DNA from: Bradyrhizobium sp. WD16
GTDB taxonomy: Bacteria; Pseudomonadota; Alphaproteobacteria; Rhizobiales; Xanthobacteraceae
Direction: 5' to 3'
Assembly (NCBI RefSeq): GCF_024181725.1
Contig: NZ_CP028908.1
Span: 2,046,001-2,110,000, forward strand
DNA length: 64,000 nt
The translations under genes were made by a program, and so were the position numbers. The notes under the pieces were generated by a model that searched no databases, was not told the origin of the DNA, and was given only the letters and a program-made list of their open reading frames with translations. Below, piece by piece: positions 1 to 64,000 of this stretch; the stretch's first letter is position 1, and each line of letters opens with the position of its first letter.

Positions 1-978
1 GTTCTTGCCGACGCCGCGACCCTCGCGGATTTCGATGGTCATGGCGCGCGACACGACGTCGCGAGAAGCAAGGTCCTTGGCCGAAGGCGCGTAACGCTCC
101 ATGAAGCGCTCGCCCTCGGAATTTACCAGATAGCCGCCTTCGCCGCGAGCGCCCTCGGTGACGAGGCAGCCCGCGCCGTAGATGCCGGTCGGGTGGAACT
201 GGACGAATTCCATGTCCTGCAGCGCCAGCCCGGCGCGCAGCACCATGGCGTTGCCGTCGCCGGTGCAGGTATGCGCCGAGGTGCAGGAGGCATAGGCGCG
301 GCCGTAGCCGCCGGTGGCGAGGATGGTGGTCTGGGCGCGGAAGCGGTGCAGCGTGCCGTCGTCGAGCTTGAGCGCGATGACGCCGCGACAGGCGCCTTCA
401 TCGTCCATGATCAGGTCGATGGCGAAGAACTCGATGAAGAATTCGGCCGAATGCCGCAGCGCCTGGCCGTACATGGTGTGCAGCATGGCGTGGCCGGTGC
501 GGTCGGCGGCGGCGCAGGTGCGTTGCGCCTGGCCCTTGCCGTAGTCGATGGTCATGCCGCCGAACGGCCGCTGGTAGATGCGGCCGTCCTCGGTGCGCGA
601 GAACGGCACGCCCCAGTGCTCGAGCTCGTAGACCGCGTTGGGGGCATTGCGCACCAGATATTCGATCGAGTCCTGGTCACCGAGCCAGTCCGACCCCTTG
701 ACGGTGTCGTACATGTGCCAGCGCCAGTCGTCCTTGTGCATGTTGCCGAGCGAGGCCGAAATGCCGCCCTGTGCCGCCACGGTGTGCGAGCGGGTCGGAA
801 ACACCTTGGTGATGCAGGCGGTCCGCAGGCCGGCCTCGCTGCAGCCGACGACGGCTCTGAGGCCGGCGCCGCCGGCGCCGACAACGATGACGTCATAGGT
901 GTGGTCTTCGATCGGGTAGGCGTGGCCGTTGGCGGCGGGAGCCGCATTGCCATTCGCGCCGTTGCCGTTGACGGCCAT
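1..978 (-). CDS. sdhA: Succinate dehydrogenase flavoprotein subunit (N-terminal part, runs off window)
   Basis: Catalytic FAD subunit of complex II, which oxidises succinate to fumarate on the cytoplasmic face of the inner membrane. The reverse strand starts with ATG at 978 and stays open to the window edge, about 326 residues. A short Asn/Ala/Gly-rich leader is followed by the FAD-binding stretch [14 protein letters not shown], the flavin-attachment region [16 protein letters not shown] with the histidine that covalently binds FAD, and the motif [15 protein letters not shown]. It begins 3 bp after the sdhD stop, so it is third in an sdhCDA operon; sdhB should follow outside the window. Only the C-terminal part of the subunit is missing, because of the window boundary. 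Confidence 0.96.
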
Positions 979-981
979 GCG

Positions 982-1380
982 CTACACTCCAGATGATAGT
1001 TTGATGATCGCGTAGATCGATGCGAGGCCGACCGCGGCGGCGAAGAAATTGTTGGCGATGATGGTGACGAGCTTGAGCTTCTCGTCGTGGACGTAGTCCT
1101 CCAGCACCACCTGCATGCCGATCTTCATGTGCCAGCAGCTGGCAATGATGAACAGGATCATGATGACCGCGACCAGCGGCGAACCGAGGATCTGCGCCGC
1201 CGCCGCGTGATTGCGGCCGAGCAGGCTCATGATGATGACGAGGACCGGAATGAAGAGCAGCACGAGACCGATGCCGGTGACGCGCTGACGGAGGAAATCC
1301 GAGGTGCCGGAATGAGCGGCGCCGAGCCCGCGGACCCGGCCCATCGGTGTGCGCATGCTGCGCGGTTGACCCTGGCTCAT
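982..1380 (-). CDS. sdhD: Succinate dehydrogenase membrane anchor subunit
   Basis: Small membrane subunit of complex II that helps bind heme b and quinone. The protein is about 132 residues with three hydrophobic segments (around VTGIGLVLLFIPVLVIIMSL, LVAVIMILFIIASCWHMKIG and NNFFAAAVGLASIYAIIKL). The histidine in CWHMKIGMQVVLEDYVHDE sits where the family has its heme or quinone region. The reading frame is open further upstream, but the start MSQGQPRSMRTP is preferred because it gives the family length and overlaps the sdhC stop by 4 bp, a translational-coupling arrangement. It lies between sdhC and sdhA. Confidence 0.93.
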   Translation of the reverse strand: MSQGQPRSMRTPMGRVRGLGAAHSGTSDFLRQRVTGIGLVLLFIPVLVIIMSLLGRNHAAAAQILGSPLVAVIMILFIIASCWHMKIGMQVVLEDYVHDEKLKLVTIIANNFFAAAVGLASIYAIIKLSSGV

Positions 1381-1772
1381 CGTGCGCCTCCCGCGGCATA
1401 GGCGATCACCCAGATCACCAGAGTGAGTGTGATCGAGCCGATCACCGTGGCCCTCGTCAGCCATTCACGTTCGTTGGGGCCGAAGCCGTAGCCGAGGTCC
1501 CAGATGAAATGGCGGATGCCGCCGAGCATGTGATGCACCAGCGCCCAGGTGTAGCCGAACAGCACCAGGCGGCCGATCCAGCTCGAGGTGAAAGCGTGGA
1601 TGTTGGCGTAGGCGGCGGGGCCGGAGGCGGTGGCGATCAGCCACCACGCCATCAGCAGGGTGCCGGCATAGAGGGCGACGCCGGTGACGCGATGGACGAA
1701 GGACAGGGCCATCGTCAGCGTTCGGCGGTAGTTGAGAAATGGCGAAAGCGGACGATTGGTTTGCACTGTCAT
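1377..1772 (-). CDS. sdhC: Succinate dehydrogenase cytochrome b556 subunit
   Basis: Heme b-binding membrane subunit of complex II. It has the family signature RPLSPFLNYRRTLTMALSFVHRVTG near the N terminus, with conserved Ser and Arg of the quinone site, followed by three hydrophobic helices. The motif HHMLGGIRHFIWDLG in the second half carries the axial heme histidine. The frame extends upstream to 1892, but the start MTVQTNRPLSP at 1772 gives the usual ~131 residues and the upstream extension is Pro/Arg-rich and unlike the family. It is the first gene of the sdhCDA operon; candidate operator palindromes lie about 150 bp upstream. Confidence 0.93.
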   Translation of the reverse strand: MTVQTNRPLSPFLNYRRTLTMALSFVHRVTGVALYAGTLLMAWWLIATASGPAAYANIHAFTSSWIGRLVLFGYTWALVHHMLGGIRHFIWDLGYGFGPNEREWLTRATVIGSITLTLVIWVIAYAAGGAR

Positions 1773-1922
1773 CGGGGTGTTTCGCGGTTGCGGAGGCGTC
1801 GGTTGCGGAAGGCCCCGCGACGCTGCGGGCGGTGTCGGAATGCACCGCTTTTTACGCAGCGGATGGAACGAGCGCAATGTGGAAATGATCATGTTGCGAA
1901 TGCCGGTTCATTCATGCATTCG

Positions 1923-1953
1923 CTGGTATACCAGAGGCTTTTGCCTGCAGGCA
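1923..1953. promoter_or_regulatory. Two adjacent perfect 12-bp palindromes upstream of sdhC
   Basis: CTGGTATACCAG (1923-1934) and TGCCTGCAGGCA (1942-1953) are both perfect dyads, separated by 7 bp, about 150-180 bp upstream of the sdhC start in the 287-bp gap between sdhC and matB. The first has the TGGT-ACCA half-sites typical of FadR-type GntR regulators (for example the UxuR site TTGGTATACCAA, from memory). Regulator identity is inference; no GntR gene is in the window. Confidence 0.45.
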
Positions 1954-2059
1954 TCATATCGCAGGGCGGAATTATGAAGTTAGATTCAGATCTTTGTCCG
2001 CGCTTTGACCACTTCAATTGCAGTCAAGTTCATTAGTTCCACCGCCCGCGGACAGGCGG

Positions 2060-3580
2060 TCATTGCGCCTTGACGTAAAGTTCGGCGTAGGAATCACGCA
2101 GCACGTTTTTCTGGATCTTGCCCATGGTGTTGCGCGGCAGGGTGTCGACGAACAACACCCGTTTGGGCATCTTGAACTTGGCGAGCCGGCCGTCGAGCGC
2201 CTTGATGACCCTGTCCTCGGTGAGGCCGGCGGCCTTGTCGGCCACGACCACCGCGGTGACACCCTCGCCGAAATCGGCATGGGGCACGCCGATCACGGCG
2301 CTCTCCACCACGCCCGGCATGGCGTCGATCTCGCTCTCGACCTCCTTGGGATAGACATTGAATCCGCCCGAGATCACGAGGTCCTTGCCGCGGCCGAGAA
2401 TGTGGACGTAGCCGCGACCGTCGATCTTGCCGAGATCGCCGGTGATGAAGAAGCCGTCGTCGCGAAACTCCGTCCTGGTCTTCTCCGGCATCCGCCAGTA
2501 GCCCTTGAACACATTGGGGCCCTTGACCTCGATCACGCCGATCTCGTCGGCGGGAAGCACCTTGCCGGTCTCGGGCTCGGTGACCCGCACCGTCACGCCG
2601 GGCAGCGGCAGGCCGACCGCGCCGGGGACGCGGTCGCCGTCGTAGGGGTTCGAGGTGTTCATGTTGGTTTCGGTCATGCCGTAGCGCTCGAGCACCGCAT
2701 GCCCGGTCCGCGCCGCCCATTCGCGATGGGTGTCGGCGAGCAGCGGCGCCGATCCGGAGACGAACAGCCGCATCCGGGCGGTCGTCTCGCGATCGAGCCG
2801 CGGATTCTGCAACAGCCGCGTATAGAACGTCGGAACGCCCATCAGCACCGTGGCCCGCGCCATCAGATCGATCACCTGGTTGGGATCGAATTTGGGCAGG
2901 AAGATCATGGCGGCGCGGGCGAACAGCACGACATTGCTGGCCACGAACAGCCCGTGGGTGTGGTAGATCGGCAGGGCGTGGATCAGCACGTCCTTGTCGG
3001 TGAAGCGCCAGTAATCGACCAGCGTCAGCGAATTCGACGCCAGATTGTCGTGGCTGAGCATCGCGCCTTTGGAGCGCCCCGTCGTGCCGGAGGTGTAGAG
3101 GATGGCGGCGAGGTCGTCGGGGCTGCGCTGAACCGTCGAAAAATCGGCGTCGCAGCGCGCGGCGCCCACGCTGAGCGTGCCGCCGCCGGCGGCGTCGAGC
3201 GTCTCGACGACAGCGCCAACCTTCCCGGCCAGGGCGCTGACGCCCTCGAGTCTGGCGGGGTCGCAGACCACCAGCGCCGGCTCCGCGTCGCCGATGAAGT
3301 AATCGAGTTCATTGAGGGTGTAGGCGGTGTTCAGCGGCAGATAGACCGCGCCGGCGCGCACGGTCGCAAGATACAGCACCAGCGCCTGCACCGACTTCTC
3401 GGCCTGAACAGCGACACGATCGCCCACCTTGACCCCGCGCGCCGCCAGATAATTGGCGAGGCGGCCCGAGCGCTCGATCAGGTTGCCGTAGCTGATCCTG
3501 CCGCCATCGGCGGTCTCGATCGCAAGCCGGTCGGGATCGGTGACGGTATCGAACAGGCGCGAGAACAGATTGGCATTCAT
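2060..3580 (-). CDS. matB: Malonyl-CoA synthetase (malonate--CoA ligase)
   Basis: ANL-family acyl-CoA synthetase that activates malonate (or methylmalonate) with ATP and CoA to malonyl-CoA in the cytoplasm. The ~506-residue protein shows the AMP-binding motif YTSGTTGRSKGAMLSH, the motif ERYGMTETNMN, the ITGDLGKID hinge region, and the C-terminal lysine region PRNTMGKIQKN. From memory, the sequence from MNANLFSRLFD onward is very close to the characterised Rhodopseudomonas palustris MatB, so the substrate call is stronger than for a generic ligase. The frame is open to 3652; the ATG at 3580 is chosen because it matches that family start. No matA, matC or matR neighbour is present, so it appears to work alone here. 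Confidence 0.92.
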   Translation of the reverse strand: MNANLFSRLFDTVTDPDRLAIETADGGRISYGNLIERSGRLANYLAARGVKVGDRVAVQAEKSVQALVLYLATVRAGAVYLPLNTAYTLNELDYFIGDAEPALVVCDPARLEGVSALAGKVGAVVETLDAAGGGTLSVGAARCDADFSTVQRSPDDLAAILYTSGTTGRSKGAMLSHDNLASNSLTLVDYWRFTDKDVLIHALPIYHTHGLFVASNVVLFARAAMIFLPKFDPNQVIDLMARATVLMGVPTFYTRLLQNPRLDRETTARMRLFVSGSAPLLADTHREWAARTGHAVLERYGMTETNMNTSNPYDGDRVPGAVGLPLPGVTVRVTEPETGKVLPADEIGVIEVKGPNVFKGYWRMPEKTRTEFRDDGFFITGDLGKIDGRGYVHILGRGKDLVISGGFNVYPKEVESEIDAMPGVVESAVIGVPHADFGEGVTAVVVADKAAGLTEDRVIKALDGRLAKFKMPKRVLFVDTLPRNTMGKIQKNVLRDSYAELYVKAQ

Positions 3581-3851
3581 GGCTGGAAAATCCGCTGCGA
3601 AGCTGCGGCGCAGGCCGTGCCGCACGAAAAAGCATCGATGTCCATCGCCCATTTGGCAGGCGAGATCAAGCGGAAGCGGGGGCGAAAAGCGCCGCCGAAA
3701 GGTTCAAAACCGCGAAAAACCAAAGCCGAAACCGGCCCGCGAAACTCTCCGTACAGCGCTCGACGGAATGGCCTGGCAGCCTTGCGCCGAAGGGCCGCCC
3801 TCGCCACGCGCAGCGGCTGGTCCGCCGCGCGACGATCAAGGGAGTCCATTG

Positions 3852-4040
3852 GTGTCGAGACCCTCCATCCCCGTTCCGGTTGCAAAGGCGATCTCGCGGT
3901 CCGCTGCCCTGGTCTCTGCTACGGCTATCGCCGCACTGGCGATCGCTTCGCCGGCGGACGCCGCGGAAGGCAAGATGAGCGAGAAGGCCGTCACTGTCGG
4001 TGTCATCGACGTGGTCGAAACCGTGCTGCTTTCGGGCTGA
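3852..4040 (+). CDS. Possible short exported peptide (unrecognised)
   Basis: A weakly supported small reading frame starting with GTG. It would encode about 62 residues: a basic start, a hydrophobic stretch SAALVSATAIAALAIASPA ending in an AxA-like signal cleavage site (ADAAEG), then a short tail. It lies upstream of and divergent from matB. No good ribosome-binding site was seen and no family is recognised. The signal-peptide shape is the only evidence; it could be chance in GC-rich DNA. Confidence 0.25.
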   Translation: MSRPSIPVPVAKAISRSAALVSATAIAALAIASPADAAEGKMSEKAVTVGVIDVVETVLLSG

Positions 4041-4062
4041 CGGTCGTCTCCCTGGTAAGCGG

Positions 4063-4170
4063 CTATCGTATTCACAGATCTGATCCGCAGCCAGCTCGCA
4101 GGTTTCGTCAGAGGCTGAAAACCGCCGGCCGCATTCGTCGCAACATTTCTTTTCGTCGTGGCCGGGCTTG
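4063..4170 (+). repeat. Dispersed ~110-bp intergenic repeat, copy A
   Basis: This segment closely matches 49507-49616 in the same orientation. Shared blocks include TGATCCGCAGCC, GAGGCTGAAAACCGCC and GCATTCGTCGCA, followed by a TTTCGTC...GCCCGGC tail related to the palindromic repeat at 37835. It forms part of the 563-bp gap 4041-4603, in which no conserved gene was found. It does not resemble a coding sequence and no transposase is nearby. Confidence 0.7.
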
Positions 4171-4300
4171 CCCGCCTTCGCTAAGAAGCTTCGGCGCGCC
4201 CAGCCATTGTGCCGGGTCGAAGCCGAAGGCGAAGGCCGGTCCCGGCCACCCCGATGAGGAGCGCAGTGCCTTCCTGATCGAGTTGCGTCCGCCCTAAATG

Positions 4301-4329
4301 TCGCAAGTGGATAAATCGCAACTTGCGAT
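4301..4329. promoter_or_regulatory. Palindromic site TCGCAAGT...ACTTGCGA
   Basis: TCGCAAGT at 4301-4308 is the exact inverse of ACTTGCGA at 4321-4328, and the inner ATCGCAA-C-TTGCGAT (4315-4329) is itself a perfect dyad. It lies about 275 bp upstream of the cytochrome b gene. A binding site is possible, but nothing identifies a protein. Confidence 0.3.
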
Positions 4330-4411
4330 GACAAGCCCGGTGACGACGAAGTGGCAGTCGAAGCGCTTCCAGAAGACCGCCAGCGTGGCGCGCTCCCAGG
4401 ATCTGCTTCAG

Positions 4412-4460
4412 CCAGCTATTGAAATCAGAACCTCTTTTAATGTGTGAATCTGATAGCTGG
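4412..4460. promoter_or_regulatory. Inverted repeat upstream of the cytochrome b / Mo-oxidoreductase genes
   Basis: CCAGCT (4412-4417) and ATCAGA (4424-4429) pair with TCTGAT (4449-4454) and AGCTGG (4455-4460), giving a 12-bp arm with a 6-nt one-sided bulge around an AT-richer loop containing CTCTTTTAATG. It begins about 190 bp upstream of the cytochrome b start. It could be an operator or a leader-RNA stem for the 4604-6037 operon; this is inference from symmetry alone. Confidence 0.35.
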
Positions 4461-4603
4461 TAAACGGGGCGGGCCGGCGAGTTCCGGCCCGGCGATCTCG
4501 GAGCTGTGATGCCTCGCGTGAAACTGATGCCGTCCGGGCCTGTAACAGATGCTAGTTTGCCGCGTATCACCAGGCAGGAACGGATTCGACGAGGCGCCTG
4601 ACA

Positions 4604-5245
4604 ATGTCCGAGACGACCATGACCAGCAGCATCGCAGCGCAGGACGCGGCCACCCTGCCGCGCCCGCTGATCCAGCCGGCCTGGGTGCGCGTGCTGCACT
4701 GGATCAATGCCGCAGCGATGATCGCGATGATCATGTCGGGCTGGCAGATCTACAATGCCTCGCCGCTGTTCGATTTCACCTTTTCGCCGATGATTACCCT
4801 CGGCGGCTGGCTCGGCGGCGCGCTGCTCTGGCACTTCGCCGCGATGTGGGTGCTGATGGTGAATGGCCTGCTCTATCTCGTCCTCGGCCTTGTCAGCGGC
4901 CGCTTCCGCCGCAAGTTGCTGCCGCTGTCGCCGGCGGGCGTGCTGGCGGATGCCGGCGCTGCGTTGACCGGCCGGCTCTCCCACGGCGACCTGACTGTCT
5001 ACAATCATGTGCAGAAACTGCTCTATGCCGGCATCATCGTCGTCGGCATCGTCGTGGTGCTGTCCGGGCTGTCGATCTGGAAGCCGGTGCAGCTGCAGTG
5101 GCTGACCGCCCTGTTCGGCGGCTACGATTTCGCTCGCTATGTGCATTTCACCTGCATGGCCGCCATCGTCGCCTTCCTTGCCGTGCATGTCGCGCTCGCC
5201 CTGCTGGTGCCGAAAAGCCTGCGCGCCATGATCACCGGCCGTTGA
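4604..5245 (+). CDS. Cytochrome b561-type membrane subunit
   Basis: Di-heme-type b cytochrome domain protein of 213 residues that probably carries electrons between the quinone pool and the periplasmic Mo enzyme encoded next. It has four strongly hydrophobic segments. Histidines placed in or near helices (VLHWINAAAMI, LLWHFAAMW, YNHVQKLLYAG, YVHFTCMAA and LAVHVALALL) are suitable heme ligands. It is 12 bp upstream of the molybdopterin oxidoreductase, consistent with one operon and a joint electron-transfer role. Subfamily (thiosulfate reductase or formate dehydrogenase-like cytochrome b) is not certain. Confidence 0.85.
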   Translation: MSETTMTSSIAAQDAATLPRPLIQPAWVRVLHWINAAAMIAMIMSGWQIYNASPLFDFTFSPMITLGGWLGGALLWHFAAMWVLMVNGLLYLVLGLVSGRFRRKLLPLSPAGVLADAGAALTGRLSHGDLTVYNHVQKLLYAGIIVVGIVVVLSGLSIWKPVQLQWLTALFGGYDFARYVHFTCMAAIVAFLAVHVALALLVPKSLRAMITGR

Positions 5246-5257
5246 AGGGAGGGAGCC

Positions 5258-6037
5258 ATGAAGAAGATCCGCGAGCTCGTCATCCCCGGCGTCGACAAGC
5301 GGCTGCTGGTCAAGGATGCGGTGCGGCTGATGCCGGACCTGACACGGCGCCGTTTCGTCGCCGGCGGCGCCAGCTTCGGTGCGCTGACTCTCCTCACCGG
5401 CTGCGATGTCAGCGACAGCCTCTCGGCCGAGTCGGTCCTCGCCCAAGTCTCGAAATTCAACGATGCAGTACAGGCGGCGCTGTTCAGCCCGGAGCGCATG
5501 GCGCCGACTTTCCCCGATAGTGCGGTGACCAGGCCGTTCCCGTTCAACGCCTATTATTCGGTCGACGAGGCGCCGGAGGTCGATCCCGAGACCTATCGTT
5601 TCGAGGTCACCGGCCTCGTCGACGGCAAGAAGTCCTGGACACTGGACGAGCTGCATGCGCTGCCGCAGGTCAAGCAGGTGACCCGGCATATCTGCGTCGA
5701 GGGCTGGAGCGCGGTCGGGAGTTGGACCGGCGCGCCGCTGCGCGACTTCCTCAAGCTCGTCGGCGCCGATACGCGGGCGAAATACTGTTGGTTCCGCTGT
5801 GCCGAAGGCTACACGAGTTCCCTCGACATGCCGACAGCGCTGCATCCCCAGACCCAGATGACCTTTAAATTCGGCGACGAGATTCTGCCGCGCGCCTATG
5901 GCTTCCCAATGAAGATCCGGGTTCCTACCAAGCTCGGCTTCAAGAATCCGAAATATGTCGTCGGCATGGAGGTCACCAACGACTACAAAGGCGGGTATTG
6001 GGAGGATCAGGGCTACAACGATTTCAGCGGCAGCTGA
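5258..6037 (+). CDS. Tat-exported molybdopterin-dependent oxidoreductase, sulfite oxidase/MsrP-like
   Basis: Periplasmic Mo-cofactor enzyme of 259 residues with the sulfite oxidase/YedY fold. The twin-arginine motif TRRRFVAGG (residues 29-37) and the lipobox LLTGC (Cys49), followed by Asp50, indicate a Tat-exported lipoprotein; Asp at +2 is the classical inner-membrane retention signal in enterobacteria. HICVEGWSAVGSWTG holds the Mo-ligand cysteine. The C-terminal KIRVPTKLGFKNPKYV is typical of the oxidoreductase molybdopterin-binding domain. The adjacent cytochrome b is the likely redox partner. The substrate cannot be told from sequence: it lacks the dimerisation domain of true sulfite oxidases and could be a reductase. 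Confidence 0.86.
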   Translation: MKKIRELVIPGVDKRLLVKDAVRLMPDLTRRRFVAGGASFGALTLLTGCDVSDSLSAESVLAQVSKFNDAVQAALFSPERMAPTFPDSAVTRPFPFNAYYSVDEAPEVDPETYRFEVTGLVDGKKSWTLDELHALPQVKQVTRHICVEGWSAVGSWTGAPLRDFLKLVGADTRAKYCWFRCAEGYTSSLDMPTALHPQTQMTFKFGDEILPRAYGFPMKIRVPTKLGFKNPKYVVGMEVTNDYKGGYWEDQGYNDFSGS

Positions 6038-6131
6038 TCGAGAAACACAACCGGCATGGGCTTGCGCCACTGCGGGTCATGCCTACAATCGCGCATGGCA
6101 TATTGGCCGCCGCGCTTCCAATCCAAGGTGA

Positions 6132-6677
6132 ATGTTCATGAAGGTTCGTCATGCGCCTGTTCGTTACGCGCTCGCGTCTTTGGCCATTGTGACCGCCGGA
6201 CTGGGCATTCTCAGTTCGGGCGGGGCATCGGCGCAGACGGCCAAGGCGGTGGTCAAGGCGGCTGATGGCGCCGCGATTGGCAACCTCGATCTGACCCAGG
6301 TTTCCGGTGGCGTGCTGGTCAAGCTCGCGGTGAAGGGACTGCCCCCGGGCGAGCACGCCTTCCATGTCCATGCGGTCGGCAAGTGTGAGCCACCGTTCAC
6401 CAGCGCCGGCGGTCATTTCAATCCCGATAATCACAAGCATGGTCTGATGGCGAGCGAGGGCCATCACGCCGGCGACATGCCGAACCTCACCGTGCCGGCG
6501 TCCGGCGAACTGACGGTCGAAGTCCTCAATGCCGCGGTGACCCTGGAGAAGGGCAAGCCGAATTCGCTCTACAAGCCGGATGGCACGTCGTTTGTCATTC
6601 ATGCCGCGGCCGACGACTACAGGACCGACCCGGCCGGCAATGCCGGCGGGCGCATCGCCTGCGCGGTGGTCGAGTAG
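6132..6677 (+). CDS. sodC: Periplasmic Cu,Zn superoxide dismutase
   Basis: Converts superoxide to hydrogen peroxide and oxygen outside the cytoplasm. The 181-residue protein has a signal peptide ending at GGASAQTA. Metal-site motifs are intact: HAFHVHAVGKC (copper histidines and the disulfide cysteine), GGHFNPDNHKHG (bridging and zinc histidines), GHHAGDMPN (zinc ligands) and SFVIHAAADDY (copper histidine); AGGRIACAVVE supplies the second cysteine. ATG at 6132 or 6138 can start it. It sits about 95 bp downstream of the Mo oxidoreductase, so co-transcription is possible but not shown. Export next to a redox enzyme fits a periplasmic oxidant-defence role. Confidence 0.95.
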   Translation: MFMKVRHAPVRYALASLAIVTAGLGILSSGGASAQTAKAVVKAADGAAIGNLDLTQVSGGVLVKLAVKGLPPGEHAFHVHAVGKCEPPFTSAGGHFNPDNHKHGLMASEGHHAGDMPNLTVPASGELTVEVLNAAVTLEKGKPNSLYKPDGTSFVIHAAADDYRTDPAGNAGGRIACAVVE

Positions 6678-6773
6678 CTCCGTTCTCTCGAGTGAACGCG
6701 ATCTTCTGAGCGCGTGCTGGCCCCGAGCCCGGTTGCGATGCAGCCGCCTCGAAGGGGGATGCCCGGGCGCGCC

Positions 6774-6845
6774 TAGTGTGGCGTCTCGCAATTGCCTGCC
6801 GCCTTTGCGGCCAGTCTGTCGTAGGCAACGGCGAGGCGCCGCTCT
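6774..6845. mobile_element. Degenerate E1-type palindromic element
   Basis: The left arm (from 6776, GTGTGGCGTCTCGCAATTGC) matches the E1 elements at 11571 and 61812, but the right arm is decayed (GGCAACGGCGAGGCGCC in place of GGCAATTGCGAGACGCC) and the right TA is lost. It lies in the 345-bp gap between sodC and the RND adaptor gene; otherwise this gap holds no recognisable gene, and in particular no TetR-type regulator. Confidence 0.65.
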
Positions 6846-7022
6846 CGCCGGTTCCCGCTGACCAAAATGTCGCTGCGACAATGCGCCGCCAGGGCACACC
6901 ACGGCTGCGATTCAATCCTATATTGCATTGCAACGGAATGACCTGTGGCGGGGCGGCGTCTGCGCGTGCCGATCGGTGCGGCTTCTCCCCCGGAGACGTG
7001 ACAGACGAAGTGAAGGATGACC

Positions 7023-8216
7023 ATGCGATTGGCTCTTCGAGCGATGCTGACGGCCGCGGCTCTGCTGCTGGCGGGCGGTCTTCTGGCCGGCTGCAACGAT
7101 GCGAGCGTAGCGGCGGCGCCACGGCCTGAGCCGCCGGAGGTCAGCACCGTCACTGTGCAGCCCTCGTCACGGGCGATCGTGCGTGAGCTGCCCGGCCGGG
7201 TCGCAGCATTGCGCACGGCCGATGTGCGTTCGCGAGTCTCCGGCATCATCGAGGCGCGGCTGTTCGAACAGGGCAGCGAGGTCAAGGTCGGCGATGCGCT
7301 TTATCAGATCGATCCCAAGCCCTTCGAGGTCGAACTGCAGGCCGCCGAGGCGGCCCTCGCCAAGGCCGAAGCGGTTCGCGAGCAGGCCATGCACCAGGCG
7401 CGCCGCATCGCCATCCTCACCGAAAGCAAGGCGGCAACGCCAGTGGCCAATGAGACGGCCATCGCCAATCTGCGCCAGGCGGAAGCCGATATCGCCGCGC
7501 GCAACGCCGAGGTTGCGCGGGCACGCCTCAATCTTGGTTACGCCACCATCCGTGCGCCGATCAGCGGCGTGATAGGCGCGGCGTTGCTCAGCGAGGGCGC
7601 GCTGGTCACTCAGAACGACAGTTCCAGTCTCGCCTCGATCCTGCAGCTCGATTCGGTCTATGCGGATTTCACCCAGTCGGTGAACGAAATGACGCAGCTG
7701 CGCCGCGAGTTCGAACGCGGCGATCTCGATCGGGTGGAGGGGGCCAAGGTGCGCCTCGTACTGGCCGACGGCTCGCATTACCCGCTGGTGGGCAAGCTCC
7801 TGTTTTCCGATGCGCGGGTCGATGCCAATACCGGACAGGTCACCTTGCGCGGCGAGTTCAAGAACCCTCACCGCGAATTGCTGCCGGGCATGTATCTGCG
7901 TGTGCAGATCGAACAGGGCATCGATCCCGATGCCATCGTGGTGCCGCCCCAGGCCGTCCAGCGCAATTCGGCCGGCGGGGCCGAGGTCTACGTGGTGAAG
8001 GACGACAATCGCGTCGCGGTGCAGTCCGTCGTGACCGGCGGCCTTGTCGACGGCATGTGGCGCATCGTCACCGGTCTCAATCCGGGGCAGCGGGTCGTGG
8101 TCGAAGGGTTCCAGAAATTCGTGCCCGGCGACGTGGTTAAGCCGGCACCGTGGCGTGTCGCCGACAGCGAGCCTGTTTCGGTCGGCCGCTCGGCGGCATC
8201 GTCCTCCCTGCGCTGA
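7023..8216 (+). CDS. RND efflux periplasmic adaptor (membrane fusion) lipoprotein
   Basis: AcrA/MexA-type subunit that links an inner-membrane RND pump to an outer-membrane channel. The ~397-residue protein starts with a lipoprotein signal (LLLAGGLLAGC). It then has the barrel-sandwich/lipoyl half-motifs (VRSRVSGIIEARLFEQGSEV and LNLGYATIRAPISGVIG), a coiled-coil hairpin around residues 100-165, and the RGEFKNPHRELLPGMYLRVQ beta-barrel region. The second ATG, at 7023, is preferred over 7017 because the GAAGG ribosome-binding site is 6 nt from it but abuts the first. The permease follows 9 bp downstream. No outer-membrane factor or regulator gene is adjacent, so the pump must borrow a TolC-like channel. 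Confidence 0.93.
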   Translation: MRLALRAMLTAAALLLAGGLLAGCNDASVAAAPRPEPPEVSTVTVQPSSRAIVRELPGRVAALRTADVRSRVSGIIEARLFEQGSEVKVGDALYQIDPKPFEVELQAAEAALAKAEAVREQAMHQARRIAILTESKAATPVANETAIANLRQAEADIAARNAEVARARLNLGYATIRAPISGVIGAALLSEGALVTQNDSSSLASILQLDSVYADFTQSVNEMTQLRREFERGDLDRVEGAKVRLVLADGSHYPLVGKLLFSDARVDANTGQVTLRGEFKNPHRELLPGMYLRVQIEQGIDPDAIVVPPQAVQRNSAGGAEVYVVKDDNRVAVQSVVTGGLVDGMWRIVTGLNPGQRVVVEGFQKFVPGDVVKPAPWRVADSEPVSVGRSAASSSLR

Positions 8217-8225
8217 CGCCCCGTC

Positions 8226-11200
8226 ATGCCCTCATTCTTCATTGACCGGCCGATTTTTGCCTGGGTCGTGGCGCTGTTCATCTGCCTGATCGGCGCCATC
8301 TCGATTCCGCTGCTGGCGGTGGCGCAATATCCGATCATCGCGCCGCCCTCGATTTCGATCAGCACGAGCTATCCCGGCGCCTCGCCGGAGGATCTCTACA
8401 ACAGCGTAACGAGGCTGATCGAAGAGGAGCTGAACGGCGCCTCCGGCATCCTCAATTTCGAATCGACCAGCGATTCCCTCGGCCAGGTCGAAATCACCGC
8501 CAATTTCGTCCCCGGCACCGATTCGAGCCTCGCCTCGGTCGAGGTGCAGAACCGCATCAAGCGTGTCGAGGCGCGCCTGCCCCGTGCGGTGATCCAGCAG
8601 GGCATCCTGATCGAGGAAGCCTCGAGCGCGGTGCTGCAGATCATCACCTTGCAGTCGACCGATGGCAGTCTTGATGAAGTCGGGCTCGGTGACTTCCTGA
8701 TCCGCAACGTGCTCGGCGAAATCCGCCGCATCCCCGGGGTCGGGCGCGCCACGCTCTATTCCACGGAGCGCTCGCTGCGCATCTGGATCGATCCGGCCAA
8801 GCTGGTCGGCTACAATCTCACCGCCGACGACGTCACCCGGGCGATCGCGGCGCAGAACGCCCAGGTCGCTTCCGGCAGCGTCGGTGCCGAACCGAGCCGC
8901 GAGGGCCAGCAGATTTCGGCGCTGGTGCTGGTCAAGGGCCAGCTTACCTCGGCCGACGAATTCGGCGCTATCGTGCTTCGCGCCAATCCCGACGGCTCGA
9001 CGGTGCGGTTGCGCGACGTCGCCCGGATCGAGATTGGCGGCATGGGCTATCAGTTCACCACCAGGCAGAACGGCAAGCCCAGCGCCGGCCTGTCGGTACT
9101 GCTCGCCCCGACCGGCAATGCGCTCGCCACCGCCGGTGCGGTCAAGGCGAAGATGGACGAGTTGTCCAAGTTCTTCCCGGCCAATATTACCTATGACATT
9201 CCCTACAACATCACGCCCGTGGTGCAGGCCTCGATCACCAAGGTGATCGAGACCCTGGTGGAGGCGGTGGTGCTGGTCTTCGTGGTGATGTTCCTGTTCC
9301 TGCAGAACATTCGCTACACGTTGATTCCGACCATTGTCGTTCCGGTGGCGCTGCTCGGCACCTGCACCACGCTGCTGCTGTTCGGTTACTCCATCAACAT
9401 GCTGACGATGTTCGGCATGGTGCTGGCGATCGGCATCCTGGTCGACGATGCCATCGTCGTGGTGGAAAATGTCGAACGGATCATGGCGGAGGAGGGCTTG
9501 CCGCCGCGCGAAGCGACGCGCAAGGCAATGACGCAGATCACGGGCGCGATCATCGGCATCACGCTGGTGCTCTGCGCGGTGTTCGTGCCCATGGCGTTCT
9601 TCCCCGGGTCGGTCGGCATCATCTATCGCCAGTTTTCGGTGACGATCGTCGCCGCCATCTCCTTCTCCGCCCTGATGGCGCTGTCGCTCACCCCGGCGCT
9701 ATGCGCCACTCTGCTCAAGCCCGCGGCCCATGGCCATGCCTCGCACCGCGGCGTGTTCGGCGCCTTCAACCGCGCCCTCGAGGCGGTGCGCAACCGCTAC
9801 GGCCGGGCCGTCGCCTGGTCGATCGGCCGCACCGGGCGGCTGATGGTGATTTATCTGGCGCTCGTGGTGGGCCTCGGCTTCGCCTTCGTGCGCCTGCCCG
9901 GCGGCTTCCTGCCTGTGGACGATCAGGGCTTCCTCACCGTCGACGTCCAGACGCCGCCGGAATCCTCCTTCAACCGCACCCTCACTGCGGTGAAGCAGGT
10001 TGAGGCGTTTCTGCAGAACCGCGCCGGCGTCAAGGAGGTGACCTTCCTGACCGGCTTCAGCTTCCTCGGCCAGGGCCAGAACACCGCCCAGGCCTTCGTC
10101 ACGCTGAAGGACTGGAAGGAACGGGCGGCCAACGATTCAGCTGCCGCGATCGTCGCCGACGTCAATCGCTCGATGGCGTCGCTGCGCGATGCCAAGATTT
10201 CGGCGCTGCAGCCGCCGCCCATCGACAATCTCGGCAATTCCTCCGGCTTCAGCTTTCGCCTCCAGGATCGCGGCCAGCGCGGCTACGATGCCCTGATGAA
10301 GGCCAAGGACCAGCTGCTCGCGGCGGCGCGGCGCAGCCCGGTGCTGCAGGACGTCTATGCCGAGGGCCTTCCCGAGGCTGCGCAGGTCCAGCTCGTGATC
10401 GATCGCGAGCAGGCCGAGGCGCTCGGCGTCACCTTCGCCGACATCAACAGCACGATCTCGACCAATCTCGGCTCGAACTACGTCAACGACTATCCCAGCC
10501 GCGGCCGGATGCAGCGCGTCATCGTTCAGGCCGATCGCGCCGGCCGTATGAGTGCCGACGAGATTCTCGCCTACAACGTCAAGAACCGCCGGGGCGAGCT
10601 CGTGCCGCTGTCGTCCTTCGCGTCGGTGAAATGGGCGATGGGCCCGACCCAGACCGTCGGCTTCAACTACTATCCCACCGTGCGCATCTCCGGCGCGGCG
10701 AAGCCCGGCTATACCAGCGGCGACGCCATCGCCGAGATGGAGCGGCTCGCCGCCCAGCTGCCGCGCGGCTTCGGCTATGAATGGACCGGCCAGTCGCTGC
10801 AGGAAAAGCTGTCAGGATCACAGGCGCCGGCTCTGCTGGCGCTCTCCGCGCTCGTCGTTTTCCTCTGCCTGGCGGCGCTCTACGAGAGCTGGACCATTCC
10901 GCTCGCGGTGCTGATGACGGTGCCGCTCGGCATCTGCGGTGCGGTCGCCGCGGCCATGATGCGGGGGCTACCCAACGACGTTTATTTCACCGTCGGTCTC
11001 GTCACCATCATCGGGCTCGCCGCCAAGGATGCCATCCTGATCATCGAATTCGCCAAGGATCTGCGGGCGCAGGGCCGGCCCTTGCGCGAGGCGACGCTGT
11101 TGGCCTGTCAGTTGCGCTTCCGCCCGATCCTGATGACCGGCTTCGCTTTCGTCAGCGGCGTGCTGCCGATGGTGATCGCCTCCGGCGCCGGCGCCAAGAG

Positions 11201-11393
11201 CCAGCAGGCGCTCGGCACCGGGGTGATGGGCGGCATGATCGCGGTGGTGGTGCTGGCGCTGTTGATGGTGCCGGTGCTGTTCGTCTTCATCCAGTCACTG
11301 TTTGGCCGCGAACGGCAGGGCGCAGCCGGCGTCTCGCGTTGGAGCTGGCGCAACCTGCTGCGACGCGGCAAGGGCGCATCCGCCGCTTCGTGA
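8226..11393 (+). CDS. RND multidrug efflux permease, HAE1 (AcrB) family
   Basis: Proton-driven trimeric pump of 1055 residues that extrudes hydrophobic or amphiphilic compounds. MPSFFIDRPIFAWVVAL is the standard N terminus. The proton-relay aspartate pair is present in AIGILVDDAIVVVENVERIM (fourth membrane helix), and the partner lysine in IIGLAAKDAILIIEFAKD (tenth). Two large periplasmic loops and twelve membrane helices are consistent with length. The stop of the adaptor gene is 9 bp upstream, so the two form an operon. Substrates are not predictable from sequence. Downstream lies the convergent MFS remnant. Confidence 0.95.
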   Translation: MPSFFIDRPIFAWVVALFICLIGAISIPLLAVAQYPIIAPPSISISTSYPGASPEDLYNSVTRLIEEELNGASGILNFESTSDSLGQVEITANFVPGTDSSLASVEVQNRIKRVEARLPRAVIQQGILIEEASSAVLQIITLQSTDGSLDEVGLGDFLIRNVLGEIRRIPGVGRATLYSTERSLRIWIDPAKLVGYNLTADDVTRAIAAQNAQVASGSVGAEPSREGQQISALVLVKGQLTSADEFGAIVLRANPDGSTVRLRDVARIEIGGMGYQFTTRQNGKPSAGLSVLLAPTGNALATAGAVKAKMDELSKFFPANITYDIPYNITPVVQASITKVIETLVEAVVLVFVVMFLFLQNIRYTLIPTIVVPVALLGTCTTLLLFGYSINMLTMFGMVLAIGILVDDAIVVVENVERIMAEEGLPPREATRKAMTQITGAIIGITLVLCAVFVPMAFFPGSVGIIYRQFSVTIVAAISFSALMALSLTPALCATLLKPAAHGHASHRGVFGAFNRALEAVRNRYGRAVAWSIGRTGRLMVIYLALVVGLGFAFVRLPGGFLPVDDQGFLTVDVQTPPESSFNRTLTAVKQVEAFLQNRAGVKEVTFLTGFSFLGQGQNTAQAFVTLKDWKERAANDSAAAIVADVNRSMASLRDAKISALQPPPIDNLGNSSGFSFRLQDRGQRGYDALMKAKDQLLAAARRSPVLQDVYAEGLPEAAQVQLVIDREQAEALGVTFADINSTISTNLGSNYVNDYPSRGRMQRVIVQADRAGRMSADEILAYNVKNRRGELVPLSSFASVKWAMGPTQTVGFNYYPTVRISGAAKPGYTSGDAIAEMERLAAQLPRGFGYEWTGQSLQEKLSGSQAPALLALSALVVFLCLAALYESWTIPLAVLMTVPLGICGAVAAAMMRGLPNDVYFTVGLVTIIGLAAKDAILIIEFAKDLRAQGRPLREATLLACQLRFRPILMTGFAFVSGVLPMVIASGAGAKSQQALGTGVMGGMIAVVVLALLMVPVLFVFIQSLFGRERQGAAGVSRWSWRNLLRRGKGASAAS

Positions 11394-11430
11394 ATGGCTT
11401 CCCGCCGAGCTTTACCGGCCTTGAGCCCGG

Positions 11431-11568
11431 TCAGAACGTTCCGGCCGCCGTCAGCGGTCGTTGGCAGGCGCAGGCGACGACGCCGGCGAACAGCGTCAGT
11501 GCGGAGACGATTAGCGCGTAGTCCAGGCTGCCCATGGCGTCGGAAATGGCGCCGGTGAAGCTCGGCCC
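11431..11568 (-). pseudogene. Severed C-terminal exon of the MFS transporter gene
   Basis: On the reverse strand this stretch reads GPSFTGAISDAMGSLDY, a hydrophobic helix ALIVSALTLFAGVVACA and a short tail, ending at a stop at 11431. This is the expected last loop and membrane helix of the MFS gene upstream. Joining the codons before 11733 (IGQTL) to this segment across the TA gives ...GQTLGPSFTGAISDAMG, a normal MFS end. The 163-bp insertion shifts the frame, so this piece is no longer translated from the gene start. Confidence 0.8.
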
Positions 11569-11570
11569 TA

Positions 11571-11643
11571 GTGTGGCGTCTCGCAATTGCCTACCGCCTT
11601 CGCGGCAACCCTCTCGTAGGCAATTGCGAGACATAAGCCACAC
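11571..11643. mobile_element. E1 palindromic MITE-like element in the MFS gene
   Basis: Left arm GTGTGGCGTCTCGCAATTGC pairs with right arm GCAATTGCGAGAC-ATAA-GCCACAC; the 4-nt ATAA interrupts one arm. TA dinucleotides flank it at 11569-11570 and 11644-11645. Flanking TA and preference for C-TA-G are the target-site habits of IS630/Tc1-type transposases (established for that group); that such an enzyme moved this element is inference. Confidence 0.8.
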
Positions 11644-11662
11644 TAGCACTTTGATTTTGCTA

Positions 11663-11731
11663 GTGTCCCTATGTCTCCGAATTACCGTGCGAGTGCGAGG
11701 CAAACGTAGCGGTAATTCGGAGACGGGACAC
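11663..11731. mobile_element. E2 palindromic MITE-like element in the MFS gene
   Basis: Left arm GTGTCCC-TAT-GTCTCCGAATTACCG and right arm CGGTAATTCGGAGACGGGACAC are inverse copies apart from a 3-nt insertion in the left arm. TA flanks it at 11661-11662 and 11732-11733. It is 15 bp (GCACTTTGATTTTGC) from the E1 element, and the pair forms one insertion. It supplies the last ~20 codons and the stop of the truncated MFS frame. Confidence 0.8.
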
Positions 11732-12787
11732 TAGCGTCTGACCGATGCTGAAGGCGATGGTGACGATGCCGATCGCCTTGGGCCAGGATTGGGGCGGATA
11801 GTTGAAGCGGACGAAGGCGGTGGTCGCCGCCACCACCGCGAAGAAGGCGCTGCCGAACACCAGTGCCGACAGCCCCAGCCAGAACGGCGAATGGCCGACG
11901 AGCGGCAGGGCAGCGCCCAGCGCGGTGATGAAAATCAGGATGGCAGTCGAGACGCCGCTGGCGCCACGGGCCAGCAGCCCGCGCCACACCCAGGGCGAGG
12001 CGAAGGCGCCGGCGCCGATCAGGCACCAGAATGCGCTTTGGGCCGCGGCGTCGCCGCCGGAATCGCGCACATAGGCGATCATGAAGGTCATGTAGGCGAT
12101 GTAGCCGGCACCGAAGCAGAAATAGCCGAACAGGTAGATCGCCGTGGGCATCAGGGCGATACGGTCTTCGCCCTTCATGGCACGCAGCGGCGGGGGTTCG
12201 GTGCGGGCCGGCAGCAGAGCCGGCGTCAGCGCCGCGGCCAGCGCGGCCAGCACCGCCCAGACGATCCACCACGAGCCGGGGCCGAAATGCTGCAGCAGGA
12301 AAGGCGAGATCAGGCCCGAGAGGATGATCCCGATGGCGGGGCCGGTGTAGAACAGGCCGAGCAGCAGGGCGGACTGCGCCGGCTGCGATTGCGCGATGGT
12401 GGCGCCGAGCGCCCCGCCACCGACGAACGAGAGCGCTGCGCCGCCGCCCGCCAGCAGCCGCGCGAAGGCGAGCAGCGTGAAATTCGTCGTGATGGCGCAC
12501 AGGGCCAGCGAGACGACGCAGGCGATGGTGCCGATCCAGACCGCGCTGAACAGCCCGAAGCGACGGGTGAAGCGGGCGGCGCCGAGCGCGCCCAGCATGT
12601 AGCCGGCGGCATTCACGGTGTTCATGAATCCGGCCGCGGAATAGGACCAGTGCAGGCTGTCGCGCATGTCGGGCAGCACCAGCGAGTAGGCGAAGCGGCC
12701 GATCCCGAGGCCGATCGCCGGCGCGAGCGCCAGCAAAAGGATGGCGTGGGCCGGGCTGCGGACCGGCGCGGCGGCGACGAGTGTCAT
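11669..12787 (-). CDS. MFS transporter (YbfB/YjiJ-like), C-terminally truncated by insertion
   Basis: Major facilitator superfamily membrane transporter. The ORF encodes about 372 residues, of which the last ~20 (from VSRLRITATFAS) come from the E2 palindromic element, not from the gene. The N-terminal signature LALAPAIGLGIGRFAYSLVLPDMR and about eleven membrane helices point to the YbfB/YjiJ-type sugar/aromatic transporter group. The frame is open to 12886, but ATG at 12787 fits the family start. The twelfth helix lies stranded at 11431-11568. The gene is therefore probably non-functional or altered. Substrate unknown. Confidence 0.75.
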   Translation of the reverse strand: MTLVAAAPVRSPAHAILLLALAPAIGLGIGRFAYSLVLPDMRDSLHWSYSAAGFMNTVNAAGYMLGALGAARFTRRFGLFSAVWIGTIACVVSLALCAITTNFTLLAFARLLAGGGAALSFVGGGALGATIAQSQPAQSALLLGLFYTGPAIGIILSGLISPFLLQHFGPGSWWIVWAVLAALAAALTPALLPARTEPPPLRAMKGEDRIALMPTAIYLFGYFCFGAGYIAYMTFMIAYVRDSGGDAAAQSAFWCLIGAGAFASPWVWRGLLARGASGVSTAILIFITALGAALPLVGHSPFWLGLSALVFGSAFFAVVAATTAFVRFNYPPQSWPKAIGIVTIAFSIGQTLVSRLRITATFASHSHGNSET

Positions 12788-13103
12788 GGCATCGACTTTC
12801 CGATCGGGAGCGGACCGCGGCATTCTCGAAGGCGACCTGCCGGAACTTGGATGAAGGCTCAATCCGCCGCGCTGCGGAGCGACCACCGCATCATTTGCGG
12901 CGCCGCGTCATCGCGCAAGTCCCGCAGGCGATCCAGGCAGCCGACCGATGCGCAATGGTGTCTTGCAAATCCGGCAACAGGCCACTAGTGGTCCCGAAGA
13001 GGCCTGTTTCGGGCTTCTGACATCGAAAAGCGGGACCGGAAACTCAGTTGGCGGGGCCCGCGGAGATCCAATCTTTCGGCACTAAATTAAAGAGGCGACG
13101 GCC
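12788..13103. other. Divergent intergenic region MFS / leuB
   Basis: 316 bp between divergent genes with no convincing ORF. From 12985, C-TA-GTGGTCCCG followed about 45 bp later by CGGGACC resembles the ends of the TA-flanked palindromes but has no matching right TA and poor arm identity; it may be a decayed relative. The leuB promoter must lie in this region, but no clear -35/-10 pair was identified. Confidence 0.4.
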
Positions 13104-14216
13104 ATGGCGACCCACAAGCTGCTCCTGCTCCCCGGCGACGGCATCGGACCGGAGGTAATGGCCGAGGTCGAGCGCCTGATCGGCTGGCTCAACACCACGA
13201 ACATCGCCCGTTTCGAAATCGAGCGCGGCCTCGTCGGCGGCGCCAGCTACGACGCCGACAACGTCGCGATCACCGACGCCACCATGGCGCTGGCGCAGGC
13301 TTCCGACGCAGTGATCTTCGGTGCGGTCGGCGGCCCGAAATGGGACGGCGTTGCTTACGACGTGCGGCCCGAAGCCGGCCTGCTGCGGCTGCGCAAGGAC
13401 CTCGGTCTGTTTGCCAATCTGCGTCCGGCGATCTGCTATCCGGCACTGGCGGATTCGTCGAGCCTGCGCCGCGAGGTGGTCGAGGGGCTCGACATCATGA
13501 TCGTGCGCGAGCTCACCGGCGGGGTCTATTTCGGCGAGCCAAAGACGATCACCGATCTCGGCAACGGCCAGAAGCGCGCCATCGACACCCAGGTCTACGA
13601 CACCTACGAGATCGAGCGCATCGCGCGCGTTGCCTTCGACCTCGCGCGCAAGCGGCGCAACAAGGTGACGTCGATGGAAAAACGCAACGTCATGAAGACC
13701 GGCGTGCTCTGGAACGAGGTCGTCACGGCGGTGCACCAGCGCGAATACAAGGACGTGCAGCTCGAGCATCAGCTCGCCGATTCCGGCGGCATGCAGCTCG
13801 TGCGCAATCCCAAGCAGTTCGATGTGATCGTGACCGACAACCTGTTCGGCGATCTGCTGTCCGACATCGCCGCGATGCTCACCGGCTCGATCGGCATGCT
13901 GGCATCCGCCTCGCTGGGCGAGGTCGATGCCAAGACGCGCAAGCGCAAGTCGCTGTATGAGCCGGTGCACGGTTCGGCGCCGGACATCGCCGGCAAGGGC
14001 GCGGCAAATCCGATCGCGATGATCGCGTCCTTCGCCATGGCGCTGCGCTATTCGCTCGAGCTCGGCGATCTCGCCGACAAGATCGAGGCGGCGGTGGCCG
14101 CAGTGCTGGCCAAGGGCCTGCGCACCGGCGACATCATGTCGGAAGGCAAGACGCGGGTGTCGACCTCGCAGATGGGCGAGGCGATCCTCGCCGAACTGCA
14201 GGCGCAGCTGAGCTGA
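13104..14216 (+). CDS. leuB: 3-isopropylmalate dehydrogenase
   Basis: NAD-dependent oxidative decarboxylation of 3-isopropylmalate to 2-oxoisocaproate, third step of leucine synthesis, cytoplasmic. The 370-residue length is standard. Visible motifs are [12 protein letters not shown] at the N terminus, [13 protein letters not shown] (substrate arginine), [13 protein letters not shown], the metal-binding [14 protein letters not shown], and the NAD-binding [20 protein letters not shown]. Start codon ATG follows AGAGGCGACGGCC. It is a single gene here; leuC and leuD are not adjacent. A strong terminator follows 36 bp after the stop. Confidence 0.97.
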
Positions 14217-14252
14217 TCCATGAGACCCCGGCAAGTGGCCGGGCGGACCAAC

Positions 14253-14282
14253 AAAAAAGCCCGGCATATGCCGGGCTTTTTC
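14253..14282. terminator. Rho-independent terminator after leuB
   Basis: A perfect 30-bp palindrome, AAAAAAGCCCGGCAT followed by ATGCCGGGCTTTTTT. GC-rich stem and U-run on both strands, so it can end leuB (+) and also transcription of the convergent gene at 14303 (-). Confidence 0.93.
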
Positions 14283-14302
14283 GTATCTGGAACTGGCCGC
14301 GC

Positions 14303-14659
14303 TCAGTAGGGCGGATAGATCGGGAAGGCGGTCGGATAGCCGCCGAGATCATACGGCGTGCTCAGCGGCTGGCGGCGGAAATCCATATGCGAGTTGAGCC
14401 GGTCGAGATCCTCGAAGCGGTTCGGCCCGCCGGTGGCGTAATCGGTGAATTTGCGCTCGCCTGGCAGCACCTCGGTGCCGGCATCGAGCCACGAACGCCT
14501 CGTCACGAAGACGCGGGTGCGCGGGCCGGCCTGGTAAGAATAATTCACCGATGAGTTGCGGGCCTGAAGGCGCCGCTTTTCGACGGCGCCCGCCTCGGTC
14601 GCGAAGGCCGACACCAGCACGGCGGCGGCAATACCAAGGCTGAGATATTTCACGGTCAT
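14303..14659 (-). CDS. Conserved secreted hypothetical protein
   Basis: A 118-residue exported protein of unknown role. MTVKYLSLGIAAAVLVSAFA followed by TEAGAVEK is a typical signal peptide. The mature part is basic and aromatic, with YSYQAGPRTRVFVTRRSW, a PGERKFTDYA stretch and a Pro/Tyr-rich end (FPIYPPY). The frame extends upstream to 14725, but the ATG at 14659 gives the clean signal peptide. It is convergent with leuB and shares its bidirectional terminator. It resembles lineage-restricted Bradyrhizobiaceae envelope proteins; no catalytic motif is seen. Confidence 0.7.
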   Translation of the reverse strand: MTVKYLSLGIAAAVLVSAFATEAGAVEKRRLQARNSSVNYSYQAGPRTRVFVTRRSWLDAGTEVLPGERKFTDYATGGPNRFEDLDRLNSHMDFRRQPLSTPYDLGGYPTAFPIYPPY

Positions 14660-14855
14660 CTTGTCCTCATCGGCAGTCCGAATGCAGAGTCGGAACCAAT
14701 TTACCCGCCGGGCCATGGGGGCCACAAGGTAATTTGCGCCACACCGAGGACAATAATGATCTCCTGTAGTGGTTCAGAAATTCCCCTTCCGGTCCGGGCA
14801 CGCCGGTGTGACGGAATGTTTCGGACGCCCCAGTATGGTTCACCTCTGTGCTGCA

Positions 14856-15656
14856 TCAGAGCGGGCCGCGCAGCGGCGGCGTTTCGGCGGCGCTGACCCA
14901 GTCGTTTTGCATGTTGGGCGAGGGGCAATCGGTCCGGCGCAGCTCGGCCCGGGCAAATAGTTCCGCAATCTGCGGATCGCTGCCGGCAGACAGCAGGACC
15001 AGACGATCGAGGGTGCAGCCGATCAGGCGGCGCTGGTCCGTGCGGCTCGTGGCCTGGCACGACCAGCCGCTGACTCGGAGCCTCGGCGCCTCGAAGGCGC
15101 GCGCGAAGCCGAGGCAGGCCGGCGCAGCCCCGGGCAGGTTCCAGAGCGGGATCGTGCCGAACTTGGTGGCGATGACGCCGGCCGGTTGCGGCTCGGCGGC
15201 GGATTCGAGGCCGAAGCGCCGCGCGAGTTCGGCGGCGGCCGGGCGGAACCCCGTGGTCTCGCCTCCGGCACGATAGATTTCGATCGAGGCCACCGGGCGC
15301 GATCCGGCATCGGTGCGCCAGCTCAGGGTGTCCTTGCGGCCTCCTTCCCGATGGCGAGTGATGGTGTAAGTCTCTGTTCTGCCGGGGAAATCATTTGATT
15401 TCACGGCGAACGCCGGGTGCGGCCTGGCGGCCGCCACCCAGTCCGCCGCCGGCGCGGCCGCATGGGGCAACGTTGCCACCTCGCGCGCGGCCATCTCGCC
15501 CTGGCGCTGGTAGAGGTCGGTGGCGATCGTGGCCAGCATGCCGAGGCCGCAAAAATAGGCGAGCAGGCGAACGGTGACGACGCGGCCCTCGATGGCGAGG
15601 CCGCTCAATAGGCCGGCGCGGGGCAGGGGGGGGCCGGGATGGAGGAAGGAATGCAT
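14856..15656 (-). CDS. Conserved hypothetical protein, single N-terminal membrane segment
   Basis: About 266 residues, unrecognised. From MHSFLHPGPPLPRAG it has one hydrophobic segment (VTVRLLAYFCGLGMLATIA) and then a soluble, probably periplasmic domain containing YTITRHREGGRKDTLSW and scattered cysteines (GAAPACLGFAR, GWSCQAT, LIGCTLDR, RRTDCPSP) that could form disulfides. The frame is open to 15734; the ATG at 15656 is preferred because the upstream residues are low-complexity. It is divergent from asd with 188 bp between. A role near the envelope is inference only. Confidence 0.65.
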   Translation of the reverse strand: MHSFLHPGPPLPRAGLLSGLAIEGRVVTVRLLAYFCGLGMLATIATDLYQRQGEMAAREVATLPHAAAPAADWVAAARPHPAFAVKSNDFPGRTETYTITRHREGGRKDTLSWRTDAGSRPVASIEIYRAGGETTGFRPAAAELARRFGLESAAEPQPAGVIATKFGTIPLWNLPGAAPACLGFARAFEAPRLRVSGWSCQATSRTDQRRLIGCTLDRLVLLSAGSDPQIAELFARAELRRTDCPSPNMQNDWVSAAETPPLRGPL

Positions 15657-15844
15657 CGTGCGGCGGGTGGTCGCTTGCTGGGGCGTGACGGCGGAGGTGG
15701 CCGGCTCGCCGTCGCCGCAGGTGCCTCGATGCACCCGCGGTGGCCCGGCCGGCGTTGTCTTTGCGGCATTTCTCGCATAGAAGCGCCCACGCCTGCGTTA
15801 TCCCGAGTGCGACGGCGCAGGCATTTTTGAGCGGAGAGTCAACG

Positions 15845-16879
15845 ATGGGTTACAAGGTTGCAGTGGTGGGCGCGACCGGCAATGTGGGCCGGGAGATGCT
15901 CGACATTCTCGCCGAACGCAGCTTTCCGGCCGACGAGGTGGTTGCCATCGCGTCCCGGCGCAGCCAGGGCGTGGAGGTCTCCTTCGGCGACAAGACCCTC
16001 AAAGTCAAAGCGCTCGAGAACTACGATTTCAGCGACGTCGACATCTGCCTGATGTCGGCGGGCGGCAGCGTGTCCAAGGAATGGTCGCCGAAGATCGGCG
16101 CCCAGGGCGCCGTCGTCATCGACAATTCGTCGGCCTGGCGCATGGATCCGGACGTGCCGCTGGTCGTGCCCGAGGTCAATGCCGACGCGGTGGCGGGCTT
16201 CGCCAAGAAGAACATCATCGCCAATCCGAACTGCTCGACCGCGCAGCTCGTGGTGGCGCTCAAGCCGCTGCACGACAAGGCGGTGATCAAGCGCGTGGTG
16301 GTTGCGACCTATCAGTCGGTGTCGGGCGCCGGCAAGGATGCGATGGACGAATTGTTCTCGCAGACCAAGTCCGTCTACACCGCGGACGACCTCGTCGTTA
16401 AGAAATTCCCGAAGCGTATCGCCTTCAACGTCATCCCCGAGATCGACGTCTTCATGGAGGACGGCTACACCAAGGAAGAATGGAAGATGATGGTCGAGAC
16501 CAAGAAGATTCTCGATCCGAAGATCAAGCTCACCGCCACTTGCGTGCGGGTGCCGGTGTTCGTCAGCCATTCGGAAGCGGTCAATGTCGAGTTCGAGAAT
16601 CCGATCAGCGCCGACGAGGCGCGCGACATCCTGCGCAGGTCGCCCGGTTGTCTCGTGATCGACAAGCGTGAACCCGGCGGTTACGTCACGCCGTACGAGG
16701 CCGCCGGCGAGGATGCCACCTATATCAGCCGCATCCGTGACGATGCGACGGTGGAGAACGGTCTGTCGTTCTGGTGTGTGTCCGACAACCTGCGCAAGGG
16801 CGCGGCGCTCAATGCCGTGCAGATCGCCGAAGTGCTGATCAACCGCAAGCTGATCAGCGCCAAGAAGAAGGCGGCTTGA
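15845..16879 (+). CDS. asd: Aspartate-semialdehyde dehydrogenase
   Basis: NADPH-dependent reduction of aspartyl phosphate to aspartate semialdehyde, the branch point to lysine/diaminopimelate, methionine and threonine. The 344-residue protein begins MGYKVAVVGATGNVGREML (Rossmann motif). It has SAGGSVSKEW, the catalytic-cysteine motif IIANPNCSTAQLVVAL, and the histidine region VPVFVSHSEAVNVEFE. The frame extends to 15740, but ATG at 15845, preceded by GAGCGGAGAG, is the clear start. A terminator follows. Its product supplies the pathway in which dapF (20756) acts later. Confidence 0.97.
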   Translation: MGYKVAVVGATGNVGREMLDILAERSFPADEVVAIASRRSQGVEVSFGDKTLKVKALENYDFSDVDICLMSAGGSVSKEWSPKIGAQGAVVIDNSSAWRMDPDVPLVVPEVNADAVAGFAKKNIIANPNCSTAQLVVALKPLHDKAVIKRVVVATYQSVSGAGKDAMDELFSQTKSVYTADDLVVKKFPKRIAFNVIPEIDVFMEDGYTKEEWKMMVETKKILDPKIKLTATCVRVPVFVSHSEAVNVEFENPISADEARDILRRSPGCLVIDKREPGGYVTPYEAAGEDATYISRIRDDATVENGLSFWCVSDNLRKGAALNAVQIAEVLINRKLISAKKKAA

Positions 16880-16898
16880 GCTCTTCCTGCTGCGAGAC

Positions 16899-16928
16899 AA
16901 AAAGGCCCGGCGAAAGCCGGGCCTTTTT
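16899..16928. terminator. Rho-independent terminator after asd
   Basis: AAAAAGGCCCGGC - GAAA - GCCGGGCCTTTTT: a 13-bp perfect stem, GNRA-like loop and U-tract, 20 bp after the asd stop. It reads on both strands and can also end the minus-strand 17039 gene. Confidence 0.93.
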
Positions 16929-17038
16929 GCTTATGGCGGATTGAAATCTCGAACCACCGCGCCGAGGACAGATCATGCCGCAGCCCGCAAGCGGCAAGAG
17001 CCCGAAGCGGCCGCGGTGTCAGCCGCCGTCGCCACGGC

Positions 17039-17266
17039 CTATTTCGCGTCGATGTTGCGCACGCAATTGCCGCGGCTTGCCGCCGCTGCGAGGCAGCTTT
17101 GATAATCGTAATAGCGGCAGTCCTGCAGTGTGCTTCCCGGACCGTCGGGGCCGCCGCGCTCGATGCAGAACGGCGGCGGTCCGGCCGGTGGTGCCGGGCG
17201 ATGGCGCGGTGCGGCGAGCGCCGGCGCTCCGATTGCGATCATTATCAGCGCAGCGAGCAGGCGCAT
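17039..17266 (-). CDS. DUF3551 family small secreted protein
   Basis: A 75-residue exported protein typical of Bradyrhizobiaceae. Signal peptide MRLLAALIMIAIGAPALA, a Pro-rich linker, then the cysteine pattern FCIERGGPDG...DCRYYDYQSCLAAAASRGNCVRN characteristic of DUF3551. The ATG at 17266 is 1 bp from the stop of the carbonic anhydrase gene, so it is the second gene of a two-gene unit with it; the frame is open further upstream but only as overlap. The function of the family is unknown. Confidence 0.82.
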   Translation of the reverse strand: MRLLAALIMIAIGAPALAAPRHRPAPPAGPPPFCIERGGPDGPGSTLQDCRYYDYQSCLAAAASRGNCVRNIDAK

Positions 17267-17267
17267 G

Positions 17268-17933
17268 TCATGCCTCCACTGTTGTGTCGGCGGCGGTCGG
17301 GCCGACATTCCTGAATTCGCCGGTGGCATCATCGAGCACCGCCAGCGAGCCGTGAGCGACGCCGAAATAGGCGCCATGGAGGTGAAGCTTGCCCCGCTCG
17401 ACGAGGATGCGCACGCAGGGGAAGGTCATCAGGTTCTGCAGGCTGGTGCAGACCGCCCGCTTTTCCAGCCGGGTGATGAAGTCCTGGAACGCCTCGTCGG
17501 CGTGGCGCGGCGATTGTTTCAGCGTCGGCTCGAGCAGCGCCATCCAGCGGCCGATGAAGTCGCCCGGCGACAGCGGGGCGCTGTCCTGGGCGAGTGCCTT
17601 GATGCCGCCGCACTGGGCATGGCCGAGCACCACGATATGCTTGACGCGCAGTACCTGGACCGCGAATTCCAGTGCTGCGGAAACGCCGTGGGCGGCCTCG
17701 TCGGGGGCGTAGGGCGGCACCAGGTTGGCGACATTGCGGACCACGAACAATTCGCCCGGGCCGGCGTCGAAAATGACTTCCGGAGAGACGCGGGAATCGC
17801 AGCAGCCGATCACCATGATCTCCGGCGACTGACCGCGCTCGGCGAGTTCGCGATAGCGGGATTGCTCGGTCGGCAGGCGCTGGGTGGCGAAGCCATGGTA
17901 GCCGGACATGAGCTGCTGCGGAAACGCGGACAT
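17268..17933 (-). CDS. can: Beta-class carbonic anhydrase
   Basis: Zinc enzyme interconverting CO2 and bicarbonate in the cytoplasm, supplying bicarbonate for carboxylases such as acetyl-CoA carboxylase. The 221-residue protein has the zinc and catalytic motifs VIGCCDSRVSPEVIF (Cys, Asp-Arg dyad) and VVLGHAQCGGIKAL (His, Cys), all intact. ELFVVRNVANLVPP is also typical. Single ATG start at 17933. The DUF3551 gene follows immediately. The gene could equally be called cynT; no cyanase gene is nearby, so the housekeeping name is preferred. Confidence 0.95.
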   Translation of the reverse strand: MSAFPQQLMSGYHGFATQRLPTEQSRYRELAERGQSPEIMVIGCCDSRVSPEVIFDAGPGELFVVRNVANLVPPYAPDEAAHGVSAALEFAVQVLRVKHIVVLGHAQCGGIKALAQDSAPLSPGDFIGRWMALLEPTLKQSPRHADEAFQDFITRLEKRAVCTSLQNLMTFPCVRILVERGKLHLHGAYFGVAHGSLAVLDDATGEFRNVGPTAADTTVEA

Positions 17934-18047
17934 GGCGGTCTCCCTGAGAATGTCCCGGCTAAACCACAGGGGGCGTTCAGGGACAAGGCTTTCGCCGGCA
18001 GAGCCGGAATGCTATCGCGGCATCAAACACCGTTCTGGAGGGAACCG

Positions 18048-18926
18048 ATGATCCGCCCACGTCGCAGCCATCTGTTCATGCCGGGTTCCAATGCCCGCGC
18101 GTTGGAGAAAGCGCGCACGCTCGAGGCCGACGGTGTCATCTTCGATCTTGAGGACGCGGTGGCGCCAGACGCCAAGGCGATCGCGCGCAGCCAGATCGCC
18201 GCGACGATTTCAGCCGGCGGTTTCGGTCGGCGCGAACTCATCATCCGCATCAACGGTCTCGACACGCCGTGGTGGGAAGAGGATCTCGCCATGGCCGCGA
18301 AGGCTGCGCCGGACGGCATTCTCGTGCCGAAGATCTCCAGCGTCGAGGATATCGCCGGCGTGAGCGCGCGTCTCGCCGCGCTCGACGCGCCTGACAAGGT
18401 GCGGGTCTGGGCGATGATCGAGACTGCTTTCGCGATCCTGCGCGTCGAGGCCATCTCGGCGACGGCGCACGACGTCGGCAGCCGCCTCGCCGGCTATGTG
18501 ATGGGGCCGAATGACATCGCCCGCGAGACGCGCATCCGCATGGTCAGCGGTCGAGCCACCATGCTACCCTTCTATATCAACTGCATTCTCGCCGCCCACG
18601 CCCACGGTCTCGAGGTTCTCGACGGGCCCTACAGCGATTTCAGCGATGCGGCGGGCTTTGCGGCGGAATGCGATCAGAGCCGCGACATGGGCTTCGACGG
18701 CAAGACGCTGATCCATCCCAGCCAGATCGAGGCCTGCAACGCCGCCTTCACCCCCCCGGAAGCGGAAGTGGCTAAGGCGCGCAGGATCATCGCCGCCTTC
18801 GAGCTGCCGGAGAATGCCGGCCGCGGCGCGATCCAGCTCGACGGCCGCATGGTCGAACGCCTCCATGCCGACATGGCCCGGCGCACGATCGCCATCGCCG
18901 ACGCGATCGCGACGATGCAGGGGTGA
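18048..18926 (+). CDS. HpcH/HpaI aldolase / citrate lyase beta-like CoA ester lyase
   Basis: Mg-dependent C-C lyase of the CitE/malyl-CoA lyase family, 292 residues. Motifs: RSHLFMPGSNARALEKA, GVIFDLEDAV (metal-site acidic residues), RINGLDTPWWEEDL, LVPKISSVEDI, MIETAFAIL, GPNDIARETR and GKTLIHPSQIEACNAAF. No citDFG neighbours exist, so it is not part of a citrate lyase complex; malyl-CoA, citramalyl-CoA or related substrates are more likely. The reading frame is open far upstream but only as antisense to the carbonic anhydrase. ATG at 18048 follows GGAGGGAACCG, a strong ribosome-binding site. Confidence 0.9.
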   Translation: MIRPRRSHLFMPGSNARALEKARTLEADGVIFDLEDAVAPDAKAIARSQIAATISAGGFGRRELIIRINGLDTPWWEEDLAMAAKAAPDGILVPKISSVEDIAGVSARLAALDAPDKVRVWAMIETAFAILRVEAISATAHDVGSRLAGYVMGPNDIARETRIRMVSGRATMLPFYINCILAAHAHGLEVLDGPYSDFSDAAGFAAECDQSRDMGFDGKTLIHPSQIEACNAAFTPPEAEVAKARRIIAAFELPENAGRGAIQLDGRMVERLHADMARRTIAIADAIATMQG

Positions 18927-18947
18927 GGAGGCCGATTCGAGCTCTTC

Positions 18948-18990
18948 TCGGTCATCATGGCCGGGCTTGTCCGGCTTGTCCCGGCGATCT
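18948..18990 (+). repeat. Fragment of the palindromic GGCCGGGCTTGTCC repeat
   Basis: TCATCATGGCCGGGCTTGTCC and a following CTTGTCCCGGCG resemble the left arm of the complete palindrome at 37835-37924, without a partner arm. A decayed or partial copy in the 119-bp gap between convergent genes. Confidence 0.5.
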
Positions 18991-19045
18991 GCGTCTGTCT
19001 CGCTGAATTGTCGTCAAGAGGCGGATGCCGCGACGACGAAACAGG

Positions 19046-19756
19046 TTACGGTTGCTTGATGCCGTAGGCGACGGTGACGACGACACGTAGCGTCTCCTCG
19101 CCAACCGCCACCGGCGCGGCCGTCACCATCGGCGCGCTGAGCCTGCGCTGGTAGGGCATCGGGCCCGCCGTGGTCTCCTCGGTGATGCTGAGCGGCGCGC
19201 CGAGGCTGATGCCGGCGGCCTTGGCCAGCAGTTCCGCCTTGCGCCTTGCATCCGCAATCGCCTGGCCCCTGGCGTCGTCGAGCAGCTTGGAGGCCTGCGA
19301 CACCGAAAACGCGATGCCGCCGATCTCGTTGGCCCCGGCACCGACCAGCGTGTCGATCACCGCCGCGGCCTTGGTCACCTCATGGAGCGTGACCACCACA
19401 TGATTGCTGGCGCGATAGCCGGTGATCTGCACGGGCCCGCCACCGACTCGATTAGGCGCGCTCTGTGGCAGCAGGGACAGCCGTGAGGTCTGCATATCCT
19501 TCTCGGCGACGCCGGCAGCCTTGAGCGCCAGCAGCACCGCGCCCATCGCCTTGTTATTGGCCTCGGCGGCCTCCTTCGCGGTCTTTGCCTCGGTGGCGAC
19601 GCCGCCATCGATCGTGGCGGTGTCGGGTGCGGCCGAAACGGTGGCTTCGCCGGTCACGGTCACCGCCGGTGGCGGTGTTTCGGCCCTGGCCGCGCCGGGC
19701 GTTGCGACGGCGACGGCGGCACAAAGGATAAGCGCACAGCGCATCGGCGATCTCAT
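19046..19756 (-). CDS. SIMPL (DUF541) domain periplasmic protein
   Basis: A 236-residue exported protein. Signal peptide MRSPMRCALILCAAVAVATP ends near ARAETPPP. The SIMPL domain is recognisable from VTVTGEATVSAAPDTATID, the alternating segment EANNKAMGAVLLALKAAGV, MQTSRLSLLPQ, the YRASNHVVVTLHEV strand, and the region AIADARRKAELLAKAAGISLG. Family members are periplasmic or outer-membrane associated and the molecular function is not settled. Its start overlaps the stop of the preceding gene by 4 bp (ATGA), so the two are translationally coupled. Confidence 0.88.
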   Translation of the reverse strand: MRSPMRCALILCAAVAVATPGAARAETPPPAVTVTGEATVSAAPDTATIDGGVATEAKTAKEAAEANNKAMGAVLLALKAAGVAEKDMQTSRLSLLPQSAPNRVGGGPVQITGYRASNHVVVTLHEVTKAAAVIDTLVGAGANEIGGIAFSVSQASKLLDDARGQAIADARRKAELLAKAAGISLGAPLSITEETTAGPMPYQRRLSAPMVTAAPVAVGEETLRVVVTVAYGIKQP

Positions 19757-20529
19757 TTCAGTGGCACGAAAACGTTGATGACCAGCTTGTCTTCTTCGGT
19801 CTTCAGCGGATCGGTGACGTATTCCTCGATGAAGGTGTCCTTGGCTTCCAGCTTGCGGTCGTCGAGATGATTGGTGATGGCCTCATAGGTATTGTCCATG
19901 TTGTCGTAGGAGCCGCGATGGACGAATTTCAGCGCCTTGCCCTCGGGTGACTTGATCACCGTGATGGTCTTCGGCGGCGATTTCGGCTCCTGGTCCACCG
20001 GGATCTCGGCCTGGAAGGTAAAGCCGGTGTCGTCGGTGGAGGTGTAGACGATCATCTGCGGCCCGGCCGGCCTGATGCCCTGCTTGTCGAGAAAGGCGCC
20101 GAGGCTCTTGAGCGTGTCGACGAGGGTGTCGAAAGCGGAATCCCAGTTGGCTGTCCCCTTCATCGCCACCACGGTCTTGGCGGTGAGGGTCGTTTCCTCC
20201 CCGAACGGGTCGGCGGTCTGCACCTTCTGGTCGGCAGGCGGCGGGGTCTGGGCGGTGGCCGGCGGCGTCGGGGCGGGCGTGGCTGGGGTGCCGGCTGCGG
20301 CTGCCGGCGGCGCAGCCGCCTTGTCGGAACCGACGGGCGCGGGGGTGGCGGCTGGCGGGGTGGCCGGGGCCGGCGTCGCACTCGGGGCCTGGCCCTGGGC
20401 GGGTGCCGGCGTGGTCACGGGCGCCGGCGCCTGGGCCAGGGCGGGCGGCACGGCGGCGGTCAGGGGCAGGGCCAGCGCGGCGGCAGTCAGGGGCATGGTG
20501 GCAAGGCGAAGAAGGCGGGCGCGGCGCAT
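19753..20529 (-). CDS. Exported protein with GyrI-like effector-binding domain
   Basis: A 258-residue protein with an N-terminal signal sequence (RLATMPLTAAALALPLTAAV) and a long Pro/Ala-rich linker to about residue 105. The C-terminal domain contains GTANWDSAFDTLVDTLKSLG, IVYTSTDDTGFTFQAEIPVD, ALKFVHRGSYDNMDNTYEAI and EEYVTDPLKTEEDKLVINVF. This resembles the GyrI/AraC-effector SOUL-like fold that binds small hydrophobic molecules. It lacks a DNA-binding domain. It is translationally coupled to the SIMPL gene. A periplasmic ligand-binding or stress role is inference. Confidence 0.75.
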   Translation of the reverse strand: MRRARLLRLATMPLTAAALALPLTAAVPPALAQAPAPVTTPAPAQGQAPSATPAPATPPAATPAPVGSDKAAAPPAAAAGTPATPAPTPPATAQTPPPADQKVQTADPFGEETTLTAKTVVAMKGTANWDSAFDTLVDTLKSLGAFLDKQGIRPAGPQMIVYTSTDDTGFTFQAEIPVDQEPKSPPKTITVIKSPEGKALKFVHRGSYDNMDNTYEAITNHLDDRKLEAKDTFIEEYVTDPLKTEEDKLVINVFVPLK

Positions 20530-20755
20530 GTACTGAAGTCTCCCCAGTCTCGATCAGGCGGGCGCGACCCTATCACGCAGTCCCCGCATTGGCTCAAGGG
20601 GAGACATCTCACTCCATCATGGCGGCAACATGCCGGCGCATGCCGCTCTGGCCAATTCGCAGCGATTGGCCATATAAGGCCGCAACGGATGCCGGCCTGA
20701 CCGAAAAACGGGCAGCTTCGTCACAACTTCCGGGACAGGATCTTCGGGACTGCCG

Positions 20756-21616
20756 ATGAGCGCACTCGCCAACCACGCCTATGCCAAGATGAACGGGATC
20801 GGCAACGAGATCGTCGTCGTCGATCTGCGCGACGGCGCAGGCGTCGTCACGCCGGCGGAGGCGCGGGCCGTGGCCGGGCCGCTGCCCTATGACCAGCTGA
20901 TGGTGTTGCAGCAACCCCAGGTGCCGGGCACCGAGGCTTTCATCCGTATCTACAACAATGACGGGTCGGAGGCCGCGGCCTGCGGCAATGGCATGCGCTG
21001 CGTGGCGCGGCGGGTGTTCGAATCAAGCGGCAAGCGCGCGCTGACCTTCGAGACCAGGGCCGGCCTGCTCGATTGCTGGCAGCCCGAAGACGGTCTCTAT
21101 ACGGTGGATATGGGCGCGCCGAAGTTCGGCTGGCAGGACATCCCGCTCGCCGAGGAATTCCGCGACACCCGTGCGATCGAACTTCAGATCGGACCGATCG
21201 ATGCGCCGGTGCTGCACACCCCGTCAGTGGTGAGCATGGGCAATCCCCATGCGATCTTCTGGGTCGACGACGTCAACGCCTACGACCTCGGCCGCTTCGG
21301 CCCGCTGCTCGAGAACCATCCGATTTTTCCCGAGCGCGCCAACATCACTCTGGCCCATATCGTCGATCGCGATCACATCACCATGCGCACCTGGGAGCGC
21401 GGCGTCGGGCTGACGCGGGCCTGCGGCTCCGCCGCCTGCGCCACCGCGGTGGCGGCGGCGCGGCTGCGCCGCACCAACCGCAAGGTGAACGTAACCTTGC
21501 CGGGCGGCGATCTGGCGATCGAATGGCGCGACGGCGACGACCATGTGCTGATGACCGGCCCGGCCGAGCTCGAATTCGAAGGCCGTTTCGATCCGGCGCT
21601 GTTCGCCGGTCTGTGA
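20756..21616 (+). CDS. dapF: Diaminopimelate epimerase
   Basis: Converts LL- to meso-diaminopimelate, the last-but-one step of lysine synthesis and the source of the peptidoglycan crosslinking residue. The 286-residue protein has both catalytic cysteine motifs, [14 protein letters not shown] and [13 protein letters not shown]. Also typical are [19 protein letters not shown] at the start and [13 protein letters not shown]. Start ATG at 20756 follows CGGGACAGGATC. mtaB follows after 61 bp, an arrangement common in Rhizobiales (dapF-mtaB-ftsY), suggesting co-transcription. Confidence 0.96.
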
Positions 21617-21677
21617 TGGGCGACACGACACGTCGCCACGCCAGGATGACGGAGCGACGCCAGCGGACAGCAGGGCC

Positions 21678-22946
<1,269 letters not shown>

Positions 22947-22954
22947 TTGTTGGC

Positions 22955-23012
22955 GCCCCTCATCCGGAGCGCTGACGCGCTCCGACCTCTCGCCGCTTGC
23001 GCGCGGCGAGGG
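22955..23012. repeat. RIME-like paired palindromes between convergent genes
   Basis: Two perfect hairpins in tandem: CGGAGCGC-TGAC-GCGCTCCG (22965-22984) and CTCGCCGC-TTGCGC-GCGGCGAG (22989-23010), preceded by GCCCCTCATC. The CCCTCATCCG lead and the double hairpin recall the RIME elements of Rhizobiales. It sits between the 3' ends of mtaB and the RluA gene and may act as a transcription end without U-tracts. Confidence 0.55.
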
Positions 23013-23026
23013 ACGCGGCGCAATCT

Positions 23027-23743
23027 TCACGCTTGCCCGGTCCATCCGCAGGCCTTCAGCCGTTCCTGCAGATGCGGCGGCACCGGCGCGGTGACGCACA
23101 CCGGCGGCTTGTTCTTCGACAGCGGCACGACGATCTCGCGCGCATGCAGATGCAGCGAAGGCTCGCCGAAGCGCGGGCCGTTGCCATAGATGTTGTCGCC
23201 GACGATCGGCCAGCCCATGGCGGCGCAATGGACCCGCAACTGGTGGGTGCGGCCGGTGACCGGCTCGAGTGCGAGCCAGGCCAGCGGTTCGCCCGCTGCG
23301 CCGTGGCCGCGGCCGAGCACGCGCCAGCGTGACAGCGACGGCAGTCCTGCCGGATCGACCTTCTGCCACCAGCCGCGGTCGGCGCTGCGCGGGGCAAGCG
23401 GCAGGTTGATCTCGCCGCTGTCCTCCGCCGGGCCGCCTTCGACCACCGCCCAATAGGTCTTGTCGACCTTGCTGTGCTTGAAAAGCAGTCCAAGGGTTGC
23501 CGTCGCCTTGCAATGGCGACCGAGCACGAGGCAGCCGGAGGTGTCGCGGTCGAGCCGATGCGCCAGCGCCGGCGGCCGCGGCAGGCCGAAACGCAAGGCG
23601 TCGAAGGAGGCTTCCAGATTGGGACCGCCCTTCGGCCCGCGATGCACCGGAATGCCGGCCGGCTTGTCGATGACCAGCATCAGGCCGTCGCGGTGCAGGA
23701 CACGGGCGAGCATCTCGTCGGCGGTCGGTTGCGGCGTATCCAT
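23027..23743 (-). CDS. RluA-family 23S rRNA/tRNA pseudouridine synthase
   Basis: Isomerises uridine to pseudouridine in RNA. The 238-residue protein carries the catalytic motif LAHRLDRDTSGCLVLG with the aspartate nucleophile, VIDKPAGIPVHRGP at the N terminus, the KTYWAVVEG strand, and the RTHQLRVHCAAMGWPIVGD motif. It lacks an N-terminal S4 domain, like the short RluA and TruC-type enzymes, so the exact target base is not predictable. ATG at 23743 is the start; the longer upstream frame is Arg-rich noise. It is convergent with mtaB and divergent from ftsY. Confidence 0.9.
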   Translation of the reverse strand: MDTPQPTADEMLARVLHRDGLMLVIDKPAGIPVHRGPKGGPNLEASFDALRFGLPRPPALAHRLDRDTSGCLVLGRHCKATATLGLLFKHSKVDKTYWAVVEGGPAEDSGEINLPLAPRSADRGWWQKVDPAGLPSLSRWRVLGRGHGAAGEPLAWLALEPVTGRTHQLRVHCAAMGWPIVGDNIYGNGPRFGEPSLHLHAREIVVPLSKNKPPVCVTAPVPPHLQERLKACGWTGQA

Positions 23744-23842
23744 GAGCGAATGGTGACTTTCGTTTCCCGGCCGGACCCGTTAACACAGGGCCGGCGGCGG
23801 GACCCCTCCCGACCGCGATCGGCCGGAACCTGCGATCTTCTT

Positions 23843-24787
23843 ATGAGCGACAGCGCCGCGGAACAACCCAAACAGAGCTGGTGGCGACGCCTGTCCAGCG
23901 GGCTCAAGCGTACCTCGGCCTCGCTTGGCTCGGCGGTGGCGGATCTCGTCACCAAGCGCAAGCTCGACCGCGCCATGGTCGAGGACATCGAGGACGTGCT
24001 GTTGCGCGCCGATCTGGGCACCGAGGTGGCGGCGCGGATCGCCTCGGCCGTCGGTCACGGTCGCTACGACAAGTCGATCTCGGCCGACGAAGTCAAGGCG
24101 GTGGTCGCCGAGGAAGTCGAGAAAGTGCTGGCGCCGGTGGCGCGGCCGCTCGAAATCGACGCGGCCAAGAAGCCCTTCGTCATCCTCATGGTTGGCGTCA
24201 ACGGCTCCGGCAAGACCACCACCATCGGCAAGCTGGCGGCGAAATTCACCGCCGAAGGCCGCAGCGTCATGCTTGCCGCCGGCGATACCTTCCGTGCCGC
24301 GGCGATCGAGCAGCTCAAGGTCTGGGGCGAGCGCACCAGGGCGCCGGTGGTGGCGCGCAGCCAGGGTTCCGACGCCGCCGGCCTCGCCTTCGATGCGCTC
24401 AGCACTGCGACGGCAGAAGGCCGCGACGTGCTGCTGATCGATACCGCCGGCCGGCTGCAGAACAAGGCCGAGCTGATGACCGAACTGGAGAAGGTGGTGC
24501 GCGTGCTGCGCAAGCTCGACGCCTCGGCGCCCCATGCGGTGCTTCTGGTGCTCGACGCCACTGTCGGCCAGAACGCGCTGTCGCAGGTCGACGCCTTCGG
24601 CAAGACCGCTGGCGTCACCGGCCTCGTCATGACGAAGCTGGACGGCACCGCGCGTGGCGGCATTCTGGTGGCGCTCGCCGAGAAGTATCGCCTGCCGGTT
24701 CATTTCGTCGGTGTCGGCGAAAGCATCGACGATCTCGCTCCCTTCACCGCCGGTGATTTCGCCCGCGCCATCGCGGGGATCGAGTGA
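23843..24787 (+). CDS. ftsY: Signal recognition particle receptor FtsY
   Basis: Membrane-associated SRP-GTPase that receives ribosome-nascent-chain-SRP complexes for cotranslational insertion. The 314-residue protein is essentially the NG domain: an N-terminal helical part with WWRRLSSGLKRT, then G1 VNGSGKTTTIGKLA, AAGDTFRAAAIEQL, DTAGRLQNKAELM, TKLDGTARGG and VGVGESIDDLAPF. It lacks a long acidic A domain, as in other alphaproteobacteria. The frame is open upstream, but ATG at 23843 gives the conserved start. yciB follows after 48 bp. Confidence 0.96.
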   Translation: MSDSAAEQPKQSWWRRLSSGLKRTSASLGSAVADLVTKRKLDRAMVEDIEDVLLRADLGTEVAARIASAVGHGRYDKSISADEVKAVVAEEVEKVLAPVARPLEIDAAKKPFVILMVGVNGSGKTTTIGKLAAKFTAEGRSVMLAAGDTFRAAAIEQLKVWGERTRAPVVARSQGSDAAGLAFDALSTATAEGRDVLLIDTAGRLQNKAELMTELEKVVRVLRKLDASAPHAVLLVLDATVGQNALSQVDAFGKTAGVTGLVMTKLDGTARGGILVALAEKYRLPVHFVGVGESIDDLAPFTAGDFARAIAGIE

Positions 24788-24835
24788 GGGCCGTGGGCGG
24801 CCCATCCCGTGAACCGCCATCAACCCGGACAAAAG

Positions 24836-25459
24836 ATGAAGACATTCTCATCCGTCAGCGACCGCAAAGTCCCGCATCCGCTGTTCAAGCTCGCCACCGA
24901 ACTCGGTCCTCTGGTGGTGTTCTTCATTGCCAATGCCAAAGGTAATTTGTTCATCGCCACCGCGGCATTCATGGTCGCGGTGGTCGCGGCCATGGCGGTG
25001 TCCTATGTGGTGACCCGGCATGTGCCGATCATGGCGATCGTTTCGGGCATCATCGTGCTGGTGTTCGGCACCCTCACCCTGGTGCTGCACGACGAGACCT
25101 TCATCAAGATCAAGCCGACCATCATCTACGGGCTGTTCGGCGCGATCCTCGGCGGCGGGCTTTTCTTCAACCGCTCCTTCATCGCCGTCCTGTTCGATCA
25201 GATGTTCAACCTGACGCCGGTCGGCTGGCGGCAGCTGACGTTACGCTGGGCGCTGTTCTTCGTCTTCATGGCGTTGCTCAACGAAGCGATCTGGCGCACC
25301 CAGAGCACCGATTTCTGGGTCGGCTTCAAGGCCTTCGGAGTGATTCCGCTGACCATGATCTTCGCCATGGCGCAAATGCCGCTGATCAAGCGCTACCATC
25401 TCGAGCCGAACACCGCCGACATGTCGGACAGTGAGCGCGGCGATATCGGGAACGCTTGA
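24836..25459 (+). CDS. yciB: Septation protein A / intracellular septation protein YciB
   Basis: Inner-membrane protein of the YciB/IspZ family linked to cell division and envelope synthesis. About 207 residues with five or six hydrophobic helices. Characteristic segments are [58 protein letters not shown] and [23 protein letters not shown] at 24809 could start the protein 9 residues earlier; the ATG at 24836 is preferred. It lies directly after ftsY, the usual Rhizobiales order. The C-terminal tail after KRYHLEP is variable and polar. Confidence 0.92.
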
Positions 25460-25540
25460 AGCGGCAACACTTGACCGGCGCGGGCGCGGTCCCCAGATTC
25501 GTTTCAACGCCAGTTCCACCCCCACCGAGAAGCCGAACCC

Positions 25541-26791
25541 ATGGATGCCAAAGCGCCCGCCGCCCTCAGTCACGAGACCCGGCTCGACCGCCTCGCCGAA
25601 ATCGCCGTCAAGGTGGGCCTGAGGCTGCAGCGCGGCCAGGAGGTGGTGATGACCGCGCCGATCGAGGCGCTGCCGCTGGTGCGGCGGATCACGGCACACG
25701 CCTACAAGGAAGGCGCCTCGCTGGTCACCACGCTCTATGGCGACGACGAGGCGACATTGTCGCGCTTCCGCTATGCCGATGATGCCACTTTCGATCGCGC
25801 CAGCGGCTGGCTCTATGACGCGATGGCGGCGGCCTTCAACAAGGGCGCGGCGCGGCTCGCGATCTCCGGCGAGGATCCGTCGCTGCTCTCAGGCCAGGAT
25901 GCCGAGAAGGTGGCGCGCGCCAATCGCGCCCGGTCGGCGGCCTACAAACCGGCGCTCGAGGCCATCGTCAATTTCAACATCAACTGGAGCATTGTCTCCT
26001 ATGCGACGCCGGCCTGGGCCAAGGCGGTCTTCCCCAACGATCCGCCCGAGGTCGCCCAGGCCAAGTTGTGGGACGCGCTGTTCAAGGCCTCGCGGGTCGA
26101 CGGTGACGACCCCATCGCCGGCTGGCATCGGCACAATGCGGCGCTCAAGGCGCGCACCGACTTCCTCAACGACAAGCGCTATGCCGCGCTGCGCTTCCGC
26201 GGGCCGGGCACCGATCTCACCGTCGGCCTCGCCGACGATCACTGGTGGGAGGGCGGCGCCTCGCTCGCCAGGAACGGCGTGATCTGCAACGCCAATATCC
26301 CGACCGAGGAGGTCTTCACCACACCGCACCGGTTGCATGTGGACGGTACCGTGCGCAGCACCAAGCCGCTGTCCTACCAGGGCACGCTGATCGAGGACAT
26401 TGCGGTCCGTTTCGCCGAGGGCAAGATCGTCGATGCCAGTGCGAAGCGCGGCATCGAGGTCCTCAACAAGGTGCTGTCGACCGACGAGGGGGCGCGGCGT
26501 CTCGGCGAGGTGGCGCTGGTGCCGCATTCCTCGCCGATCTCCCACAGTGGCATCCTGTTCTTCAACACGCTGTTCGACGAGAACGCTGCGAGCCATATCG
26601 CGCTCGGCCAGGCCTACAGCAAATGCATCCGTGACGGTGGCTCACTGACGCCGCAACAACTCACGGAGAAGGGCGCGAACACCAGCCTGATCCACATCGA
26701 CTGGATGATCGGCTCGGGCGAGATCGACGTCGACGGCGTCCGCGCCGATGGCGGCGTCGAGCCCCTGATGCGCAAGGGCGAGTGGGCGTAA
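25541..26791 (+). CDS. M29 family (thermophilic) metallo-aminopeptidase
   Basis: Cytoplasmic dinuclear-metal aminopeptidase of 416 residues that removes N-terminal amino acids from peptides. The metal-ligand region is intact: CNANIPTEEVFTTPHRLHVDG (first glutamate), LGEVALVPHSSPISHSG (second glutamate and histidine), FFNTLFDENAASHIALG (histidine), and LIHIDWMIGSGEIDVDG (aspartate). The N-terminal domain has VKVGLRLQRGQEVVMTAPIE. It is 81 bp downstream of yciB. The family (AmpS/PepS/AmpT) has broad specificity, so the substrate is not assigned. Confidence 0.92.
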   Translation: MDAKAPAALSHETRLDRLAEIAVKVGLRLQRGQEVVMTAPIEALPLVRRITAHAYKEGASLVTTLYGDDEATLSRFRYADDATFDRASGWLYDAMAAAFNKGAARLAISGEDPSLLSGQDAEKVARANRARSAAYKPALEAIVNFNINWSIVSYATPAWAKAVFPNDPPEVAQAKLWDALFKASRVDGDDPIAGWHRHNAALKARTDFLNDKRYAALRFRGPGTDLTVGLADDHWWEGGASLARNGVICNANIPTEEVFTTPHRLHVDGTVRSTKPLSYQGTLIEDIAVRFAEGKIVDASAKRGIEVLNKVLSTDEGARRLGEVALVPHSSPISHSGILFFNTLFDENAASHIALGQAYSKCIRDGGSLTPQQLTEKGANTSLIHIDWMIGSGEIDVDGVRADGGVEPLMRKGEWA

Positions 26792-26861
26792 GGCGGCTTC
26801 TCGGCGGCGTCTGCGCGGCGCTCCTGGTTGTCGTCGCGCGGTTGCGGCTGCAATCAGCCTG

Positions 26862-27239
26862 TCACCCCTTCTCCGCTTCGCCGCCGGCATCGAGCCAGCC
26901 CTTGAAGCCGCCGAGGTTGTAGACATTGCCGTAACCCATCTCCTTGAGCGTCTTGCCGACCAGGGCGGAGCGGCCGCCGGAGGCGCAATAGGTCACGACG
27001 GTCTTGGCGCGGTCGAAGGCGGCGTCGTGCAGTGGCGAGTTCGGGTCGGCACGGAATTCCACGAGGCCGCGCGGCACTGCGACCGCGCCGGGAACCTTCC
27101 CGGAGGCCGCCACCTCGGCTGGCTCGCGCACGTCGAGAAACACCACGTCGGGGCGCCCAACCAGGCTCTTGGCCTCTTGTGGGCTGATCCGGGGCACCTG
27201 GGCGTCGGCTTCGGCGATCATGGCCTGGACAGTCTTCAT
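26862..27239 (-). CDS. Rhodanese-like domain protein
   Basis: A 125-residue single-domain sulfurtransferase. It reads ISPQEAKSLVGRPDVVFLDVREPAEV, GKVPGAVAVPRGLVEF, and the active-site loop VVTYCASGGRSALVGKTL with the sulfur-carrying cysteine, ending in NVYNLGGFKGWLDAGG. The active-site loop CASGGRS is rhodanese-like, not phosphatase-like. The ATG at 27239 is preceded by AGGGAACACCG and gives the domain length; upstream codons overlap a repeat. The gene is convergent with the aminopeptidase. Physiological sulfur donor or acceptor unknown. Confidence 0.9.
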   Translation of the reverse strand: MKTVQAMIAEADAQVPRISPQEAKSLVGRPDVVFLDVREPAEVAASGKVPGAVAVPRGLVEFRADPNSPLHDAAFDRAKTVVTYCASGGRSALVGKTLKEMGYGNVYNLGGFKGWLDAGGEAEKG

Positions 27240-27273
27240 CGGTGTTCCCTCCTGCATCTGACGCATCCGCATT

Positions 27274-27312
27274 AGAGCATGAACCGGAAAAGCGGGCACC
27301 CGGTTTTCCGGT
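27274..27312. repeat. Rhizobiales intergenic palindrome (AGAGCATGANCCGGAAAA type)
   Basis: The stretch contains TTAGAGCATGAACCGGAAAA and a hairpin ACCGGAAAA (27283-27291)...TTTTCCGGT (27304-27312) with an inner CGGG-CA-CCCG stem. This is a truncated copy of a palindrome very common between genes in Rhizobiales (recalled, not searched). It lies between the end of the sortase gene and the start of the rhodanese gene and could also act as a terminator. Confidence 0.6.
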
Positions 27313-27351
27313 GAAGGTCGGGCTCGATCGGCGGGACTGGGGGAAACCGGC

Positions 27352-27981
27352 TCATTCTGCGCCGTCATGGCCGGTCGGCGTCGCCCACAACAGAAAGCGC
27401 AGCGGCCCGGGCGTCACCGCATCGAAGGGCCAGCAGGTCGCGAGCACGAGATGCGATCCGGCAGCGAGCGGATCGATACCGGCCGCGTCGAAGCGCACCA
27501 CCGCGCCGACCCCGGCGCGATAGCGGATCGTCCGGCCATCGCTGCGCGTGACGATGATCGTATCGCCGGGCGTGATCTTCTTCAGGAAGTCGAAATGGGT
27601 ATCGCGATGGGCGGCGAAGACCGTCACGCCGCGTTCGCCTGCCGGCGGCGTGCCTTCGAGCTGCCCCGGTCCGAAGGCGAGCGCCTGGCCGTGGCTGCCG
27701 GCAAGCACGATGGCCTCGGCCCGCAGCCGGGGCACGCTCAGGCGGGCCACCGGCCAGGTGTCGGCCCATGGCCATGGCCTGACCGGTTCACCGTGCGCGA
27801 GGGTCGCGGCAAAGGCGCGCGACAGCAGCGCCTGGGCCAGCGCCGCCTTGGCGTGGATCAACAGCCCGTGGCCGGTGAGCGCCAGCCCGGCGGCGACCAG
27901 AGCCGCCGCGGCGCCGCGGACGACGACACGGCGGCGTCGCCCGCGATCGGTTGTGCTGTCGTCGACGACGCTGTTGGCCAT
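27352..27981 (-). CDS. Class GN (Gram-negative) sortase
   Basis: Cysteine transpeptidase that recognises a C-terminal LPxTx signal; here 209 residues. An N-terminal membrane anchor (AAAALVAAGLALTGHGLLI, residues 25-43) precedes the sortase domain. The catalytic triad is intact: His125 in VFAAHRDTHFDFL, Cys183 in LVLATCWPFDAVTPGP, Arg195 in PLRFLLW. The proline-rich ARLSVPRL start of the domain and TCWPFD motif fit the proteobacterial class GN group. Its substrate gene lies 4 bp upstream in the same operon and ends with LPKTA, a dedicated pair. The attachment acceptor in a Gram-negative envelope is unknown. Confidence 0.9.
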   Translation of the reverse strand: MANSVVDDSTTDRGRRRRVVVRGAAAALVAAGLALTGHGLLIHAKAALAQALLSRAFAATLAHGEPVRPWPWADTWPVARLSVPRLRAEAIVLAGSHGQALAFGPGQLEGTPPAGERGVTVFAAHRDTHFDFLKKITPGDTIIVTRSDGRTIRYRAGVGAVVRFDAAGIDPLAAGSHLVLATCWPFDAVTPGPLRFLLWATPTGHDGAE

Positions 27982-27985
27982 GACG

Positions 27986-30217
27986 TCACGCGGCGAAGCG
28001 TCGACGGCAGGCGAACGTGACGAGGCCGAGCAGCGTCAGCACGGCGCCGGCGATCATGGCGAGGTCGGCATTGGTCGCGGTCTTCGGCAGCGTCACCATG
28101 GCTTGCGCCTGTGCCGGCGCGAGGTCCGCTTCGGCGCGGCGCTCGCGCGGCGGCGAAAGCTGCGATGGCCGTTCGCCGAACAGCTTGGCATAGTCCCAGC
28201 CGGCCGGAAGATTGATCGGCAGCTCGCTGACCTTGAGCGGCACGCCATCGGGCCGGCGCGGCGTGGCGTCAACAGCGACGAGGCTGGTGAGGCGGGTGAC
28301 GAGCTGGTGCTGCAGGGCAAGAGCGAGGATTGCCTTGTCCGCGTCCTCGGGCGTCATCTGGCGAAGTGTGCGGGCGACTTCGGCATCGGCGATCTTGCGC
28401 CGCGCCCACACTTTCGACAATCCTTTGCCCTCGGCCGCGCGATCGAGCGGCAGCGTGACGCTCCAGGGCCGGTCGCCGATCCGGCCGTTGATGGTCACCG
28501 ATCCGGCAAGGCGTCCCAGCCGCGCCGCCATCACCAGCGGCTCGCCGCGATAGACGTCCGGCAACGTCGCCGGAGTGAGGTCGGCACCGCTCTCGGAGAA
28601 CTTCGCGGCAAGGCCGGTGACCATCGGATTTTCCAGCTTGGCGAACAACGAGCGCATGCGCTCCTCCACCTGATCGACCGAGCCGATCAGCGTGAAGGCG
28701 CCGCGGCCGAGTTCGGCCGCGCGTGTCATCAGATAGGTGTTCGGCGCCGAGCCGATGCCGATCATGAAGATGCGGGAGCGGCCGCGCAGTGCGGCGATGG
28801 TATCGAACAGCTGCTGCTCGTTGCCGATCGCGCCGTCGGTGAGGAAGACCACCTGCCGCAGCATGGCGACGTCGTCGGAGCGGCGGTCGCTGAGCGCGGT
28901 GCGCATTGCCGGCACCATCTCGGTGCCGCCATTGGCCTGCAGAGCCTCGACAAAGGCCCGGGCGCGGTCGAGATGCGCGGCATCGGCGGCAACGGGGTCC
29001 GCAAACAGCATGTCCATGGTGTTATCGAAACGAATGATGTTGAAGCGGTCACCGTCGCGCAGCCGGCCGAGAGCGTAGAGCAGGCTGGCCTTGGCCTGGA
29101 TGATCGAGGTGCCGCCCATCGATCCGGAATTGTCGATGACAAAGATGACTTCGCGCGGGATGCGCGTCTCGCCGACCTCCTTCAGCGCCGGCGGTATCAC
29201 GGTGGCGAGGAGATAGTCGGCGTCGCCGACATGCTCGCGGAACAGCCCGACGGACGGCATCTTGCCGGCGGCCTGCGTCCAGGTCAGCTCGAAGTCGCGG
29301 TCAGCGGGGACGGTGCCGTCAGCAAGGGTGATGATGCGCGTGGTCTCATCGGGAGCGCTCATGCTGACCGCATGGTGCGCACTCCTGACCTCGCCCAGCG
29401 GAAAGCCGGCCTGCAGCTTCACCGAAATTCGCGTCGGATTGACCGGTTCGTGTTCGGCGGGATCAAGCACCGGCGGCGAGATGCGGTCGCGATCCGGCAC
29501 CGGGTCGGTCACCGTGTCGCCCCAGCCCCCGCCGGGGCGCAGAGCGGCGCTCTGGACCAGCGGCTGCGGATTGTAGCGCGGGCCGATGATCAGCGGCACA
29601 CGCAGCGAAAAGCCGTCGGCGGCCTGGCGCACCGGCTCCTGATATTCGATCTGCACCAGCACGGTCTCGCCCGGGGCGATATTGGCCACTTCGTTGGTGA
29701 AGAGATTGGGCCGCTGCTGCTCGGTCAGCGCAGCTGTGCGGCCGTTGCGCTTCGCATCGTCATAGATCCGGCGTGCCGCCTTTCGCTCCTTGATGTCGCC
29801 GAGAATGACGCGATCGCCGACGATCAGCTTGAGGGTGTCGACCGCGGCCCCTTCGGGCAGCGGAAAGGCGTAGACGGCCTCCGCCCAATCCGGACCCGGA
29901 TTGCGAAAAACTTGCGTGATGCGGGCGCGGATGGTTGGTCCGGACACCGTGAGGTCGACATCGATGCCGAGCCGCGGCGCGTCCGCATAACTCTCGCCGT
30001 GCCTGAGGAGCAGCGAGCCGGAGCGCACCTCGCCGGGCTTCATGGCGATCGGTACCGGGCCTTCGGCGCAGTGCCCCGCCGCCGGTGCGAGCATGACGGT
30101 GCAGAGGCCGGCGATGAGCGCGCCGATTACGCGCCGCAGTTTCGGCACATTCCAGGCGCGCCGCCAGCCTGGGAGCACGGTGAGGGGATGGATCGCGGCG
30201 GTCGCGGTGGCAGTCAT
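27986..30217 (-). CDS. Sortase target protein with VIT and von Willebrand A domains
   Basis: Exported surface or periplasmic protein of about 743 residues. After a signal segment (VIGALIAGLCTVMLAPAAGHCA) comes a VIT domain (about 60-190, with KERKAARRIYDDAKRNGR and NIAPGETVLVQIEYQEPV). Then a vWA domain with an intact MIDAS: VIFVIDNSGSMGG (~residue 358), NGGTEMVPAM and FLTDGAIGNEQ. The end is a sorting signal: LPKTA at ~710, a hydrophobic helix and the basic tail CRRRF. ATG at 30217 is preferred over GTG at 30253 because AAAGGGACC lies upstream of it. It is co-transcribed with the class GN sortase. It matches the described 'marine proteobacterial sortase target' group. Confidence 0.9.
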   Translation of the reverse strand: MTATATAAIHPLTVLPGWRRAWNVPKLRRVIGALIAGLCTVMLAPAAGHCAEGPVPIAMKPGEVRSGSLLLRHGESYADAPRLGIDVDLTVSGPTIRARITQVFRNPGPDWAEAVYAFPLPEGAAVDTLKLIVGDRVILGDIKERKAARRIYDDAKRNGRTAALTEQQRPNLFTNEVANIAPGETVLVQIEYQEPVRQAADGFSLRVPLIIGPRYNPQPLVQSAALRPGGGWGDTVTDPVPDRDRISPPVLDPAEHEPVNPTRISVKLQAGFPLGEVRSAHHAVSMSAPDETTRIITLADGTVPADRDFELTWTQAAGKMPSVGLFREHVGDADYLLATVIPPALKEVGETRIPREVIFVIDNSGSMGGTSIIQAKASLLYALGRLRDGDRFNIIRFDNTMDMLFADPVAADAAHLDRARAFVEALQANGGTEMVPAMRTALSDRRSDDVAMLRQVVFLTDGAIGNEQQLFDTIAALRGRSRIFMIGIGSAPNTYLMTRAAELGRGAFTLIGSVDQVEERMRSLFAKLENPMVTGLAAKFSESGADLTPATLPDVYRGEPLVMAARLGRLAGSVTINGRIGDRPWSVTLPLDRAAEGKGLSKVWARRKIADAEVARTLRQMTPEDADKAILALALQHQLVTRLTSLVAVDATPRRPDGVPLKVSELPINLPAGWDYAKLFGERPSQLSPPRERRAEADLAPAQAQAMVTLPKTATNADLAMIAGAVLTLLGLVTFACRRRFAA

Positions 30218-30394
30218 GGCGTGAAGGTCCCTTTTGTGGTGGCGATCGGTCACGCCATTGTCGGCTCGCCCCGCCTTGGCGGTGAGCGTAACGATCTGGA
30301 TTGTTCGCCCGCCGCGCGGCTGGGCTGTGCGGGTTTGTGAGCAAACGTGCGGGTGCTACAATTTCCGCGAATCCACCGGAGATCGCTCAAGGCC

Positions 30395-31156
30395 ATGGCG
30401 GCGCCCGACAAACAGCTTTCGGCGGGGCAGAGCCGCGCCATCGCCGAGATGATTCGCGAGGAACTGGCGCGGCGCCGCATCTCCCGCCAGCGGCTTGCCG
30501 AAGAGGCGCGCATCAGCCTCTCGACTCTGGAAAAGGCGCTGGGCGGACAGCGCCCCTTCACCCTCGCCACCACGGTGCGCCTTGAGCAGGCGCTCGGACT
30601 CGCGCTGCGGGAGTTGCGCCAGAACGCAGCCCCGATGAACGGGGGCGATATCGCGCCCGATGCTCTCGGGGCCTATTCGCGCCGCGCGGTGGCCTGGATC
30701 GAGGGCAATTACGTCACGCTGCGGCCGTCCTTCGGCGGCGGCAAGGACGCGATCTACGCCTATCGCACCGAGATCGCCTGGGACGCTGCGGCCTCTTGCC
30801 TCGCGTTCCGCGAGAGTGAGCGGCTGGATGCCGCCTTCACCCAGCTCGGGGAAGTTGCGGTGCCGAACCAGTCGGGCCACGTCTATCTCGTCACCAACCG
30901 CAACGGACAGCACCGGCTGATCACGGTGTCGCGGCCGACCATCAGCGGCGAGATGTACGGCATCATCACCACGCTGCTCGCCGGCCGAGGCTCGCTGCTG
31001 ACGCCGATCGCCGCACCGATCGCTTTCCTGCCGGTCGCAACCGTTCCGGCGCCCGGGTTCGGTCGGGTTCAGCCGGGGGAGGGATCATACGAGCTCTATC
31101 AGCGGCATCTCCGCCGTACCCTCGACGAGCCCTTCGCCCTGTTCGCTGGCGGATAG
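30395..31156 (+). CDS. HTH (XRE-like) DNA-binding protein with C-terminal sensor-like domain
   Basis: A 253-residue cytoplasmic regulator candidate. The N-terminal helix-turn-helix is MIREELARRRISRQRLAEEARISLSTLEKALGGQ, similar to Cro/CI-type domains. The remaining ~170 residues (AYSRRAVAWIEGNYVTLRPSFG, YRTEIAWDAAASCLAFRESE, VYLVTNRNGQHRLITVSRP, GIITTLLAGRGSLLTPIAAPI) form an unrecognised globular domain without membrane helices. It is divergent from the sortase target gene with ~180 bp between, so control of the sortase operon is plausible. A GTG at 30347 could add 16 residues; ATG at 30395 is chosen. Confidence 0.75.
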   Translation: MAAPDKQLSAGQSRAIAEMIREELARRRISRQRLAEEARISLSTLEKALGGQRPFTLATTVRLEQALGLALRELRQNAAPMNGGDIAPDALGAYSRRAVAWIEGNYVTLRPSFGGGKDAIYAYRTEIAWDAAASCLAFRESERLDAAFTQLGEVAVPNQSGHVYLVTNRNGQHRLITVSRPTISGEMYGIITTLLAGRGSLLTPIAAPIAFLPVATVPAPGFGRVQPGEGSYELYQRHLRRTLDEPFALFAGG

Positions 31157-31260
31157 GCGCCGACTCGTGCCACCAGATGGAAAAATTTGGCGAAGTTTAC
31201 CATTTGCTTAAACCCGCCGCTTACGATGCTACCTCTGCAAATCATTCGTAAGACGGCGGC

Positions 31261-32985
31261 ATGGCGCTCTCTCGCTCGCGGAAATTCGGCCTCACCTTGG
31301 GCCCCAAGGCGGTGATCGGCGCGACGCTGCTGATCGTGCTCAATACCGCCCTGGTGATCGGCGCCGGCTACTGGTCGCTGGAGAGGGATTTCGCCGCGAG
31401 GGCCGAGCACGACATCGCGGTCAACCTGCGGACCCTGACGCTGGCCTTCGGCGAAGCTTTTCCGGAGGCCAGGATCCGGATGCATGACGGCGTGGTGGAG
31501 CGGATCGAAATCCCGCGCATGCCGGAGTTCAAAAGCCACGAGCTGGTCGACCGCGCGGTGTCCTATGTCGGCGGCACCGCCACGATCTTTGTCGCCGACC
31601 AGGCCGCGAAGCAGTTCGTCCGCCGCACCACCAATGTGAAGAAGGAGGATGGCGCGCGTGCCGTCGGCACCGCGCTCGCGCCCGATCATCCCGCCCAGGC
31701 GAGGCTACGCGCCGGCGGGGCCTATCTCGGTCCGGCGGTGCTGTTCGGTCATCGCTTCTTCACTGCCTATCAGCCGGTGATGAATCCCGCGGACCAGGTC
31801 ATCGGCATCATCTATGTCGGGGTGCCGACCGCCGATCTCGATGCCATGCTCGGCCAGGCGCTGACGGCCATGGCCATCGCCGCCGTCTTCGCCGTGCTGC
31901 TCGTGCTCGGCCTGACGCTGTTGCTGGTGCGCCGCGTCACGCGGCCTCTCAGGGCGGTGACTCAGTCGCTGACGCGTCTCGCGGAGGGCCGCACCGATGT
32001 CGAGATCGGGCATGTCGACCGCGCCGACGAGATCGGCGCCGTCGCCCGCACCCTGGAAGTCTTCCGCGCGGCGCGGATCGAACGCCATCGGCTCGAGCAG
32101 GAGCGCGTCGAAACCGAGCAGTGCACCATGGCGGCGCGCAAGGCGGAGATGAACCGTTTCGTCGACAACTTCCGCGCCCGGGTCGGCGGCATCATCGAGC
32201 GGGTTCTCGGCTCGGCCAGTCGTTTCGAAGAAGTCGCGGTCCAGCTCTCCGGCACCGCGCGGGCAACCGCCGACATCGCGCTGCGTTCGGCCGAGGCCTC
32301 GCGCCGCGCATCCGATCATGTCCGCGCCGCGGCCAGCGCCTCCAGCGAGCTGTCCGGCTCCATCGCCGAGATCAATCGTCGGGCTCGCGAATCCAGCGGC
32401 ATCACCGCCGAGGCGGTCAGCCAGGCGGGCGTCACCGGCGAGCGCATGACCGAGCTCGCCGGCGCCGGCAGCCGGATCGGCGAAGTCGTCAAGCTGATCA
32501 CCTCGATCGCCGAGCAGACCAATCTGTTGGCGCTCAACGCCACCATCGAGGCGGCGCGAGCCGGCGATGCCGGCCGCGGCTTCGCCGTGGTGGCGCAGGA
32601 AGTGAAGAATCTCGCCGGCCAGACCGCACGCGCCACCGACGAAATCAGCGCCCACATCGTCAATATGCAGCGCGCCACCGGCGAATCGGTTGCGGCCATC
32701 GGCACCATCGGCGCCACTATCGGACGTCTCAGCGGCATTGCCAATTCGATCTCGGCCGCGGTGGAGCAGCAGGGCGCGGCCAGCCACAGCATCGCCGACG
32801 CAGTCAATGCCGCCTCCAGCGATACGGTGACGGTGGCCGACGAGGTCGGCGGCGTCGCCGCGCGGGCCGGGGAGACGCAGACGAGCTCGAATGAGATGCT
32901 GGCGGCGGCGAAGGAGCTGACGAGCGAGAGCGCGCGCCTGAAGGCCGAGGTCGAGGAGTTTCTCGCCAGCATGCGTGCGGCCTGA
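31261..32985 (+). CDS. Methyl-accepting chemotaxis protein with Cache-type sensor
   Basis: Inner-membrane chemoreceptor of 574 residues. The first membrane helix ([21 protein letters not shown]) is followed by a periplasmic single-Cache domain (about residues 40-195, with [10 protein letters not shown] and [11 protein letters not shown]-like segments ending [14 protein letters not shown]). Then come a second helix ([19 protein letters not shown]), HAMP ([20 protein letters not shown]) and the signalling domain. The hairpin tip [31 protein letters not shown] is conserved and binds CheA/CheW. No che genes are near, so it joins arrays encoded elsewhere. Ligand unknown. Confidence 0.93.
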
Positions 32986-33039
32986 TCGAGGGCGTCTGGC
33001 GCGGGCGGCACGGCGCCCTGTTGCACGGTATGGTCCCGA

Positions 33040-34056
33040 TCAGGACGTAAAGCCGACCTTGACGAAGAAGGCCAGCATGCCGGCGCCGCCGGCGGCGAAG
33101 ATCAGTGCGAACACGAGCGGCGCCAGGGCAGCCTGGCTGCCGCCAGCTTCGAGCACCGCTGCAGACGGCTCGGCGGGATCGTAATGCACGCTGACCAGCT
33201 GGCCTTCTTGATAGCGCGCCGCGGCGGCTTCGGCATCGGCGCGGCGGCCGAACACCGGCGTCCAGCCAAAGCCGATGGCGGTGCCGGTGAGGTCGCGTCC
33301 GCCGACGTGATAGGCATAGCGCAGATCGACATGGTAGCGGCGGACCCGACGCGGCGCGGCGGCCTGTTCGCCATCGTCGGGCCGCTCCTCGATGTCTTCT
33401 TCGACCACCGCGCAGCGCGTGATGCGGCCGGGGACATTGGGCCAGGCGGCGCTGGCGCGTGAGCGCCGGCGGTCGCCAAAGAACGAGACGACGCTTGCGC
33501 TTGCAACCGCAAGACAGGCTAGTGGCAGGCCGAACGCGAACAGCGGCACGCCCTTGGCGGTATAGAGCACGTGGCCGGCGATGGCGTGGGCGACGAGGAT
33601 GGCGGCGATCGCAGCGAAGCTGAGGGCGAACACCGCCAGCGCGGCGACATTGCCGCCGTGGCCTGCCTCCAGCACGGCGCGGGCTGGATCGCGCGGGTCG
33701 ACATAGACGTCGACCTTGGCGCCGATCGGATAGCGTGCCGCGTGCTTGGCCGCGAGCATGGGCGTCGTCAGGGCGGGGCCGCCGAAGCCGATCCGGTCGC
33801 ACTCGTGGAGAGTGCCGCTGGCGTGATAGCGATAGCGGATCACGGCGGCGGCGGCGTCGTCGGTCGCGTCGTCGGAGGTGTGGGTCGACGGCAGGTCGAC
33901 TCCCGAGGCGATGATTTCGCCTTCGACACGGCTCCAGCCCTTTGCGGCCTGCGCGGTTCCGCGCCGGCGCAGGAAGTTATGGAGGAAGCCGGCGGCGAGC
34001 AGCAGGCAGACGGCGGCGCCGACACGGGTCCAGAGCAGTTGGCTGGCGTCGAGCAT
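33040..34056 (-). CDS. DUF3592 protein with internal duplication
   Basis: A 338-residue membrane protein of unknown function. Two similar halves each contain a DUF3592 module: GWSRVEGEIIASGVD...IRYRYHASGTLHECDRIGFGG...KVDVYVDPRDPARAVLEAG, and AWPNVPGRITRCAVV...DLRYAYHVGGRDLTGTAIGFG...LVSVHYDPAEPSAAVLEAG. Hydrophobic segments follow each module (VAALAVFALSFAAIAAILVA and APLVFALIFAAGGAGMLAFF). The YHVGG...V.YDP..P..AVLE pattern is the family hallmark. It is convergent with the MCP gene. The tandem duplication is clear from the sequence; its meaning is not. Confidence 0.8.
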   Translation of the reverse strand: MLDASQLLWTRVGAAVCLLLAAGFLHNFLRRRGTAQAAKGWSRVEGEIIASGVDLPSTHTSDDATDDAAAAVIRYRYHASGTLHECDRIGFGGPALTTPMLAAKHAARYPIGAKVDVYVDPRDPARAVLEAGHGGNVAALAVFALSFAAIAAILVAHAIAGHVLYTAKGVPLFAFGLPLACLAVASASVVSFFGDRRRSRASAAWPNVPGRITRCAVVEEDIEERPDDGEQAAAPRRVRRYHVDLRYAYHVGGRDLTGTAIGFGWTPVFGRRADAEAAAARYQEGQLVSVHYDPAEPSAAVLEAGGSQAALAPLVFALIFAAGGAGMLAFFVKVGFTS

Positions 34057-34090
34057 ACGCGGTGCCTCGGAACGGGATTGCCGCCGCGGT

Positions 34091-34249
34091 CTACTCGTGC
34101 GGCACGATCGTATAGGGCGTGGTGTAGGGCGCGACGCGCAGTGCGGCGTTGGCGATCACGCCGATCCTGGTGTCCTGCGCCGAGGCGGCCTGGGCGGTGG
34201 AGCCGACGATGATCGCGAGCGCCGCCGCCCGCCACTTTCTCCGTTCCAT
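34091..34249 (-). CDS. Short secreted peptide (52 aa), unrecognised
   Basis: A small reverse-strand gene candidate. It reads MERRKWRAAALAIIVGSTAQAASAQDTR and continues IGVIANAALRVAPYTTPYTIVPHE to a TAG stop. The first 24 residues are a classical signal peptide with an ASA-Q cleavage site, leaving a ~28-residue mature peptide rich in Thr/Pro/Tyr. An in-frame ATG at 34261 could add four residues. It lies 34 bp upstream of the DUF3592 gene on the same strand, so the two may be one transcript. No family recognised; the signal sequence and close spacing support it being real. Confidence 0.5.
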   Translation of the reverse strand: MERRKWRAAALAIIVGSTAQAASAQDTRIGVIANAALRVAPYTTPYTIVPHE

Positions 34250-34261
34250 GATGGCCCTCAT

Positions 34262-34592
34262 GTGCAGCCCGGCCGACAGGCATGGGTTCGCCCCACGCGA
34301 TCATGCCTCGCCTTCTTTCGTCGCCGAGGGCCGCCGCCCGGTTCATCGCCCGGCCCGGGCATCCACCGTCGGTTCATTGGACGAGGTCATTTCGCCTGAC
34401 GCAGAGACGCGCCGCGTCAACCCGGCCTTAACCGCATCGATCGATTGCCCGCAGCGATTTGATCGGCGCTAAGGCCAATCGCGTCATGGTCCCGCAAACA
34501 CGATCGCCGGCACGCAGCGCGTGCCCGCAGAGGCGCAATCGCTAACGGCGGAGCCATACTGACGTGGCCCGACGCAAAGGAGCAACAGGATC
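34262..34592. other. Intergenic region upstream of ppk2
   Basis: 331 bp between divergent genes with no credible ORF. It contains GCATCGATCGATTGC and an AGGAGCAACAGG ribosome-binding site just before the ppk2 start at 34593. No sigma-70-type promoter pair or repeat was identified with confidence. Confidence 0.4.
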
Positions 34593-35636
34593 ATGGCTGA
34601 CGCCAGCACCATCGCGATCGACACCTCGCTGCGCACAGAGCCGTCGTCGGCATCGAAGATGCAGGCCGTCCGCGCCAGCGATGGCGCGGGGCTGATCGCC
34701 AGGAGCGCCGCGGCGCTCGGCGCACCGGCGCCGAAGCGAGCCAGGGGACGCAGCGCGCTGGCGCCCGCGCAGCTGCGTCACGACCCGGAGGCAATCCGTC
34801 ATGCCTTCGAGAGTGGCGAATATCCGTATCAGTCGCGGGTTCCGAACAAGATCTATCTGGAGCAGATGGCACGGCTGCAGGTGGAGCTGCTCAAGGCCCA
34901 GAGCTGGATCAAGCAGAGCGGCGAGAAGGTCGTGATCCTGTTCGAGGGGCGCGACGCCGCCGGCAAGGGTGGCACCATCAAACGCTTCATGGAGCATCTC
35001 AATCCGCGCGGTGCCGGCATCGTCGCGCTGGAGAAGCCGAGCGAGCGCGAACGCTCGCAGTGGTATTTCCAGCGGTATGCGGAGCATCTGCCTTCGGCGG
35101 GCGAGATCGTGCTGTTCGACCGGTCCTGGTACAACCGCGCCGGGGTCGAACGCGTGATGGGCTTCTGCACCGCCGGCGAGTATCTCGAATTCATGCGCCA
35201 GTGCCCGCAGGTCGAAACCATGCTGGTGCGCTCGGGTATCCGCATCTACAAATACTGGTTCTCGGTGACGCAGAAGGAACAGGTTCGTCGCTTCAAGGCG
35301 CGCGAGACCGACCCGCTCAAGCAGTGGAAGCTCTCCCCTATCGACCGCGCCTCGATCGACAAGTGGGACGATTACACCGAGGCCAAGGAGGCGATGTTCT
35401 TCTACACCGACACCGCCGACTGTCCCTGGGTCATCGTCAAATCCGACGACAAGAAGCGCGCCCGCCTCAACTGCATGCGCCACTTCCTCTCGACGCTGGA
35501 TTATCCCAACAAGGACGAGCACCTGGTCGGCCATGCCGATCCGCTGATCGTCGGCTCGACCTCCCATGTGATCGGCCGGTCCGAGCATCTCCTCGGCAGG
35601 CTGACCCGCCCGCAGATGAAGCGCTCGAGCCCATAA
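34593..35636 (+). CDS. ppk2: Polyphosphate kinase 2
   Basis: PPK2-family enzyme that transfers phosphate between polyphosphate and nucleotides, mainly making NTPs from polyP. 347 residues with a ~65-residue Ala/Arg-rich N-terminal extension. Walker A is VVILFEGRDAAGKGGTIKRF, Walker B FDRSWYNRAGVERVMGF, and the lid region has SGIRIYKYWFSVTQKEQVRRF and KLSPIDRASIDKWDDYTEAKE. Single-domain length fits class I PPK2 (NDP to NTP preference is typical of that class). ATG follows AAAGGAGCAACAGGATC. It is a lone gene, divergent from the small peptide gene and convergent with the PDZ remnant. Confidence 0.93.
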   Translation: MADASTIAIDTSLRTEPSSASKMQAVRASDGAGLIARSAAALGAPAPKRARGRSALAPAQLRHDPEAIRHAFESGEYPYQSRVPNKIYLEQMARLQVELLKAQSWIKQSGEKVVILFEGRDAAGKGGTIKRFMEHLNPRGAGIVALEKPSERERSQWYFQRYAEHLPSAGEIVLFDRSWYNRAGVERVMGFCTAGEYLEFMRQCPQVETMLVRSGIRIYKYWFSVTQKEQVRRFKARETDPLKQWKLSPIDRASIDKWDDYTEAKEAMFFYTDTADCPWVIVKSDDKKRARLNCMRHFLSTLDYPNKDEHLVGHADPLIVGSTSHVIGRSEHLLGRLTRPQMKRSSP

Positions 35637-35663
35637 GCCCGCCGCCGGAGCCTGCCAGGTAAG

Positions 35664-35876
35664 TCAGCTGCGTCGCTCGCCGGCATCCGCCGCCGTCACC
35701 TTAAGCTGCAGCACTTCGCCCTTGCGCAGCACGGTCGCGGGCAGACGTCGGCCGATGCGGTCGCGGTTGAGCAGCCGCGCCAGGTCGTCGCTGCCGCCGA
35801 TGGCGACGCCGTCGAGGCTGAGCAGGATGTCGCCGCGGCGCCTCAGCCTTTTCGGGGCGCCGGCGCCGGAGATCAC
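35664..35876 (-). pseudogene. Truncated PDZ domain (S1C protease remnant?)
   Basis: 70 codons from a GTG that overlaps the dut stop (GTGA). It reads GAGAPKRLRRRGDILLSLDG, then VAIGGSDDLARLLNRDRIG and LPATVLRKGEVLQLKVTAA, the carboxylate-binding loop and end of a PDZ domain as in DegP/HtrA proteases. The first PDZ strand and any protease domain are missing, and dut occupies the upstream DNA. It is most simply a remnant, but the coupled start means a short PDZ peptide could still be made. Confidence 0.6.
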
Positions 35877-36328
35877 ACGCCGGTCGAGCCGAAACCGCCG
35901 CTGCCGCGCGCGGTTTCCGAAAGCGTGATCACCGCGGTCAGTTGCGCCCGAGCCGCCTCGGCGATCACCATCTGCGCGATGCGTTCGCCGCGACGGATGG
36001 TGAAGGGAGCGTCGCCGTGGTTGATCAGCAGCACGGCGACCTCGCCGCGATAATCCGCATCGATGGTGCCGGGTGCGTTGAGCACCGTGATGCCGTGCTT
36101 GGCGGCAAGGCCGGAGCGCGGCCGGATCTGCGCTTCGAATCCCGGCGGCAGCGCGATCGCGAGGCCGGTGGGCACCAGCAGGCGCGCACCGGGGGCGAGC
36201 GTCACCGGCGCGTCGTCGGCGACGGCCGCAAGCAGATCGAGGCCGGCCGCGTGAGCGGTCTGGTAGGCGGGCAGAGGCAGGTCGCGGCCGTGGGGAAGCT
36301 GTAGGATTTCGACGGTGACGGGGCGCAT
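35873..36328 (-). CDS. dut: dUTP diphosphatase (dUTPase)
   Basis: Trimeric pyrophosphatase converting dUTP to dUMP, keeping uracil out of DNA and feeding thymidylate synthesis. 151 residues with the five family motifs: [43 protein letters not shown] and the C-terminal [10 protein letters not shown] that closes over the active site. All are intact. It lies 44 bp after coaBC on the same strand, a pairing common in alphaproteobacteria, and probably shares its transcript. The PDZ remnant overlaps its stop by 4 bp. Confidence 0.96.
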
Positions 36329-36372
36329 GGGATCAATCTCCGGTAACGGTCTTCGAATGGCGGTGGCCGCCG

Positions 36373-37797
36373 TCAGTTGCTGGGGGCGAGAGCTGCGGCA
36401 ATCCGCGCGACGAGCTGGGAGGCGACCTCCTCCTTGGACATGGCAGGCCAGGATTCGATCGGCCAGGCGGCGGGATCGGCGCCCTCGTGTTTCAACAGGT
36501 GAATGGTGTTGCGGTCGCCGCCCATGATGCCGGTCTGCGGCGAGACGTCGTTGGCCACCAGCCAGTCGCAGCCCTTGCGCGCGAGCTTGGCGCGGGCGTG
36601 ATCGATCAGGTGTTCGGTCTCGGCGGCAAAGCCGATGACCAGTCCCGGGCGTCCATTGTTGCGGTGGGCGATGGTGGCGAGGATGTCGGGATTTTCGGCG
36701 AAGCTCAGCGCCGGCAGTCCGCCCTTCGTCTTCTTGATCTTCTGCTCGCCGGCATTGGCGACGCGCCAGTCGGCGACCGCGGCGGCGAAGATCGCGACAT
36801 CGGCCGGCAGGGTGCCTTCCACCGCCGCCAGCATGTCGCGCGCAGTCTCCACCCGCTGCACCGTGACGCCGGCCGGATCGGGCAGGCCGACCGGGCCCGA
36901 CACTAGCGTGACGCGTGCGCCGGCTGCCGCCGCCGCCGCGGCGATGGCGAAACCCTGCTTGCCTGACGAGCGGTTGGCGATATAGCGCACCGGATCGATC
37001 GGTTCGTGGGTCGGCCCCGCCGTCACCAGCACATGCCGTCCGGCGAGCGGCATCGGCACGGCGGGGCGCAGCAGCAGAAGTGCAGCCGCGGCGATCTGCA
37101 GCGGTTCGGCCATGCGCCCGACCCCGGCTTCACCGGCCTCGGCCATCTCCCCGCTCATGGGACCGATCAGGCGGATGCCGTCGCGCTGCAACTGTGCGGC
37201 GTTGCGCCGCGTCGCAGGATTGTTCCACATCTGCGGATTCATCGCCGGCGCCAGCAGGATCGGGCGATTGGCAGCGAGCAGGATGGCGCTGGCGAGATCG
37301 TCGGCGTGGCCATTGGCGATCTTGGCCATCAGGTCGGCGGTGGCCGGAGCCACCACGATGAGCTCGCAGTCGCGGGCCAGGCGAATGTGGCCGACGTCGA
37401 ACTCGCTGCGGGGATCGAACAGGTCAGTGTAGCAGGGCTCGTGGGCGATGGCGCTGACGCTCAGCGGCGTGATGAATTGCTGCGCGGCGCGGGTCAGCAC
37501 GCAGCGGACTTGAAGGCCGCGCTCCTTCAGGCGCCGGATCAGATCAAGGGATTTGTAGGCGGCGATGCCGCCGCCGATGATCAGCGTGATCCGTCCGCGG
37601 CCGCTCCCCGCCGTCGGCGAGGGCGCCTGATCGGCGGCCGGTGCCGCCGCAGGGGGGGCGCCGGCATCCGCCTCGGCCGCGGCGGCGCGCAGGATCATCC
37701 GGACCTCGTCCTCGACCGAGCGGCCGTTGCGCGCGGCCCGCAGGCGCAGCTCGGCCTTGATGGCCTCGTCGAGCTTGCGGATGGTCAGGCTGGCCAT
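36373..37797 (-). CDS. coaBC: CoaBC fused to an N-terminal ribbon-helix-helix (FitA-like) domain
   Basis: Bifunctional enzyme of coenzyme A synthesis: ligates cysteine to phosphopantothenate (CoaB) and decarboxylates the product (CoaC). The 474-residue frame opens with [20 protein letters not shown] and ends this domain at [14 protein letters not shown] (residues 1-39), a FitA/Arc-type DNA-binding antitoxin fold. An Ala/Pro linker (40-66) follows. CoaC starts at [17 protein letters not shown]; His137 (DVGHIRL) and PAMNPQMW (184-191) are present, but the clamp reads [18 protein letters not shown] without the usual cysteine. CoaB follows from ~250 with [21 protein letters not shown] and [18 protein letters not shown]. 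No frameshift separates the parts. The neighbour dut is downstream. Confidence 0.92.
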
Positions 37798-37834
37798 GGA
37801 GCGTCTTCTCTCGTTAATGCGAGAAGCGGTTTCT

Positions 37835-37924
37835 CGTCATGGCCGGGCTTGTCCCGGCCATCCACGTTTTTCAGGTCGAGAGGCTCCAAAGTCGTGGATG
37901 CCCGGCCCAAGGCCGGGCATGACG
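37835..37924. repeat. Complete 90-bp palindromic intergenic repeat
   Basis: Left arm CGTCATGGCCGGGCTTGTCC plus CGGCCATCCACG and right arm CGTGGATGCCCGGCC plus CAAGGCCGGGCATGACG form a long imperfect hairpin around an ~25-bp centre. The same arm motif recurs as fragments at 4151-4170, 18948 and 49597. This CGTCATGGCCGGGCTTGTCC palindrome is frequent in Bradyrhizobiaceae genomes (recalled). It sits between ubiB and coaBC. Confidence 0.75.
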
Positions 37925-38052
37925 ACGGAGTGAGGAGTGGCGCCACCGGCATCTTTGTCATTCCGTTGTCGCCGCCCGGCCTCTCGGAATACTGGGGCTC
38001 CCGCTTGAAGCGGGGGGCAGAGCTGAAAGGTGCCGGAGGATAGCGTAATGAC

Positions 38053-38084
38053 AGCAATGCAATCAATGCCATGATTGCATTGCT
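38053..38084. promoter_or_regulatory. Perfect 13-bp-arm palindrome between ubiB and coaBC
   Basis: AGCAATGCAATCA - ATGCCA - TGATTGCATTGCT: 13 exact pairs around a 6-nt centre, 7 bp after the ubiB stop and ~256 bp before the coaBC start. There is no U-tract on either strand, so it is a poor intrinsic terminator. The inner half-sites TGCAATCA/TGATTGCA resemble the inverted repeats bound by FitA-type proteins, and the next gene encodes such a domain. Operator function is inference. Confidence 0.5.
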
Positions 38085-38090
38085 AGCACA

Positions 38091-39659
38091 TCAGCTCAGC
38101 TTCCAGAGGATGGCCAGGAAGGCGACGGCGATGACCCACAGGGCCAAGGTCTGCCAGCGGTTCTGCCGGGCTTCGGCCCGGCCGATCGCCTGAACCGTTT
38201 CGGGTGCCAGAACCAGGCCGTTGCGGGTGATGGCATCGAGCTGTTCCAGCGTCGACACCGTCCGCGCGGCGATCGCCGGCAGCCCCGCGGCCACCCGGCC
38301 GAGCTGACCGGCGCCGGCCACCGCGCCCTCGATCCGTCCCACCGGGCCGAGATTGCGCTCGATCCAGGCCCGCACCACCGGTTCGGCGGTCTTCCACATG
38401 TCGAGCCGCGGGTCGTAACTGCGGGCGACGCCTTCGACCACCACCATGGTCTTCTGCAGCAGGATCAATTCGGGCCGCGTCCGCATGTCGAACAGAGCGG
38501 TTACCTCGAGGAGCAGCGTCAGCAGGCGCGCCATGGAGATCTCGTCGGCGCGGCGATTGTGGATCGGCTCGCCGATGGCACGGATTGCCTGGGCGAAATT
38601 CTCGATCGAGTGGTGCGCCGGCACGTAGCCGGCCTCGAAATGCACTTCGGCGACGCGGCGATAATCCCGCGTGATGAAGCCGAGCAGGATTTCGGCGAGA
38701 AAGCGCCGTTCCTTCAGGCCGAGCCGGCCCATGATGCCGAAGTCGACCGCCACCAGCCGCCCGCTGGCGTCGACGAACAGGTTGCCGGGGTGCATGTCGG
38801 CGTGAAACAGGCCGTCGCGCAGCGCCTGCTGCAGGAAGCTCTGGATGATCTTGCGGCCGAGATCGGGCAGATCGACGCCGGCGACTTCGAGTCGTGCTCG
38901 GTCGCTGAGCGGAATGCCCTCGATCCATTCCATGGTGAGGACATGATGGCTGGTGCGGTCCCAGTCGACGTGGGGCACACGGAAGTCGGCGTCGTCGCGG
39001 GTGTTCTCCGCCATCTCCGACAGCGCGGCGGCCTCGAGCCGCAGGTCCATTTCCATGGCGACCGAGCGCGACAGCGTCTCGACGATTTCGATGCTGCGCA
39101 GCCGTCGCGCCTCCGCCGACAGCGATTCGGCGGTACGGGCGGCGAACATCAGCGCACTGAGATCGCGCCGAAAGCGTTCGGCGATGTGTGGCCGCAGGAC
39201 CTTGACCGCGACCTCCTGGGGCAGGCCGTCACGCAGCACCTCGGCGCGGTGCACCTGGGCGATCGAGGCGGCGGCCACCGCCGGCCCGAAGTGCAGGAAT
39301 GCCTGCGCCAGCGGCCGTTCGAGCGACGCCGTCACCACGGCCTCGGCTTCTTTCTGCGAGAAGGGCGGCAGCCGGTCCTGCAGGCGCTCGAGGTCGCGCG
39401 CCATGGCGACGCCGACGACGTCGGGTCGCGTCGCCAGCACCTGGCCGAGCTTGACGTAAGTCGGGCCGAGCCGGGTGAGGGCGCGGGCGAGCCGCGGGCC
39501 GGACCTGGCGTCCCTCCGTTCGATGATGCGCGCAAGCCGAAGCAGCAGCCGCAACGGCGCCGGCAGCGGCTTGGGGTCGACCACGGCAAAGGTGCCCTCG
39601 CGTGCGACCACGAAGGCGGCGCGGGTCAGCCGCAAGACATGGGGTATCGAGGAGATCAC
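38091..39659 (-). CDS. ubiB: UbiB, ABC1 atypical kinase for ubiquinone synthesis
   Basis: Membrane-bound atypical kinase/ATPase (ADCK family) needed for ubiquinone biosynthesis. 522 residues. The family KxGQ motif is in [16 protein letters not shown]; the Ala-rich loop is [15 protein letters not shown]; the kinase lysine lies in [12 protein letters not shown]; the catalytic region is [13 protein letters not shown] and the metal aspartate [12 protein letters not shown]. Two C-terminal hydrophobic stretches include [17 protein letters not shown], the anchor. The start overlaps the ubiE stop by 4 bp (ATGA), so the two genes are coupled. coaBC lies downstream beyond a 293-bp repeat-rich gap. Confidence 0.95.
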
Positions 39660-40417
39660 AAACGCCAGCCCGAATGCAGCGCGACGATACCGCCCGACAT
39701 GGCGCGATGGCTGACGCGCGAGAAGCCGGCCGCGGCGATCATTTCGGCGAAGGCGGCGGGCTTGGGAAAGCGGCGAATCGATTCGACGAGATAGCGATAC
39801 GACTCGGCGTCGCCGGTGACGGTGCGGCCAAGCGTCGGAATCACCTTGAAGGAATAGAAGTCGTAGATGCGATCGAGGCCGGGCATGTCGACGGACGAGA
39901 ATTCCAGGCAGAGGAAGCGCGAGCCCGGTCGCAGCACGCGATAGGCCTCCTTGAGCGCCTGGTCGACGCGCGGCACGTTGCGGATGCCGAAGGCGATCGT
40001 ATAGGCGTCGAATTTGCGGTCGGCGAACGGCAGGTCTTCGGCATTGCCTTCGATGAAGTCGACGCGGTCGTCGAGGCCGAGGGCGAGCGCGCGGTTACGC
40101 CCCACCTCCAGCATGTCGCCGTTGATGTCGCAGACGGTGGCATGAAAGCCGGCACCGGCGGTGCGCGCGGCTCGAAACGAGATGTCGCCGGTGCCGCCGG
40201 CGACGTCGAGCAGGGCGAAAGGCGCATCGCTGCGCGGCGGGTCGAGCGCCGTGACCGTGGCGTCCTTCCACAGCCGGTGCAGCCCGCCCGACATCAGGTC
40301 GTTCATCAGGTCATAGCGCGAGGCGACGCTGTGGAACACGTCGTTGACCAGCGTCTGCTTGTCGCCGAGCGGCACGTCGCGGTAGCCGAAATGGGTGGTT
40401 GCGTCCTGCTGATCCAT
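39656..40417 (-). CDS. ubiE: UbiE C-methyltransferase (ubiquinone/menaquinone)
   Basis: SAM-dependent methyltransferase of the C-methylation step in ubiquinone synthesis. 253 residues. [24 protein letters not shown] is the family start block, [16 protein letters not shown] the SAM motif I, and [20 protein letters not shown] the UbiE/MenG signature; [20 protein letters not shown] lies near the end. The frame is open to 40477, but ATG at 40417 ([12 protein letters not shown]) fits the family. It is first in ubiE-ubiB, divergent from mutM. Confidence 0.96.
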
Positions 40418-40573
40418 CGGGGGTCCTGTTTTCGCGGCGGAACATAGCGCGCCGCCCCGGGGCGCGCTACAAGTCATGATCGTTAACGATCACCCCGTCC
40501 GGTGTGGCTGTAGCATGGATTTTGGCATCCACCGCACCAGCTCCGCCGGTCGTCCGCCGCCACCTGGAATCCC

Positions 40574-41455
40574 ATGCCTGAACTGCCCGAGGTCGAAACC
40601 GTCCGCCGCGGCCTGCAGCCGGTGATGGAGGGGCAGCGCATTGCCCGGGTCGAGGCGCGGCGCGGCGATCTGCGCTTCCCGCTGCAGAAGGACTTCGTCG
40701 CCCGGATCGAAGGTCAGATCGTGCGCGGCCTCGGCCGAAGGGCCAAATACCTGCTGGCCGATCTCGGCTCCGGCGACGTGCTGCTGATGCATCTCGGCAT
40801 GTCGGGTTCTTTCCGGGTGGAAAGCGACCCCGCCGCGGGTATGCCGGGCGTCTTCCATCATCCCCGCGGCGAGAGTCGCACCCACGATCATGTCGTGTTC
40901 CACATGGCGTCCGGCGCGGTGGTCTCGTTCAATGATCCGCGCCGCTTCGGCTCGATGAAAGTGGTGCCGCGGGCCGAGCTCGCCGATGAACCACAGTTGC
41001 GCCATCTCGGCCCCGAGCCGCTCGGCAACGCCTTTGACGCGCAATGCCTGGCCTCGGCCTGCGCCGGCAAGGCGACCAGCCTGAAGGCGGCGCTGCTCGA
41101 TCAGCGCGTCGTTGCAGGGCTCGGCAACATCTATGTCTGCGAGGCGCTCTATCGCGCCCATCTGTCGCCGAAACGGCGGGCATCCACCCTGGCCGATCGC
41201 AAGGGCGGGCCGACGCCCCATGCCGGGCGTCTGGTCGAGGCGATCCATGGGGTGCTGGCCGAGGCGATCGAAGCCGGCGGCTCATCACTGCGCGATCATC
41301 GCCAGACTTCGGGCGAGCTCGGTTATTTCCAGCATCGCTTTCGGGTCTATGATCGCGAGGGCGAGAAATGCCGCACGTCCGGCTGCGGCGGTATCGTCAA
41401 GCGCTTCACCCAGAATGGCCGTTCGACCTTCTGGTGCCCGAGCTGCCAGAAGTAG
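40574..41455 (+). CDS. mutM: Formamidopyrimidine-DNA glycosylase (Fpg)
   Basis: Base-excision repair glycosylase/AP lyase removing 8-oxoguanine and formamidopyrimidines. 293 residues. The catalytic N terminus [14 protein letters not shown] (Pro and Glu after Met removal) is intact; lysine in [20 protein letters not shown]; the helix-two-turn-helix [22 protein letters not shown]; and the zinc finger CRTSGC...CPSC at the end, with catalytic arginine in [14 protein letters not shown] at 40574. It is divergent from ubiE with 156 bp between, the usual Rhizobiales arrangement. Confidence 0.97.
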
Positions 41456-41519
41456 AAACAAAGAGCACCAATGGAGCGCGCATGCTTGCGGCGCTCGGCC
41501 CTCGAGCCTGCGTGGCGGA

Positions 41520-42911
41520 TTACTTCCGCACGCAGATCAGCCGCACCACCGAAGCCTTCGGATCGCTGCGTCCGGCCGCGGGCGACGCCAGTCTGATGTC
41601 GGCGGCGGCAAGACGCGCGCGCAGCGCCTCGGCACCGATCAGCGATGCTTTAATCGCGGCAGGAGCGGGGCCCGCCACCACATCGAGGCGAAGTTTTGCC
41701 AGTCCGATGAGGTGCCCATCGGCATCGCTCACGGCGGCGCCGTCGAAACCGAGGCCTGGTGCCGGATCGAGTCGCACCTCGTTGCCCGCGGCGGCGAGCT
41801 TGGCGCTCACCGTGCTGGTCGCATGGCCGCCGGCCTGACTCTCCGGTTCGGCGATGCCGGTGATGGTGACGTCGCCTTTTGGCGCTTCGGGCGCGAGCGT
41901 CGCCGGCGTCAACGGCGGAGCGCCATAGAGCCGTAGCAGCGCAATATCGCTGGACTTCGCGGACTTGTCCTCGCGCAGCCGTTCGGCATTGCCGAGGCCG
42001 GCGACCACGACGATCTCGCAGCCCGCGACTGCATAGCCATCGGTGGCGATCAGGCCGTCGCGGCTGACCACCACGCCGCTGGCATATTCCACCTTCTTGC
42101 GCGGCGGCGGCGGCGCCGGCGATGCCGTGCCGCCGTCGAACGGCACAAAAGCGCTCGCCATCGCCACCACGACCGGCGCCATGGTGCCTTCGGTGGCCTG
42201 ATCGTAGAGCACGGTGAAGCCGCGCACCTCGGCCCCCTTGATCTGGCCCTTCACATAGAAGCGTTTGAGACCCTGCAGGCCGGACAGCACGAAGAAGTCG
42301 GGCTTGACCACGCTGTATTCGACCTTGCGGCCGGCCGGCTGCTTCTTCTCCTTGCCGGCGACCGCAGCGATGGTCAGTCCGGTATCATTGAGGCGCCAGG
42401 TCTCGATCTGGATCTGGCCCTGGGCGGAGCTCCATTTCGAGCCGGTCGCGGCATTGCCCTGCACCGGCGCGAACTTGGTCGGTAGTCCGAGCTTGATGCC
42501 GTTGATCGGGTCGAGCACGATCTTCCAGCCGGCATTGGCCTGCAGCGCCTTGGCCGCTGCGGCGAGGGCGCTGCGTTCCGGTGCCGTCAGGGTGCCGGTC
42601 GGGGTGCCGCCATTGTCCTTCTGGAAGGCCTTGACCGCGGCGGTGAGGCGGTCGCTCGCCTCGCCATTGATCAGGCCGTTATAGGCCCCGACCCAGGCGA
42701 GATCGGACTGCAGGGCGGTGCGCTCGGCATTGGCTTGCGCCGCCGCGGGATTGGGTGTCGCCGGAGTCTCCGGCCTCGCCACGACGGTGCCGTCGGGGCG
42801 CACCGCAACCGTGGGCACCGGCTTCGGCGCGGTGGATCTGGGCGTGGCGGATTGCGCGAACGCCGCGGTGGCGGCAAGGCTGGCGATCAGCGCTGCGGCG
42901 ATCCTCCTCAT
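41520..42911 (-). CDS. Peptidoglycan-binding protein with degenerate trypsin-like domain
   Basis: Exported protein of 463 residues. Signal peptide MRRIAAALIASLAATAAFAQ; Pro/Ala linker; a peptidoglycan-binding-like repeat (~65-122: LAWVGAYNGLINGEASDRLTAAVKAFQKDNG). A unique middle region follows, and from ~277 an S1C trypsin-like fold: ASGVVVSRDGLIATDGYAVAGCE, SSDIALLRLYG, and PGLGFDGAAVSDADGHLIGL. The catalytic Asp (322) is kept, but the histidine position is Tyr293 and the serine position of GNSGGPL is Asp390, so it should be proteolytically inactive. ATG at 42911 gives the signal peptide; the frame open to 43832 is antisense to the next gene. Role probably binding, at the cell wall. Confidence 0.78.
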   Translation of the reverse strand: MRRIAAALIASLAATAAFAQSATPRSTAPKPVPTVAVRPDGTVVARPETPATPNPAAAQANAERTALQSDLAWVGAYNGLINGEASDRLTAAVKAFQKDNGGTPTGTLTAPERSALAAAAKALQANAGWKIVLDPINGIKLGLPTKFAPVQGNAATGSKWSSAQGQIQIETWRLNDTGLTIAAVAGKEKKQPAGRKVEYSVVKPDFFVLSGLQGLKRFYVKGQIKGAEVRGFTVLYDQATEGTMAPVVVAMASAFVPFDGGTASPAPPPPRKKVEYASGVVVSRDGLIATDGYAVAGCEIVVVAGLGNAERLREDKSAKSSDIALLRLYGAPPLTPATLAPEAPKGDVTITGIAEPESQAGGHATSTVSAKLAAAGNEVRLDPAPGLGFDGAAVSDADGHLIGLAKLRLDVVAGPAPAAIKASLIGAEALRARLAAADIRLASPAAGRSDPKASVVRLICVRK

Positions 42912-43028
42912 GACCTGTCCTTCGCGCTTTGTTCCAGCTGGTGCGGCGCCTGCAACTACCATATCTGCTTGGTCGATAACAGTTCGCCAGCGGTTCACGG
43001 CGGCGCGAGCGGAAGGCCTGATGCGACA

Positions 43029-43838
43029 ATGATGACGGTGCTGGGCGCGGACGAACTCGAACGTTATGCGCGGCATATCGTGCTGCGCGAGGTTGGCGGG
43101 CCGGGGCAGGCGGCTTTGAAGCGGGCGCGGGTGCTGGTGGTCGGCGCCGGCGGTCTCGGCGCGCCGGTGCTGATGTATCTTGCCGCCGCCGGCGTCGGCA
43201 CGCTCGGGGTGGTCGACGACGATGCCGTCTCGCTGTCCAACCTCCAGCGGCAGATTATCCATGCCACCCCCGACGTCGGCCGGCCGAAAGTGGACAGCGC
43301 CGCGGCGCGGATCGCCGCGCTCAATCCCCATGTCGGCGTCGAGACCCATCCGGTGCGGATCACCGCAGCCAATGCCCTCGACCTGATCGGCGGTTACGAC
43401 ATCGTCGCCGACGGCTCGGACAATTTCGCCACCCGCTATCTCGTCTCGGATGCGTGCTATCTCGCGAAGAAGCCGCTGGTCAGCGCCGCGCTCGGCATGT
43501 TCGACGGCTCGCTGACGACCATTCGCGCCCACGAAACCGATGCGGCAGGGCGACCCAACCCGACCTATCGCTGCCTGTTTCCGGATCCGCCGCCGCCGGG
43601 CACGGTGCCGAGTTGCGAGGAGGTCGGCATTCTCGGCGCGCTCGCCGGCGTGCTCGGATCGATGGTCGCCCTCGAAGTGCTGCGCGAGATCGTCGGCTTC
43701 GGTGAGGGGCTGGTCGGTCGGCTGGTGATGATCGACGCCCGGGCGATGCGCTTCGAGACGCTGCGCTATGGCCGCGATCCGGCCAATCCGCTCAATGGCG
43801 ATCACCCGACCATCATCGACCTGAGCATTCATCGCTGA
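43029..43838 (+). CDS. ThiF/MoeB/HesA-family adenylyltransferase
   Basis: E1-like enzyme that adenylates the C-terminal Gly of a ubiquitin-like sulfur carrier (MoaD or ThiS). 269 residues. ATP site VLVVGAGGLGAPVLMYLAAAG; VVDDDAVSLSNLQRQIIH; adenylate arginine region; DIVADGSDNFATRYLVSDAC. MoeB of E. coli binds zinc with two CxxC pairs; here only single Cys are left (TYRCLFP, VPSCEEVG) and the C-terminal pair is absent, so zinc is probably lost. No rhodanese domain is fused. MM at 43029 is the start. Molybdopterin versus thiamine role cannot be decided; the E2 palindrome follows the stop. Confidence 0.88.
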   Translation: MMTVLGADELERYARHIVLREVGGPGQAALKRARVLVVGAGGLGAPVLMYLAAAGVGTLGVVDDDAVSLSNLQRQIIHATPDVGRPKVDSAAARIAALNPHVGVETHPVRITAANALDLIGGYDIVADGSDNFATRYLVSDACYLAKKPLVSAALGMFDGSLTTIRAHETDAAGRPNPTYRCLFPDPPPPGTVPSCEEVGILGALAGVLGSMVALEVLREIVGFGEGLVGRLVMIDARAMRFETLRYGRDPANPLNGDHPTIIDLSIHR

Positions 43839-43840
43839 GC

Positions 43841-43914
43841 TAGTGTCCCTTATGTCTCCGAATTACCGTGCGAGCGAGAGGCAAACGAAGCGGTAATTCG
43901 GAGACGGGACACTA
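43841..43914. mobile_element. E2 palindromic MITE-like element
   Basis: GTGTCCC-TTAT-GTCTCCGAATTACCG (left, from 43843) and CGGTAATTCGGAGACGGGACAC (right, to 43912), flanked by TA at 43841-43842 and 43913-43914. Nearly identical to the E2 copy at 11663, with the extra 4 nt in the same arm. It lies between convergent genes and its symmetry could also serve as a terminator. Confidence 0.8.
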
Positions 43915-43947
43915 GCGCGCCGGCACTGCCCTGAAGCGGCGCCGCGC

Positions 43948-44949
43948 CTACAGCATCCCCGGCAGCACGCGGTCCGGCGGCTTGTGACCGTCGAGGAAGG
44001 TGCGGATGTTGATGATGACCTTCTCGCCCATTTCGACGCGGCCCTCGATGGTGGCCGAACCCATGTGGGGCAGCAGCACCGCCTTGCCGCTGCGGGCGAG
44101 GCGCACCAGCTTGGGGCTGACCGCCGGCTCGTGCTCGAACACGTCGAGCCCGGCACCGGCAATTTCGCCGGCCTCGATCAGCTTGGTCAGGGTTTCTTCG
44201 TCGATGACCTCGCCGCGCGCGGTGTTGACGACATAGGCGTCCTTGCGGATCAGCTTGAGGCGGCGCGCCGACAGGAGATGGAAGGTCGCCGGCGTGTGCG
44301 GACAGTTCACCGAGATGATGTCCATGCGCGCCAGCATCTGATCGAGGCTCTCCCAATACGTGGCGCCGAGCTCTTCCTCGATCTTCGGCGCGACCGGCCG
44401 GCGGTTGTGGTAGTGGATCTGCAGGCCGAAGGCACGGGCCCGGCGCGCCACCGCCTGGCCGATCCGACCCATGCCGACGATGCCGAGGCGTTTGCCGCCG
44501 ATGCGATGGCCGAGCATCCAGGTCGGCGACCAGCCCGCCCAGTCCTTGCCTTCGGTGATGAAACGGGCGCCCTCGGCCAGCCGGCGCGGCACCGCGAGAA
44601 TCAGCGCCATGGTCATGTCGGCGGTGTCCTCGGTCAGCACCTTCGGGGTGTTGGTTACGGTGATGCCGAGCTCGTGCGCGGCGGTGACGTCGATATTGTC
44701 GACGCCATTGCCGAAATTGGCGATCAGCCGCAGCTTGCGGTCAGGCTGGTTGAGGACCGCTTCGGTCAACTCGTCGGTGACGGTCGGCACCAGGATGTCG
44801 GCGGTGCGGACCGCATCGACGAGCTGCTCCTGCGACAGTGGCTGGTCCTCGAGATTGAGGCGGGCATCGAACAATTCGCGCATGCGCGTTTCGATGCTGT
44901 CCGGCAGCTTGCGGGTGACCACAACCAAAGGCTTCTTTCGGACAGTCAT
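43948..44949 (-). CDS. D-2-hydroxyacid dehydrogenase (glyoxylate/hydroxypyruvate reductase type)
   Basis: NAD(P)-dependent reductase of 2-oxoacids, 333 residues. N-terminal catalytic domain MTVRKKPLVVVTRKLP...LRLIANFGNGVDNIDV; nucleotide-binding motif LGIVGMGRIGQAVARRARAF; catalytic Arg in VNTARGEVID, Glu in AGAGLDVFEHEP, His in VLLPHMGSAT. The residues after the second strand (IHYHNRRPV) include arginines instead of an acidic residue, which favours NADPH. It is close to glyoxylate reductases (GyaR-like) and lacks the ACT domain of SerA. Divergent from the SH3 gene with a 304-bp gap (44950-45253) that shows no clear ORF or repeat. Confidence 0.9.
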   Translation of the reverse strand: MTVRKKPLVVVTRKLPDSIETRMRELFDARLNLEDQPLSQEQLVDAVRTADILVPTVTDELTEAVLNQPDRKLRLIANFGNGVDNIDVTAAHELGITVTNTPKVLTEDTADMTMALILAVPRRLAEGARFITEGKDWAGWSPTWMLGHRIGGKRLGIVGMGRIGQAVARRARAFGLQIHYHNRRPVAPKIEEELGATYWESLDQMLARMDIISVNCPHTPATFHLLSARRLKLIRKDAYVVNTARGEVIDEETLTKLIEAGEIAGAGLDVFEHEPAVSPKLVRLARSGKAVLLPHMGSATIEGRVEMGEKVIINIRTFLDGHKPPDRVLPGML

Positions 44950-45253
44950 CGTCTGTTTCCCGCGTTCCTCTCCGGATCAAATCGCACGCCAGTCTCGGCG
45001 TTTTCGCGAAGTCCACGGCCCGATTCAGGGCTCATTAACCGGGCTGTCCGAAACTGCCGCTTCCCGCGCCGCCAGTGAGTTCTGGCCGGCTTCTGATCCT
45101 CAAAGTCCGGTCCTCTCTAGCAGAAGGCCGGCCCAAGACAAGAACCCAGGATGTCCCGGGCGTGCGGTGGGTGCGGTGCATGATGGTTGTGGGGGCCTCG
45201 CTGCCGCGGGGCGTGTGGCCGGGGAAGTGAAGATCTCGGCAAGGGACGAGGCG

Positions 45254-45775
45254 ATGGCGTTCAGGCGTATACGGGGACTGTGGCTGCTTTCGGCACTTTT
45301 CTGCATGGTAACGACGGCGGTGACGGTCGCCGGTCCGGCGGGATCGGTCAGCGGTCTGCCCATTCCGCGCTATGTCAGCCTCAAGTCCGATCACGTGAAT
45401 GTCCGCGGCGGTCCGACCAAGGACAATGATGTCAGCTGGGTTTACACCAAGGCGGGCCTGCCGGTGGAAGTGACCGCCGAATATGAGAATTGGCGGCGGG
45501 TGCGCGATTCCGAGGGGGCAGAGGGCTGGGTTTACCATTCGCTGCTGTCAGGCCGCCGCACCGCCGTGGTGACGCTGAAATCGAAAGACGACCTGGCGCC
45601 GCTGCGCGACAGCCCGGATTCGGCCAGTGCCGTGGCTGCGCGCCTGCAGGCCGGCGTGGTTGCCAACGTGAAGAAATGCGCTGGCGGCTGGTGCCGGATC
45701 ACGGGAAGCGGCTTCGACGGCTGGATCGAGCAGCAGCGGCTGTGGGGTGTCTACGCCGACGAGAAGGTCGACTGA
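45254..45775 (+). CDS. Exported tandem bacterial SH3 domain protein
   Basis: A 173-residue envelope protein. N-terminal signal segment (LWLLSALFCMVTTAVTVAGP), then two bacterial SH3 (SH3_3/SH3b) domains: about 40-100 (YVSLKSDHVNVRGGPTKDND, WRRVRDSEGAEGWVYHSLL) and 105-165 (LKSKDDLAPLRDSPDSASAV, KKCAGGWCRITGSGFDGWIE). Bacterial SH3 domains usually bind peptidoglycan or cell-surface ligands. The two cysteines in the second domain could form a disulfide. ATG at 45254 follows AAGGGACGAGGCG. The long upstream open frame is antisense to the dehydrogenase and is rejected. Confidence 0.85.
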   Translation: MAFRRIRGLWLLSALFCMVTTAVTVAGPAGSVSGLPIPRYVSLKSDHVNVRGGPTKDNDVSWVYTKAGLPVEVTAEYENWRRVRDSEGAEGWVYHSLLSGRRTAVVTLKSKDDLAPLRDSPDSASAVAARLQAGVVANVKKCAGGWCRITGSGFDGWIEQQRLWGVYADEKVD

Positions 45776-45902
45776 CCGCGGGCCGGCCTCCTCACGCGGT
45801 CGGCGTCGGCAGGCCGGCACTTCGGCCCACCGCCGGAAAGGCCTCATCCGGCAGGGTTTCGATGTGGTCGGAACCTGATTCAGCAGGAAAAACTGCGGCG
45901 AT

Positions 45903-46388
45903 TCAGCGCACCTTGCGCAACCGCACCACCATGTCGATGCGGGCGATCTCATAGCCTTCCGGCACTTCCGGGACCTTCTGCAGCACCAGGTGCGGATCGG
46001 GAATATCCACCAGCTCGTGGTTGCCCTCGAGATAGAAATGGTGGTGGTCGCTGATGTTGGTGTCGAAGTAGGTCTTGGTTCCGTCGACGCTCACCTGCCG
46101 CAGCAGGCCGGCTTCGGTAAGCTGGTTCAGCGTGTTGTAGACCGTCGCCAGCGACACCGGCACCTTGGCCTGGATCGCCTCCTCGTAGAGCATTTCCGCT
46201 GTCAGGTGGCGGTCCCCCCTGCCGAACAGCAGCCATCCCAGCGCCATGCGCTGGCGTGTCGGGCGCAGGCCTACGGACTGCAGCATCTCGTTGACGTCGT
46301 GCCAGGGACAGCCGGTCAGCGCGGCCTGCTGCTTCTGGCCACGCCGGGCCGCCTTGTCGGATCGTTCCTCGATGTTCAGTTCGCTCAT
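45903..46388 (-). CDS. irr: Iron response regulator Irr (Fur family)
   Basis: Heme-responsive Fur-family regulator controlling heme synthesis and iron genes in Rhizobiales. 161 residues. The heme regulatory motif GCPWHD (Cys27-Pro28) is near the N terminus, and the second heme site is the cluster DHHHFYLEGNHEL. Winged-helix segment LRPTRQRMALGWLLFG...AEMLYEEAIQAKVPVSLATVYNTLNQL. The C terminus YEIARIDMVVRLRKVR matches Bradyrhizobium-type Irr (recalled). The Cys-Pro motif suggests heme-dependent degradation as in B. japonicum. The frame extends to 46463; ATG at 46388 is chosen. Divergent from fabA. Confidence 0.95.
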   Translation of the reverse strand: MSELNIEERSDKAARRGQKQQAALTGCPWHDVNEMLQSVGLRPTRQRMALGWLLFGRGDRHLTAEMLYEEAIQAKVPVSLATVYNTLNQLTEAGLLRQVSVDGTKTYFDTNISDHHHFYLEGNHELVDIPDPHLVLQKVPEVPEGYEIARIDMVVRLRKVR

Positions 46389-46434
46389 TCTCGCAACGGG
46401 CGACGCCCACTCCTGAACCGGAAATTCTGTTGAA

Positions 46435-46464
46435 ACTATAAGGAAGCGGCCTTGCACATGCAAG
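46435..46464 (-). promoter_or_regulatory. Candidate irr promoter with palindrome over the -35 box
   Basis: On the minus strand TTGCAT (46463-46458), a 17-bp spacer and TATAGT (46440-46435) form a sigma-70-like promoter 47 bp before the irr start. CTTGCA-CA-TGCAAG (46451-46464) is a perfect dyad overlapping the -35 element. Irr promoters are known to be repressed by Fur or metal regulators in relatives; the identity of a protein for this dyad is inference. The remaining divergent gap to fabA (46465-46693) holds only a weak TTGACG-16-TAGAGA pair (46533-46560). Confidence 0.5.
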
Positions 46465-46693
46465 TATTTCGCAACTACGCCGGGTTTCGGATCATGAAGC
46501 CGCGCGTAATCGTGGATGGCCGGTGCCAGCGTTTGACGCCTTCGGCCACTATGTTAGAGAGCGCCCAACCGTCGGCACCTGCAGGCGGCGTTAGGTAAGC
46601 AAAATCCGCCGGATAGGGGCGATCTGCCGGGTTAAGGGCCAATCCCCGGCCCAGACCCTCCCCCTCGGCCGACCCACCCGGAGTTGATCAAGC

Positions 46694-47218
46694 ATGCACG
46701 AGCAGCGAAGCAGTTACGACTACGAGGACCTGCTCGCCTGCGGTCGTGGAGAGATCTTCGGGCCAGGCAACGCCCAGCTTCCGCTACCGCCGATGCTGAT
46801 GTTCGATCGGATCACCGAGATTTCGGACAACGGCGGCGAATATGGCAGGGGCGTGATCCGCGCCGAACTCGAGGTCAAGCCGGACCTGTGGTTCTTCGGT
46901 TGCCACTTCAAGGGCGATCCGGTGATGCCCGGCTGTCTCGGCCTCGATGCCCTCTGGCAGATGGTGGGCTTCTATCTCGGTTGGCTCGGCGCCGCCGGAC
47001 GCGGGCGGGCGCTCGGTATCGGCGAGCTGAAATTTTCCGGTCAGGTTCTGCCGAACGTCAAGAAGGTGCACTACCACATCGATATGAAGCGCGTGATGCG
47101 CTCGCGTCTCGTGCTCGGTATCGCTGACGGGTGGCTTTCGGCCGATGGCGAGATTATTTATCGCGCCAAGGACCTCAAGGTCGGCCTGTTTCAGCAGGGC
47201 GCGGCCATGCCGGCCTGA
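46694..47218 (+). CDS. fabA: 3-hydroxydecanoyl-ACP dehydratase/isomerase
   Basis: Introduces the cis double bond of anaerobic unsaturated fatty acid synthesis. 174 residues, hotdog fold. Active-site His in [14 protein letters not shown] and the Asp in [17 protein letters not shown] are present; [13 protein letters not shown] and [19 protein letters not shown] are typical. ATG at 46694. fabB follows after 75 bp and fabI after that, forming the Rhizobiales fabA-fabB-fabI operon. Divergence from irr is conserved in the group and may tie membrane lipid synthesis to iron status, but direct control is not shown. Confidence 0.97.
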
Positions 47219-47293
47219 CGCCGTCGTGCGGGGCGATACGGCGATGCGCCGCGGCGTTGCGGCGAGTGATCTTGAACTAAGTGAGGGAGCATT

Positions 47294-48517
47294 ATGAGGC
47301 GGGTTGTGGTGACGGGGATGGGAATTGTCTCGTCCATCGGAAACAACACTCAGGAAGTGCTTTCGAGTCTGCACGAGGCGCGGTCGGGGATCTCGCGCGC
47401 CGAGAAATATGCCGAGCTCGGTTTTCGCTGCCGGGTGCACGGCGCGCCGACATTAAATCCGGCCGAAGTGGTCGACCGCCGCGCGATGCGCTTCCTCGGT
47501 GAGGGCGCGGCGTGGAACCACGTCGCCATGGAGCAGGCAATTCGTGACGGAGGGCTCGAGCCCGGCGAAGTCTCCAACATCCGCACCGGAATCATCATGG
47601 GCTCCGGCGGCCCGTCGACCCGCACCGTGGTCGAAGCCGCCGACATCACCCGCACCAAGGGGCCGAAGCGGGTCGGCCCGTTCGCGGTGCCCAAGGCGAT
47701 GTCGTCGACCGCCTCGGCGACGCTCGCGACCTGGTTCAAGATCAAGGGCGTGAATTATTCGATCTCGTCGGCCTGCGCGACGTCCAACCATTGCATCGGC
47801 AACGCCTACGAGACGATCCAGATCGGCAAGCAGGACCGCATCTTCGCCGGCGGCAGCGAGGAGCTGGACTGGACCCTGTCGGTGCTGTTCGACGCCATGG
47901 GCGCGATGAGCTCCAAGTACAACGATACCCCGACGCTGGCGTCGCGGGCCTATGACGTCAATCGCGACGGCTTCGTGATCGCCGGTGGCGCCGGCGTGGT
48001 GGTGCTGGAAGAGTACGAAGTCGCCAAGGCGCGCGGCGCCAAGATCTACGGCGAGATCGTCGGCTACGGCGCCACCTCCGACGGCTATGATATGGTCGCG
48101 CCCTCGGGCGAGGGCGCCGAGCGCTGCATGCGGATGGCGCTGTCGACGGTCAAGACCCCGATCGACTACATCAATCCACATGCCACCTCGACACCGGCCG
48201 GCGATGGGCCCGAGATCAACGCCATTCGCAACGTCTTCGGCGCCGGCGAGAAATGCCCGCCGATCTCGGCCACGAAGTCGCTGACCGGCCACTCCCTGGG
48301 CGCCACCGGCGCGCAGGAGGCGATCTATTCGCTGCTGATGATGAACAACGGATTCATCTGCGAAAGCGCCAATATCCAGGAGCTCGATCCGGCATTCGCC
48401 GACATGCCGATCGTCCGCAAGCGCGTCGACAACGCCAAGCTCGGCACTGTGCTGTCGAACTCCTTCGGCTTCGGCGGCACCAACGCCACGCTGGTGTTCA
48501 AGCGTCTCGACGCCTGA
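47294..48517 (+). CDS. fabB: 3-oxoacyl-ACP synthase I
   Basis: Condensing enzyme that elongates acyl-ACP, including the unsaturated intermediates made by FabA. 407 residues. Catalytic Cys in [15 protein letters not shown], His in [13 protein letters not shown] and [12 protein letters not shown] (with the lysine), and a Gly-rich end [14 protein letters not shown]. Starts [16 protein letters not shown] after AAGTGAGGGAGC. It sits between fabA and fabI in one orientation; pairing with fabA marks it as FabB, not FabF. Confidence 0.97.
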
Positions 48518-48560
48518 TCGCGTCGCGTCTGAGGCCGTACACGAACGAAAGGAAGGCGCC

Positions 48561-49364
48561 ATGGCGTCGCTGATGCAAGGCAAGCGCGGACTGATCATGG
48601 GCGTCGCCAATGATCACTCTATCGCCTGGGGCATGGCCCGGACCCTGGCCGCCCAGGGTGCCGAACTCGCCTTCACCTATCAGGGCGATGCGCTGGCCCG
48701 CCGCGTCAAGCCGCTGGCGCAATCGCTCGGCAGCGACCTGGTGCTGCCCTGCGACGTCGAGGATATCGCCAGCGTCGATGCGGTCTTTGCCGACCTCAAG
48801 GCGAAATGGGGCAAGCTCGATTTCCTGGTGCATGCCATCGGCTTCTCCGACAAGAACGAGCTCAAGGGCCGTTACGCCGACACCACGCGCGCCAACTTTT
48901 CGCGCACCATGGTGATCTCCTGCTTCTCCTTCACTGAAGTCGCCAAGCGCGCCGCCGAGATGATGCCGGACGGCGGAGCGATGATCACCCTGACCTACGG
49001 CGCCTCGATGCGGGCGATGCCGAACTATAACGTCATGGGTCTCGCCAAGGCGGCGCTCGAAGCCTCGGTGCGCTATCTCGCGTCCGATTACGGCTCGCAG
49101 AATATCCGCATCAATGCGATCTCGGCCGGCCCGGTGCGCACGCTGGCGGGCGCCGGCATCGGCGATTCCCGGGCGATGTTCGCTTTCCAGGAGAAGCACT
49201 CGCCGCTCGGGCGCACGGTGACGCTGGACGAACTCGGCGGCTCGGCGCTCTATCTGCTGTCGGATCTGTCCGGCGGTGTCACCGGCGAGATCCATTATGT
49301 CGACGCCGGCTACAACACCATCCTGATGCCACGGATCGAGGCGCTCAAGGGCGAGGCGGAGTAG
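48561..49364 (+). CDS. fabI: Enoyl-ACP reductase (NADH), FabI
   Basis: Last reduction of each fatty acid elongation cycle; target of triclosan. 267 residues, short-chain dehydrogenase fold. GVANDHSIAWGMARTLAAQG is the FabI-type nucleotide motif. The catalytic Tyr-x6-Lys is in MPNYNVMGLAKAALE, with the first tyrosine in LTYGASMRAM. ISAGPVRTLAGAGIGDSRAM covers the substrate loop. Third gene of fabA-fabB-fabI, 43 bp after fabB. RBS GAAAGGAAGGCGCC. A dispersed repeat and the pnp terminator follow. Confidence 0.97.
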   Translation: MASLMQGKRGLIMGVANDHSIAWGMARTLAAQGAELAFTYQGDALARRVKPLAQSLGSDLVLPCDVEDIASVDAVFADLKAKWGKLDFLVHAIGFSDKNELKGRYADTTRANFSRTMVISCFSFTEVAKRAAEMMPDGGAMITLTYGASMRAMPNYNVMGLAKAALEASVRYLASDYGSQNIRINAISAGPVRTLAGAGIGDSRAMFAFQEKHSPLGRTVTLDELGGSALYLLSDLSGGVTGEIHYVDAGYNTILMPRIEALKGEAE

Positions 49365-49506
49365 GCCGCTACCAGTCGCATCGGCCGGCTTGTTCTCCTG
49401 ATGCCGGAGGCATTCAGGGTGTCGGAACTGTTCGCAGAAGCGAAGTCGCGGGCGGACGCTCTGCCCTTCGCCACCGCCACGGCGAACTGGTTCGTCCGCT
49501 TGAAGC

Positions 49507-49616
49507 CTATCGCATTCAGACATTTGATCCGCAGCCGGCGCGCCGATTTCGTCGGAGGCTGAAAACCGCCGTCAGCACCGCATTCGTCGCACCCTTTCTT
49601 TCGTCATGCCCGGCCG
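49507..49616 (+). repeat. Dispersed ~110-bp intergenic repeat, copy B
   Basis: Second copy of the element at 4063-4170, same orientation, sharing TTTGATCCGCAGCC, GAGGCTGAAAACCGCC and CATTCGTCGCA blocks and ending in TTTCGTCATGCCCGGCC. It occupies the gap between fabI and the convergent pnp. Not coding and without inverted ends of its own. Confidence 0.7.
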
Positions 49617-49681
49617 TAGCAGTCTGCCTCGCGCAGACGGCGTAAACCTGTCTGCAACGCCGGCTGGTCTGTCCGGACAAC

Positions 49682-49710
49682 AAAAAAGGCGGCCGCGAGG
49701 CCGCCTTTTT
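49682..49710. terminator. Rho-independent terminator after pnp
   Basis: AAAAAGGCGGCC - GCGA - GGCCGCCTTTTT: 12-bp perfect stem with U-tracts on both strands, 24 bp after the pnp stop. It ends the rimP-pnp transcript and can also stop readthrough from fabI. Confidence 0.93.
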
Positions 49711-49733
49711 GCATTGCTGCTGGAGATCGAGGC

Positions 49734-51893
49734 TCACTCGCCGGCGGCTTCGCGCGGCTGATTGCCGCCTTCGGCCTTCTGCTTCGGCTCGAGATCCTCG
49801 CCGGTGGCCTGGTCGACCGCCTTCATCGACAGCCGAACCTTGCCGCGATCGTCGAGGCCGAGCAGCTTGACCTTGACCTTGTCGCCTTCCTTGACAACGT
49901 CGGAGGTCTTCTGCACCCGGTTCGGCGCCAGCTGGCTGATGTGGACGAGGCCGTCCTTCGGGCCGAAGAAGTTCACGAAGGCGCCGAACTCCATCACCTT
50001 GACGACGGTACCGTCATAGATCTGGCCGACCTCCGGATCGGAGGCGATCGACTTGATCCACTTGATGGCGGCGCGAATCGCTTCGCCGTTGGCCGAGGCA
50101 ACCTTCACGGTGCCGTCGTCCTCGATGTTCACCTTGGCGCCGGTCTTCTCCACGATCTCGCGGATGACCTTGCCGCCGGTGCCGATCACTTCGCGGATCT
50201 TGTCGGTCGGGATCTGGAACACCTCGATGCGCGGCGCGTGCTCGCCGAGCTCGGCGCGCGCGGCGTTCAGTGCCTTGGCCATCTCGCCGAGGATATGGAC
50301 GCGGCCCTCGCGGGCCTGGCCCAGCGCCACCTTCATGATCTCCTCGGTGATGCCGGCGATCTTGATGTCCATTTGCAGCGAGGTGACGCCCTTTTCGGTG
50401 CCGGCCACCTTGAAGTCCATGTCGCCGAGATGATCCTCGTCGCCGAGAATGTCGGACAGCACCGCATAGCGGCTGCCTTCGAGGATCAGGCCCATGGCGA
50501 TGCCGGCGGTCGGCCGCTTCAGCGGCACGCCGGCATCCATCAGCGCCAGCGACGAGCCGCAAACGGTCGCCATCGACGATGAGCCGTTGGACTCGGTGAT
50601 CTCGGACACCACGCGCACCGTATAGGGGAACTCGTGGTGCAGCGGCAGCACCGGGTGGATGGCGCGCCAGGCGAGCTTGCCGTGGCCGATCTCGCGGCGG
50701 CCCGGCGAGCCGATGCGGCCGGTCTCGCCCACCGAGAAGGGCGGGAAATTGTAGTGCAGCAGGAAGGTTTCCTTGTAGGTCCCGGGCAGCGCGTCGATGT
50801 ACTGCTCGTCCTCGCCGGTGCCGAGCGTGGTGACCACCAGCGCCTGGGTTTCGCCGCGGGTGAACAGCGCGGAGCCGTGGGCGCGCGGCAGAACGCCGAC
50901 TTCGGCGACAATGTTGCGCACCGTCTTGACGTCGCGGCCGTCAATGCGCTTGCCGGTGTCGAGAATGTTCCAGCGGACGATCTTGGCCTCGAGCTCCTTG
51001 AACACGCCAGCGATGCGCAGCTTGTCGAATTTCGGCTCCTGGCCTTCGGGGAAGAAGTGGGCCATCACCTTCTTCTTCGCCTCGTCGACGGCCTTGTAGC
51101 GCTCCTGCTTGACCGGGATGGCATAGGCGGTGCGCAGCTCCTGTTCGATCAGGGCGAGCATCTCGTTCTCGATCGCCGTATTGTCGATGACGGCGATGTC
51201 GCGCGGTTCCTTGGCCGCCTTTTCGGCGAGCTCGATGATCGCATTGATCACCGGCTGGAGGTGCTTGTGGCCGAACATCACGGCGCCGAGCATCACCTCT
51301 TCGGGGAGCTCCTTGGCCTCGGACTCGACCATCAGCACGGCGTCGGCGGTGCCGGCGACGACGAGGTCGAGCTGGCTCTCCGGCATCTCGTCGAGCTGCG
51401 GGTTGAGGACGAATTCATTCTCGATGAAGGCGACGCGGGCGGCGCCGATCGGGCCCATGAACGGCACGCCGGACAGCGTCAGCGCAGCCGAGGCAGCCAC
51501 CATGGCGACGATGTCGGGATCGTTCTCGAGATCGTGGGAGAGCGTGTTGACGATGACCTGGGTGTCGCAGCGATAGCCGTCGGCGAACAGCGGGCGGACC
51601 GGGCGGTCGATCAGTCGCGAAATCAGCGTCTCGCGCTCGGTCGGTCGGCCCTCGCGCTTGAAATAGCCGCCGGGAATGCGGCCGGCTGCATAGGCCTTTT
51701 CCTGGTAGTTGCAGGTCAGCGGCAGGAAGTCGATGCCCTCTTTCGGGGTCTTGGCCGACACCACCGTGGCGAGCACGATGGTCTCGCCGTAAGTGGCGAG
51801 CACAGCGCCGTCGGCCTGGCGCGCGATCTTGCCGGTTTCAAGCTTGAGGGGACGACCACCCCAGTCGATTTCGACGGAATGCGTAGTGAACAT
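49734..51893 (-). CDS. pnp: Polyribonucleotide nucleotidyltransferase (PNPase)
   Basis: 3'-5' phosphorolytic exoribonuclease of mRNA decay, part of degradosome-like complexes. 719 residues. Two RNase PH domains (first [30 protein letters not shown]..., second with [13 protein letters not shown]-like [20 protein letters not shown] and [14 protein letters not shown]), [20 protein letters not shown] of the active site, then KH ([20 protein letters not shown]) and S1 ([28 protein letters not shown]). Single ATG. It is last in the minus-strand operon after rpsO; its leader carries a long hairpin (51965-51999). Confidence 0.97.
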
Positions 51894-52207
51894 CGGTAAT
51901 GTCTTTCATGGTTTCTGCGTCGGGCGAACCGCCAGAAACACAAAAACCATGCGCAAGACGGCGAGACGCTGGGCGCGCACGTCGCGCGCCGCCAGCGTCC
52001 GGCGATCCTGCCATAGCTTTCGTGTGTCTGGCCTTCATCCTGAAGATGAAATTCGTCCTTCGCGGGTCACGGGCCTGATCGCCCGCCGCCGGCGGCTGTA
52101 TTGCCGCCCGGCGGTTCATGCGGTTCTCGTGCCTTGGCGAACAAGCGGCGGCACGATGGCGAACCGCACGACGAAACGCGCGCAGGTCATGCGCGCGGGA
52201 CTTGCCA
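51894..52207. other. rpsO-pnp intergenic region
   Basis: 314 bp on the minus strand between rpsO stop and pnp start. Apart from the hairpin at 51965-51999 it has no gene. The position corresponds to the E. coli pnp leader, where processing and autoregulation occur (established there). Likely holds the pnp promoter or processing site; no clear -35/-10 pair was found. Confidence 0.5.
51965..51999 (-). promoter_or_regulatory. Long hairpin in the pnp 5' leader (RNase III/PNPase control candidate)
   Basis: GACGCTGG-GCGCGC pairs with GCGCGC-CG-CCAGCGTC around the loop ACGTC: 14 bp with a 2-nt bulge, about 70 bp upstream of the pnp start. No U-tract follows, so it is not a terminator. In E. coli RNase III cuts such a leader stem and PNPase then represses its own translation; the same mechanism here is inference. 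Confidence 0.55.
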
Positions 52208-52477
52208 TCAGCGGCGGATGTTGTGCCGCTCGAGCAGCGCCTTGTAGCGCGCCTCGTCCGTCTTCTTCACGTAATCGAGAAGCGAGCGGCGGGTGGAGAC
52301 GAGCTTGAGCAGACCCCGGCGGGAGTGGTTGTCCTTGACGTGGGTCTTGAAATGTTCGGTCAGGTTGCTGATGCGCTCCGACAGGATCGCGACCTGCACC
52401 TCCGGCGAACCCGTATCGCCGGCCTTGGTAGCATTCTTCTTGATGACTTCTGCTTTGCGTTCAGCAGTAATCGACAT
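52208..52477 (-). CDS. rpsO: 30S ribosomal protein S15
   Basis: Primary 16S rRNA-binding protein of the small subunit platform. 89 residues with the full family sequence: [66 protein letters not shown] and the end ERHNIRR. An ATG two codons upstream (52483) overlaps the truB stop as ATGA and could be used; the ATG at 52477 matches the conserved start. Lies between truB and pnp, as in most proteobacteria. Confidence 0.97.
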
Positions 52478-52479
52478 CG

Positions 52480-53559
52480 TCAAACACCTTCATTGCGACC
52501 GGAGCTGGCTGTCAGTCCGGCTAGGTTGAACACGCGCTTGGGGATGAGTTCGCCATTGCCGATCTCGGCGAGGGCCAGGAGACGGCCTCCGACGGTGACA
52601 TAGACAGTGCCGCTCGAATTGGGCGCATCCCGTCCGCGCAACAAAACGGCCTGGCCCCGGTGGAGCCTTGCCGCATCCGCCCGTGTGACGGCCAGTGCCG
52701 GGATGTCGTCCAGCGCGGTCTCAACGGGCAACAGTGCGTCGGCGAGGCTGACCTCGCCGGACGCGGCTCTATCGCACAAAGCCTCAAGCTGTTCCAGCGG
52801 AATCATGTCGTTCTCGACGAACGGGCCGACCAGGGTCCGGCGCAGCGCGCTGATATGCCCGTAGCAGCCGAGCAGGCGGCCCATGTCCCGGGCGAGCGCC
52901 CTGACATAGGTTCCTTTGCCGCATTCGGCCTCGAACACCGAATGGTCGCTATCCGGCTGATCGACAAGGATTAATTCGTGGATTTCGACGATTCGCGGCG
53001 CCAGCTCGACGACCTCGCCGTCCCGCGCCAGGTCATAGGCGCGTTCGCCCTGGATCTTGACGGCGGAGAACCGCGGCGGGGTCTGTTCGATCCGGCCGGT
53101 GAAGCGCGGCAGCAGGGCCCGGATCGCCTCGGCGTCCGGCCGGGCAGCCGAGGTCGCTGTCGGCTGGCCCTCGCTGTCGTCGGTGTCGCGCTCCTCACCC
53201 CACCGGACGGTGAAGCGGTAGCGCTTGCGCCCGTCCATGACGAAGGGAACGGTCTTGGTCGCCTCGCCGAGCGCGATCGGCAGACCGCCGGAGGCGAGCG
53301 GGTCGAGGGTTCCGGCATGGCCGGCGCGCTTGGCCTGGAACAGTCGCTTGACCACGGCGACCGCATGGGTCGAGGTCATGCCTACCGGCTTGTCCAGCAC
53401 AACCCAGCCGTGGACATCGCGCCGATCGCGCTTGGGCTTGCCTCGGCCGTGTTGGCGCTGACCGCGCTGCGCCTCGCGGCCGTCGGGCGCGATAGCGGTA
53501 TCCGGCGAATGATCGAGCGTCTGCGCTTCGATCTCAATATTGGTTGTATTGCCGCTCAT
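52480..53559 (-). CDS. truB: tRNA pseudouridine(55) synthase
   Basis: Makes pseudouridine 55 in the T-loop of tRNAs. 359 residues, longer than the usual ~300 because of a charged N-terminal extension ([22 protein letters not shown]). Catalytic Asp in [36 protein letters not shown]; the motif [17 protein letters not shown]; and [19 protein letters not shown]. Start overlaps the rbfA stop by 4 bp and its stop overlaps the alternative rpsO ATG, so rbfA-truB-rpsO are coupled. Confidence 0.96.
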
Positions 53560-53978
53560 TCTTCATCCGATGATTGTGCGATGTCCCGCTGCACTGCGGG
53601 TGTTCTCAAAAGCTTCTCGATCCGTTCCGCCTCGTCGAACCGTTCGTCAACGCGGAAGCGAATATCCGGTGCAAATTTTAGGTTTATGCGGTGGGCGATT
53701 TCGCCTCGCAGGAAGCGCTTGTTGCGGTCGAGGGCGGCGACCACGCCGTCGATCCTCTCGCCGCCGAGGGGCATCACGTAAATGGTCGCGAGCTTGAGGT
53801 CCGGCGACATGCGCACTTCGGGAACCGTGATGATGAGACCCTCGAGGTCCGGGTCGTGCACGCTGCCTTGCGCCAGAATATCGGCGAGGGCATGGCGCAC
53901 CAGTTCGCCGACGCGCAGCTGTCGCTGCGAGTTGGAGCCCGCCGGCTTGCCTTGTCCGCGTTGCTGATGACGTGACAT
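53556..53978 (-). CDS. rbfA: Ribosome-binding factor A
   Basis: KH-like 30S maturation factor acting late in 16S rRNA processing and in cold adaptation. 140 residues. [20 protein letters not shown] near the N terminus, [22 protein letters not shown] and [35 protein letters not shown] are the family core. The first ~20 residues are basic and variable. ATG at 53978 gives [11 protein letters not shown]. Coupled to truB by a 4-bp overlap; infB lies upstream after a 328-bp gap. Confidence 0.95.
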
Positions 53979-54306
53979 GAGATCCTGGTTCTTCGCTGTA
54001 TTGATCAGGTTCGGTTCAGCTTCTGTGTCGCTTCCAAAAATTCCTGAACGCGCCGACGGCGCGAGACAGGAGATGACGACGGTCGGAGCGCCTCGCGGCG
54101 CCCCGGAAGATCGTCCGTTAGCTTTGTCAAACGGCAGAGCGCGTCGGTTCGCTCGAATCCGACCTGCTTCTTCTCAAATGACGGAGCCGGCGTCCCCGCC
54201 GCTGGTACCGCGTTCCGAAGTTCGCGTTTCGGAAACGGGGTAAACAGGGCGAGGCCCGGACAGCAGCCGCCGTACCGACGAGCCGTGCTGGCTGTAAGGT
54301 TTGGAC
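53979..54306. other. infB-rbfA intergenic region
   Basis: 328 bp between two genes normally close together. No conserved ORF was recognised on either strand and no palindromic element or U-tailed hairpin was seen. It may hold a promoter for rbfA-truB-rpsO-pnp, but none is evident. Confidence 0.4.
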
Positions 54307-56988
54307 TTACAGCGAGCGCTGGATCGTCTCCACGCGGTAACACTCGATGACATCGCCGGGCCGCATGTCCTGGTAGCTCTCGAAGGACATGCCGCATTCC
54401 TGGCCGGCGGTGACTTCCTTGGCGTCGTCCTTGAAACGCTTGAGCTGGGCGAGCTTGCCTTCGTGGATGACGACATTGTCGCGGATCAGGCGAACATTGG
54501 CGCCGCGCTCCACGGTGCCGTCGGTGATGCGGCAACCCGCGATCTTGCCGACCTTGGAGATGTTGAACACCTCCAGCACCTGGGCATTGCCGAGCATGGT
54601 CTCGCGCAAAGTCGGCGCGAGCAGGCCGGACATCGCCTTTTTCACATCGTCCACGAGGTCGTAGATGATGTTGTAGTAGCGGATCTCGATGCCGTCGCGC
54701 TTGGCGAGATTGGCGGCTTCCTTGTGCGCGCGCACGTTGAAGCCGATGATCGCGGCGCCGAAGCCTTCGGCCAGCGTGACGTCGGATTCGCTGATGCCGC
54801 CGACGCCGGCATGGAGGATCCGCGCCGCGACCTCCTCGGTGCCGAGCTTCTCCAGCGAGCCGAGGATCGCTTCCAGCGAGCCCTGCACGTCGGCCTTGAT
54901 CACCAGCGGGAAGTCCTTGCGGCCCGAAGTCTTGAGCTGCGACATCATCTGTTCGAGCGAGCCGCGCATGCCGGCCAGGCTCGCCGCCGATTTCTCGCGC
55001 TTCTGGTGGGCGCGATAGGAGGTGATTTCGCGGGCACGGGCCTCGGTCGGCACCACGGCGAGACGGTCGCCCGCCTCCGGCGGGCCGTTGAAGCCGAGCA
55101 CCTCGACCGGAACCGAGGGACCAGCCTCTTCCAGGGTCTTGCCCTGGTCGGAGATCAGTGCGCGAACGCGGCCCATTTCGGCGCCGGCGACGATGATGTC
55201 ACCGATCCGCAGCGTGCCGCGCTGAACCAGCACGGTGGCGACCGGGCCGCGGCCGCGGTCGAGCTTGGCCTCGATCACGGTGCCTTCGGCCGGACGATCC
55301 GGATTGGTCTTGAGCTCGAGCAGTTCGGACTGCAGCGAGATCATTTCCAGCAGCTTGTCGAGATTGGTGTGGTTCTTCGCCGAGACCTCGACATCGACCA
55401 CGTCGCCGCCGAAGGATTCGACCTGCACCTCATGCTGCAACAGTTCGGTGCGCACGCGCTCGGGCTTGGCGTCCGGCTTGTCGATCTTGTTGATCGCGAC
55501 GATCATCGGCACCCTGGCCGCCTTGGCGTGATTGATCGCCTCGATGGTTTGCGGCATCACGCCGTCGTCGGCGGCAACCACCAGGACCACGATGTCGGTG
55601 ACCTTGGCGCCGCGGGCGCGCATCGCCGTGAAGGCGGCGTGGCCCGGGGTATCGATGAAGGTGATCTTCCTGCCGTCCGGCGAGGCGACCTGGTAGGCGC
55701 CGATATGCTGGGTGATGCCGCCGGCTTCGCCGCTGACCACGTTGGCATGGCGCAGGGCGTCGAGCAGCGAGGTCTTGCCGTGATCGACATGGCCCATCAC
55801 GGTGACCACCGGCGGGCGCTGCACCTGATCGCTTTCCTTGTCGTCGGCGACGTCGAACAGGCCTTCCTCGACGTCCGAGGCGGCGACGCGCTTGACGCTG
55901 TGGCCCATTTCCTCGGCGATGAGCTGGGCGGTATCGGCGTCGATCACGTCGGTGATCTTCACCATCTGGCCCTGCTTCATCATCAGGCGGATGACGTCGA
56001 CGGCGCGCTCCGCCATGCGGTTGGCGAGTTCCTGGATCGTGATCGCTTCGGGGATGACCACCTCGCGGATCAGTTTTTCCTTCGGCTCGTTGGCATGGTG
56101 GCCCTTGAGGCGCTGGGTGCGGCGGCGGAACGAGGCCACCGAGCGCTCGCGCACGTCATCGGCGCTGAATGCGGTGACGACGGTGAGACGGCCGCGCTGC
56201 TTCTGGGGCGCCGGCTTGGCGGTTGTCTTGGGTGCGGCGACCGGGCGCGCTGCCCCCGGGCCGCGACGCACCTGACGGGGACCTTCGTCCTCTTCGGCCT
56301 CGGCCGGCACGCCGGCCGGACGGGGGGCGCCGGCAACCGGTCGGGCGGCGCCGGTCGAGGGTCGGGCGGCACTGGCGGTCGGACGGGCGGAGGTCGACGG
56401 GCGGGCCGTCGCGGCGGCCGGAGCTGCCGGCTTGGCCGCTTCCTCGCCGAAACGCTTCTTGGCTTCCAGTTCGGCCTTGCGCTTGGCCTCTTCCTCGATG
56501 CGGCGGCGATTGGCCTCTTCGCGCTGCCGCGCTTCGGCGGCTTCGCGTTCGGCCTGTTCCTTGAATTCCTTGGTGCTGCGGCGGGCTGCTTCTTCCTCGG
56601 CGCGGCGGCGCTCCTCTTCTTCGCGCACGCGCGCGTCGGCAAGCGCCATGGCGCGGGCACTGCGCTCGTCCTCGGTCAGCTTGGGCAGCACGACGCCGGA
56701 GCCGCTGCGCTGCGGAGCGGGCGCACGGGGGGGCGCGCCGCCCGGACGGGTCGGGGCGGCGGCGGGCCTGGGAGCCGCGGCCTCGGGAGCGCGGGGCGCG
56801 GCCTCGGCGGCGGGCGCAGGGCCCTCGCCGGGCAGGCGGCGCTTGGTCCGCTTCTCCACCACGACCGATTTGCTGCGGCCGTGGCTGAAGCTCTGGCGCA
56901 CCACGCCGGTCTCCGCGCGCGGTTTCAGCGACAGAGTTTTGGTACCGACGCTCAACGTCTTGTCGCCAGGATTCTTGGTGTCCGCCAT
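54307..56988 (-). CDS. infB: Translation initiation factor IF-2
   Basis: GTPase that brings initiator fMet-tRNA to the 30S subunit. 893 residues. After [21 protein letters not shown] comes a ~290-residue low-complexity region rich in Ala, Pro, Arg and a Glu/Arg coiled-coil stretch ([19 protein letters not shown]). The IF2 N-domain follows ([20 protein letters not shown]), then the G domain: [49 protein letters not shown]. Domains II-IV end with [16 protein letters not shown]. Gap to ylxR is 87 bp. A very long antisense frame on the plus strand is rejected as a shadow of this GC-rich gene. Confidence 0.97.
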
Positions 56989-57075
56989 TCAGTCAGTCCT
57001 AATCTCGTTCGGCGCGCCCGCGCCTCTATCATTCGCTCGCCGCCCGTCGCCGGGCCTCTTATCGCAAGGTGCCTG

Positions 57076-57846
57076 TCAAGCACCCTTCAAATCGTCTCGG
57101 CCGGGGTCCGAAGGCGCGACGACCGGAGCGTCGAGAACCGCTCCTGTTCCCGCCAGCTTCGTCTCCGGCAGCTTCGCTGTCGCCGTTCTGGTCGCCTCGC
57201 GGCGTTCCGGCATGTCGCCGGCCTGCCCACCACGAAACCGCTCGATGCCCTCGCAGCGGGCCATGACGGTTTTGGCCGCCGCACCCGGGCGCAGGGCAGC
57301 ATGTATCACATTTGTCCGGCCCAGTGCCAAATCCAATTCTACCGAAGTGAGGGCCGTCAGCACCGGGACGGAAGCCGCGCGCGCGATCGCCTCGAGTTTG
57401 CGCAACCCGTCCGCAGCGCCGTCGCAGGCATGGAGCACCGCCACGGCCTCGCCCGATCGCAGCGCGGCCTCGACCTTGGCCCAGCCGGGCGCCACCTCGC
57501 CGGCCTTGCCGGCGATTGCCACGGCATCGATTGCGGCGCTCACCAGCAGCTTTTCGGTTTCGGTGACCAGTTCGGGCGAAACCCGGACATCGCGACGGAA
57601 GCCCCGGCCGAATACCCCCCGGCGCATGGCCTCAGCCACCACGATGCGGCTGGCGGTGAGCCAGAGCCCGCGGCCAGGCAGCTTGCGTTTCACATCAGCG
57701 GTGACAGCGCCGTCCGGCGCGACCACGAAGCGGAGCAACCGCTCGATCGGCTCGACCTGCCGCGTCACTGCGCATAGCCGTTCGGTCCCGGGCTTTGCGG
57801 CCCGGGGTCCGGTATCAAGCTCTGCGCAGTCGGCGGCGGCAAGCAT
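57076..57846 (-). CDS. YlxR (DUF448) RNA-binding protein fused to an L7Ae-like domain
   Basis: A 256-residue protein between nusA and infB. Residues ~20-100 are the YlxR fold: ERLCAVTRQVEPIERLLRFV, PDGAVTADVKRKLPGRGLWL and VFGRGFRRDVRV. Residues ~105-195 resemble the YlxQ/ribosomal L7Ae RNA-binding fold (GEVAPGWAKVEAALRSGEAV...GGKA-like AGKAGEV). The C terminus (ERREATRTATAKLPETKLAG) is variable. YlxR proteins bind RNA and affect transcription of the nusA operon in other bacteria. ATG at 57846 is 15 bp after the nusA stop. Confidence 0.85.
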   Translation of the reverse strand: MLAAADCAELDTGPRAAKPGTERLCAVTRQVEPIERLLRFVVAPDGAVTADVKRKLPGRGLWLTASRIVVAEAMRRGVFGRGFRRDVRVSPELVTETEKLLVSAAIDAVAIAGKAGEVAPGWAKVEAALRSGEAVAVLHACDGAADGLRKLEAIARAASVPVLTALTSVELDLALGRTNVIHAALRPGAAAKTVMARCEGIERFRGGQAGDMPERREATRTATAKLPETKLAGTGAVLDAPVVAPSDPGRDDLKGA

Positions 57847-57861
57847 GCGTGGGCATCGTCC

Positions 57862-59481
57862 TTACGCCGGATGTTGTTCGGCAGGGGTATCCTCAGCGGG
57901 GGCTTCCTCGGCCGCCGGCTTGGCGAGATCGGCCTCGGTGATCCAGCCTGCGGCGACGCGGGCCTGCATGATCAAGGCTTCGGCGTCCTCACGGGATAGA
58001 TCGGAACTATCGAGGAAGCCCGGATGCTTGACGGTTTCGCCATCCTTGCGCTCGGTCCAGCCGGCGATGTCGTCGGTGGCGCAGTCGGCGAGATCCTCGA
58101 CCGTCTTGACGCCATTCTCACCGAGCTTGACCAGGACCTTCAGGCTCGCGCCGGGCACCGATTTGAGCGCCTCTTCGACGCCGAGCTCCTTGAGCTTGGC
58201 CTCGAGTTCGGCCTCCTGCTGCGCCAGATATTCCTTGGCGCGGCTCTGCAGTTCCTCGGCGGTTTCCTCGTCGAAGCCCTCGATGTTGGCAAGTTCCTTT
58301 AGATCGACCAAAGCCAGCTCCTCCACCGACGAAAAGCCTTCTGACGCAAGCAGCTGGCCGACCACTTCGTCGACATTCAGCGCTTCCATGAAGACCCGGG
58401 TTGAATTCTCGAAATCGGCCTGACGCCGCTCCGACTCTTCCTGTTCGGTCAGGATGTCGATGTCCCAGCCGGTGAGCTGGGAGGCGAGGCGCACGTTCTG
58501 GCCGCGACGGCCGATCGCAAGCGACAATTGGGTATCCGGGACCACGACTTCAATACGTTCGCGGTCCTCGTCGATCACCACCTTGGCGACCTCAGCCGGC
58601 GCCAGCGCATTCACCACGAAGGTGGCGATGTCCGGCGACCACGGAATGATGTCGATCTTTTCGCCCTGCAGCTCGTTGACCACGGCCTGCACGCGCGAGC
58701 CGCGCATGCCGACGCAGGCGCCGACCGGATCGACCGAGGAATCCCGCGACACCACGCCGATCTTGGCCCGGGAGCCCGGGTCGCGGGCCACCGCCTTGAT
58801 CTCGACGATGCCGTCATAGATCTCCGGCACTTCCTGCGCGAACAGCTTCGCCATGAATTGCGGGTGGGTGCGCGACAGGAAAATCTGCGGGCCGCGGGTC
58901 TCGCGGCGGACATCGAACAGGTAGGCGCGGACGCGGTCGCCGTTGCGGAACATTTCACGCGGCAGCATTTCGTCGCGGCGGATGATCGCCTCGCCGCGCC
59001 CCAGATCCACGATCACGCTGCCGTATTCGACGCGCTTGACCGTGCCGTTGACGATGTCGCCGATGCGATCCTTGAATTCCTGGTACTGGCGGTCGCGCTC
59101 AGCCTCGCGCACCTTCTGCACGATGACCTGCTTGGCCGATTGGGCGGCGATACGGCCGTACTCCAGCGGCGGCAGCGTGTCCGCGATGGTGTCGCCGACC
59201 TGGGCGCCCGGGTTCATGCGGCGCGCGTCCTCGAGCGAAATCTGGTTGGCGGGATTTTCCACCTTGTCGACGACCAGCATGTGACGGGACAGCCGCAGCT
59301 CGCCCTTCTTGCTGTCGATCTCGGCGTGGACGTCGGTCTCGCTGCCGTAGCGGGCACGGGCGGCCTTGGCGATGGCGTCCTCCATCGCCGAGATCACGAT
59401 CGAGCGGTCGATCGATTTCTCGCGAGCGACGGCATCGGCGATCTGCAGCAGTTCGAGCTTGTTGGCGCTGACAGCGGCCAT
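57862..59481 (-). CDS. nusA: Transcription termination/antitermination factor NusA
   Basis: RNA-polymerase-bound factor governing pausing, termination and rRNA antitermination. 539 residues. N-terminal RNAP-binding domain ([20 protein letters not shown]); S1 domain ([22 protein letters not shown]); two KH domains with [23 protein letters not shown] and [22 protein letters not shown]; and two C-terminal acidic helix-hairpin-helix repeats ([22 protein letters not shown] and [17 protein letters not shown]). Ends in a Glu/Ala tail. Located between rimP (12 bp upstream) and ylxR. Confidence 0.97.
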
Positions 59482-59493
59482 GATTCACTCTCC

Positions 59494-60216
59494 TTAGTGG
59501 TGCCCGCTGCGCGAACGCGCGGCGAGGCGATCTTTCTTGGTTCCAGCAGGCTTGTCCCGGCTCGGCGCCGGCTTGGTTGGTTTTGCAGGCGCGGGCGGAT
59601 CCTCCTCGTCCGAGGCGGGTTCGCCCCGCCGCAGCGCCCGCTCCGCCGCCTTGCCGCGCCGCATGGATTCGGCGATCAGCTCGTCGGTGAGGACCAGCCG
59701 GGCATCGGCAATGTCCTCCATGCGCAGCAACACGTCGGGATCTTCGCCGGCGCGGACATCGTCCCGCCGCAGCTTGACGCGGTCGCCATCGACGCCGGTC
59801 AGGGTGCCCCGGAAGCGCTTGCGGCTATCATGGGCCACCGCCATCTCGATCTTGGCGAGATGGCCGGCATGGCGGGCGAAATCAGTGCGGCGCACCAGCG
59901 GTCGGTCGATCCCGGGCGACGAGATCTCGAGGCGGTAGGCCCGCTCGATCGGGTCGGCGATGTCGAGTACCGGCGACAGGGCGCGGGACACGGCTTCGCA
60001 GTCATCGATCAGCATGGTGCCGTCCGGCCGCTCGGCCATGATCTGGACGGTGCACCCGGCTTCGCCGGTGATCCGGATCCGGACCAGGCGGTAACCCATT
60101 CCGTGCAGCACCGGTTCGGCGACGGCGGCCACTCGTGCGGCGACGCCGGGCTCGACCACCAGACGGGGCTCGTCCAGCAGCTCGGTGTCCGTGGCGGTTT
60201 CGATCGGTGCGGTCAT
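59494..60216 (-). CDS. rimP: Ribosome maturation factor RimP
   Basis: Needed for 30S subunit assembly. 240 residues, longer than the ~150-200 usual because of a basic C-terminal tail ([20 protein letters not shown]). The N-terminal domain has [21 protein letters not shown] and [21 protein letters not shown], then [25 protein letters not shown]. The Sm-like C-terminal domain includes [22 protein letters not shown] at 60216 follows TTTAGGACATGACC. First coding gene of the rimP-nusA-ylxR-infB-rbfA-truB-rpsO-pnp run; a short promoter-terminator unit precedes it. Confidence 0.93.
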
Positions 60217-60348
60217 GTCCTAAAATGCAAATCCGGTCGGTATGATGGTCCGGAGCGGGCAAGGTCGCGGCGCACTCGGTCCTGAAGTTCCGGTTCCCGG
60301 TCGCGCGTCGCCCGCGCCCCCGGCTTTGGACCGGGTCGTGCGGGTAAT

Positions 60349-60410
60349 AAAAAAGAGCGGGTCCCGGAAGGGCCCACTCTCAATACGCGACCGTATGAGA
60401 CGTTCTTTAC
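60349..60410 (-). ncRNA. Candidate short RNA or attenuated leader upstream of rimP
   Basis: Minus-strand unit of ~60 nt. Hairpin 1: CTCATACG-GTCG-CGTATTGAG (60399-60379). Hairpin 2: GAGTGGGCCC-TTCC-GGGACCCGCTC (60379-60355) with a U·G pair and one bulged A, immediately followed by TTTTTT (60354-60349), a good intrinsic terminator. The U·G pair would be a C×A mismatch on the other strand, which favours minus-strand transcription. A promoter lies just upstream. It could be an sRNA or a transcription attenuator for the rimP operon; family not recognised. Confidence 0.6.
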
Positions 60411-60416
60411 AGGCGG

Positions 60417-60445
60417 AATATAGCGGCTTCGCCGCCCAGCGGCAA
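60417..60445 (-). promoter_or_regulatory. Candidate promoter of the rimP leader/operon
   Basis: TTGCCG (60445-60440), exactly 17 bp, TATATT (60422-60417) on the minus strand: a near-consensus sigma-70 promoter. Transcription would start around 60410, run into the hairpin-terminator unit 60410-60349, and continue to rimP only by readthrough. Confidence 0.6.
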
Positions 60446-60536
60446 GGGCGCGTGCGCCGGTAACGGCGCTAAAATTGCGACCCGGCGGATCCGCCGCCTC
60501 AGCGAGCGGACTAACGCTTCATTCATACCGAGGCCT

Positions 60537-60630
60537 TAGTGTCCCGGTTCTAAAGTTCGTATCTCGTTGCAGCGAGCGCCGTTCGCTCATGGGGCCGCTG
60601 CGAATGAAGCGAATCTCGGATTCGGGACAC
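60537..60630. repeat. TA-flanked imperfect palindrome, third type (E3)
   Basis: Starts TA-GTGTCCCGGTTCTAAAGTTCG and ends CGAATCTCGGATTCGGGACAC; about 15 of 21 arm positions pair. The left flank is TA, the right flank is TG. The GTGTCCCG end is like E2 but the interior differs. It lies upstream of the DUF2336 gene, in the gap 60446-60708, which has no other feature. Confidence 0.55.
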
Positions 60631-60708
60631 TGGTGCCCCACATTCGAAGGGGCGCTCGGGATCGAGGTCGCCGTGCGCCCGGCGCTGGCGAGTAGACAAG
60701 GTTAACGC

Positions 60709-61812
60709 ATGGCCGCAGCCGTATCCGCCCTCCCGGAGCTCGACGAGATCGTCAGCAGCGGCGATGTCCGCCGGCAGGTCGAGGTGGTTCGCAAGCTCTC
60801 TGATCTGTTTGCCGAGGGCGCAGCCCATTTCAAGCCGCAGCATGTGGAGCTGTTCGACGGCATCCTGATCGGCCTGGTGCCGCTGGTCGAGGTCGACGTC
60901 CGCGCCCGGCTTGCCGAGCAGCTCGCACCGATCCCGAATGCGCCGCCTTCGCTGGTCGGGCTGCTGGTCCATGAAGACGAAATTGCCATCGCCGGTCCGA
61001 TCCTGCGCGCCTCGCCGCAGGTCGACGAGCCGACGCTGATCGAGATCGCGTCCTCCAAGGGGCAGAGCCATCTGTTCGCGATCACCGAGCGCGCTTCCCT
61101 GGCGCCCGGTGTCACCGACGTGATCATACGCCGGGGCGACCAGGACGTTGTCCGCAGCGTCGCCAGCAATTCCGGCGCGCGGTTCTCGCCGAACGGCTAC
61201 TCCGGGCTGATTACCCGGGCGAGCGATGACGGGGTCCTGGCGCTGGCGGTGGGCCGGCGACACGACATCAATCAGCAGCAGCTCAAGGAGCTGCTCGAGC
61301 ACTCCGCCGACATCGTTCGCCGTCGCCTGTTCGACATGGCGTCGCCGACACGCAAGGTTGCGATCAACCAGGCCATGATCGGCATCGGCTCGGGACCGGC
61401 ATCGCGCAACGGCGCCCGCGATTTCGCCCGTGCCCAGCGCGAGATCCTCACCTTGAGCCTGGCCGAACAGCTCGACGAATCGGCGCTGCTCGCTTTCGCC
61501 AAGGAGCACAAATACGAAGAAACCGTCGCGGCGCTCTCGGTGATGACAGGCGTGAGCCTCACCATCATCGACAATCTGATGCGCGGCGATCGTCATGATC
61601 CGATCCTGATCATGGGCAAGTCGCTCGGGCTGCAATGGCCGACGGTGCGCGCGGTCATCATCGTTCGCGTCGGCCCGGGTCGGCCCCAGCCCACGGTGCC
61701 CGAAATGGAAGAGGCGCGGCAGAACTACGAACGGCTGGTGTCGGCGACGGCGCAGCGCGTTCTCAAGTTCTGGCAGAAGCGGCCCGGGACCGGCGGCGGC
61801 GCCGAAAACTAG
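60709..61812 (+). CDS. DUF2336 domain protein
   Basis: A 367-residue cytoplasmic, mostly helical protein of the alphaproteobacterial DUF2336 family. Helical-repeat character is visible in VRRQVEVVRKLSDLFAEGAAHF, LVEVDVRARLAEQLAPIPNAPP, DEPTLIEIASSKGQSHLFAI and QQQLKELLEHSADIVRRRLF; the C-terminal part includes ETVAALSVMTGVSLTIIDNLMR. No enzyme motif is seen; relatives have been connected to stress or cell-cycle signalling. ATG at 60709. Its TAG stop (61810-61812) is the TA target plus the first base of an E1 palindromic element, and the stop would be TAG with or without the insertion. Confidence 0.85.
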   Translation: MAAAVSALPELDEIVSSGDVRRQVEVVRKLSDLFAEGAAHFKPQHVELFDGILIGLVPLVEVDVRARLAEQLAPIPNAPPSLVGLLVHEDEIAIAGPILRASPQVDEPTLIEIASSKGQSHLFAITERASLAPGVTDVIIRRGDQDVVRSVASNSGARFSPNGYSGLITRASDDGVLALAVGRRHDINQQQLKELLEHSADIVRRRLFDMASPTRKVAINQAMIGIGSGPASRNGARDFARAQREILTLSLAEQLDESALLAFAKEHKYEETVAALSVMTGVSLTIIDNLMRGDRHDPILIMGKSLGLQWPTVRAVIIVRVGPGRPQPTVPEMEEARQNYERLVSATAQRVLKFWQKRPGTGGGAEN

Positions 61813-61882
61813 TGTGGCGTCTCGCAATTGCCTACCGTCTTTGCGGCAAGGCTCTCGTAGGCAATTGCGAGACGCCACACTA
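61810..61882. mobile_element. E1 palindromic MITE-like element (intact)
   Basis: GTGTGGCGTCTCGCAATTGC (from 61812) pairs exactly with GCAATTGCGAGACGCCACAC (to 61880), flanked by TA at 61810-61811 and 61881-61882 within CTAG. This is the most symmetrical E1 copy in the window and lacks the ATAA interruption seen at 11632. It overlaps the end of the DUF2336 gene and lies ~100 bp from the convergent trmB end. Confidence 0.8.
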
Positions 61883-61983
61883 GTGCGGTTTTGGCCCCGA
61901 CGCGCGTACGACGAATTCGCTGCAATGCTGATACGAGCGTCAGATCCATCGCACTCGGTTTCGGCGGGCGTGTTTGCGCCTTG

Positions 61984-62691
61984 TCATCGCCGACGGAAGA
62001 TCAGATAGGCCGCCTTGCGGCCCTCGCGCTCGGCTTTGCGGCCGTAACGCGTCATCGTGTAGCCCGGCCACGGGGCGCGCCAGTCGGCGGCCCGCTCCGC
62101 CGTCCAGGTGAAGTCCGGGCTGCGCAGCAGATGCGCCAGCGTCCAGGCGCAGTAATGATCGATATCGCTGACGAAGCGGAATTCGCCGCCACTCGCCAAT
62201 GCCCGCGCCATGGCGGCGACGGTCGCATCCTGCACGAAGCGCCGCTTCCAATGCCGGCGCTTCGGCCAGGGGTCGGGATGGATCAGGTCGATCCGGCTCA
62301 GCGATCCCGGCGGCACCCAGGCGAGCAGCTCGGCGGCGTCGCCGGCGAGGAGCTTGATGTTGTCGCGCGGCTTCGCCTCGATCTGCGCGAGGATCTTGGC
62401 CATCCCGTTCACATAGGGCTCAACGCCGATGAAGCCGGTGTCCGGATGGGCGTCGGCCTCGGCGATCAGATGCTCGCCGCCGCCGAAGCCGATCTCGACC
62501 CGCACCGTCGCGACCTTGCCCGGGAAGAGCGCGGCAAGGCCGGTCGGTGGCGGCGCGGCGATCTCGAGCGACAGGCGCGGCAGCAGCCCGGCGATCAGCC
62601 CGGCCTGGTGGCTGCGCAGCTTGTGGCCCTTGCGGCGACCGAAGAAGGCCCGCGCGGGCCCGTCAGAGCGTTGGTCGGTATCCGGCATCAT
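61984..62691 (-). CDS. trmB: tRNA (guanine46-N7)-methyltransferase
   Basis: SAM-dependent formation of m7G46 in the tRNA variable loop. About 235 residues. FFGRRKGHKLRSHQAGLI at the start; SAM motif VRVEIGFGGGEHLIAEA; GVEPYVNGMAKIL; and the family signature LIHPDPWPKRRHWKRRFVQ. C-terminal WRAPWPGYTMTRYGRKAEREGR binds tRNA. The frame is open to 62775; of two adjacent ATGs the first (62691) is chosen. It normally sits with metK in Rhizobiales, but here the XRE regulator is directly upstream. Confidence 0.94.
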   Translation of the reverse strand: MMPDTDQRSDGPARAFFGRRKGHKLRSHQAGLIAGLLPRLSLEIAAPPPTGLAALFPGKVATVRVEIGFGGGEHLIAEADAHPDTGFIGVEPYVNGMAKILAQIEAKPRDNIKLLAGDAAELLAWVPPGSLSRIDLIHPDPWPKRRHWKRRFVQDATVAAMARALASGGEFRFVSDIDHYCAWTLAHLLRSPDFTWTAERAADWRAPWPGYTMTRYGRKAEREGRKAAYLIFRRR

Positions 62692-62799
62692 TGGATCGCG
62701 ATACAGGATCGCGTCGTCTAGGTGAACCCCGTCGCGGGCGCAAAATGGCGGGAGCGGCCGCGGCAGGCGCCCCATCCCGGCTTCACCCCAACAGCCTGC

Positions 62800-63213
62800 T
62801 CAGGTGTCGGGCGACTCGCGCAGCGCGATCTGCTCGACGAGATCGACGACGCTGCGGCGCAGCTTCGGGTCGCTGATCCGCGTGAAGGCGCGGGTCAGGG
62901 CGAGGCCCTCCGAGGTGGCGAGGAAGTCCGCCACATAGGCCGGCGACGCCGCGACACTGCCGTTGTGATTGTGCGTCGAGGCGGTCGGCCCGCCCTCGAA
63001 CAGGAACGACACCGGGACCTGTAGGATGTCGGCGATCTGCTGCAGACGGCTTGCGCCGATGCGGTTCGTGCCCTTTTCGTATTTTTGAATTTGCTGGAAA
63101 GTGAGGTCGAGCGCCTCGCCAAGTTTTTCCTGGCTCATGCCGAGCATGATGCGCCGCATCCGCACACGGCTGCCGACATACTTGTCAACCGGGTTGGGTG
63201 CCTTGGCTGTCAT
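62800..63213 (-). CDS. XRE-family HTH regulator
   Basis: A 137-residue regulator conserved next to lnt in Rhizobiales. HTH region KYVGSRVRMRRIMLGMSQEKLGEALDLTFQQIQKYEKGTNRIGASRLQQIADILQ. The rest (VSFLFEGGPTAS, YVADFLATSEGLALTRAFTRI, SDPKLRRSVVDLVEQIA) is a helical tail, resembling SinR/PHB-type regulators. ATG at 63213. It lies between lnt (292 bp upstream) and trmB (108 bp downstream). Target genes are not evident from the sequence. Confidence 0.9.
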   Translation of the reverse strand: MTAKAPNPVDKYVGSRVRMRRIMLGMSQEKLGEALDLTFQQIQKYEKGTNRIGASRLQQIADILQVPVSFLFEGGPTASTHNHNGSVAASPAYVADFLATSEGLALTRAFTRISDPKLRRSVVDLVEQIALRESPDT

Positions 63214-63505
63214 TCTTCAAGCTCCTGACGCGGACGCGGTAGACACAACGATCTCCATGGTCCGGTACAGGTGCGGTTAGAGGAATCGTCGGGGAATCTC
63301 AACACGGTGATTAACTAGCGGAAAAAACGGCTTTGAGAAATGTTCAAAATCTGCGCCGCGCGCGGATTGGTCGGAATTCATCGTCGCGACAATCGATTTG
63401 CGGCTCGGGCAGTGTCGCGTGGGACACAGTGACCCTGCATTGTCACCATGTTGTGTGACGATGTGTTGCTCGCGTGCCGCGCTGTTCAGCGTGCCGAAAA
63501 ATGCA
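63214..63505. other. Intergenic region lnt / XRE regulator
   Basis: 292 bp, no ORF of note. It has an AT-richer part (GGAATCTCAACACGGTGATT, GAAAAAACGGC) where the regulator promoter could lie, but no convincing -35/-10 pair or repeat was found. Confidence 0.35.
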
Positions 63506-64000
63506 TCAGAGCCGCGGCTTTTTCCGGCGTTGCCGGGCGGCGATGAGGGCGGCGACAGCAATCATGACAGCTGCGGGTACGTCTCTGAGCTTTGTGTACA
63601 ACGGCGGCGCGATCGGCGACGGCAGGCCGGAATCGAGCACGCCTTCGTGACCCAAACCGAGTTGCGCGATAACCGCGCCGTAAGGGTCGATTACCGCGGA
63701 GATACCGGTGTTGGCGGCACGAACGATCGGCAAGCCTTCCTCGATCGCGCGCATCCGCGTCTGCTGCAGGTGCTGATAGGGGCCTGTGCTGATGCCGAAC
63801 CAGCCGTCATTGGTGAGGTTGACGATCCAGCCAGGTCGTTCGCCCGGCGGCACGATCTCATTCGGAAAGACCGCCTCGTAGCAGATCAGGGGCAGCATGG
63901 GCGGCGCCTGCGGCACTTCCAGCGTCCGTCGGACCAGCCCGGGAATGTAACCGCCTCGTAACATCGTCAGTTGGAGAAAGCCGAGCTTTTCCATGAATTG
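63506..64000 (-). CDS. lnt: Apolipoprotein N-acyltransferase, C-terminal part (runs off window)
   Basis: Inner-membrane nitrilase-fold enzyme that N-acylates lipoproteins. Only the last ~165 residues are in the window. The catalytic cysteine is in MLPLICYEAVFPNEI, followed by WIVNLTNDGWFG and QHLQQTRMRAIEEGLPIVRAANTGISAVIDPYG, all typical of the nitrilase domain. It ends with a membrane helix (AAVMIAVAALIAAR) and a basic tail. The residues at the very edge (FMEKLGFLQLTMLRGGYIPG) continue the domain, so the M seen there is internal, not the start. Confidence 0.94.
   Translation of the reverse strand, partial: QFMEKLGFLQLTMLRGGYIPGLVRRTLEVPQAPPMLPLICYEAVFPNEIVPPGERPGWIVNLTNDGWFGISTGPYQHLQQTRMRAIEEGLPIVRAANTGISAVIDPYGAVIAQLGLGHEGVLDSGLPSPIAPPLYTKLRDVPAAVMIAVAALIAARQRRKKPRL

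Follow-up and report, generated by a model that had tools for sequence, protein, structure and literature searches.

A conserved leader before rimP-nusA-infB in Bradyrhizobium sp. WD16, a likely Hyphomicrobiales form of the rimP-leader attenuator

Reports that NusA feeds back on the operon encoding it go back to 1985 (cited in PMC2965389), and comparative work has described a rimP-leader attenuator that carries a conserved stem, shows no visible antiterminator in its general form and has NusA as its likely reader (Naville & Gautheret 2010, PMC2965389). RNA-seq in S. agalactiae detected early termination in the rimP operon, 31 nt downstream of its start, and NusA feedback was proposed there (PMC4448216). 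Two terminators lie upstream of rimP in E. coli, where NusA regulates its own operon (PMC6511841); a Term-seq paper on NusA in Bacillus does not mention the rimP-nusA operon (PMC8060035). What NusA reads in RNA is not settled in the literature that we found.

The leader analysed here lies in a window of 64,000 nt from Bradyrhizobium sp. WD16 (contig NZ_CP028908.1, positions 2,046,001 to 2,110,000; all coordinates below are those of the window). We consider it likely that it is a transcription-attenuating leader of rimP-nusA-ylxR-infB, a core operon that serves transcription control and ribosome assembly, in a form of the rimP-leader specific to the order Hyphomicrobiales. The original prediction had placed a promoter, two hairpins and a TTTTTT run close together on the minus strand, about 130 bp before rimP, and this layout is borne out: the coordinates agree (Table 1), the end of T6 is 132 nt from the rimP ATG (60216), and Pfam confirms RimP, NusA and IF2. 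The outer limits of the element appear better set at about 60445–60341, because the block conserved in BLASTN comparisons (below) is mostly 60400–60341.

Table 1. Features of the leader and its neighbours in the window
Feature	Position	Strand	Basis or remark
-35 element TTGCCG	60440..60445	-	sequence and promoter scan
-10 element TATATT	60417..60422	-	17-nt spacer from -35; predicted start near 60410
hairpin 1, UCUCAUACG-GUCG-CGUAUUGAGA	60378..60400	-	fold; compensatory changes in relatives; 3′ arm GAGA (60381-60378) overlaps terminator foot
terminator hairpin, GAGAGUGGG (60381-60373) with CCCGCUCU (60361-60354)	60354..60381	-	fixed U.G wobble (60376 with 60358); C.A mismatch or A bulge above GGG/CCC
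U6 run, intrinsic terminator	60349..60354	-	sequence
downstream conserved stretch ATTACCCG	60341..60348	-	RTTACCYG in most relatives
rimP	59494..60216	-	Pfam RimP_N and RimP C-terminal domain
nusA	57862..59481	-	Pfam NusA_N, S1, KH
ylxR homologue of operon	57076..57846	-	Pfam YlxR
infB (IF2)	54307..56988	-	Pfam IF-2 domains
divergent DUF2336 gene	60709..61812	+	upstream neighbour of leader

The promoter is the only sigma-70-like site of its quality found in 58000–62500, where shuffled sequence would give 0.5. At least 8 of 12 promoter positions match in 123 of 150 leaders of relatives, as against 15 in shuffles; nearly all of these promoters end 28–62 nt before AGTGGG, just ahead of the first hairpin, and TTGC is the commonest -35 form at the matching place. 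Fold energy alone does not decide the strand, since both strands fold about equally well against shuffles (z = -3.1 for the minus strand, -3.4 for the plus strand). The minus-strand RNA, which the original prediction had favoured from its U.G pair and bulge, is selected by three sequence features: the U run, the promoter and a U.G wobble that is present in 110/110 relatives. A simple terminator scan missed the leader terminator, presumably because the bulge or mismatch leaves just three unbroken pairs beside the loop. On inspection, the 60-nt RNA showed no obvious reading frame with a ribosome-binding site from which a leader peptide could be made. A dispersed repeat with inverted arms AGTGTCCCGGTTCTAAAGTTCG / CGAATCTCGGATTCGGGACACT occupies 60538–60631, some 90 bp upstream of the promoter of rimP; it has at least about 40 partial copies in the same genome and resembles a REP-like or short mobile element.

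Because the DUF2336 gene upstream is divergent, there is no co-directional gene directly upstream for the terminator to serve, and RNA initiated at the leader promoter is the most likely target of the terminator. An ordinary, non-regulatory terminator that merely shields the operon from transcription coming from upstream would fit the several relatives in which trmB lies upstream on the same strand, but the divergent neighbour found here, the promoter just ahead of the hairpins, a stem invariant in sequence beyond what structure would demand and a U run that proves dispensable (both described below) make such a role very improbable.

Conservation of the leader within the family and the order was followed in several ways. 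A BLASTN search of 61 relatives with the 264-nt leader as query gave matches in 33, mostly confined to query positions 81–140, i.e. 60400–60341, the transcribed part, and rimP-nusA adjoins the leader in all 30 of the loci first fetched. The stem GAGAGUGGG...CCCGCUC, with no T6 demanded, occurs about once per genome in 115/120 family genomes and in 47/47 genera (reversed pattern, 4 matches), and the exact stem followed by T6 in 89/120 (reversed pattern, 0), a degree of sequence conservation that we do not attribute to chance. Elsewhere in the class, the exact motif with T5 is absent from 239 genomes, almost all of which belong to other orders, so that its exact form is limited in range; variants were seen by eye in nearby families. 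One locus (L237; G080, contig C49 11300–13900) has two leader units 1.4 kb apart, each preceding its own RimP-like frame, which may reflect a duplication or a chimeric assembly. In another (L013:1208–1457) a long near-perfect inverted repeat lies between leader and rimP, with a sub-threshold match to the Brucella sRNA CI27 (30 bits vs a cut-off of 59.8).

Beyond the order, one genome per species was scanned with the pattern AGTGGGN{3,20}CCCRCTCTTTTTT, which gave at least 115 loci. In 88 of the 115 matches listed, rimP or nusA follows the motif within 400 nt, and most of these listed rimP/nusA matches belong to Hyphomicrobiales (Rhizobium, Mesorhizobium, Ensifer, Methylobacterium, Devosia, Roseibium, Bartonella and others). 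Fifteen of the 88 fall outside that order, three of them placed there by about 40% NusA identity; the titled ones are from Verrucomicrobiota (including Akkermansia), Elusimicrobiota and Clostridia, in which an AGUGGG...CCC(A/G)CUCU6 element precedes nusA. At 12 of the listed loci outside Hyphomicrobiales nusA follows the motif directly, leaving no space for rimP, an arrangement that favours NusA over RimP. At the level of sequence, then, the leader is nearly identical throughout a bacterial order and is retained in part across phyla. Two Burkholderiales loci (L085, L087) have AGTGGG...CCCACTC-T6 terminators, nearly identical to each other, immediately ahead of an ATG; neither rimP nor nusA was detected in the fetched loci.

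The association with these genes bears on a further reading, in which the element is a dedicated gene for a trans-acting small RNA, equipped with a promoter and terminator of its own, whose position before rimP is incidental. The spacing of promoter and terminator, some 60 nt apart, and the stable 5′ hairpins of many relatives would suit such a gene, yet in the relatives' fetched loci the leader is always directly before rimP-nusA and the distant forms of the motif stay with nusA. An Hfq-type small RNA needs its 3′ U run, and since 18 genomes (7 genera) have lost U6 and kept the stem, an Hfq-type trans role is disfavoured. Moreover, Rfam searches of the leader and its relatives at gathering and permissive thresholds returned nothing real, none of the rhizobial sRNA families exceeded its cut-off (the best, Atu_C4, scored 16.3 bits vs a cut-off of 80), and our literature search found no rhizobial sRNA at rimP. 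We regard a dedicated trans-acting gene as improbable. The original prediction had set an attenuator beside an independent RNA of about 60 nt; comparison favours the attenuator, and the small RNA is hardly a separate alternative, given that termination within the leader yields a short RNA, as reported for S. agalactiae (PMC4448216). Many relatives with a longer hairpin 1 have an extra small 5′ hairpin at the predicted start, e.g. GTCCCTATTGGGGATAC (L009–L030, L187–L236), which was not seen in Bradyrhizobium-like leaders.

Of 108 distinct leaders of the order, 102 have an upstream hairpin (hairpin 1) that includes three or more bases of the terminator foot (mean z -1.66). In alignment A1, the pair formed by columns 17 and 34 is C-G in 23, U-A in 12 and U-G in 3 sequences; pairing falls from 88% to 64% or less when the partner is slid, and the covariation score was reached by 2 of 500 shuffles, with slide -3 scoring similarly. 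In alignment A2, which has the longer hairpin 1, the upper stem covaries and no shuffle reached the score. Both sets of shuffle and slide controls leave the relatedness of the sequences in, and only a few evolutionary events may underlie the covariation at the foot. Within these comparisons, hairpin 1 covaries beyond shuffles and most slides, and compensatory changes are present. A crude test for a continuous helix from the upstream region onto the foot gave no signal (5/108 exceeded the 95th percentile of shuffles of the same leader), whereas folding of whole hairpins with counting of covariation did. Conservation of the hairpin in relatives had been set beforehand as a check on the prediction, and it was found, both in the 115 family genomes with the stem and beside rimP-nusA at every one of the 30 loci; the compensatory changes likewise sought in relatives' leaders appear in hairpin 1 (A1, A2) and are almost absent from the terminator stem, which is nearly invariant.

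Two states are predicted for the RNA of the window, about 1 kcal/mol apart: a full terminator with a short hairpin 1, or a full hairpin 1 with a shorter terminator, the latter also pairing the RNA 5′ end with the U run. This pairing of the 5′ end, GUAAAGAA, was rejected on inspection as not conserved in relatives. We suggest that the overlap between hairpin 1 and terminator may act as a switch.

The terminator stem, AGAGUGGG/CCCGCUCU, has almost no variation and hence almost no covariation of its own, in a sample whose first 30 loci were picked without a letter pattern and whose later sequences came from a pattern demanding the stem letters. Opposite the U of the wobble, where either A or G would have satisfied the search pattern, 110/110 relatives have G. 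Pairing is avoided at the position above GGG/CCC: 14 of 110 relatives pair there, vs 32 expected from base frequencies, and C.A and U.U are the commonest combinations. Moreover, 26 family genomes have the stem without T6, and in 18 of these (7 genera) the U run counts as lost, i.e. there is no T run longer than 4 within nine bases after the stem (CCCGCTC-CGTTTCTGC is an example), although promoter, hairpins and stem still precede rimP. Considering that the stem letters are kept without a good U run, recognition by a factor is suggested, and plain intrinsic termination cannot account for everything in these 18 genomes. That GCUCUUU could be a boxA-like site is an idea only.

The same U-run-less genomes, and letters conserved beyond pairing, could instead mean that the invariant hairpin is a site at which a protein (NusA, RimP, a ribosomal protein or a nuclease) governs stability or translation of the readthrough mRNA, and not termination. 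We hold this to be quite unlikely, given that stem and U6 are kept together in most family genomes (89/120), that termination is reported at the equivalent S. agalactiae site (PMC4448216) and that the motif lies near the promoter, up to 264 nt from the coding start.

An attenuator leader is well supported, on a comparative footing, by the conserved position, promoter, terminator and covarying hairpin 1. We suggest that RNA polymerase would start near 60410 and transcribe a lead-in of about 10 nt, hairpin 1 and then the terminator; some polymerases would stop at U6, yielding an RNA of about 60 nt, and the remainder would read through into rimP. Termination in the cell is what we infer from sequence. 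A protein may recognise the invariant stem, with polymerase-bound NusA the likeliest candidate, such that more NusA would give more termination and less operon mRNA, and hairpin 1 may tune termination by competing for the lower terminator stem (GAGA). Considering the literature and the gene order, NusA probably feeds back on its own operon through this leader.

Tentatively, and with the odds against it in our judgement, we put forward that the invariant hairpin AGAGUGGG...CCCGCUCU might be a cross-phylum, sequence-specific NusA site working via pausing or factor-assisted stopping besides intrinsic termination, and that the foot-sharing upstream hairpin of Hyphomicrobiales might be a built-in antiterminator, which would let some lineages retain control after losing the U run. 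A stem identical through the order, present again before nusA in other phyla and outliving loss of the U run offers a compact natural set of variants for testing how NusA reads RNA.

Finally, how the element relates to described systems can be set out. Like the rimP-leader (PMC2965389), it lies in the 5′ leader of rimP-nusA-infB and has a GUGGG / CCCGC stem, of highly conserved sequence, followed by T6. Against the GGGc(...)gCCC pattern of that family the 5′ arm GGGC agrees, whereas the 3′ arm here is ACCC and C-A is the commonest combination in relatives; the 132 nt between terminator and gene is at the limit of the 4–130 nt given for the rimP-leader, and the distance runs from 12 to 264 nt in relatives. 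It differs in the covarying hairpin over the terminator foot, where no antiterminator was seen in the general form, in the fixed U.G wobble and in the loss of the U run in some genera. The S. agalactiae leader (gbs0413–gbs0418, rimP-nusA-infB) is alike in its start, followed after 31 nt by a predicted intrinsic terminator, and in a short RNA and a long transcript from one start with NusA feedback proposed, features that are predicted here from sequence alone; it belongs to a Firmicute, and no upstream hairpin is described in the accessible part of that report (PMC4448216). E. coli metY-nusA-infB is alike in having terminators before rimP, two in that case, and NusA regulating its own operon (PMC6511841), and differs in the tRNA metY in its leader and in tandem terminators of other sequence. 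Rfam RF01770 (rimP) has the same genes and leader position, but its covariance model (cut-off 47 bits) does not match at this locus, and over 61 genomes it gave only weak matches, none over the cut-off and, among the matches listed, none at the leader, which argues for an order-specific variant. In the sources consulted we found no mention of the upstream hairpin that overlaps the terminator, of the fixed U.G wobble or of U-run loss with the stem kept (18 genomes, 7 genera). On this comparison the kind of element is already known as the rimP-leader, and the form described here is, by its predicted features, a distinct variant that extends throughout Hyphomicrobiales.
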